From a virus, in IMG/VR virus record IMGVR_UViG_3300042516_002876, positions 1 to 29,111 of that record: a DNA stretch of 29,111 nt, one strand, 5' to 3'. Positions within the stretch are counted from its first letter, which is position 1. Every line of letters begins with the position of its first letter. The notes under the pieces were generated by a model. It made no database searches. It had not been told where the DNA came from and saw only the letters and a program-made list of their open reading frames with translations. Both the position numbers and the translations under genes were made by a program. Below are positions 1 through 29,111 of this stretch, piece after piece.

Positions 1-1433
1 CGCGTCCCAGTGGCAGCGTGCAGAGATGCAACGACGATGTTGGTGATTTCCACCGCCGCGCAGCCGGTGAGCGCCATCGCGACGTTGACTGCCGCTCCCG
101 AGACGTGGACGCAGTTGCGTAGCACAACCTCGCTGGAGTACAAAACCGTCCACGATGGGACTACCTTGTTGTTGAACGCCTCGCACGAGTCGAAGACGAC
201 CCCGACGCAGTTGGCGACGTTGAACGCGCCCGTCCCCGTGGTGGCGCCGCTAGCCTGGAAGCTCTCGCAGCCCTTGAACTCCACATCTGTCGAGTAGCCG
301 ACCGCGAAGCTTTGCTGGTTAATAGCGCCGACGCGGGACGCCGCGACGTTTTCAAAGCGAACTTGCGACAGGGCGGTTGCGTTGTTTGTGACGTTTGGTT
401 GACCCCCGGCCCAGCATGAATCTGCGCCGCAAGAGTCTTTGACGCGGTAAAGGGAGGCGTTTCTCGCCCCAAACAAAGCGCATGAGCAGGCAAACTCGAC
501 ATCGACCAGACCGCCGCTTGAACTGAACTCGTAGCGGGCCGAAACGCTCGCCGTGTTGAATGTGTTTGCTGCCCAGTTCGCTGAAGTCGAGCTTGAGAAG
601 TGGACGTTCGGCACGCGGATACGCGCGCCGCTTGGCGGGAGCTTGCCAAACGTCGCGCCGCCGAAGGTGATCACGCCAGCAGCGGAACAAGTGAAGTAGC
701 GACCCCGGTTGTCAGTGGCGATGTTTGTCGCAGTAAACTCCGCAGCCGGCGCACAGCCCCACCAATCGTAGACGCCCGAGCCTGCCGCCGTCTCGACCTG
801 CACCGCAGGCACGAAATCCGCAACGAAATGCTGGATGGTCTGCCCTGCTACCCCGGTCGCTAATCCAAGCTCAAACCAGTCGCCGCGCACGGTAAGAACG
901 CCGAGGCGCGGAATATTCACAATTCCAGTTGTACTGCTTGTGCCCTCTGCCCCGACGACGTGAATCCATCCACGCTGGCCTGCGCTTGCCAGCGTGGCGG
1001 TCGCGCCGCCGGTGAAGGTCAGCACATCGCCGGTCGCCAGCGCGGCACTGCGGCGGCGCAGCTTGATCCAGCCGCTTGCTGGCATCGCGCCGCCCGCAGC
1101 CAGCGGAGCCGTACCGAGAGCCGTCCAGATACCAAGAAACTCGCCGATGTCCGTGCCTGCCCGCGTGACATCAAGGGTGCCCTGCGTGCCGAGCGCCGGC
1201 ACGGTGCCGGTGGCCGACGAGAACGGCACCCACCATGTCTCGGTGCCATTAATGCGAAGCTCGCCTTCGTTTACGTCAATGATCCCAAGAACGGCGGCGT
1301 TCTGACCCCAGCGCACGTCGCTGTTGATCGTGACAGAGCCGCCGCCATTGATGGTGATGCTCTCGCCATTAAGCAGCCCGAGCATCGAGGCGGCGTCGTA
1401 GTTAAGGGCCGAAGTGACGGTCTGGTTAGCCAT
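1..1433 (-). CDS. Tail appendage / tailspike-like protein with right-handed beta-helix repeats (partial, runs off left edge)
   Basis: I translated the minus strand from ATG at 1433 and the frame stays open to position 1, giving about 477 residues with the C-terminus missing. The product begins MANQTVTSALNYDAASML. It is rich in Gly, Ala, Thr and Val. From about residue 330 onwards it shows irregular short repeats of the form VEFKGCESF, VVFDSCEAF, VVLRNCVHV and VEITNIVV, the spacing typical of beta-helix rungs. Right-handed beta-helices in phages usually belong to tailspikes or depolymerases that bind or cut host surface polysaccharide. It is the last gene of the late operon in the window and follows the ejection-protein block. 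No catalytic residues can be assigned, so a purely structural appendage is equally possible. Confidence 0.75.
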   Translation of the reverse strand, partial: MANQTVTSALNYDAASMLGLLNGESITINGGGSVTINSDVRWGQNAAVLGIIDVNEGELRINGTETWWVPFSSATGTVPALGTQGTLDVTRAGTDIGEFLGIWTALGTAPLAAGGAMPASGWIKLRRRSAALATGDVLTFTGGATATLASAGQRGWIHVVGAEGTSSTTGIVNIPRLGVLTVRGDWFELGLATGVAGQTIQHFVADFVPAVQVETAAGSGVYDWWGCAPAAEFTATNIATDNRGRYFTCSAAGVITFGGATFGKLPPSGARIRVPNVHFSSSTSANWAANTFNTASVSARYEFSSSGGLVDVEFACSCALFGARNASLYRVKDSCGADSCWAGGQPNVTNNATALSQVRFENVAASRVGAINQQSFAVGYSTDVEFKGCESFQASGATTGTGAFNVANCVGVVFDSCEAFNNKVVPSWTVLYSSEVVLRNCVHVSGAAVNVAMALTGCAAVEITNIVVASLHAATGT

Positions 1434-1447
1434 ACTTCATGAAGCCT

Positions 1448-1738
1448 TTATTTAGGTTCAATCAGAAGTTCAGAGATAAAACCTTTGCTGTCTCTGACAA
1501 CTTTTACGCTAAACGGCTGACGATTCTTTTTATGGTCTTGAATCGGTTTTTGCACGGCAAGTTTACCGAGGATTTTTTCGATTGTCGAGTTGTGCGTCTC
1601 CATCATATCTTCCAACCGCGCAAACGTCTCGCGCATGATAACGACATTATACGCCGTTTCTAAATCAGCGCCATCTTTGGACTCGTCATTAACGTCTTCA
1701 TCATCTTCGTCCTCACGGGCGGCGTCTTTGCTCGTCAC
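1448..1738 (-). CDS. Small acidic phage protein, 96 aa, GTG start
   Basis: I chose the GTG at 1738 as start. It overlaps the TGA of the upstream 561-residue gene in a GTGA junction and has a GGAGG ribosome site seven bases before it; an in-frame ATG 18 bases upstream lies inside the neighbour and lacks this spacing. The N-terminal third is very acidic (DEDDEDVNDE). The middle is a likely amphipathic helix (ETFARLEDMMETHNSTIEKILGKL) and the end is basic, finishing FISELLIEPK. I do not recognise the family. Position directly after the ejection proteins and coupling to them suggest a virion-assembly or chaperone-like role, but that is inference only. Confidence 0.8.
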   Translation of the reverse strand: MTSKDAAREDEDDEDVNDESKDGADLETAYNVVIMRETFARLEDMMETHNSTIEKILGKLAVQKPIQDHKKNRQPFSVKVVRDSKGFISELLIEPK

Positions 1739-3420
1739 TTGCTGCCCTCCAAGCATTTGAGGAACGCCTTATACCCTAAAACCTCCTTATCAAAAAGATC
1801 AAGTTTTTTCTTGTCGGCTTTGCTGACGGTGATTCCTTCGGTTGTTAGGGCTTTATAGGAGTTCTGTTCATCAAGGGTTTGTTCAAGTATCTGCTGAACA
1901 GCGGATATGCCCTTCTCGACCATGGGTTTTTCGGTGGGTATTTCGGTGGGTGGGACTTCTGTGAGCGGGGGCTCTACAGGCGGCGTGCCGGGCGCGGCAG
2001 TTCCGGCAGGGAGTTCGGTTCCCTGTTCTGTGGGGGGCGTTGCCGCAAGCGTGGTGGAGATGTCGGGCGCAGATGTCGTCTCCGCAGTTGGCGGCGGAGT
2101 GGTAGCTGTGGGTGTAGGAGGAGTGGGTGGCGTAGCCGTCTCAACCGCTTCGGTCAAAGAGGGGTCGACTCTCGGCGCCGTAGGAGTCTCAGGCGGCGGT
2201 GGGGTTTCCGTCTGCTGGATCACTGACGAAAGCGATGGGTCAACGCCCTGGGTTGTGGCGGACGGCGGTGGGGGAGGAGGGGGTGGAAGTTCTGTAGCCG
2301 GGGCGGGTGGGGCGCCGCGCTGGAACACGCCACCAACGGCACCCATGGCGCCGCCCATACCAGCGCCACCGATGAAGCCGCGCACGCCTGCTTCTGCGGC
2401 TTCGGCTACACTCACTGGTTCACCAGTGAGCCGCTCAGTGGCTACCTGCGTGCCGACGTTCTGGGCGACTTCTTCCGGCAGTTCGGTGACGCCTTCGGTA
2501 AGCGCACCGCGCCCGGCGCCGCGGATAATGCCACCACTCAACTGACGCGCCGCAAGCTGCGATTCAAACCGACCCATGATAGCGCCGGGTATCGCGCTTA
2601 GCACGCCGACCAGTTCTGGTATGCGCCCCGCTGCCTCGCGGATGGTAACGTCAAGCGCCTCCGCTTCGCTCATCGTTTCGCGGTTGCGGCGGTAGGACTC
2701 GTTCAGGCGCTTGCGGTCTTCCTCCGGTATCGCCTGGAAGCCCTCAGCCGTGTCCTTCCACACCGTACCCATGCCGAGTAGGCCGGTTGTGGCGCCCCCG
2801 GCGACCATGCCGCCCACAGGACCACCACCGAAGAAACCAACAGCGATTGCCGGCAGGGAAGCAACGATGGACCCGAGAGACGACACAGCTTGGGCGCCGA
2901 CGGCGCCGAAGAAATCCCCGAAGCTGGAATAAGCGGATGGAGCGTCAGGCTGTTCGGAGGACGGGATGAACCTCCGGCTCTGCCCCATCTGCATCTCTTG
3001 AGATAGGTTCTGCTGCGCTTCCTTCGCCTGCGCCGAAAGCGACTCTCGCCAACGAGTAAGAGTCCCACCAGAGCCGGCCATATACTCCCCGGCTGCAACA
3101 CCAGACGCCAGAGTATCAAGCATACTCGAATAGAACGAAGTCGCGATGTCACCGAGCATCGACCGTTGGCCGGATGCGCGAGTCGGTGCTTGCGCGGCTT
3201 GTCCAGCCGGGGCGAAAGACACGAAATCAGCAGAAATCCACCCGCCCTGTGCAGGTTGTTCTCGTTCCGTGGGTTCTTGAGGTAGAGGCTCTTGCGGCGC
3301 GGCTTGCGGATTGCGCGGAGAGAACGACACGAAATCAGCCGAAATCCAGTTGTCCGTCGTGTTCTGAAGCCCCCGCTCTACGGCGGAGCGGGAGGCTTCC
3401 GTGTCTTTTTCTTCAGCCAT
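1735..3420 (-). CDS. Putative internal virion / DNA-ejection protein with Gly-rich hydrophobic core, 561 aa
   Basis: ATG at 3420 follows an AAGGTG ribosome site; a GTG one codon earlier is possible. The N-terminus carries an exact nine-residue repeat, WISADFVSF, at residues 25-33 and 61-69, separated by a Pro/Gln/Glu linker. Residues roughly 130-230 hold hydrophobic Gly/Ala-rich segments (SLGSIVASLPAIAVGFFGGG, then GGMVAGGATTGLLGMG). Another such segment, GFIGGAGMGGAMGAVGG, lies near 350 after TEGVTELPEEVAQ. The C-terminal third is low-complexity Pro/Thr-rich, ending in a short charged domain. Such membrane-active Gly-rich segments beside TEG..E.PEE helices are common in podophage ejection proteins that leave the capsid and enter the host envelope. 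The gene lies third in a run of three large structural genes. Function is inferred from layout and composition, not from a named domain. Confidence 0.7.
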   Translation of the reverse strand: MAEEKDTEASRSAVERGLQNTTDNWISADFVSFSPRNPQAAPQEPLPQEPTEREQPAQGGWISADFVSFAPAGQAAQAPTRASGQRSMLGDIATSFYSSMLDTLASGVAAGEYMAGSGGTLTRWRESLSAQAKEAQQNLSQEMQMGQSRRFIPSSEQPDAPSAYSSFGDFFGAVGAQAVSSLGSIVASLPAIAVGFFGGGPVGGMVAGGATTGLLGMGTVWKDTAEGFQAIPEEDRKRLNESYRRNRETMSEAEALDVTIREAAGRIPELVGVLSAIPGAIMGRFESQLAARQLSGGIIRGAGRGALTEGVTELPEEVAQNVGTQVATERLTGEPVSVAEAAEAGVRGFIGGAGMGGAMGAVGGVFQRGAPPAPATELPPPPPPPPSATTQGVDPSLSSVIQQTETPPPPETPTAPRVDPSLTEAVETATPPTPPTPTATTPPPTAETTSAPDISTTLAATPPTEQGTELPAGTAAPGTPPVEPPLTEVPPTEIPTEKPMVEKGISAVQQILEQTLDEQNSYKALTTEGITVSKADKKKLDLFDKEVLGYKAFLKCLEGSK

Positions 3421-3429
3421 CACACACCT

Positions 3430-5715
3430 TTACAACCCGCGCGGAATTTCTGCTTGGTTCCACTCCCTCATACGCCGACGAAGTTCTGTCACAGGAACAT
3501 TATACCGTGAGGCGGCTTTTTCAAGCTCCCTATCAGGTATTGCGCCGCGCGCTTCGGCAGGTGCGTTTTGCGAAATCCACGCGTCAACAGATTGTGGTCG
3601 CGCGGCACTGGGCCTACTCGTAGGTGCAGCGGTGCGCTGCCCCGGTGCCGGGGCGGTTCTGCCCAATGATCGGTTCAAAGCGCTCTGTCCCGCGCCTTCG
3701 TCTTGCGGCGCGGGGCGCTGCATAGATGAAGGGCTACGGCTAGTTCCCGACGCTGCCGGCGCTGCGGGTGCTGCGGGTGCCGCGCTTCCACCTTCATTAG
3801 CGCGTGGGCGCTGGCTTTGCAGATAGTCCCTCATTTCAGGAGATATATTTAGCGACGGACCACCTGCTTTCGGGCGTATCTGCGAAAAATCAGGCGCGAG
3901 AACAAAGTTGTTCGGTGTAGTCATGAACTGATCAAGCATACGGATAGACGCGCCCGCAAGCATGCGGGGGTTAGCGGCTACCGTTGGTAGAGCGAAACGC
4001 TCAAGCATATCTATCGGCACGGTTGAATTTTGTGGACGTGTGGATGTGTACGCATCAAGCGCCCTATCCGTCTCAGTCCGTGTCTGCGGTGTGACGCGCG
4101 ACTCATCACCTTCTCGCCGGTTCTGAGTCCGAACGGCGAGGTTGAGTCGTTCTTCAGCGATGCGAAGACGTTCTTCAGCAACTCGTTTGTCGTCTTCGTT
4201 GCGCGCTTGTGACAACGCAATGCGGGACCGCGCAACATCGTTGCGCAATTCGACACTGAGGGCGCGAATATCTAGGCCACGGTCGTACTGGCTTAGACGT
4301 TCCGCGGCTTGTGTTCTTGCTGCGGCGCGGTCTTCTTCGCGCAGCGAAAGAGAATCACGCGCAAGCTGAGTCATGTCCGTGAACCGCGCGATGCGGGCGT
4401 CAGCGACTTCCCTACGGGTTGCCGCGTTCCTGACCGCTGTAGCCGCCTGCGTCCGACCAGCGGCGCCACGCGTGTTGAGTCCACGACCAACAAGGTCGGC
4501 GTCTCTGGATTCTTCCGTATTGAGTTTTTCAAGCGCGGCGTCGATCCGTTCTTGGTTGCCAGAACGAACAGCCGAGTCGTATTCAACCTCAGCACGCGCG
4601 ACGCGCGACGCGGATTCGATAGCCTCTCCAGAGTTCAAATCTATCCGCCGACGTTCTTCGCGTTCTTCGCGGCGCAAAGTCAAATCCGCCGCTTGTAGCC
4701 CCTCACGGGCACGCGCGGCGCGGCTGGATTCGTCAAGCTGCCGCACTTGCAGTTGGTGCGTCATTGACCACTTCGGGTCGAGCATGGTCGTCGCGTACCG
4801 AGACACCTGATCAAGCGGCACGGTCATGCGTTGTGTTTCGCCCTGGCCGGATTCAGGCGTGCGTATGATCTCAATGGCCCGCCCGTTCGCCGCGACTCGG
4901 AAGTCGTCTTTGAATCCGTCAGGCATAAAGTTCGAGGCGCCGAACAGCGCCCACGTCGCCCCCTGAGCGTCCCCGGCTTCAGCCGCGGCGACTGCGAGAG
5001 AAATCATTTGGCCAAACCCACGCTGACGCTGTTGGTCGAGCATACCGACAACGCGCACCGCCTGATCTGGCGGCAGGAGTTCCATGGCGTCGTTGATGCG
5101 GCGCTCGTAGTAGGTGTTCCAGTGCTGACGGGTGAGAGGACCGCGTACACCACCGTTTGCCGCCGCTACTTCGCTTACCAACTGCTGCGGGCCGCGCGTG
5201 TCACCTGTTTGCCCAGGCACGTTACCTTGGGAGCCCGCGACTACACCGGCAGCGGTAGCCATAAGTACGGGATCACCACTGTTCGCAGCGCGCTCGAAAT
5301 CTTCCGGTGAAACTGGCGGGCGCTGAGATGGACCTCCTGATCCCGCAACGCCCGTCTGGACCGGCGCTTGTGGTGTCGTCGCTGGAGCCTGAGAAGGAGT
5401 AGGCGCCGCCTGCGCGGGGGCGCCGGCAAGTGCCCCCTGAACCGCGCCTTGTTGTGGTTGTGGCGTGGCGGCGGGAGCAGAGCCTTGCTCTTGCGGCGCA
5501 CCCTCGGGTGCCGGCGCTGCCTGCGGCGCCCGCACAGTGGCGTTCGGGTCAATCCCCAACTCACGCTGCAACTCGCGACCACGGCGCTGAAACTCCTCCG
5601 CGCCTTCGCGTTGGTTGCGAAAATATGCTGCCTGCTCACGTTGAAGGGAGGCGCGGGCCATCGTGCCGTATACGGCGGTGAACCCGCTGATTAGACCTTC
5701 ACCAAACGAAGCCAT
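3430..5715 (-). CDS. Putative internal virion protein, 761 aa, Ala/Pro/Gln-rich with long coiled coil
   Basis: ATG at 5715 has a strong AGGAGG site seven bases upstream. The N-terminal 60 residues are helical and charged (MASFGEGLISGFTAVYGTMA, then repeated R/E/Q). Residues about 62-135 are Pro/Ala/Gln low complexity. The central part, about 330-540, is a long charged helix or coiled coil rich in Arg, Glu and Ala (for example LRREEREERRRIDL and RVAEERLRIAEERLNLAV). A second Pro/Ala/Ser linker precedes a compact basic C-terminus with a HTH-like YNVPVTELRRRMREW. The size, composition and place between two other likely ejection proteins resemble the three-gene internal-protein blocks of P22- and T7-like podophages. 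No enzymatic domain such as a transglycosylase is visible. Confidence 0.65.
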   Translation of the reverse strand: MASFGEGLISGFTAVYGTMARASLQREQAAYFRNQREGAEEFQRRGRELQRELGIDPNATVRAPQAAPAPEGAPQEQGSAPAATPQPQQGAVQGALAGAPAQAAPTPSQAPATTPQAPVQTGVAGSGGPSQRPPVSPEDFERAANSGDPVLMATAAGVVAGSQGNVPGQTGDTRGPQQLVSEVAAANGGVRGPLTRQHWNTYYERRINDAMELLPPDQAVRVVGMLDQQRQRGFGQMISLAVAAAEAGDAQGATWALFGASNFMPDGFKDDFRVAANGRAIEIIRTPESGQGETQRMTVPLDQVSRYATTMLDPKWSMTHQLQVRQLDESSRAARAREGLQAADLTLRREEREERRRIDLNSGEAIESASRVARAEVEYDSAVRSGNQERIDAALEKLNTEESRDADLVGRGLNTRGAAGRTQAATAVRNAATRREVADARIARFTDMTQLARDSLSLREEDRAAARTQAAERLSQYDRGLDIRALSVELRNDVARSRIALSQARNEDDKRVAEERLRIAEERLNLAVRTQNRREGDESRVTPQTRTETDRALDAYTSTRPQNSTVPIDMLERFALPTVAANPRMLAGASIRMLDQFMTTPNNFVLAPDFSQIRPKAGGPSLNISPEMRDYLQSQRPRANEGGSAAPAAPAAPAASGTSRSPSSMQRPAPQDEGAGQSALNRSLGRTAPAPGQRTAAPTSRPSAARPQSVDAWISQNAPAEARGAIPDRELEKAASRYNVPVTELRRRMREWNQAEIPRGL

Positions 5716-5729
5716 CTTCTACCCTCCTA

Positions 5730-6836
5730 TTATGCCGGCAGTACCGCCAAGTCATAGCGCACCCTAGCGTATCCGTCAGGTCCGATCAGAACGGCGTTGG
5801 GGTGTACCTTAGCAACTTCGTCAGCCATAAACCCGGTCTGTAGCGGGCCACCCCAAATGTAGCGCCATACGTACACCGGCAGGCCATTCATCCATGTGCC
5901 AATACGGCGTATTTCACGCTTCAGGCGACGATCAGAAGGCGGTAAACCGCCACCAGCACCGCCACCACCACCGCGCCCGGCGCCACCTAGCGCGCCAGCA
6001 AGCGCGAGAGATGCGCCGCCAGTGTAAATCGAGCCAGCGAGCCCTGCCAGACCCCCAATCGCTGCGCCGATGCCAGCCGACGCTTGCGCTCGCGCCTGCT
6101 GCCCCGCCGCGTAGGTTTGGCCTTGAGCAGCGACGTTCGAGCCCCAATTCTGCAAGAAGCCAGATTGCAAGCCAGACCACTGCATGCCGGTGCCCATGGT
6201 GTTCGCGCCCGATGCCGTCGTCTGAAGGTTCGACTGTACCGCGCCGCCACCGGCCTGCTGCGCTGTGGTGTACGCCTGCGCGATGCTGCCTGGATACCCG
6301 CGACCGATATTGATGACTTCACCGCGGAGGGCGCGACTCACGTTCTCCACCTGAGTCCTAGCGGCGTTGGCCGCGCCTGCACCGGCAGCGGCTTGAGTTA
6401 TGCGCGCGGAGCGGTCGAGCGCGCCAGCACGCGCCATGGACGGGTCAACCCCGTAGCTTTCTAGGGTCGCCAAAGCACCGCGGCGCTGCGCGTCAAACGC
6501 CTGCGCCACGTCAGCCTGCGCCTTACCCGCTTCAAGCGCCTGACGCTCCGGTGTGGCGTAATCTGCCGCCTCACGCGCGAGCGCGTCTTCTACTGGCTGG
6601 AAAACCTCTTGGTATCGCGCGCGTTCGCGTGCGCCCGCTTCCGACTCAGCGACCATGTTCGGCAGCATGACATCGAGGAACCGCTGCGTCACTTCACGGT
6701 CTTGAGCGTACTGTTCACGCGCCCAAGCAAGCTGCTCGCGGGAAACCTGCGCGGCAAGTTCCGCTGCTTCCTTGTTCGCTTGCGCTACTGGCGCGTAGTC
6801 GGGAGCCGCGACTTTTTGACCCTTACCGCCGCCCAT
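5730..6836 (-). CDS. Internal virion / DNA-transfer-type protein with C-terminal S74-like (intramolecular chaperone) domain, 368 aa
   Basis: ATG at 6836 is preceded by AAAGGGGGC. The N-terminal 60 residues (MGGGKGQKVAAPDYAPVAQA) and the following Ala/Gln/Glu-rich helix match a common podophage ejection-protein layout. The middle contains Gly/Ala-rich hydrophobic stretches (GIGAAIGGLAGLAGSIYTGG and ALAGALGGAGRGGGGGAGGG). From residue 301 the sequence reads SDRRLKREI, then LPVYVWRYIW, then TGFMADEVAKVHPNAV. This is the signature of the S74/endosialidase-type chaperone domain, in which the Ser of SDRRLK is the usual self-cleavage nucleophile. Here the domain is short, about 68 residues, and may have lost self-cleavage. 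It heads the three-gene ejection block and follows the GNAT-like gene at a two-base spacing. Confidence 0.75.
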   Translation of the reverse strand: MGGGKGQKVAAPDYAPVAQANKEAAELAAQVSREQLAWAREQYAQDREVTQRFLDVMLPNMVAESEAGARERARYQEVFQPVEDALAREAADYATPERQALEAGKAQADVAQAFDAQRRGALATLESYGVDPSMARAGALDRSARITQAAAGAGAANAARTQVENVSRALRGEVINIGRGYPGSIAQAYTTAQQAGGGAVQSNLQTTASGANTMGTGMQWSGLQSGFLQNWGSNVAAQGQTYAAGQQARAQASAGIGAAIGGLAGLAGSIYTGGASLALAGALGGAGRGGGGGAGGGLPPSDRRLKREIRRIGTWMNGLPVYVWRYIWGGPLQTGFMADEVAKVHPNAVLIGPDGYARVRYDLAVLPA

Positions 6837-6837
6837 A

Positions 6838-7293
6838 TCAGCCCCCTTTCAGGTTGCGTGGCTTGATCCGCAACCATCTGCACTCGTCACGTTCCATACA
6901 TACCACAACCCCGGCACCGGAAACAAATAGTCCCGGCAGCACGGCTTGCACCTTGAACCCCAACTTCAGGTCGAAGTTCAACGCCTGCTCGTTGTCGCTT
7001 TCTACCACGCCGTACAACCGGCTGCATCCAAGCTGGACGAAGGGATAGTGGAACGTACACCAGAGCATGTCCGGTATGATCCATTTCTCGTTGCGCGCCC
7101 CGACATGAATCCAGATCGAGGCCCCCGTGTAGGAGCAGAAAATGACCCCGCCATGCACGCGAGACGGACTCCCAATAGGCTGCGAGTCGTCCACAACCCC
7201 TATCGTCGTATGCGCGCCGGGGACGTATTCACACTTGGCGCGGTCGGCCACGAACTCCCCAACTTGCACGTCGTTGAGAACCACGGTCTTCAT
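6838..7293 (-). CDS. GNAT-like (acyl-CoA N-acyltransferase fold) phage protein, 151 aa
   Basis: I chose ATG at 7293 because it overlaps the TGA of the preceding gene as ATGA; upstream in-frame extension would lie inside that gene. The C-terminal half reads LGCSRLYGVVESDNEQALNF..KLGFK. The NxxAxxF..xxGF part (residues 101-113) corresponds to the last conserved GNAT motif, and ECRWLRIKPR follows. A clear Q/RxxGxG/A acetyl-CoA loop is not seen, so catalytic activity is uncertain. Small GNAT-like proteins often sit inside podophage tail modules. There they may acetylate a virion or host protein, or serve only as a structural fold. Substrate unknown. Confidence 0.65.
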   Translation of the reverse strand: MKTVVLNDVQVGEFVADRAKCEYVPGAHTTIGVVDDSQPIGSPSRVHGGVIFCSYTGASIWIHVGARNEKWIIPDMLWCTFHYPFVQLGCSRLYGVVESDNEQALNFDLKLGFKVQAVLPGLFVSGAGVVVCMERDECRWLRIKPRNLKGG

Positions 7294-7598
7294 ACGTGGC
7301 CCCCATCGGCGTATTTCCACACTAGGCCGTCGCTGACCACGATATGTCTCCCGCCCTGCCCGTCCTCGATATAGGCGATGCAGTATTTCCAATCACGCGC
7401 AATCGGCAGTGTTTGGACAGTGAACACCTGCAACTGGATGGGCTTTAGCTCCAAGTCGCGCTTCAACACAGCCGCGAGTTGCCCGCTGCCGCGCGTCCCG
7501 ATAAGAATCTCGACGACCTGTTTCAGTGCGTCAATCGTCCGATATAGGCTCTTAATGGTTTCAGTGACGGTTGGGACAGCCGGGAACCTCTCAGACAT
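7290..7598 (-). CDS. Small phage structural-module protein, 102 aa, unknown function
   Basis: ATG at 7598 overlaps the end of the tail hub gene by eight bases, and its own TGA overlaps the next start as ATGA, so it is coupled on both sides. Residues 8-30 form a predicted helix (PTVTETIKSLYRTIDALKQV). The C-terminus, from WKYCIAYIEDGQGG to SDGLVWKY, is a short beta-rich segment of the kind seen in many small phage tail-module proteins (a DG..G...V.SDG.W pattern). That pattern suggests a small virion-associated or fibre-binding protein. No enzymatic motif is present and the family is not named here. Confidence 0.7.
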   Translation of the reverse strand: MSERFPAVPTVTETIKSLYRTIDALKQVVEILIGTRGSGQLAAVLKRDLELKPIQLQVFTVQTLPIARDWKYCIAYIEDGQGGRHIVVSDGLVWKYADGGHV

Positions 7599-9534
7599 CG
7601 GCCAACTCCTTAGATGTCTCGGCCACCTGAAGATTATACACTGGTACGGCGGTGTTTATCTCAAACTGCCACCTCTCCGACTTGAATCCGCTCGGCAATC
7701 TGTAGACAACACCATCCTCGACAACGCTTTGCCAAACGAGGTCTTTCCCGGCGTAAACCGTCACTTCGCACTTCCCGTTTTGTGTCAAAATCAGTTCAGG
7801 GTTCTCCTTGACGATTCCGTACCAATAAGGCCACACTTTTGTCGGATAATCATTCCCAGGTGGGTACTCTCCGTCTAACGGGTCTACGTTGATGGTGCGA
7901 CCGTTTATTTGGTTGTAGCCAATAATAGACACATATTCAGGCCATGGACCGCCAACCGGAATAGAACTTGTAGGGTCTTGTATAACCTCCAAAATGCGTA
8001 TGTCAGAACTTTCAGAAATTCTTATATCGCCGGATTCTGTGATTCGCTCGAATCCCTCCACAAATGGAGATTGGACTTCCACTTCGTCGTCGAAGGAAAT
8101 CATAAGCGCGCCGAGGTTTATCGGACGCTGGTACTGGAACTCTTTACTCAGCCATTGGGCCGGTATGTAGCCCGACATCAATGAGTCCCACTCATAAACG
8201 TCGTTGCCCATAGTCATGTGGACTTGCCCGGTATATGGATCAACCCACAAGCTCTGTATGGTAGAGAAATTGATGAGGTGCGTTATGTAGGGCTGGTCCC
8301 CAAGCGCGCCGTAGATAAAACCGTCCCCTGATTCACCGGCTGCGATGTACTGGGAGTCGTAGACAACTGCGTCCGAAATGAACGGCAAGAAGTCGCGCTG
8401 CCAAGCCTCGCGCCCGACTATGTTCTGCGTTACCGACGCGAGCCCCTGCGGCGAAATGAGAATGAGCCCGTTTGGAGACGCGTAGTACAATCCCTCTGGC
8501 GACGACGCGACGGAGTTTGCTGACACACAAGGTTCAACCTGCGTCAACTTCGCCATACTCATCGCTGCCGGATTGATACCAGTAACCAAGACTGGTGATA
8601 CAGAGGTCAAAACAATGAGCGTCTGCCCCACAACGCCGCAGTCAATGATTGGGTGGTCCACTGACAGCGTGTACTCCGCCGGCCACGCCCACGGGCGGTA
8701 TGGCTCGGAGAAAAACAAATCGCGCCCCTTCCACCCAGCGAAGAAGCCGTTGGGCATAAGCGCGATGCCCTCCATCTGAAGCGGCTCAATCCAGAGAGTC
8801 GACTCCAGAATAATACCAACCAATGCAACATCGGCATCGGATTGAGAATCGGTGTACGTCGTCGTGTTTATCGCGAACTGCGCAACGCGGAAGTATTGCG
8901 TGCCGGTAGAGCCCGATATGGTCCGGTAAAGGCGGATTCTATTGAGCCCGCGAGTCGCAGCGTTCACCGGGTTGATGAACCCCGTGACTGTCCATGTACC
9001 ATTCAGGTGCCCCGTCACAGTCACCGGGTCAGAAGGTGCGCCTTCCTCATCAAATATGTTGACGTAAGTGTATACATAAGACCGCGTGACGTTGATGTTG
9101 GAGCCACCAGTGACCGTCACTGTGGGGGCGTTGGTCGGCGCCGGCACCCCTAGTTGAATGGTGGGTTGCCCCGCTTTGATGCGCGCAAAACTGTTTTGCA
9201 CCGGAAACGCAGCGGTGCCGGGGGCGTTATTATCGATCCACACATACCGATCAAAAGCATCGTTCGTCAGGGGGTTTGGGAAAAAATCAGCATATTTTGA
9301 AGTAAACGGAATCCACACTGGAGCAGACGGGTCCGCAGGATCAGGAACGCGAACCGCCCATCCATAAGCCGACATCGAAGAAAAGTCTTTGATCTTTATC
9401 GGCTGACGAACGCCACGCAGTTCGCCGTTCCGCAAAGACGCATTGTACGTCTGTTCGGCCATGTTTGGCGGAAGGAGCCGCGACGATATGAGCGGTGCCA
9501 TTCCTGCGAAGCGTTCAAAGCGGATACTAACCAT
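7591..9534 (-). CDS. Tail hub / nozzle protein, beta-propeller-like (P22 gp10 or T7 gp12 type), 647 aa
   Basis: ATG at 9534 lies within the last codons of the upstream gene (eight-base overlap). The protein is long and beta-rich. It contains LFFSEPYRPWAWPAEYTLSV, then GVVGQTLIVLTSVSPVLVTG, then a Cys-containing EPCVSANSVASSPEGLYYAS and SPNGLILISPQG. This succession of strand pairs with SPxG turns is characteristic of the propeller part of podophage tail nozzle/hub proteins that close the portal channel. A fibronectin-like segment (VTVTGGSNINVTRSYVYTYV, then GAPSDPVTV) precedes it. The C-terminus is a separate beta domain. Size and position between adaptor-type and ejection genes agree. The subfamily assignment is by pattern, not by alignment. 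Confidence 0.75.
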   Translation of the reverse strand: MVSIRFERFAGMAPLISSRLLPPNMAEQTYNASLRNGELRGVRQPIKIKDFSSMSAYGWAVRVPDPADPSAPVWIPFTSKYADFFPNPLTNDAFDRYVWIDNNAPGTAAFPVQNSFARIKAGQPTIQLGVPAPTNAPTVTVTGGSNINVTRSYVYTYVNIFDEEGAPSDPVTVTGHLNGTWTVTGFINPVNAATRGLNRIRLYRTISGSTGTQYFRVAQFAINTTTYTDSQSDADVALVGIILESTLWIEPLQMEGIALMPNGFFAGWKGRDLFFSEPYRPWAWPAEYTLSVDHPIIDCGVVGQTLIVLTSVSPVLVTGINPAAMSMAKLTQVEPCVSANSVASSPEGLYYASPNGLILISPQGLASVTQNIVGREAWQRDFLPFISDAVVYDSQYIAAGESGDGFIYGALGDQPYITHLINFSTIQSLWVDPYTGQVHMTMGNDVYEWDSLMSGYIPAQWLSKEFQYQRPINLGALMISFDDEVEVQSPFVEGFERITESGDIRISESSDIRILEVIQDPTSSIPVGGPWPEYVSIIGYNQINGRTINVDPLDGEYPPGNDYPTKVWPYWYGIVKENPELILTQNGKCEVTVYAGKDLVWQSVVEDGVVYRLPSGFKSERWQFEINTAVPVYNLQVAETSKELADV

Positions 9535-10033
9535 TTATTTCATCCATCACTGCAAGCAGCGCACGGAATGTTGCTGTAGCGGGTTCGGCCAGTTCAGTTT
9601 GCTCGCGCAACTGCTTCACCAACGCCTCCGCCTCTGAAGGCAGAGGGTAGAAAACATGCGCAGTGGCGTATCGCAGCGAAGCCATAGTCTTCGCCAGAAC
9701 AGCCCCGCCGCGCCGATGCGCGCCATGCAGCACATAGGCTGCTCCGAGCCTATCAGTATCGCCGGCCAGTCCCTCGGCGAAAAGCCGCGCTGCCTTGGGC
9801 TCCCGTCCAACTACACCATGTTCCGCCTGCATCATGGCGAGGTCTGCGTCCAGTAACGCAACGCGGGTCAGGTGTAGCGGGAGGTGGGGGTCGATGACTC
9901 GGTGAATCGCGCGAAACGCCGCCAGCCAATCCGCCCATTCCTGGGGCGTGACCGTGCCCGCGCTCATGCGCTGCCCCACCGGATGCGCTTCGCAGGCGTG
10001 GTGCAGGTCGCGCGTAGCGGCGTAGAGGGTCAT
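9527..10033 (-). CDS. Heme-oxygenase-like protein, 168 aa
   Basis: The ATG at 10033 overlaps the preceding TGA as TGATG; a GTG one codon earlier is also in frame. Heme oxygenases open heme to biliverdin, CO and iron. The product carries ATRDLHHACEAHP at residues 6-18, matching the ATxxLHxxxE helix that supplies the proximal heme ligand, with His11 at the ligand position. GAAYVLHGAHRRGG at 97-110 matches the glycine-rich distal helix (G..YVLEGS..GG in bacterial members). Length is slightly below the usual 190-210 residues. The gene sits inside the tail operon, between a small hypothetical protein and the tail hub, coupled on both sides. It may be an auxiliary metabolic gene or a heme-oxygenase fold reused in the virion; the sequence alone cannot decide. 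Confidence 0.65.
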   Translation of the reverse strand: MTLYAATRDLHHACEAHPVGQRMSAGTVTPQEWADWLAAFRAIHRVIDPHLPLHLTRVALLDADLAMMQAEHGVVGREPKAARLFAEGLAGDTDRLGAAYVLHGAHRRGGAVLAKTMASLRYATAHVFYPLPSEAEALVKQLREQTELAEPATATFRALLAVMDEING

Positions 10034-10305
10034 CACGCATTGACCAACCGGCCAACCATTGCCGGGTGGGCTTGCAGTAGCCCCTCCGGCGTCGGGATCG
10101 GGCTGTGGCGCCGCGTCAGCACCGCGAACATCGCCTGTGTGCCGTCTATATCTACCGCGATAGGCGGAGCGCCCTGCGGCGGCATCCAGGCGCCCGCGCG
10201 TGGGTCTTGGTCTGTGATGGCCTTAGCTGCGGTTGCGACCGCAACCGAACCAAAGAAACCCTGCGGCACCCACTCATTCGGGTCTTGGTTCAATTCATCA
10301 CTCAT
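10033..10305 (-). CDS. Hypothetical phage protein, 90 aa
   Basis: ATG at 10305 overlaps the upstream TGA as ATGA and has GGAGG nine bases upstream, a strong start. The N-terminus is polar (MSDELNQDPNEWVPQGFFG), then a short Ala-rich helix (SVAVATAAKAITDQ), then Pro-rich MPPQGAPPIAVDIDG. No known domain is recognised. It is coupled to the LamG-like appendage gene before it and the heme-oxygenase-like gene after it, so it belongs to the tail/appendage block. It may be a small virion or adaptor protein. Confidence 0.7.
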   Translation of the reverse strand: MSDELNQDPNEWVPQGFFGSVAVATAAKAITDQDPRAGAWMPPQGAPPIAVDIDGTQAMFAVLTRRHSPIPTPEGLLQAHPAMVGRLVNA

Positions 10306-12035
10306 GGCAAACCTCCTACCAAAGATTGAAGTTCTGCGTCGGACACCGTGAAAGGCAGCACTCGCAACCGCGTCACGTCACCGTTCAGCGGGCTAGACAG
10401 ATCAGCGATGTTGCCAAGCCGGAAGCGCGTCAGGCCAGATGCAGGCCCTCCGGTCACGGTGGCGATGGCGCCGCCGTTTAGGCTTGCTGCCACGCGGCCC
10501 GCCCCATCCAAGGACATGCCAGCTTTGAACCTTATCCCCGCCGTCACAGCGCCGACGTTGGCCGTGACAGCCGTTCCGTTTAGCGCCCGCATCACTTCAA
10601 GCTGCCCGCTTGTCTGGTTGATACGCATGGTGACGCGGTTATTGATGCTGGCATCATCCAAACACGCCAAAGTATGAAGCCCTGCGGGCTGGAAAACCGG
10701 AACCAAACCAGTCCACAGAACGGTGCCGGCGCCGTTTCCGCTTATGCCCAACTGCGAAAGCGCAGCCCCTACAATGTCAGCCCCCCGCGTTGCGGCGGCA
10801 GTTGTGCCGACAGGCGGTAGCACAGGGCTGGTAGCCGTGGCGCCAAGCTCTGTCTGCGGGGCGGCAAAGCGGATAGTTACGTCAACCGCGACCTCCGACC
10901 CGATAGTACCTGATCGCCATGATGGTCGTATCGCATTGGTGGGGGCTGTACTCACGGTGTGCGGCACCGATACCAACCGGCAAGCAGATAACCGATCTGA
11001 TGGATTACCTGGGGGCGCCGCCGCAAGCAATGGAATGGCATTTGTGCCAACGCCAGCGGTGTTTTCCTGAACCCCAAAAACGGAGTCAGTCGTCGGGTAA
11101 GTACCCGCAATAATCTTCGCGTAAATCGAATGAGTAAATGTTTGTCCAATTGAAGCTGGAATAATTAGACCAGCATTCTCCAGAAATAAAGCCAATCTCC
11201 CAGCAGCGTTTGTTGTTCCATACCACCGAACATCAAAATAATTCATGTTGTTTTCAACGCCGACGGCAACAACCTCAGCCGAGAGCGAAGAAAATCCTGC
11301 TTGGGAAATCAAGTAATTTGTCGGGGCGGTCCCTGGCGTTCCGGCAACAGCACCTTCAAGGTTAGGGTTGCGGATATTGTTGGTGGTCTGGCGCTCGATA
11401 GAAAGGCCCTGCGCCACGCCGTTAAAACGTGGCGCATCCGCACCAAAAAAAGTCAGACTGCCCGAGAGGTCAAACGCGGTGGACCTCACGCCCGCAGCCT
11501 GCGCCCTCTCAAAATTAAGCGGCGCGGCGATGAAGTTCGGCGCAACGAGGGTAATACCCTCTGGACTTACTTGCACGGCGGCATTGCCGGACATGACAAA
11601 CTCATTTGGCGCCACGCAATCAATCGTCACGAGGCCGCGAGGGCTGATGGTTTGCGGGCCTGTCAGCGCGGAGCCGCCCAAGTAGAGGGTAACGCCCGCC
11701 CCAGGCAGCACATCGCGCGTCTGCATGGAATTATTCAGAACCGAAAACTTGTCCCCCAACCGAAAGACACCTGCCGGAATAGTCACGCTCCCCACTGAAA
11801 TCGAAACTAGGCGCCCCGCGTCAGCCAAAACTGCCGTGTAAGCACTGGTTACAACCCGGTGCGGGCGCCGCCCTTCTGGATGCAGCCATGTCGCGCCATC
11901 GCAGTAATACACCAGCCCATCTTCGCCATAGGCATAAGCGCCGGCATATGCCGCAGGCTCAAGCGCGATGGGGACTGGCAGCGCAACCCCACGTCCAACA
12001 AGCGTTCCGCGCCCGCTTCCAAGCCGCGTCGTCAT
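10302..12035 (-). CDS. Tail appendage protein with C-terminal LamG/concanavalin-like domain, 577 aa
   Basis: ATG at 12035 overlaps the preceding TGA as TGATG; a GTG one codon upstream is an alternative. The N-terminal 60 residues include EDGLVYYCDGATW, a short virion-attachment-type beta motif, followed by beta-rich repeats (SVGSVTIPAGVFRLGDKFSV and others). The centre has PRFNGVAQGLSIERQTTNNI, a pattern of phage fibre proteins (R.....GL.IE.Q.TN). The last 150 residues (VTMRINQTSGQLEVMRALNG to GDVTRLRVLPFTVSDAELQS) follow the strand pattern of LamG/concanavalin lectin folds, which bind glycans. It is therefore a likely receptor- or polysaccharide-binding appendage. It lies in a run of four coupled appendage-block genes. 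Confidence 0.7.
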   Translation of the reverse strand: MTTRLGSGRGTLVGRGVALPVPIALEPAAYAGAYAYGEDGLVYYCDGATWLHPEGRRPHRVVTSAYTAVLADAGRLVSISVGSVTIPAGVFRLGDKFSVLNNSMQTRDVLPGAGVTLYLGGSALTGPQTISPRGLVTIDCVAPNEFVMSGNAAVQVSPEGITLVAPNFIAAPLNFERAQAAGVRSTAFDLSGSLTFFGADAPRFNGVAQGLSIERQTTNNIRNPNLEGAVAGTPGTAPTNYLISQAGFSSLSAEVVAVGVENNMNYFDVRWYGTTNAAGRLALFLENAGLIIPASIGQTFTHSIYAKIIAGTYPTTDSVFGVQENTAGVGTNAIPLLAAAPPGNPSDRLSACRLVSVPHTVSTAPTNAIRPSWRSGTIGSEVAVDVTIRFAAPQTELGATATSPVLPPVGTTAAATRGADIVGAALSQLGISGNGAGTVLWTGLVPVFQPAGLHTLACLDDASINNRVTMRINQTSGQLEVMRALNGTAVTANVGAVTAGIRFKAGMSLDGAGRVAASLNGGAIATVTGGPASGLTRFRLGNIADLSSPLNGDVTRLRVLPFTVSDAELQSLVGGLP

Positions 12036-12511
12036 CACACCACCCCGATATGTTCAGCCGAAAGGCGTTCTTCGGCACTGCCCCACACATCCAACGCCGC
12101 CGCATCGTCGGCGCGAATCTGAAGCCGGTCGCCATTTGCCGCCGCCGTCGCGCTTGGTGAGCGTTTGATAAGGCTGCGGCCTTGGACCGGGATATAAACC
12201 GTATCAAACGCCGGGACTGTGACTCGCCCAGGCGAGAGGACCGTGGTTCCCGCCTCCGTCACCAACTGCACCTCAACCCATCGCGCCGTTGCTGTCTTGT
12301 TGTATACGGCCAAAGGAGTCAGCAAAAATATCTCGCCGGGGCGGATCGCCCGCGCAGCATCCAATGGATCGCGCGCCGCAAACGACTGACTTGGATCAGG
12401 CACAGAGAAATCAGGCGCATCGACAATAGTTGTGAAAGCCGTTGGAACATTGAGCAAAGTGATGTTCAGCGGCTTACCGCTTGCGGGTGTCTTACAGGTA
12501 ATGCGGGGCAT
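12035..12511 (-). CDS. Phage virion-associated (appendage/decoration-type) protein, 158 aa
   Basis: ATG at 12511 shares its A with the upstream TGA (TGATG). The sequence is mostly beta: IRPGEIFLLTPLAVYNKTA, then RWVEVQLVTEAGTTVLSPGR, then FDTVYIPVQGRSL, then NGDRLQIRADDAAALDVWGS. The order PGE, LTP, NKT, RWVEVQ, VPxxDTVxIPVQG, NGDRLQ recurs in small podophage proteins beside tail fibres, probably a single beta-sandwich. No catalytic motif is present. The flanking genes are both appendages, so it may be an adaptor that joins one to the tail. Confidence 0.7.
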   Translation of the reverse strand: MPRITCKTPASGKPLNITLLNVPTAFTTIVDAPDFSVPDPSQSFAARDPLDAARAIRPGEIFLLTPLAVYNKTATARWVEVQLVTEAGTTVLSPGRVTVPAFDTVYIPVQGRSLIKRSPSATAAANGDRLQIRADDAAALDVWGSAEERLSAEHIGVV

Positions 12512-14409
12512 CAGAAGCTCCTTGCGATTGCTGTGCGCGTGGCTACGCGGCGAACTGCGGAATCAAACGGCGGGCCACCCAACTCGCCAGTATCGGCGTT
12601 GATCTCCAAGCCACCCACGAAAATCGCGTTGCCTTGGTCGTCCTGACCACTTGCGACAACCACGCCCTCATTCTGTTCGAGGATGCTGTCGCGGATGGTT
12701 GCGGCGTTATTTGCCGGAGGGATGCGGGCCAGAGCAACGCCCGCCATTACCGCCGTCCATGTGTGGCCAATCGCCGTGATCTTGCTCGGCTCTCGGCGCG
12801 TCACAGGACTGCTTACCGTGCTGACAACCGCCGCCGTCATATTCGTCACCATGGTCTGCGCTGCTGCGACGATGCCGAGCGCATTGATCTGGTCGCGCAT
12901 ATTGTTCCACGCGAACACAAAAGCCGTGAACTTCGGGGCGTCAATCACAGACGCGCCTACTGTGTTGAACATGCCGGCAGCGAAATCTTGGATCGGTTTT
13001 TCGGTGGCGTACTCAAGGCCCCACCGGATACATTGCAGGAAAAGAGCGGCGTCATAACGAGTGAAAGTTTCGTCCTGCGCCGTCCAACCCGTCGTGTACC
13101 CGCCCGATACCAACGCCGTCCACATATTGTTGATGATGGTGGTCTGCGCCGCTGCTACAGCGCTCGCGGCGGCGGTCTGTATAGACGGTGTGCCCGCCAC
13201 AGCAGCCGGCACTATGATGTTGCGGTAGCCCTTCGCGGCCATCGAATAATCACCAAACTGAGTCGAACAGGCCGATAGGATAATCTGCCCCCCGGTCGTA
13301 GCCAGGAAGTGAATATGCGCCCACATTGAAACCGCGTTCACGGCGTTGATGAGCCCCCCATTCTTGGCAACGTACCCGATTCCGTTGTGTGTAACGGGAG
13401 TCGCGCCCCAAGTCATGATGTTGGGAAACGGGCTGTAGGGACTGCACACCAATCCATCGGCCAGAACCACACCGCCGCCAAGACCAACAGCGGGGTTTCC
13501 GTTGTCGCGGTCGAGCGGCGGCGCCACGGCGCTCCACGTACGCCCGGTGCGGATGGCGCATTTATGGGCGTAAGGCACGCGGTTGATCACGGCGCCTGGA
13601 CGAAAGCTGAAGGCGAAGCCACTAGTCGGATCGGTCAGGCTGTCGAGGCGGAAGTCCTCGATCAGAAACCCCTCAACGAAGCATCCAGAGCCCATACGGA
13701 AGACATTGCGAGTCTCGTACCCAACTTCAGGGCGGATCACAGCCGTACGGTGTGCTGACCGGATGACGCAATTATCCGGCAGGTCGAGATGACCTTGCGT
13801 CTCATACGTGCCTGGGTAGACTTCGATCAGCGTCGGAACGCCGCTGGCAGTCGCGAGTTGAATCGCGCGCTCTAGTGTAGCCACCGCCTTTGTCAAAGAC
13901 GACCCATCATTCAAGTCAATGCCGTTCCCCTGCACGTAAACGGTGCGCGACACAGCCTGAACCGCCGCGTTTACCGCCGTGGTAAAATCCGTGATCTCAG
14001 ACGCGGTATGTGTGTGACCGATGTTTGATTTACCATTTAGCGCTGTTTGCTGCGCGGTGGAGACCGGCTTGTTTACGTCGCTTGTATTGTCTACGTTGTT
14101 GATAGAAAGCGCCGTGCGCTGGGCACCGACATTGGCGGCGGTCAGCAGCGTCCTACCGACCGTGGTGGAGTCCGTAATGTTAGCCGCGACATGCGTGTGG
14201 CCGACGTTTGATTTCCCGTCTAACGCGGCCTGCAAATTGGCAACGTCGTTGATGACGTGCGTATGGCCGACATTTGATTTCCCAGTGAGCCCTGTCTCAA
14301 TGTCGCTCAGCGTCGCCTTTTTATTTACGCCATTCTGAACGACTTCAAACAGCGTATTACCAGCAAGGGCGGACGCCGCGGGAAGCTGCGAAATCTTCAC
14401 GTTTGCCAT
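12511..14409 (-). CDS. Tail fibre / appendage protein with GHTH repeats and beta-helix domain, 632 aa
   Basis: ATG at 14409 starts MANVKISQLPAASALAGNTL, the virion-attachment start common to phage fibres. Three near-identical GKSN(V/I)GHTH repeats follow at residues 43-51, 65-73 and 126-134; HxH motifs in fibres bind metal ions along the trimer axis. INNVDNTSDVNKPVSTAQQT is a widespread fibre repeat. From about residue 155, YVQGNGIDLNDGSSLTKAVA, then LIEVYPGTYETQGHLDLPDN, then CVIRS indicates a pectate-lyase-like right-handed beta-helix, as in tailspikes. The C-terminal 200 residues are Ala/Thr-rich and probably helical plus beta. It likely recognises a host polysaccharide. Catalytic residues could not be placed. 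Confidence 0.8.
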   Translation of the reverse strand: MANVKISQLPAASALAGNTLFEVVQNGVNKKATLSDIETGLTGKSNVGHTHVINDVANLQAALDGKSNVGHTHVAANITDSTTVGRTLLTAANVGAQRTALSINNVDNTSDVNKPVSTAQQTALNGKSNIGHTHTASEITDFTTAVNAAVQAVSRTVYVQGNGIDLNDGSSLTKAVATLERAIQLATASGVPTLIEVYPGTYETQGHLDLPDNCVIRSAHRTAVIRPEVGYETRNVFRMGSGCFVEGFLIEDFRLDSLTDPTSGFAFSFRPGAVINRVPYAHKCAIRTGRTWSAVAPPLDRDNGNPAVGLGGGVVLADGLVCSPYSPFPNIMTWGATPVTHNGIGYVAKNGGLINAVNAVSMWAHIHFLATTGGQIILSACSTQFGDYSMAAKGYRNIIVPAAVAGTPSIQTAAASAVAAAQTTIINNMWTALVSGGYTTGWTAQDETFTRYDAALFLQCIRWGLEYATEKPIQDFAAGMFNTVGASVIDAPKFTAFVFAWNNMRDQINALGIVAAAQTMVTNMTAAVVSTVSSPVTRREPSKITAIGHTWTAVMAGVALARIPPANNAATIRDSILEQNEGVVVASGQDDQGNAIFVGGLEINADTGELGGPPFDSAVRRVATRTAIARSF

Positions 14410-14419
14410 AACAGACTCC

Positions 14420-14674
14420 TTAACACTTCCACGCTCTTAGCGACTTATTGATGCGCGAATTTGGATCGTTCGCCGTTTTTTCAGAAGTGAGTTTGGCCTT
14501 CATACCCTTCATTCTGGCGCAAAAAGAATCGCGGCGAGGACCGCCCTCGGGCTGCGGGGCCTTCAGCCCAGGCTTACCAGGGTTCGCACGGTTATAGGAC
14601 GCCCGGCCTTTGGCGTTAAGCCCTCCAGCCGGATTCTTCCCTTCCTTGCGAGTCCATGCCGGCGTCTTCGCCAT
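14420..14674 (-). CDS. Small basic phage protein of the DUF6321-like type, 84 aa
   Basis: ATG at 14674 shares its A with the TGA of the 28-residue gene (TGATG); a GTG one codon upstream is in frame. The product, starting MAKTPAWTRKEGKNPAGGLN, is strongly basic and rich in Gly, Lys and Arg. It contains the near-invariant GRASYNRANPGKPGLKAPQP and RRDSFCARMKGMKAKLTS segments known from a widespread family of small phage proteins. The function of that family is unknown to me; the charge suggests nucleic-acid contact. It lies in a chain of tiny coupled genes between the lysis block and the tail appendages. Confidence 0.85.
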   Translation of the reverse strand: MAKTPAWTRKEGKNPAGGLNAKGRASYNRANPGKPGLKAPQPEGGPRRDSFCARMKGMKAKLTSEKTANDPNSRINKSLRAWKC

Positions 14675-14760
14675 CACTTAGACCCCATGCACTTCCCGGC
14701 CTTCGCGCATTTGGCCGGAGTTGGGCAACCTTTGCAGGGCTTCATCGGCTTCTTCGCCAT
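14674..14760 (-). CDS. Cys-rich mini-protein, 28 aa
   Basis: I read MAKKPMKPCKGCPTPAKCAK then AGKCMGSK directly from the minus strand. ATG at 14760 overlaps the upstream TGA as TGATG, and its own TGA overlaps the next ATG in the same way. Four cysteines (CKGC, then C, then C) in a Lys/Pro background suggest a tiny zinc-binding or disulfide knot. Related mini-proteins with an AKKPxKxCKGC start occur beside phage virion genes. Its conserved-looking composition and double coupling argue that it is translated despite its size. Confidence 0.7.
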   Translation of the reverse strand: MAKKPMKPCKGCPTPAKCAKAGKCMGSK

Positions 14761-14921
14761 CACTTCTTTCCTTTCGATGCGAGTTCTTGAAAGCGCTTCT
14801 TGCCGTACTTCTGCCGACCAATGGACGCTGCGAGTGCTTTGGGGTCTTCGACCCCTTTGCGCGAGAGTTTCGCGGTCAACTGCTTGAACCGCTCACCAGA
14901 ACCAAGAGGGGGTTTTGCCAT
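14760..14921 (-). CDS. Small basic phage protein (MAKPPLGSGERF family), 53 aa
   Basis: I chose the ATG at 14921, which gives the family-like start MAKPPLGSGERFKQLTAKL. An in-frame GTG at 14939 overlaps the Rz1-like stop and could also serve. The middle, GVEDPKALAASIGRQKYGKK, recurs in small phage proteins of this type and resembles a short two-helix unit, with a basic C-terminus. Function unknown; a DNA-binding or virion-internal role is possible from the charge. Its stop overlaps the start of the Cys-rich mini-gene. Confidence 0.8.
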   Translation of the reverse strand: MAKPPLGSGERFKQLTAKLSRKGVEDPKALAASIGRQKYGKKRFQELASKGKK

Positions 14922-14935
14922 CGGGTTTGGCCCTT

Positions 14936-15118
14936 TCACCAACCGCAGAGTCTACGACCAGTCAAATTGTGCGCCAATATAACTCTCGCAGTCTCTACCG
15001 TCAGATGGTCGTCACCATGGACCAAAATCGGTCGCCATGCAACACATTCATTTCCGCGACCAGTCTCGGCGCAACCGCTCAGCAGGATCAGACTCGCGAC
15101 CAGCCCTAGAATCCGCAT
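14936..15118 (-). CDS. Rz1-like lipoprotein (outer-membrane spanin subunit), 60 aa
   Basis: The N-terminus MRILGLVASLILLSGC is a lipoprotein signal with an LSGC lipobox, so the mature protein would begin at Cys16 and be about 45 residues. The remainder (ETGRGNECVAWRPI, then LTVETARVILAHNLTGRRLC) contains two further Cys and a conserved-looking helix. It starts inside the neighbouring inner-membrane spanin gene, overlapping it by 71 bases in another frame, the classic Rz/Rz1 arrangement. Such proteins join an inner-membrane partner to disrupt the outer membrane in the last step of lysis, implying a Gram-negative host. Confidence 0.75.
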   Translation of the reverse strand: MRILGLVASLILLSGCAETGRGNECVAWRPILVHGDDHLTVETARVILAHNLTGRRLCGW

Positions 15119-15290
15119 CGGCTCGCTCCTTCGCTGCCTTTAATTCGTTCTGTGTGGACCGCGTACGCGCGGCGGTTGAACCGTCGCTGCGGCCTTTGGC
15201 CCATATAGCGAAGATCGCCCCGAACACAGCCCCCACAAAAACGAGGTACTTCATCACACGCGCGCCAACAAGCGCTACGAACGCGCTCAT
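15048..15290 (-). CDS. Rz-like inner-membrane spanin subunit, 80 aa
   Basis: One transmembrane helix (MKYLVFVGAVFGAIFAIWAK, residues 13-32) is followed by a charged helical tail (STQNELKAAKERADADSRAG) expected in the periplasm. It overlaps the Rz1-like lipoprotein gene. ATG at 15290 is coupled to the preceding 51-residue gene by ATGA; a second ATG at 15254 starts right at the membrane helix. The coiled-coil tail is shorter than in lambda Rz. With the lipoprotein partner it would form the spanin complex. Confidence 0.7.
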   Translation of the reverse strand: MSAFVALVGARVMKYLVFVGAVFGAIFAIWAKGRSDGSTAARTRSTQNELKAAKERADADSRAGRESDPAERLRRDWSRK

Positions 15291-15442
15291 TTTTGGGGGC
15301 CTTTGGCCGTCTTTGCAGACTTCACAAAATCAGCCTTTGTCGGCGCTCCCTTGCTGCCAACTTTGCGCATCTTCTCGCCAGAACCTGCGGCAATGCGTGC
15401 TTTCTTCGCGTGGATATTCGCATACAGTCCTTGCTTGGGCAT
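15287..15442 (-). CDS. Small basic phage protein (GLYANIHAKK family), 51 aa
   Basis: I read this from the minus strand starting at ATG 15442: MPKQGLYANIHAKKARIAAG then SGEKMRKVGSKGAPTKADF. The GLYANIHAK and SGEKMRKxGSKGAPT motifs belong to a small, widespread phage protein family with no established function that I know. The stop overlaps the spanin start by ATGA. The upstream endolysin stop lies three bases before this ATG, and GGGGAAG nearby may serve as ribosome site. Confidence 0.8.
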   Translation of the reverse strand: MPKQGLYANIHAKKARIAAGSGEKMRKVGSKGAPTKADFVKSAKTAKGPQK

Positions 15443-15445
15443 AAT

Positions 15446-16081
15446 TCACTTCCCCTTCCTCTTAGACAGGACGTAAGCCACCGCCACCGCCGCCACAGCG
15501 AGGACGAGCGCCACACCAACCCATTGCGGCAGGGAGCCCAGGCTTTGCAGCGCTGGCGCCGCCGTAGCCGCCGCAGAAGCCGCAGCGGCGACAGTGATCG
15601 CCCCTTTACCCGTCTGGGTACGCGCGGCCTCACCAGCCGTCGTGACAGGCTTCGGTACGCCAGCAAGGCGTAGCCCTTCGTCAATCACATCCGCAGAATA
15701 CGGCTGACCACCAAGCTCGTGCGCGATGATCGCCTGCACCAGAGGGCGGAGATCGGCGTAGGTATGAAGGTCAAGTTCCTCATCCGGCCCTCGGTTCATG
15801 GCGTGGGCTACGACCATCACATAGGCGCTCGTGTTGTTCTCGACGCTCGGCGCCCATCGGTTGATGATCTTGCGCACGGTGCGCAACTTGTGCCGGTCCT
15901 GATAGGTGGTCAGCAAGCAGGCAAGCGCGCGGATGCCGTACTCATGAGATTGGAACTCGGCAAAGCGCGGCGGGTTGCCGGTCGCCTCAATCCCCACCTG
16001 CCCCTGCCATTTATTCGCGGGACTCCAATCAATGTTGCCGGGGTTTTTGTTCCGGTAGCCACGGCTCTGTTTGGCCTTCAT
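15446..16081 (-). CDS. Endolysin / virion lysozyme-like (PRD1 P5-type) with C-terminal membrane segment, 211 aa
   Basis: The N-terminal 120 residues carry RGYRNKNPGNIDWS, then FAEFQSHEYGIRALACLLTTY, then IINRWAPSVENNTSAYV. This is the recurrent pattern of a phage peptidoglycan-degrading family related to the PRD1 structural lysin. A Thr/Ala-rich linker (about 143-180) leads to one hydrophobic helix, LPQWVGVALVLAVAAVAVAY (about 185-205), and a basic end SKRKGK. This places the enzyme on the membrane with its catalytic part presumably outside. No signal peptide is seen at the N-terminus. It lies between a small membrane protein and the spanins, so it is the likely lysis enzyme. The catalytic residue is not assigned. 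Confidence 0.75.
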   Translation of the reverse strand: MKAKQSRGYRNKNPGNIDWSPANKWQGQVGIEATGNPPRFAEFQSHEYGIRALACLLTTYQDRHKLRTVRKIINRWAPSVENNTSAYVMVVAHAMNRGPDEELDLHTYADLRPLVQAIIAHELGGQPYSADVIDEGLRLAGVPKPVTTAGEAARTQTGKGAITVAAAASAAATAAPALQSLGSLPQWVGVALVLAVAAVAVAYVLSKRKGK

Positions 16082-16082
16082 A

Positions 16083-16385
16083 TCACCTGCCTCCTTGGCT
16101 CGGTTGGGTTCTGGTCAGCGTCACTTCCAGGCGACGCAGCATTTCGGTTTGGGCTGCAATACGCTCGTCCACGCGCGACAGCCACTCCCCGATCCGACGC
16201 GCTTCCTGCTTGGTCTGCTGCTCTGACAACACCAAACCCGCAATCTGGCGCTCTTGGTGGTCCACCCGCGTCGAAAGCGAAGCGGCCCACCAGATCACGC
16301 AAACGGTTTGCACCGCCATAGTAAGAATTAGCGCGAGAGGCACTTTCTTATCCAGATGCCATGATTCCGTACGGGGTTGCTCCAT
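16083..16385 (-). CDS. Single-pass membrane protein with coiled-coil tail, holin-like candidate, 100 aa
   Basis: ATG at 16385 follows AGGAGG. One hydrophobic helix (VPLALILTMAVQTVCVIWWA, about residues 15-34) is preceded by a short charged N-terminus (MEQPRTESWHLDKK). A charged helix follows (VDHQERQIAGLVLSEQQTKQ). It sits immediately before the endolysin, one base from its start, a typical holin position. The long soluble coiled coil is more like a spanin or a regulator than a classical holin. Assignment is positional. Confidence 0.6.
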   Translation of the reverse strand: MEQPRTESWHLDKKVPLALILTMAVQTVCVIWWAASLSTRVDHQERQIAGLVLSEQQTKQEARRIGEWLSRVDERIAAQTEMLRRLEVTLTRTQPSQGGR

Positions 16386-16421
16386 TCTTTCCTCCTATGC
16401 CTCTTGGTTTTCGATAGAGTC

Positions 16422-16832
16422 TTACGCGATAGGACCGCGTAGATTGGAGAGGGCCACGGCTGACCCGTTCGCGTCGGTCGCCGTCACCCGGCAGAAGACG
16501 TGATAACCCTGGTCTGCGGCTTGCAGCACATAGGTCAAAGCCGTGGCACCAGCGATTGGATGGTTCCCACGGAACCACTGACGCGCGTAGGTCGGCGTCG
16601 CAACGCCAGTCCATGTGCCGTTGGTCGTGGTGAGGGTCTGCCCGACCGTTGCGGTGCCGGTAACGGCGGGGGCGACCGTGTTCGCAGGCGGCGGCTTACC
16701 ACCAACCTTCAGCGCTTCGGTGCGCTGGTATAGGTTCGTGCGAAGGGACCGCTCACCGCGCTGATACGCGGTGACGCCTGCACCATCGTAACCCTCACGG
16801 AAACGAACGGCGCGTTGAGAACGAGAAGCCAT
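16422..16832 (-). CDS. Phage protein with one Ig-like domain, 136 aa
   Basis: The N-terminal 45 residues are basic and helical (MASRSQRAVRFREGYDGAGV). A short Pro linker is followed by one Ig-like repeat: APAVTGTATVGQTLTTTNGT, then WTGVATPTYARQWFRG, then YVLQAADQGYHVFCRVTATD, then ANGSAV. The W.W..YxC-like strand pattern matches bacterial and phage Ig-like domains used for weak glycan binding on virion surfaces. It lies between the tail-collar protein and the lysis block, so it may decorate the capsid or tail. ATG at 16832 is preceded by GAAAGGAA. Confidence 0.7.
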   Translation of the reverse strand: MASRSQRAVRFREGYDGAGVTAYQRGERSLRTNLYQRTEALKVGGKPPPANTVAPAVTGTATVGQTLTTTNGTWTGVATPTYARQWFRGNHPIAGATALTYVLQAADQGYHVFCRVTATDANGSAVALSNLRGPIA

Positions 16833-16845
16833 CTGAAAATTCCTT

Positions 16846-17937
16846 TCAGGTTTTGATGATGTAGTTAAGGATCATGGTAGGCGGCATAGCCGTGTGGTTG
16901 TGCGGCTGACCGCCACCAATAGCGTTTGTATTTACTGTGTGGCTGTGCGCGCCGCTTACGCTAGACTCACCGATTGACGGCGGAGTTCCGTTACCTTGAA
17001 TGACGTATTTTTCGTCAAAACCGCCGCCAGCGAGCGAGCGAACTGGATACCTACGACCGCCATTATCTAGATTGTTGCCGGGGCCAACCTGATCACCGTT
17101 CCATGTCCAGTGAGAGTGGTCGCCGCCCGAAGAAGCTGTACCGCTGTGCGTATGGCTCGGCATCTGGTCTACGGTCAGTGTGGTGTTACCAGACGACTGA
17201 GAGCCGCCCGCCGCGCCAACCACCAAACCATCAACACCGGACACCGCGTTAGTAATACGCCCCGCTGCGGTTCCTCCCATATTGTCCTTACCGAAAACGG
17301 AACGCCCGCGAAGGTCTGGTAGGTTGAACGAGTTTCCGTCAACAGAACCGTAAGTCGTTTGCAGAATCCCGAACAAGTCTGCGTATGTCGCCCTGCTTAC
17401 TGATTGACCAGCGCACAAAAGCCATCCTGCCGGCGCTGTCGATCCGGCGTAAGCCATCACGACACCAACTGGCGTACCTCTATCAGCCGCCGCGGCGCTA
17501 ATGGCACCGCGCGCCGCCGCGGCGTTTGCCGCTGTAATGAGCGCTTCACCCGTTGCTGTAGCGCCAATCGCTACACGCGCGGCTGATTCGTCTGCGGCGC
17601 CGAAAAGAGCCAAACCAACTTCGGACGCGTCTGAGGACTGTAAAAAGGACTCCAAAACTATATTCGGAATCCGCATATCAATGGACGCGCCAACACCCCA
17701 CAACCGGGCCAAACTGCCGTCTTGCGCTCGATCAACCATCAACACATCGCCAGCACGGGATGTGCATTTCACAATTTCCCAATTCACGCCTGATTGGATC
17801 GTGGCGTAAAACCACTCGCCGCTAACAGGGGCGGGAAAACGATTCCCAGTGCCGTTGGCGACCGTAATGGTCGAGTCAGACAACTGCGCCTGTAGCCCTA
17901 AAGTGGACGCGGCGTTGTTTTTGAAGATGACTGGCAT
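16846..17937 (-). CDS. Tail collar-domain fibre protein, 363 aa
   Basis: ATG at 17937 is preceded by GAGGG. The N-terminal 110 residues (MPVIFKNNAASTLGLQAQLS, then VDRAQDGSLARLWGVGASID) form a virion-attachment beta domain seen in many phage fibres. An Ala-rich linker follows. The Phage Tail Collar segment begins GVVMAYAGSTAPAGWLLCAG then YADLFGILQTTYGSVDGNSF and NLPDLRGRSVFG. His-rich HxH motifs (SHTH, DHSH, AHSH, HNH) end the protein before MPPTMILNYIIKT. Collar-domain proteins form short fibres or fibre tips that contact the host and may coordinate metal through HxH. It lies directly after the adaptor genes. Confidence 0.85.
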   Translation of the reverse strand: MPVIFKNNAASTLGLQAQLSDSTITVANGTGNRFPAPVSGEWFYATIQSGVNWEIVKCTSRAGDVLMVDRAQDGSLARLWGVGASIDMRIPNIVLESFLQSSDASEVGLALFGAADESAARVAIGATATGEALITAANAAAARGAISAAAADRGTPVGVVMAYAGSTAPAGWLLCAGQSVSRATYADLFGILQTTYGSVDGNSFNLPDLRGRSVFGKDNMGGTAAGRITNAVSGVDGLVVGAAGGSQSSGNTTLTVDQMPSHTHSGTASSGGDHSHWTWNGDQVGPGNNLDNGGRRYPVRSLAGGGFDEKYVIQGNGTPPSIGESSVSGAHSHTVNTNAIGGGQPHNHTAMPPTMILNYIIKT

Positions 17938-17944
17938 TTATCCC

Positions 17945-18568
17945 TCACGCAAACGGTGCGAACTGAGCAAACATCGCATTAAGCCCGCGCCCACCATCAA
18001 CTACGCGCCTCGCGTTGAACACCCCACGGTCATAGTACCACTGATGTTCAGGCGCGATGCGCTGATTGGTGTAGGGCTTATCCGGCACGCGGTACATGCG
18101 CGCAAGCACACCATGGAGCAGCGCGTCATGGTACGGGCGTACGATGGCCGGGAGGGCTGATTCTGTCATTGGGAGCAGAGTCAGCGCAACCTCAACTTCA
18201 ATGGGGTCGGTGACATCCGCCGTAGGTGCTGGATAGACCCCCACTGTCCGATCGTCCACGAGCATTGCTGACGCGGGCAAGCCGTCCTGCGTCGTCATGA
18301 GCGGCTTTGCAGCAAGCAGCAACACGCGGTCTTTATATGTGGCCCCAAGAAGAAGCACAGCAGACTCACTATTCGTGAGCCCAAGCGCGTAAGTTTCAAC
18401 GCCAACGCTGGGGGTCAGCGCAACCGTGCGCCTCCAAATCCGCGAGCGTGCGAGAAAATCAGAAACAACCCACCGAGACTCAAGGTCAACGGCGTCAGGA
18501 GTAGCGCCGCTAAGGCGCAGCATCGCCGCTTGGCGGATAGACTCCAAAAGGCCAAGAGTCTCGCTCAT
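17945..18568 (-). CDS. Head-tail connector / tail tubular protein A-like, 207 aa
   Basis: ATG at 18568 overlaps the TGA of the upstream adaptor as ATGA. The N-terminus is helical (MSETLGLLESIRQAAMLRLS). A beta-rich middle follows (VALTPSVGVETYALG, then LLLGATYKDRVLLLAAKPL, then VGVYPAPTADVTDPIEVEVA). The C-terminus AIVRPYHDALLHGVLARMYR then VPDKPYTNQRIAPEHQWYYD matches a recurrent adaptor pattern (P.YHDALLHGVLARLYR.P.KP). Such proteins attach below the portal and link it to the tail hub. Size and position fit. Confidence 0.75.
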   Translation of the reverse strand: MSETLGLLESIRQAAMLRLSGATPDAVDLESRWVVSDFLARSRIWRRTVALTPSVGVETYALGLTNSESAVLLLGATYKDRVLLLAAKPLMTTQDGLPASAMLVDDRTVGVYPAPTADVTDPIEVEVALTLLPMTESALPAIVRPYHDALLHGVLARMYRVPDKPYTNQRIAPEHQWYYDRGVFNARRVVDGGRGLNAMFAQFAPFA

Positions 18569-18918
18569 TGCGCCTTACCTCCCACCATAGCAACGCCAAA
18601 CGCCTGCATGAGAACGACGGCCCGGCCATCCTGCGAGAAAGTATCTTCACGCAGATCAGTGCGTCCAGCGACGTAATTCACCACTTGCGGGAACACCATA
18701 TCCGGCAACGGGATCACAGTCGCCATATTTGCCGAGGTGTAGAGAGGGATAGAATCGCGAAGCGTCGTCAGAAACAAATCTGGACGCAGCCTGCGCGCTT
18801 CAGAGATCGCTTCGGTGACGTACATCGCCATTTGATCATTTGACACGCGATATGGCTCGCGTTCGTCCTGTATGATCACTCTGGCTGCGCGGATCACGTT
18901 TTCAACAGTACGCGCCAT
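18565..18918 (-). CDS. Phage head-tail adaptor protein, 117 aa
   Basis: ATG at 18918 follows AGGGGG, and its stop is coupled to the next gene. The helical start MARTVENVIRAARVIIQDE, the acidic-aromatic middle (YRVSNDQMAMYVTEAISEAR then RLRPDLF) and a beta end (SANMATVIPLPDMVFPQVVN) follow the layout of small podophage adaptor proteins that bind the portal ring. It is the first gene after the capsid terminator. The exact family is not certain. Confidence 0.7.
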   Translation of the reverse strand: MARTVENVIRAARVIIQDEREPYRVSNDQMAMYVTEAISEARRLRPDLFLTTLRDSIPLYTSANMATVIPLPDMVFPQVVNYVAGRTDLREDTFSQDGRAVVLMQAFGVAMVGGKAQ

Positions 18919-18936
18919 CTCGTCCCCCTAAAGGAA

Positions 18937-18960
18937 GTAGCCCGCCGTTTGGCGGGCTAC
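18937..18960 (-). terminator. Hairpin terminator after the major capsid gene
   Basis: A perfect ten-base stem, GTAGCCCGCC pairing with GGCGGGCTAC across a four-base loop, lies 13 bases beyond the capsid stop in the minus-strand direction. It is followed on that strand by TTCCTTTAGG, a weak U-rich tail. It probably ends or attenuates transcription, so capsid transcripts exceed tail transcripts. Confidence 0.75.
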
Positions 18961-18973
18961 CAGTTTCGCCATA

Positions 18974-19954
18974 TTAGGTAGGCGTACCAGCGGAAGCGTC
19001 AGGCTTCGCGTACAGTTGGGCATACGCGGTCGGGTCGATGACCTTACGGCCATAGACCTGAAGGCCGCGCATCAGGTTGCCGAACGTGCGCTCAGAACGC
19101 ATCACTTCCATTTGCGTCATCTGAGACGCGAAGGTGAAGGCGTTCTTGTGGCCGGCGTAGATGTAGGTCGCACCGTCCGTGTCGTTACCACCCACGCCAT
19201 CCGTCGCAGAGGTCGGCAGCAGGTTGGAGTTATACAGCGTGAAGCGGTCGATCATACCCAGACGCCCGTTACGAGCAACGGAGGTGCCGTCGCCGGTCAG
19301 AGACGCATCGCGCAGATCGGAGCGCTTGAGCAGCGACGCAGCCCAAGCCGGGATCACGATCCAACGACCGTTCTCGGGGATGTTCTGCTCGTCAAGCACC
19401 TGACCCATCAGGATGATGTAGTCGATGATGTTCGTACGAGACAGAGTGACCGGCGTACCGGCAACCCCAAGGTTGATGTTCTGCGAGATGCGCCCGGCGC
19501 CCGTGCCGCGGTTGCGAGCCGTAGCTTGGTTCACCAGTTGCAGCAAGCAGTCGGTGTCGATCACGATCTTCATTTGCTCAGAAGCGTCAGCCGACCACTG
19601 GTTCATTTGATCAATGTCGGACTGAATCTTCATCACATCGTCAAGGTGCAGGTTGAAGTACTTGCCCTGGTCGATGAGCATTTCGAGCGTCGGAGAGGAC
19701 GGACGATCAACCACGAGTTCCTGATTCGATTCGTAGTTACGAATCGTGATCGTCGGGCGAGTACGCATGATGATTTTGTCACCATGGTTCTTGATCTCGC
19801 CTTCGTAGTCAGTGTTCGAGATCGCGGCGAGAACCGTCGCGTCATAGAACTTCTCGATGAGCTTCGTAGACCAAATTTCAGGGATGAAATTGGTCGTATA
19901 GGCGGGGTTCGGGTTCGACCCAGAAAACGGCGATGCCGCGATAGGGAAAGACAT
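18974..19954 (-). CDS. Major capsid protein, 326 aa
   Basis: ATG at 19954 has an AGGAGG site five bases upstream; an upstream in-frame start would add eight residues and is less likely. The product starts MSFPIAASPFSGSNPNPAYT. It has FIPEIWSTKLIEKFYDATVL, then GDKIIMRTRPTITI, then DQGKYFNLHLDDVMKIQSDI, then RWIVIPAWAASLLKRSD, ending in MQVEVMRSERTFG-like strand and LRGLQVYGRKVID. This order is that of HK97-fold capsid proteins of podophages (N-terminal arm, E-loop near 50-90, P-domain spine helix, A-domain beta). Gene order portal, scaffold, capsid, terminator, adaptor is canonical. Length 326 is normal for the type. Confidence 0.9.
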   Translation of the reverse strand: MSFPIAASPFSGSNPNPAYTTNFIPEIWSTKLIEKFYDATVLAAISNTDYEGEIKNHGDKIIMRTRPTITIRNYESNQELVVDRPSSPTLEMLIDQGKYFNLHLDDVMKIQSDIDQMNQWSADASEQMKIVIDTDCLLQLVNQATARNRGTGAGRISQNINLGVAGTPVTLSRTNIIDYIILMGQVLDEQNIPENGRWIVIPAWAASLLKRSDLRDASLTGDGTSVARNGRLGMIDRFTLYNSNLLPTSATDGVGGNDTDGATYIYAGHKNAFTFASQMTQMEVMRSERTFGNLMRGLQVYGRKVIDPTAYAQLYAKPDASAGTPT

Positions 19955-19959
19955 TACTG

Positions 19960-19995
19960 CCTCCTGTTGGCAACCCAACAGCCTATCGCGGCTGT
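19960..19995 (-). promoter_or_regulatory. Capsid mRNA leader with two overlapping hairpins next to the ribosome site
   Basis: On the minus strand a six-base stem (ACAGCC/GGCTGT, 19990-19995 with 19978-19983) is followed by a seven-base stem (CTGTTGG/CCAACAG, 19975-19981 with 19964-19970). They share bases 19978-19981, so both cannot form fully at once. The second ends against the AGGAGG ribosome site at 19960-19965. This could tune translation or mRNA stability of the capsid gene. The pairing is seen; the role is inferred. Confidence 0.45.
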
Positions 19996-20016
19996 CGGAT
20001 CAGATGATGAAAGGGA

Positions 20017-21114
20017 TCATGCGGCCTTCACCCTACCTTCGCGTTGAGCTTCAGCAATGTCACGCTCGATGCGGTCCTTGTCTTCTGGACGGCTCCGATA
20101 CGCTCCACGCGACACTTCGCGATAGAAGGATTGGATTTCCGCAACTGTCCAGACTTTTGCCCCAGGCTTGGCCGGTTCCGGCGTCTGCGAGGGCGATGGC
20201 TTCCCAGGAGCGGCGAAGTCCTCAAGCGTTGGGCCGGTTGTCGGCTGCTGGGCGGTAGCCTCGGGAGGCTCCGTACCGGAAGCCGGCGCCGCACCCGACG
20301 CCTTTGCACTTTGCGACTCCCCCACGCCCTGCTGGCTCAGGAACGCGGTAAAGATGCGCGCTGTGTGGACATCATTAAGACTCTGCACCGCCATGTCAAG
20401 CGCATTTCTACGCGGCAGGTTGTAGAGCGGGTCGAACTCATCCAACCATGCGTTGAACTCCTGCGAAGAATCAATCTTCTGCCAGTCTTTAACCGCCTCC
20501 CCAAGGCGCTCCAAAAACCGCTCTTTCGCGGTTTGCGCGACTTGGTTCTTCGTTGTACCCACAGCCGCGTTCACCGATTCCAACTTGTTCAGCAGTCGGG
20601 TTTCAAGCGCCGCTAGAGCCTTGGTGACATCGGCCATGATGTAGCGCTTGGCAATATCGAACATATCCTGCCCATAATTCTCCAACTCGTCCTTTGTTGG
20701 GGTCTTGTACTCCGGCGTGTCGTACTCCTGAGCAGGGGCCTCGGTGATCCTCGCCCGCAAGGACTCGATCTCGGCTTCGAGTCGAATCCTGGCGTCGCGC
20801 TCCCTCGGCAGTTCGGCGTCATATCGCCCGCGCCATGTGCGGAGGTCGTTTTCCGCCTTGGCAAGCTGCTGGCGAAGCGCCTCAAGCTCCGCGTTCGGCG
20901 CGGGCTGAACAGCGTCAACGGAGGGCGGTGCCTGTACAGGCGTGGGCTGCATCCCAACGCCCTCCGTTTCCGTCACAGCCGTATCAACAACCGGCTGCGA
21001 GTCCGCTTCCGTAGTACCCCCTGTAGCGGAAGCGGAAGCAGAAAGCGTCTTGATCAAATCGTCAGCGGCGGCGGCGCGAGCCCTGACTGATTCTGGAATG
21101 TTCGATTCGCTCAT
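20017..21114 (-). CDS. Capsid scaffold protein, 365 aa
   Basis: ATG at 21114 shares its A with the upstream TGA (TGATG) and has AAGGAG upstream. The N-terminal 75 residues are Pro/Thr/Val-rich and disordered. Residues about 75-130 form a charged coiled coil (LEALRQQLAKAENDLRTWRG, then RLEAEIESLRARITE), and helices follow to 270. After a Pro linker the C-terminus reads AKVWTVAEIQSFYREVSRGA then YRSRPEDKDRIERDIAEAQR. This EIxxFYxxVxxGxYxxRPEDK pattern is the capsid-binding tail of podophage scaffolds. It immediately precedes the capsid gene in the same transcript. Confidence 0.85.
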   Translation of the reverse strand: MSESNIPESVRARAAAADDLIKTLSASASATGGTTEADSQPVVDTAVTETEGVGMQPTPVQAPPSVDAVQPAPNAELEALRQQLAKAENDLRTWRGRYDAELPRERDARIRLEAEIESLRARITEAPAQEYDTPEYKTPTKDELENYGQDMFDIAKRYIMADVTKALAALETRLLNKLESVNAAVGTTKNQVAQTAKERFLERLGEAVKDWQKIDSSQEFNAWLDEFDPLYNLPRRNALDMAVQSLNDVHTARIFTAFLSQQGVGESQSAKASGAAPASGTEPPEATAQQPTTGPTLEDFAAPGKPSPSQTPEPAKPGAKVWTVAEIQSFYREVSRGAYRSRPEDKDRIERDIAEAQREGRVKAA

Positions 21115-21395
21115 CAATAAACTCCTTTTTGTTTCGTGGAGACACGGCGGTTGTATTCGTCAATTCGTGCGTCACAATTCGCCATGGATTCACGAATATT
21201 CCGCACAGCCGCAAGCTGGCCGATCAGTTTGTATGTGGAGTGCGGACAATCGGAAGCATCGGCTATCGAGGTCACTAACCTCGATTCCGAATCCGTGAGA
21301 CACTTATACAGCGCCTCAAAGCTGTGGGATGAAGCCCGGCGAATCGCTTGAAATGCAGTTTCAAGCGCCACCGGGCTCGCGGGGGCTTCTTGCAT
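21114..21395 (-). CDS. Hypothetical protein in head-gene cluster, 93 aa
   Basis: ATG at 21395 lies five bases beyond the upstream stop; its stop is coupled to the scaffold start (TGATG). The protein is helical and polar (AIRRASSHSFEALYKCLTDS, then TYKLIGQLAAVRNIRESMAN) with three Cys and no recognised domain. Such small helical genes between portal and scaffold are often virion accessory proteins. Function unknown. Confidence 0.7.
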   Translation of the reverse strand: MQEAPASPVALETAFQAIRRASSHSFEALYKCLTDSESRLVTSIADASDCPHSTYKLIGQLAAVRNIRESMANCDARIDEYNRRVSTKQKGVY

Positions 21396-21400
21396 GGCGC

Positions 21401-21595
21401 TTAGTACGCCTTCGGCATACGGTTGCGCACCTTCGGAACAGCGGCGCCGGTCGTCATCGTGCCACCCATCGGGTTCATGCTGGAGCCGCCGCCCTTGGCG
21501 ATACCCGGCAGTTTGCCCTTAGACACGACCTTGGAATTTTTGGCCGCGCCCATTTTACCCTTACCACTCATACCCTTCATCATATTGGACCTCAT
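21401..21595 (-). CDS. Small basic Gly/Met-rich protein, 64 aa
   Basis: ATG at 21595 overlaps the portal TGA as ATGA. The product is rich in Gly, Lys, Met and Ser (MRSNMMKGMSGKGKMGAAKN), without predicted structure except a short C-terminal PKVRNRMPKAY. Similar low-complexity basic proteins are frequent just after portal in podophages. A possible role is in DNA or capsid contact; no motif proves it. Confidence 0.7.
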   Translation of the reverse strand: MRSNMMKGMSGKGKMGAAKNSKVVSKGKLPGIAKGGGSSMNPMGGTMTTGAAVPKVRNRMPKAY

Positions 21596-23802
21596 TGCGG
21601 GGCTTGTGCTTGCAGGTTCACGCGCGGCCCCTGAATCGCGCTTGGACCTGTTTCTTCGCCGCCCGTCTGGTTTCCCTGGGCTTGCGCAGCGGCTTCATCC
21701 TGCGGGGCTCCCTGCGGTGCTTGGGACTGCGCCATGGCGGCTGCTTGCGCCATTTTCTCGCGCTGGATGAGTTCTTCGTCGCTCGGGACAACGGACTCGC
21801 CGTCAAGCCCAAGAGTGTTGGTGACGGCTCGTAGAACCGCCCCACGACCGCGGATTCCGAGAATCCCCGTATCCACCGGGTTCGCAGTGGCCTGAAGAAA
21901 CTCAAGCTGCCGCTGACGCTCGGTTTCGCGCTGGATAGCAACCGTAACCCCTTTGACAACGATTCTCTCATCACCTTTGAGTCGCCCTGTCGTATCGGTC
22001 AACATCACGATGTCATAGAGATACTGAAGCAGCGGCTCGAAAATATCAATGTCAATGTTGCTCGCCACCGTCTGCAACATCTTGCTCGCGTTGCCCATGA
22101 GCATCGCAAGGCCAGACGCCGTGCGCCCGGCCCCACCCATACGCTCAGAGCCAGTAATATAGCGCGGAATGGCGCTGGTTTCGTCTGCGATCTGGGTGAA
22201 CTTCTCATAGACGCCGAGAAGCTGCTGCGCGTTCGACGCCGGCTGGAAGAACGAAACCGGGGTGCTGTTCACTGGCATGCCGGGGCGTGTGTTGAACCTC
22301 CACACCCGCCATGGGAACAACTGCGACGTGTCCTCGCCGGCAGCGATGAGGTCTTCGTTGATGGCGACCTGCGGCCCTGACGCCATACTCATGTTGTTCA
22401 CGAGGGCGCGCAGCGAGGCGTTGCACACATCCTGAATGTCCCCAAGCACATCCGGCAGCGAGTTCCCTACCATGGTGCCTGGGACTTTGTTGTAGCTCGT
22501 AATATAGATCGGCGGACGCTCGCGCGGAGACGGCGAGAGCATCGCTTTGATTACGTAGTTGCCAATCATGTAAAGCTGGACTGAATAATCCCGCGTCTCG
22601 TCTGGGATGTCCTTCTCGCTCATCCCAAACTGACGCAGCAAGCGCCCGTGTACGGAGCCGTAGAAGGTGAGACAGTCGAACATCCCGCTCTCGTTTATCT
22701 GCGGGTCTTCCCGACTCTCCTGCTGAGCGCGAGTCGAATCCGTCGCATCCGGCGACTCAACATACCCGTTCTGGTATTCGTCCAGAACCTTGCGGATATT
22801 GTCTTCGTTGAACCCTTTGATCCCCAAAAGCGCATTGATCTCGGAGCGCGACTTACGCTGCCGGTGGACAAAATCTGCTGACTCAACGCTCGACGCCCCC
22901 GGTGTCCACCAGAGGTCAAACGGAGAGCCGCGCATCCAATACATCCGCGACGTGGTGACTTTCTCCACCTTCATCTTGCCGTCAGGTCCAGGAACCCACT
23001 TGATCGAGGGCGACATATGGACTGTCGGGCCGATGATGTAGGCGAACGGGAACATGGACAGGTCCATGAGCGCGTCAGAGAGCGCCTTATAGAACCCGCC
23101 TTCTACGAGGAGGTCGTCAAGATACCGCTGCGCCTCTTTGGCTTCGTCCATCGCCTTCTTGCGCGTGGACTGCTCAAGCGCGGTTTCGAGCGCCGTGCGG
23201 CGGGCGACAACTTCCTCCTCAGACGGAGGGGCGAGCGGCTGTCCCGTCTCCATGTCTGGCAAGCCAACCTGCGAAGCAATAGACGCTGTGGCGAGTTCAG
23301 CGGCGATGAGGTTGTCAACCGCTGCTCGCATGTCGTCTGGAACAGTCGGGTTCGGCGTGGGCGCAATGGCCCATGGCCGCTGATCCGCGCCTAGATAGAT
23401 GTCACGTAGCAGCGCGGTCGCTCCGCGGCACTTCGCAGCGACGATGCGGGCGTAGACTTCAGACCCACCGAACTGTTTGATACGTGCGAGTTTTTCAGGC
23501 TCATACTCACCGTTGAACATTCGCAGCGCTTCGAGCATGCGCGTTGTCCAACCCTGGGAACCGTCACGGTGGCGCTTCATGATGTCGAATTGTTTGCGCA
23601 CATACGCCGCAAGTTCGTCATACGCTGGCTGTAGTTTCGCCTCACGCGCCAACCGCGCTTTTTCTTCCCTGTCGCGGTCCAGCCTGTTCAAATCTGCCGG
23701 CGTCTGCATATTCACCAGCCCACCCCTATTCGGAATCATCGCAGTCTGCACAGGTGCAGCGGTCGGTGTTCCTGGGGATGGTCCGAGAATTGAATTGCTC
23801 AT
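21592..23802 (-). CDS. Portal protein, P22/T7-connector-like, 736 aa
   Basis: I chose ATG at 23802; the upstream in-frame codon would be a TTG. Diagnostic segments are FNGEYEPEKLARIKQFGGSE then VYARIVAAKCRGATALLRDI YLG, MYWMRGSPFDLWWTPGASS, YGSVHGRLLRQFGMSE, and PIYITSYNKVPGTMVGNSLP. These are followed by the crown-side helix NASLRALVNNMSMASGPQV and GAGRTASGLAMLMGNASKML. This is the order found in large podophage portals (clip, stem, wing). The C-terminal 80 residues are Gln/Ala-rich, as in long P22-type barrels. The portal dodecamer is the DNA channel at the capsid vertex and docks the terminase. Confidence 0.9.
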   Translation of the reverse strand: MSNSILGPSPGTPTAAPVQTAMIPNRGGLVNMQTPADLNRLDRDREEKARLAREAKLQPAYDELAAYVRKQFDIMKRHRDGSQGWTTRMLEALRMFNGEYEPEKLARIKQFGGSEVYARIVAAKCRGATALLRDIYLGADQRPWAIAPTPNPTVPDDMRAAVDNLIAAELATASIASQVGLPDMETGQPLAPPSEEEVVARRTALETALEQSTRKKAMDEAKEAQRYLDDLLVEGGFYKALSDALMDLSMFPFAYIIGPTVHMSPSIKWVPGPDGKMKVEKVTTSRMYWMRGSPFDLWWTPGASSVESADFVHRQRKSRSEINALLGIKGFNEDNIRKVLDEYQNGYVESPDATDSTRAQQESREDPQINESGMFDCLTFYGSVHGRLLRQFGMSEKDIPDETRDYSVQLYMIGNYVIKAMLSPSPRERPPIYITSYNKVPGTMVGNSLPDVLGDIQDVCNASLRALVNNMSMASGPQVAINEDLIAAGEDTSQLFPWRVWRFNTRPGMPVNSTPVSFFQPASNAQQLLGVYEKFTQIADETSAIPRYITGSERMGGAGRTASGLAMLMGNASKMLQTVASNIDIDIFEPLLQYLYDIVMLTDTTGRLKGDERIVVKGVTVAIQRETERQRQLEFLQATANPVDTGILGIRGRGAVLRAVTNTLGLDGESVVPSDEELIQREKMAQAAAMAQSQAPQGAPQDEAAAQAQGNQTGGEETGPSAIQGPRVNLQAQAPQ

Positions 23803-23824
23803 CGCGTTGTTGCCTTCATATAAG
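23795..23824 (+). promoter_or_regulatory. Possible promoter for the terminase genes
   Basis: TTGCTC, an 18-base spacer and TATAAG lie across the first codons of the divergent portal gene, about 50 bases before terS. The -10 is five of six, the -35 three of six. It is weak evidence, but some plus-strand promoter must lie near here because terS has no plus-strand gene upstream. Confidence 0.3.
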
Positions 23825-23874
23825 AAAGCCGCCAAGTTAAGGGCGCGGCTAGACCCCCTGGCAGGAGTGATATA

Positions 23875-24372
23875 ATGGCACAGACGGATGCGGATTCACA
23901 AGTACCGACTATCCTTGACCCCAGTTTTGCGTCTATGGCGCGTGAATTGGCCCAAGATATACGCTCTCCAGACGACATTTTGAAGGATTACGGCTTCACA
24001 GGAGCAGGCGACCCGAAGTGGCTTTTCCTCCAAAAAAGCGCCGATTTCAGGCGTTTACTCGCGGAATCAGCCAAAGAATGGAACGCTGCGGACTCCACAA
24101 GGCGGCGAGTCCAGTTGAAATCCCTCGTCAGCCTCGAAATGACCCTGCCCAACCTCCATTCGCTTATCAATGACTCGCGGACGCAGCCGGCTGTGAGGAT
24201 CGACGGTGCCAAACTCCTCCAATCAATCGCCGGACTCGGCGGTCCTGCGCGAATCAATGAGGGGGAGAGTGGCGGGGGCGTGTCCATCAATATCAATTTC
24301 GGCGGGAACAGCGTCAGCGTGCAGAAGGCCCCGATTATAGAGGGTAAGGCAGAGGATGCAGACGATGAGTAA
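23875..24372 (+). CDS. terS: Terminase small subunit, 165 aa
   Basis: ATG at 23875 has AGGAG seven bases upstream. The helical N-terminal half (ELAQDIRSPDDILKDYGFTG, then WLFLQKSADFRRLLAESAKE) and the middle (SLVSLEMTLPNLHSLINDSR) follow the layout of podophage small terminases. A Gly-rich turn, a beta end (GGVSININFGGNSVSV) and an acidic tail (EDADDE) complete it. Small subunits form a ring, bind the packaging site and stimulate the large subunit. The gene overlaps terL by eight bases and is divergent from portal, which is unusual. Confidence 0.8.
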   Translation: MAQTDADSQVPTILDPSFASMARELAQDIRSPDDILKDYGFTGAGDPKWLFLQKSADFRRLLAESAKEWNAADSTRRRVQLKSLVSLEMTLPNLHSLINDSRTQPAVRIDGAKLLQSIAGLGGPARINEGESGGGVSININFGGNSVSVQKAPIIEGKAEDADDE

Positions 24373-25861
24373 GCAGAAGACCAGCATCGTCGGCAACGAG
24401 ATCAGCTACAACGCGCCGGTAACTGTCTCCTCCTTCATGGAGAGTGAGTCTTTCGTTCGTTTCATCCTCGGCCCGGTGGGCTCCGGTAAGACGACGGGCT
24501 GCATGTTCGAGTCACTGCGCCGCGCATGCGAGCAGCAGCCTGGGCCAGACGGCATCAGACGCACACGCGCGGTGATCGTGCGTAATACCCTCTCGCAGAT
24601 GAAGCAGACAGTCCTCAAGGACGTGGAGACGTGGCTCGGCTCCATCGCCTATTTCAAGGCGTCGGAGAACCTTATTCAAATCCGCGTGGGCGACGTGCAT
24701 AGCGACTGGTACCTGATCCCACTCGACGATCCGGCGAACCAGCAGCGCCTTCTCTCGCTTCAGCTATCGTGGGCGTGGATCAACGAGTTCATCGAAGTGG
24801 ACCCTGACCTCATCCCCGCAATCGCCGGGCGCCTTGGCCGTTACCCATCAGCAGCGCAGGGTGGCCCCACATGGTTCGGCATCATCGGTGACAGTAATAT
24901 GCCCAACGCCGGCTCACGCTGGCATGAGCTTCTTGACGTGAACAAGCCCGAGGACTGGTCCGTGCATATCCAGCCGGGCGGCTTGAGCGAAAGCGCCGAG
25001 AACCTCAATTATCTGACCCAGACGAACGAGACTCTCAAACTGGCGCTGAATCACCCAAAGCGGCTTGACCAAGGCCGGGAATACTACCGGCGACTGGCGC
25101 GGCAGCACGCGGGCAACTGGGTGAAACGATACGTGCATGCGCAGTACGGCGACGACCCAGACGGAACGGCGGTGTTTCGCGAGAGCTTCAACCGCGAGTT
25201 CCACGTCTCCAAGACGCCGCTGGAACCTTCAGACTCGCTCCCGATCATCGTCGCGCAGGATTTTGGACGTAACCCATGCGCGGTCATCCTTCAGCCGAAC
25301 CACCGCGGCCAAGTGCTGGTCCTTGAGGAGATCGAAGCACAGAATATGGGGTTGGAACTGCATGTGACGCAGAACATCCGCCCTATCCTCAACAAGCCGG
25401 AATACATCGGCAAGTCGGTCATTTTCGTTGGCGACCCGTCTGGGGTGGCTAAAAACTCCATTTCTGAACTGGATATGTTCGCCTACCTCGAAACCCAAGG
25501 CTTTATTGCCTATCCAGCGCCCACGAACGACATCGACCTGCGAATCCAGGCTGTGGAGTCCCTTCTGTCGCAGAATATCGGCGGCAAACCCATGCTGCAT
25601 ATCGACGGGACACGCTGCCCGAGGCTCGTGCAGGCGCTCCACACCAAGTACCTATACGCCAAGCGCAAGGACGGCGAGAACCGCTCCATCCCCGAGAAAA
25701 AGCACCCCTGGTCGGACCTCATCGACGCCCTGCAATACGGCGCTCTGTGCGTTCAGGGTGGGTTCCACCAGATGCTCAAACGCGATATTCGCCGCCGCTT
25801 GGATGGTCAGACACGGGCGCGTGAGCCTCAGATGCGTATTGACGCTAGAGGGTGGACATAA
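24365..25861 (+). CDS. terL: Terminase large subunit (packaging ATPase and nuclease), 498 aa
   Basis: I chose ATG at 24365, nine bases after GAGG; an ATG at 24356 would add three residues. Walker A is GPVGSGKTTG at residues 36-45. Walker B is the WAWINEF segment at 136-142, with Glu141 as likely catalytic base. The C-terminal nuclease has PIIVAQDFGRNP (first acidic residue), VIFVGDPSGVAKN (second) and HPWSDLIDALQYG (third), the RNase-H-like order of the family. The enzyme translocates DNA through portal and cuts concatemers. Length is normal. Confidence 0.93.
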   Translation: MSKQKTSIVGNEISYNAPVTVSSFMESESFVRFILGPVGSGKTTGCMFESLRRACEQQPGPDGIRRTRAVIVRNTLSQMKQTVLKDVETWLGSIAYFKASENLIQIRVGDVHSDWYLIPLDDPANQQRLLSLQLSWAWINEFIEVDPDLIPAIAGRLGRYPSAAQGGPTWFGIIGDSNMPNAGSRWHELLDVNKPEDWSVHIQPGGLSESAENLNYLTQTNETLKLALNHPKRLDQGREYYRRLARQHAGNWVKRYVHAQYGDDPDGTAVFRESFNREFHVSKTPLEPSDSLPIIVAQDFGRNPCAVILQPNHRGQVLVLEEIEAQNMGLELHVTQNIRPILNKPEYIGKSVIFVGDPSGVAKNSISELDMFAYLETQGFIAYPAPTNDIDLRIQAVESLLSQNIGGKPMLHIDGTRCPRLVQALHTKYLYAKRKDGENRSIPEKKHPWSDLIDALQYGALCVQGGFHQMLKRDIRRRLDGQTRAREPQMRIDARGWT

Positions 25862-25889
25862 AAAATCCCCGACGATTGCTCGTCGGGGA
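25860..25889 (-). terminator. Intrinsic terminator for the regulator operon, between convergent units
   Basis: A perfect ten-base stem TCCCCGACGA / TCGTCGGGGA with loop TTGC begins five bases after the terL stop. On the minus strand it is followed by six U residues, a good intrinsic terminator for the three-gene operon to its right. On the plus strand the tail is AGTGCC, so it is a weaker stop for terL. Confidence 0.8.
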
Positions 25890-25943
25890 AGTGCCGGGAA
25901 GGATCAGTGTAGAAGAAATGCTGCCGGCGTGTTTATGCCACGG

Positions 25944-26423
25944 TTACTCGGCGGTGTCAAGCACATTTACGTCAAGCGGCTCCTGCGGCACCGCCATCTT
26001 CAATTTCTTCCGTGCGGGTGTCTTTGCTGGCTTAGCCACGGCAGGTGTTGTGCGCCCGACGAGCTTAGTCGTCAGATCACGCCCAAACAGAAGACCGTCA
26101 ATGTTGGCGAGCCTGAAGCTCTCCGACATCGTTTTCGCCATGTCGAAAATGCGCTTCTCCTGCGCCGTGCGCGGCTTCATGACGAGCGAAGCCTGCTTGA
26201 TCACGAAAGAGCGATTGACGCCGAGGCGCTGCGCGATTTCTTCCGTCGGCGTGCCCTGCTCGGCAAGGAAGTGGATGCAGAACGCACGAACGACGTAGAA
26301 CGTCGGCGCGCAGCGAAATTCCGTCTCGCTTGCTTTCGTTTTTGCCTTCAGTTTGTTTTCGTAAGCTGAACTACTCTTTGTTCTTGTGGCGGGCTTCATT
26401 TTTGCGTTGGTTTTACGAGGCAT
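25944..26423 (-). CDS. Helix-turn-helix-like DNA-binding protein, 159 aa
   Basis: ATG at 26423 follows AGGAGA and lies inside the last codons of the RHH gene. The N-terminal 45 residues are Lys-rich (MPRKTNAKMKPATRTKSSSA). The middle holds a recruitment-type HTH, GTPTEEIAQRLGVNRSFVIK, on about residues 74-93, followed by another helix. The C-terminus is Lys/Pro-rich again. It could be a transcription regulator or a packaging-related DNA binder. It is the last gene of an operon that also encodes an RHH protein and ends at a terminator. Confidence 0.7.
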   Translation of the reverse strand: MPRKTNAKMKPATRTKSSSAYENKLKAKTKASETEFRCAPTFYVVRAFCIHFLAEQGTPTEEIAQRLGVNRSFVIKQASLVMKPRTAQEKRIFDMAKTMSESFRLANIDGLLFGRDLTTKLVGRTTPAVAKPAKTPARKKLKMAVPQEPLDVNVLDTAE

Positions 26424-26667
26424 GATCTTCTCCTGTTTGTTTCGGATGGAGTATCTCTGCTTGGCGCAGTAGACTGTTGATTTCGTGAAGGGGTGCGAGT
26501 TTGTGCGCCTTCTCATATTCGTTCAGGTATTGGTCAAGCGCACGGCGAATGTGATCTTGCGTCGGCAGTCCGTCATAGGCTGTCACGCGCTCCAACCGAA
26601 GCATCTGCATCGGGGTAATCCTGATCGTGATTGGTTGAAGCTTTTCGTCGAGTTTTCGGCGGGCCAT
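26413..26667 (-). CDS. Ribbon-helix-helix (Arc/MetJ-type) DNA-binding protein, 84 aa
   Basis: ATG at 26667 follows GGAAGGA; a TTG two codons upstream is less likely. The strand QPITIRITPMQMLRLERVTA then YDGLPTQDHIRRALDQYLNE has the RHH order: a beta strand with alternating hydrophobic and polar residues (PITIRI), a helix, a GLPTQDHIR turn, and a second helix. RHH dimers insert the strand into the DNA major groove and often repress their own promoter. A near-consensus promoter with an inverted repeat lies upstream of this operon and is its likely target. Confidence 0.8.
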   Translation of the reverse strand: MARRKLDEKLQPITIRITPMQMLRLERVTAYDGLPTQDHIRRALDQYLNEYEKAHKLAPLHEINSLLRQAEILHPKQTGEDHAS

Positions 26668-26669
26668 CG

Positions 26670-26834
26670 TCAATCCTTCCGGTATTGGCGCGGTTTCTCG
26701 CGTGTAATGGTGCAGTTGCGCAGCACAATCGTTCCATCAGGACGGACGAATAAACCATCTGGAAGGGTTGTGTTGTCGAGTTCGATCTTCACGACGGTCG
26801 GTACTGCGGGGTTGATGTGGAGGTGTTCAGACAT
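26670..26834 (-). CDS. Hypothetical small protein, 54 aa, first gene of regulator operon
   Basis: I read this from the minus strand, starting at ATG 26834 after AAGGA: MSEHLHINPAVPTVVKIELD then NTTLPDGLFVRPDGTIVLRN then CTITREKPRQYRKD. It is short and beta-rich, with a DGLFVRPDGTIVLRN hairpin-like pattern. Its end carries the GGAAGGA ribosome site of the RHH gene. No family recognised. It lies 30 bases beyond the predicted -10 of the promoter, so it is the leading gene of the transcript. Confidence 0.65.
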   Translation of the reverse strand: MSEHLHINPAVPTVVKIELDNTTLPDGLFVRPDGTIVLRNCTITREKPRQYRKD

Positions 26835-26863
26835 CGTGGTTCCTTGGTGTTGGGGACAAGGGG

Positions 26864-26892
26864 TATATAGTACACTTTTTGGGGGGTTTCAA
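26864..26892 (-). promoter_or_regulatory. Sigma70-like promoter for the regulator operon
   Basis: On the minus strand TTGAAA (26887-26892) is separated by 17 bases from TATATA (26864-26869), near consensus with ideal spacing. The start codon of the first gene is 30 bases downstream. Confidence 0.75.
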
Positions 26893-26907
26893 GGGTAAAA
26901 GTGTACT
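26869..26907. promoter_or_regulatory. Inverted-repeat operator overlapping the promoter
   Basis: AGTACACTTTT (26869-26879) and AAAAGTGTACT (26897-26907) are perfect 11-base inverted arms with a 17-base spacer. One arm lies between -10 and -35, the other just upstream of -35. Half-sites about 28 bases apart, centre to centre, would suit two repressor dimers. The RHH protein of the operon is the natural candidate ligand. Confidence 0.65.
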
Positions 26908-26931
26908 TTTATTTTTGGTGTCGGGGGTATG

Positions 26932-26974
26932 TGTGGCTTACCTCCTGCCACAACGCCGGGCCTGGGGGGCGTTG
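26932..26974 (+). other. Tandem stem-loops in plus-strand leader
   Basis: TGTGGC/GCCACA (26932-26937 with 26947-26952) is followed by CAACGCC/GGCGTTG (26951-26957 with 26968-26974). They share two bases, CA, at 26951-26952. They lie in the 180-base leader between the operator and the first plus-strand small gene. No clear plus-strand -35/-10 pair was found here. Confidence 0.35.
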
Positions 26975-27008
26975 TCCAGATGGGGGTGGGACTCTCGGAA
27001 TCGATGGC

Positions 27009-27064
27009 GCAAAGCCGGAATCTGGCGATTCCTTAAATGTAGGGTCAACCTACTTGCTCTTTGA
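27009..27064 (+). promoter_or_regulatory. Composite nut-like leader element, copy 1
   Basis: 27 bases (27009-27035) recur exactly at 27876-27902. They contain the inverted repeat GGAATC-TGGC-GATTCC. Next is a small hairpin, GTAGG-GTCAA-CCTAC (27039-27053), then TGCTCTTTGA (27055-27064). The last resembles the boxA of rRNA and phage antitermination sites (TGCTCTTTAACA). The hairpin-then-boxA order is that of rRNA leaders. It ends 13 bases before the ATG at 27078. Confidence 0.55.
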
Positions 27065-27077
27065 AAAGGAAATCAGA

Positions 27078-27266
27078 ATGAAAAAGACAGGCGGAATATA
27101 TTTCTGGCAAGTCGGTGGCATCGGTGGGTCGTTCTATGTGACTCGCGCGGCGCGGCCAAAAGTGGAACGCATGAAGCGCGTATCACTTTACGCTTGCATG
27201 ATCTTAGCAGCAGGCGCCTTCGGTTACTTCGGCACCTGGGGCGCACTCGCTGCAATCTATGGATAA
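27078..27266 (+). CDS. Small membrane protein, 62 aa
   Basis: ATG at 27078 follows AAAAGGA. The first 25 residues are polar and Gly/aromatic-rich (MKKTGGIYFWQVGGIGGSFY); a basic stretch RAARPKVERMKR precedes one hydrophobic helix, VSLYACMILAAGAFGYFGTW, and GALAAIYG ends the protein. The positive charges before the helix predict the N-terminus inside. No family recognised. It is the first gene after the nut-like leader and is followed by a UUCG hairpin. Confidence 0.65.
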   Translation: MKKTGGIYFWQVGGIGGSFYVTRAARPKVERMKRVSLYACMILAAGAFGYFGTWGALAAIYG

Positions 27267-27267
27267 C

Positions 27268-27310
27268 GAGCGGGGCTTCGGCCCCGCTCCCTTCCCTCGA
27301 ACAATGGAGA
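27268..27310 (+). repeat. UUCG hairpin plus ribosome-site cassette, copy A
   Basis: GAGCGGGGC and GCCCCGCTC form a nine-base stem capped by TTCG, the extra-stable tetraloop. Then comes CCTTCCCTCGAACAATGGAG, which ends in the ribosome site of the next gene. From 27269 to 27310 it matches copy B (27486-27527) at 41 of 42 bases. Without a U tract it is more likely an mRNA stabiliser or weak terminator. Confidence 0.75.
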
Positions 27311-27318
27311 ATCAGACA

Positions 27319-27483
27319 ATGTACACGTTTCTATCTTGGTACTCGCCATTCTGGGGACCGTCTCGTTCGACTAAAACAAATTGTGATCCGGGTTCCATGC
27401 CTTATAGCGGCCTTATGTTTTTACCCGGCGAACAAATCAGAACAACCGCGTTTTGGTTGGGCGCTGAAGGTGAACAAGACTGA
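27319..27483 (+). CDS. Hypothetical small protein, 54 aa
   Basis: ATG at 27319 has GGAG nine bases upstream, in the conserved cassette. Product: MYTFLSWYSPFWGPSRSTKT then NCDPGSMPYSGLMFLPGEQI then RTTAFWLGAEGEQD. It is rich in Trp, Tyr, Phe and Pro, with no membrane helix or known domain. An in-frame ATG at 27259 would translate through the hairpin and is less likely. Flanked on both sides by UUCG hairpin cassettes. Confidence 0.6.
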   Translation: MYTFLSWYSPFWGPSRSTKTNCDPGSMPYSGLMFLPGEQIRTTAFWLGAEGEQD

Positions 27484-27485
27484 CA

Positions 27486-27527
27486 AGCGGGGCTTCGGCC
27501 CCGCTCCCTTCCCTCGAACAACGGAGA
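27486..27527 (+). repeat. UUCG hairpin plus ribosome-site cassette, copy B
   Basis: AGCGGGGC and GCCCCGCT form an eight-base stem with loop TTCG, followed by CCCTTCCCTCGAACAACGGA. The single difference from copy A (C at 27522 for T at 27305) removes an ATG in front of GGAG. Confidence 0.75.
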
Positions 27528-27534
27528 CATGAAC

Positions 27535-27768
27535 ATGAGACTTATCGCTTGCCGCACCTACAAAATCACCATCACCATCGAAGGTAAGTCAGCGAGTGCA
27601 AAGCACTGGCGCATTAACAGCGCGGCACGAATGGCCGCTGATCAACTCGAAGACGTTGACGCGAAAGTCTTACGCTTCCTCGTTAATGGTGTGAAACTAA
27701 AATCGCGCTTCGCTGTAGGCTGGAGAGTCAGTCGCGGCAACGACTGGGCAGAGTGCAAGGTGACATGA
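27535..27768 (+). CDS. Hypothetical small basic protein, 77 aa
   Basis: ATG at 27535 lies eight bases after GGAG; an ATG at 27529 is too close to the ribosome site, though possible. Product begins MRLIACRTYKITITIEGKSA and continues HWRINSAARMAADQLEDVDA then KVLRFLVNGVKLKSRFAVGW. The pattern is strand, helix, strand, with basic residues, like a small alpha/beta fold. No family named. It is the last gene before a strong terminator. Confidence 0.65.
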   Translation: MRLIACRTYKITITIEGKSASAKHWRINSAARMAADQLEDVDAKVLRFLVNGVKLKSRFAVGWRVSRGNDWAECKVT

Positions 27769-27771
27769 TCG

Positions 27772-27794
27772 AGGGGGCTTCGGCCCCCTTTTTC
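27772..27794 (+). terminator. Strong intrinsic terminator of the small-gene operon
   Basis: AGGGGGC-TTCG-GCCCCCT gives a seven-base GC stem with a UUCG loop and is followed by TTTTC on the plus strand. It begins three bases after the stop of the 77-residue gene. The loop is the same as in the two upstream hairpin cassettes, but here a U tract makes it a true terminator. Confidence 0.88.
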
Positions 27795-27860
27795 TTTGGT
27801 CGCGCGCAAGACGCGCTATCACACCCACCGCGCGGTCCCTTTGCGCTTTTAATGGCGCGT

Positions 27861-27874
27861 GACTCGCGCGAGTC
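27861..27874. repeat. Perfect 14-base palindrome with two GANTC sites
   Basis: GACTCGCGCGAGTC is fully self-complementary and lies two bases before the second nut-like element. Copy 1 has the looser GACTC-TCG-GAATC in the corresponding place (26990-27002). It may be a protein-binding site. GACTC and GAGTC are CcrM-type methylation sites. Confidence 0.6.
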
Positions 27875-27875
27875 A

Positions 27876-27931
27876 GCAAAGCCGGAATCTGGCGATTCCT
27901 TATTCGAAGGGTTCGCCCTGATGCTCTTTGA
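27876..27931 (+). promoter_or_regulatory. Composite nut-like leader element, copy 2
   Basis: The first 27 bases (27876-27902) equal copy 1. The hairpin is AGGG-TTCG-CCCT (27908-27919): its bases differ from copy 1 but pairing is kept. TGCTCTTTGA (27922-27931) is identical and at the same 19-base distance. It is the leader of the 351-residue gene. Confidence 0.55.
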
Positions 27932-27992
27932 TTCTTGAATCGGAAAACATTTTCAGCGTGTCGCAATGGTGCGGCGCGTTGGTTCAAACCTC

Positions 27993-28019
27993 GCGATGCG
28001 CCGCGACAAGGCGCATCGC
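27993..28019 (+). promoter_or_regulatory. Ten-base-pair leader hairpin before the 351-aa gene
   Basis: GCGATGCGCC (27993-28002) pairs perfectly with GGCGCATCGC (28010-28019) across GCGACAA. It ends four bases before the AGGAG ribosome site (28024-28028). It probably protects the mRNA 5' region or controls ribosome access. Confidence 0.6.
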
Positions 28020-28037
28020 ATATAGGAGAATTGCGAC

Positions 28038-29093
28038 ATGGACACGAATTACATGCAAGCGCTTGAAGCCTTAAATTCTATCGCTGCCACCATTGGGCGT
28101 GAAGCGCTGGAATCCACGCAAGCGCATGACAACAAAGAAAAGCGACTCGCTGAATCGCAAGCCGAATTGAGCGGCGAATCGCAAGCACTCAAGCGCGAAT
28201 CTTCTGGCTTTGGTTCTGCGCGTTTCGCCGGGCTCGCGCGAGTCGGCGCAGCATATTCGTCTTTCCTGATTCAAGGGAAAGTAAACGACCGCGACGGCGC
28301 GCAAGCACGCGATGCCGCTGAAGCCGCCGCGCGTTCGTTTGTCGCGTCTTTCACTGGTCAGACTGACAAAAGCGCGAAAGGCGGAAAACATGCCGGATAT
28401 GTGACCACAATTCGGCTTGGCGATAAGGCGAAGACTCTCACTGATGCGCTGAATCGTCGCGTGAAGTATTGGGAACATGCGGCGGACTCATATAAAAATG
28501 ATCCCGCGCTTTCCCCCGCCGAAAAGGCGCGCATGATTGCCGAGTCTGACCGCTTCACCAAGCTTGCCAAGCTTTGCCCTGCCGTTGAAGGGGGGAACCC
28601 TGATATTGACGGGAAACGTGCGACTCATGCCGGGCGCCCATCGCGCACCATAAACGGCGTCGCGCTTACATACAAAGGCGCGACTAATCGCGACTCACAA
28701 ATCGCAGAAGCGAGTCGGTTGTTCGCGCAGTACGGCGACTCTTTCCTACGCGATGACGTTATCGACTCTTTTCTGGATAATGGTGGCAAGCTTGAAAAGA
28801 TTGTCACCGTTGAAGGCGAAGCCGCGAAGGCCCTCGCGCTTGTGGAATATCTGCAAGCGAACGGTGGGAGTCGTTCTCAGGACTCCGCGTTTTTCCAAAT
28901 GGCGCAAATGGTGCTGACTCGCATCACTCGCGAGGGCTTCAAGGACTCTATCGCGGCGGCGTTTGACGCTGGCGCGGTGACTCCCCAGCCTGAAGCCGAG
29001 TCCGACGCGCCGGGCATTGCCTTTGGCGCCCCTGCGGTGGCTGCTGAAGCCCCTGCAACGGTGAAGGGCAAGAAGAAGGGCGGCTCGCTATGA
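28038..29093 (+). CDS. Phage early-region protein of unknown function, 351 aa
   Basis: ATG at 28038 is nine bases after AGGAG. The N-terminal 60 residues are helical and charged (MDTNYMQALEALNSIAATIG, then KRLAESQAELSGESQALKRE). The middle has KGGKHAGYVTTIRLGDKAKT, then LTDALNRRVKYWEHAADSYK, then AEKARMIAESDRFTKLAKLC and NRDSQIAEASRLFAQYGDSF. The C-terminus is Ala/Pro-rich, ending KGKKKGGSL. No enzyme motif or known fold is recognised. The mostly helical, charged make-up and basic tail are compatible with nucleic-acid binding, but that is a guess. The gene is unusually dense in GANTC, many from Glu-Ser and Asp-Ser codon pairs. Confidence 0.85.
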   Translation: MDTNYMQALEALNSIAATIGREALESTQAHDNKEKRLAESQAELSGESQALKRESSGFGSARFAGLARVGAAYSSFLIQGKVNDRDGAQARDAAEAAARSFVASFTGQTDKSAKGGKHAGYVTTIRLGDKAKTLTDALNRRVKYWEHAADSYKNDPALSPAEKARMIAESDRFTKLAKLCPAVEGGNPDIDGKRATHAGRPSRTINGVALTYKGATNRDSQIAEASRLFAQYGDSFLRDDVIDSFLDNGGKLEKIVTVEGEAAKALALVEYLQANGGSRSQDSAFFQMAQMVLTRITREGFKDSIAAAFDAGAVTPQPEAESDAPGIAFGAPAVAAEAPATVKGKKKGGSL

Positions 29094-29111
29094 GCCGCCT
29101 AGGCGGGCGCC
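29090..29111 (+). CDS. Possible start of next gene (cut by window edge)
   Basis: ATGAGCCGCCTAGGCGGGCG begins at an ATGA overlap with the previous stop, the same coupling used elsewhere in the window. Only seven codons (MSRLGGR) are visible. The segment CCGCCTAGGCGG is also a palindrome, so a hairpin is an alternative reading. Confidence 0.3.

Follow-up and report, generated by a model that had tools for sequence, protein, structure and literature searches.

In HO-1, a canonical heme oxygenase (HO), Tyr58 bonds to Asp140. His25, Tyr134, Arg183, and Gly143 have been named as heme-contacting residues (PMC5623701). In human HO-1, the D140H mutation strongly reduced the activity (PMC7948506), and the D140A mutation turned the enzyme into a peroxidase (PMC5623701). 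In soybean HO-1, the distal hydrogen-bond network is carried by an Ala149-His150 pair (PMC7948506). HOs encoded by phages are already known, namely the HemO proteins of hemO-pcyA/X(-alaS) cassettes (pelagiphage Mosig, CB_2, and related phages), of which vHemO of CB_2 makes biliverdin (PMC11480375), and distant phage proteins are labelled as HOs in UniProt. An earlier note on the DNA analysed here had assigned the known phage HOs mostly to cyanophages, which was incomplete, as hemO genes of pelagiphages and freshwater phages have been published, one of them with an active product (PMC11480375). To date, phage HOs have chiefly been interpreted as aids to pigment pathways. No description of an HO beside phage tail genes was found in the literature, with subscription journals mostly outside the coverage.

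Herein, we analysed an HO-like gene in a stretch of 29,111 bases (the window), which is a single linear IMG/VR virus record. The open reading frame that the earlier note had placed at 9527-10033, with no strand given, was confirmed as a gene on the minus strand, with the stop codon at 9529-9527; the plus strand of the same interval contained internal stops. The gene and the sites discussed below are as follows.

9527..10036, minus strand: HO-like gene (the HO gene), 169 aa from GTG at 10036 or 168 aa from ATG at 10033
9989..10018, minus strand: proximal-helix motif ATRDLHHACE, in which His12 and Glu16 align with His25 and Glu29 of HO-1
9704..9745, minus strand: distal-helix motif GAAYVLHGAHRRGG, aligned to HO-1 without gaps
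9605..9607, minus strand: codon of Arg144, aligned with the propionate-binding Arg183 of HO-1

When the window protein alone was searched against Pfam, PHROG, NCBIfam, and the PDB, there was no usable match, and AmpR, the sole PDB match of the single-sequence search (E 0.15), was rejected as a chance hit. A single-sequence scan of IMG/VR revealed relatives at 46 loci, and a profile scan gave 139 confirmed relatives, of which 80 were kept. The dN/dS values between the window gene and five relatives were about 0.10-0.22, indicating purifying selection. These values and the many relatives indicate that the reading frame is not a chance one. Among 23 aligned members, 16 matched Pfam Heme_oxygenase (PF01126) at E<=10, with a best value of 3.4e-5, and the 23-bit cut-off of PF01126 was passed by no record in the genome search. 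The family profile A2 (33 members) matched human HO-1 among the PDB chains with a best E of 8.3e-6, and all matches at E<=1 were HOs. The INPHARED phage collection held no relative of the window protein, and three divergent family members retrieved nothing from it except one chance ribonucleotide-reductase match, so that no cultured phage could be used. Judged by sequence, the window protein is below every family threshold and its membership rests on its relatives.

The AlphaFold model of the protein, built from the phage alignment alone, had a pLDDT of 96.9 and a pTM of 0.92. It adopted the HO fold rather than another one, and the best 50 Foldseek matches in the PDB were all HOs (TMq 0.67-0.83). 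The best viral fold matches were A0A6J5KN38 (TMq 0.85) and A0A6J5RJ96 (TMq 0.84) from uncultured Caudovirales, which share the HO-like fold at only 18-20% identity and are known here by database name. The heme-oxygenase-like character claimed earlier was thus strongly supported by profile, predicted fold, and residue conservation. The gene most likely encodes an enzyme of a diverged, almost phage-exclusive HO subfamily, as far as sequence and model can tell.

To assess the heme site, we compared 64 distinct, complete sequences, comprising the window protein and its IMG/VR relatives. His12, Glu16, Tyr101, Ala106, His107, Gly110, Gly111, and Arg144 were invariant in all 64. In the HMMER alignment to HO-1, His12, Glu16, Tyr101, and Arg144 corresponded to His25, Glu29, Tyr134, and Arg183, whereas Ala106-His107 took the place of Gly139-Asp140, and Gly110-Gly111 that of Gly143-Gly144; the residue roles were assigned from this alignment. 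The proximal motif proposed as ATxxLHxxxE was present, and its His11, numbered from the ATG, is residue 12 counted from the GTG and is the invariant ligand candidate, so that homologues do not lack it. The distal motif, proposed as G..YVLxGxxxGG, was also found, with the spacing from G to GG being four residues instead of three. The position of Tyr58 in HO-1 was His45 in 57 of the 64 sequences and Gln in the rest. Further invariant or nearly invariant His and Asp residues were H18, H45, D49, D65, and H127. The HO reading does not explain this set, which could instead belong to an HO-fold enzyme of other chemistry, such as a diiron oxidase/oxygenase or a TenA-like protein with an invariant His/Asp/Glu set. 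However, a diiron site would explain neither the kept Tyr101 and Arg144 anchors nor the proximal His12, and the best 50 PDB fold matches were all true HOs, which makes this assignment very improbable.

The protein could also be a heme binder with altered chemistry, in which the Ala-His site makes it peroxidase-like or a heme sequesterer or carrier and biliverdin is not formed. His45 and His107 form a non-standard distal set, the top-scoring matches of the A2 profile were the G139A mutants of human HO-1 (structures 1xjz and 1xk0), and the peroxidase made by D140A (PMC5623701) points in the same direction. On the other hand, plant HO-1, which is an HO, has the identical Ala-His pair, and all other heme-site residues checked were standard. 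We consider altered chemistry doubtful. As D140H and D140A damage the activity of the human enzyme, catalysis by the phage HO is likely, not assured.

The neighbourhood of the gene was then annotated. The genes that flank it in the window are as follows.

12511..14409, minus strand: proximal tail-fibre protein (c2), 632 aa, with three GHTH motifs; matches tail fibre PHROGs
12035..12511, minus strand: conserved 158-aa cassette protein of the c1 family, predicted beta-sandwich
10302..12038, minus strand: distal fibre/tail protein, 578 aa; weak tail match to phrog_1419 (3.2e-6)
10033..10305, minus strand: 90-aa protein directly upstream of the HO gene, with no significant family match
7591..9534, minus strand: structural protein downstream of the HO gene, 647 aa; phrog_511 'internal virion protein' (E 1.6e-108)
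7290-7598: 102-aa gene after the phrog_511 gene

The coupling claimed on both flanks was borne out. The start of the HO gene is overlapped by the stop of the 90-aa gene (TGATG), and its stop overlaps the ATG of the downstream gene by 8 bp. The 90-aa gene is also coupled to the 578-aa gene and occupies the position that a tail-fibre assembly chaperone has in relatives. The same record contains major head, head-tail adaptor/portal, collar-fibre, and terminase genes. A GNAT-type acyltransferase-like gene (phrog_4470; 6838-7392, minus strand) lies in the structural operon, with further virion proteins beyond it; its listed reading frame overlaps the 102-aa gene. The c1 family (window, L109-L268) is conserved, widespread, and unnamed, encoding 137-177 aa between the proximal and distal fibre genes. 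The c1 protein of the window had no Pfam or PHROG match, and its model (pLDDT 79.7) gave weak jelly-roll/lectin-like matches. The three GHTH repeats of the proximal fibre resemble the HxH motifs that bind iron at the tip of the long tail fibre of T4.

The embedding among tail genes noted for the window turned out to be general across dozens of otherwise unrelated phages. Clustering of neighbouring reading frames revealed a recurring order of c2, c1, distal fibre (c3/c4 or others), chaperone or small gene, and HO. The backbones after the HO gene were unrelated, comprising phrog_511 in the window, and elsewhere a baseplate hub, NlpC/P60, and GTA_TIM hub, or an M15 peptidase or amidase. The immediate upstream proteins (n=42) were DUF4376 in eight cases, Phage_tail_APC in five, and Caudo_TAP in one, with fibre proteins among the others. 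Despite these differing upstream genes, an overlap of 4 bases or 1 base between the HO start and the preceding stop recurred at 30 of 53 distinct loci, with start codons picked mechanically. When cassettes were found via the c1 family, independently of HO, and counted only with enough downstream sequence, 36 of 93 (11/55 and 25/38) carried the HO gene 1.1-5.7 kb downstream on the same strand, counts that are inflated by close relatives. Hence the association between HO and fibre genes is strong, not obligatory, and HO is an optional cargo. A protein resembling glycosyltransferase 2 and containing TPR (c8; L011 1185-2249, and relatives) also recurs in some HO-bearing fibre cassettes.

Two relatives allowed the borders of the cassette to be compared. 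The window was 99.3% identical to L002 over 4646-10039 and 94.8% over 12030-14869, and between these intervals (10039-12030) the distal fibre and 90-aa genes were replaced by non-homologous sequence. The borders of the swap were nearly gene-exact, one of them being a few bases at most from the start of HO, and HO was kept in L002 with 98% amino acid identity. In L003, DNA similarity to the window was found only in the HO gene and the c2/c1 fibre genes, and the genes after HO were unrelated. Taken together, the two comparisons indicate that HO is transferred along with fibre cassettes and is tied to no single tip.

These results bear on the suggestion in the earlier note that the fold is reused structurally, as a fibre structural or assembly factor (chaperone, plug, or decoration) with no heme chemistry. 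The recurrent place right after fibre or chaperone genes, with start and stop overlapping, would suit such a role. However, the heme site was invariant, HO was optional in related cassettes and was retained while the adjacent tip and the small partner gene were replaced, DUF4376 and Phage_tail_APC chaperones were already upstream in many loci, and one clade had HO away from the tail. Optional carriage and survival of the tip swap speak against a chaperone or a component dedicated to the fibre, and we regard structural reuse as improbable. Packaging of the protein in the virion also seems improbable.

In the non-tail clade, HO lay near RNase H-like and L,D-transpeptidase genes and, in some records, ferritin/Dps genes. 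In the tree, this clade fell within a group that is otherwise mostly fibre-linked, which suggests, with moderate tree support, that fibre linkage is older than the non-tail placement. In L028, L032, and L096, a ferritin/Dps-like gene was located a few kb downstream of HO. A general pairing of HO and ferritin was rejected, because just 3 of the 27 records showed it and each of them belonged to this clade. The ferritin/Dps-like, L,D-transpeptidase, and RNase H-like genes with HO form a possible phage iron-handling island.

Which hosts carry relatives was examined in cellular genomes. The three carriers detected in a scan of 84,980 genomes all belonged to the Rhodobacteraceae (Roseovarius TE539, Aliiroseovarius S1123, and one metagenome-assembled genome). 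In Roseovarius, the gene is part of a fibre cassette, and this copy was therefore taken for a prophage. Among 397 Rhodobacteraceae genomes, a profile search gave 4 strong matches. Judging from these relatives, the host of the window virus is probably a marine roseobacter-type bacterium. Roseobacters can take up heme and have been credited with an HmuS protein called heme oxygenase (PMC5225302). Canonical HO was rare, being found in 2 of 121 Rhodobacteraceae genomes. Separately, L273 (genome G404, of the same class as the Aliiroseovarius carrier) encodes an intermediate HO-like protein, which matches the phage profile with E 5.3e-39 and has GATLMGG in place of GAHxxGG. This protein, cellular or from a prophage, may connect the phage family to other HOs.

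The host also bears on a role as an auxiliary metabolic gene for bilin pigments, like the hemO genes that accompany pcyA, pcyX, or pebS in cyanophages and pelagiphages. Such phage genes exist, including in freshwater phages (PMC11480375). However, the matches in cellular genomes were Rhodobacteraceae and not cyanobacteria, and the bilin reductase profile Fe_bilin_red matched 0 of 36 HO-bearing virus records, many of them fragments, with a working positive control. A bilin-pigment role is therefore highly unlikely.

According to the above results, we favour, at a probability of about 0.62, a cytoplasmic, heme-binding, and probably catalytically active HO, made late as cargo of a mobile fibre cassette. 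Heme binding is judged very probable, and biliverdin formation is somewhat favoured. His12 would ligate the heme iron proximally with Glu16 backing it, Tyr101 and Arg144 would hold the heme propionates, and Gly110-Gly111 would allow packing of the distal helix against the heme. Ala106-His107 and His45 may form the distal hydrogen-bond network, as the Ala-His pair does in plant HO-1. Heme would be cleaved to biliverdin, CO, and Fe2+ using electrons supplied by a host ferredoxin/reductase. The protein would be made late because its gene lies inside a structural operon and is translationally coupled to structural genes. The gene would pass between phages with the fibre genes, neither fixed to a tip nor required by the cassette, and the likeliest benefit would be iron release or heme removal in the infected cell. 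Besides the harmful D140 changes in human HO-1, the lack of a bilin enzyme in the records searched, and the sub-threshold matches of the window protein, it counts against the enzyme reading that His45 in place of Tyr58 differs from the arrangement in plant HO-1, and that an ordinary metabolic gene needs no such consistent fibre neighbourhood.

The simplest account of the fibre linkage would be a recombination hot-spot and nothing more. A role in host recognition would also account for a heme enzyme in mobile fibre cassettes. In that case, late heme degradation would either supply iron to the virion fibres, of which the proximal one of the window has the three GHTH motifs, or alter the iron/heme status of the host and with it the TonB-type iron/heme receptors, thereby limiting re-adsorption. 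GHxH motifs were present upstream of HO in 11 of 48 HO-bearing neighbourhoods, indicating that HO does not require a GHxH fibre. The excess of GHxH in HO-bearing (16/45) over HO-less cassettes (2/59) is confounded by relatedness and all-frame counting, and this general HxH test gave no support for iron loading of fibres. We consider host recognition unlikely as the function.

Compared with canonical HOs (PF01126; human and rat HO-1, HmuO), the phage HO has the common fold, the proximal His/Glu, and the equivalents of Tyr134/Arg183 and Gly143-Gly144, but it is shorter (about 169 aa), shows 14-19% identity in structural alignment, and has Ala-His for Gly139-Asp140 and His for Tyr58. Soybean GmHO-1 (7eqh) has an Ala-His distal pair at the equal place (PMC7948506). 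Unlike the phage HO, plant HO-1 has Tyr60, taken as the Tyr58 equivalent, in the distal network and an extra irregular region. The overall similarity is weak, and the shared Ala-His pair may be convergent. The phage HO thus provides a second natural example of an Ala-His distal site of the plant type. In contrast to the hemO genes of Mosig and CB_2 in bilin/tetrapyrrole cassettes, HO genes of the window type are located in tail-fibre cassettes, and no bilin reductase was found in the 36 HO-bearing records. Neither the subfamily nor its fibre linkage or Ala-His/His45 distal site seems to have been described before. A separate, widespread, fibre-linked HO subfamily of roseobacter-type phages without bilin reductases points to another phage use of heme breakdown, probably concerning late iron/heme status, and it may add chemistry usually missing in the host family. 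The long-standing idea of phage iron handling at tails can now be tested with a defined gene.
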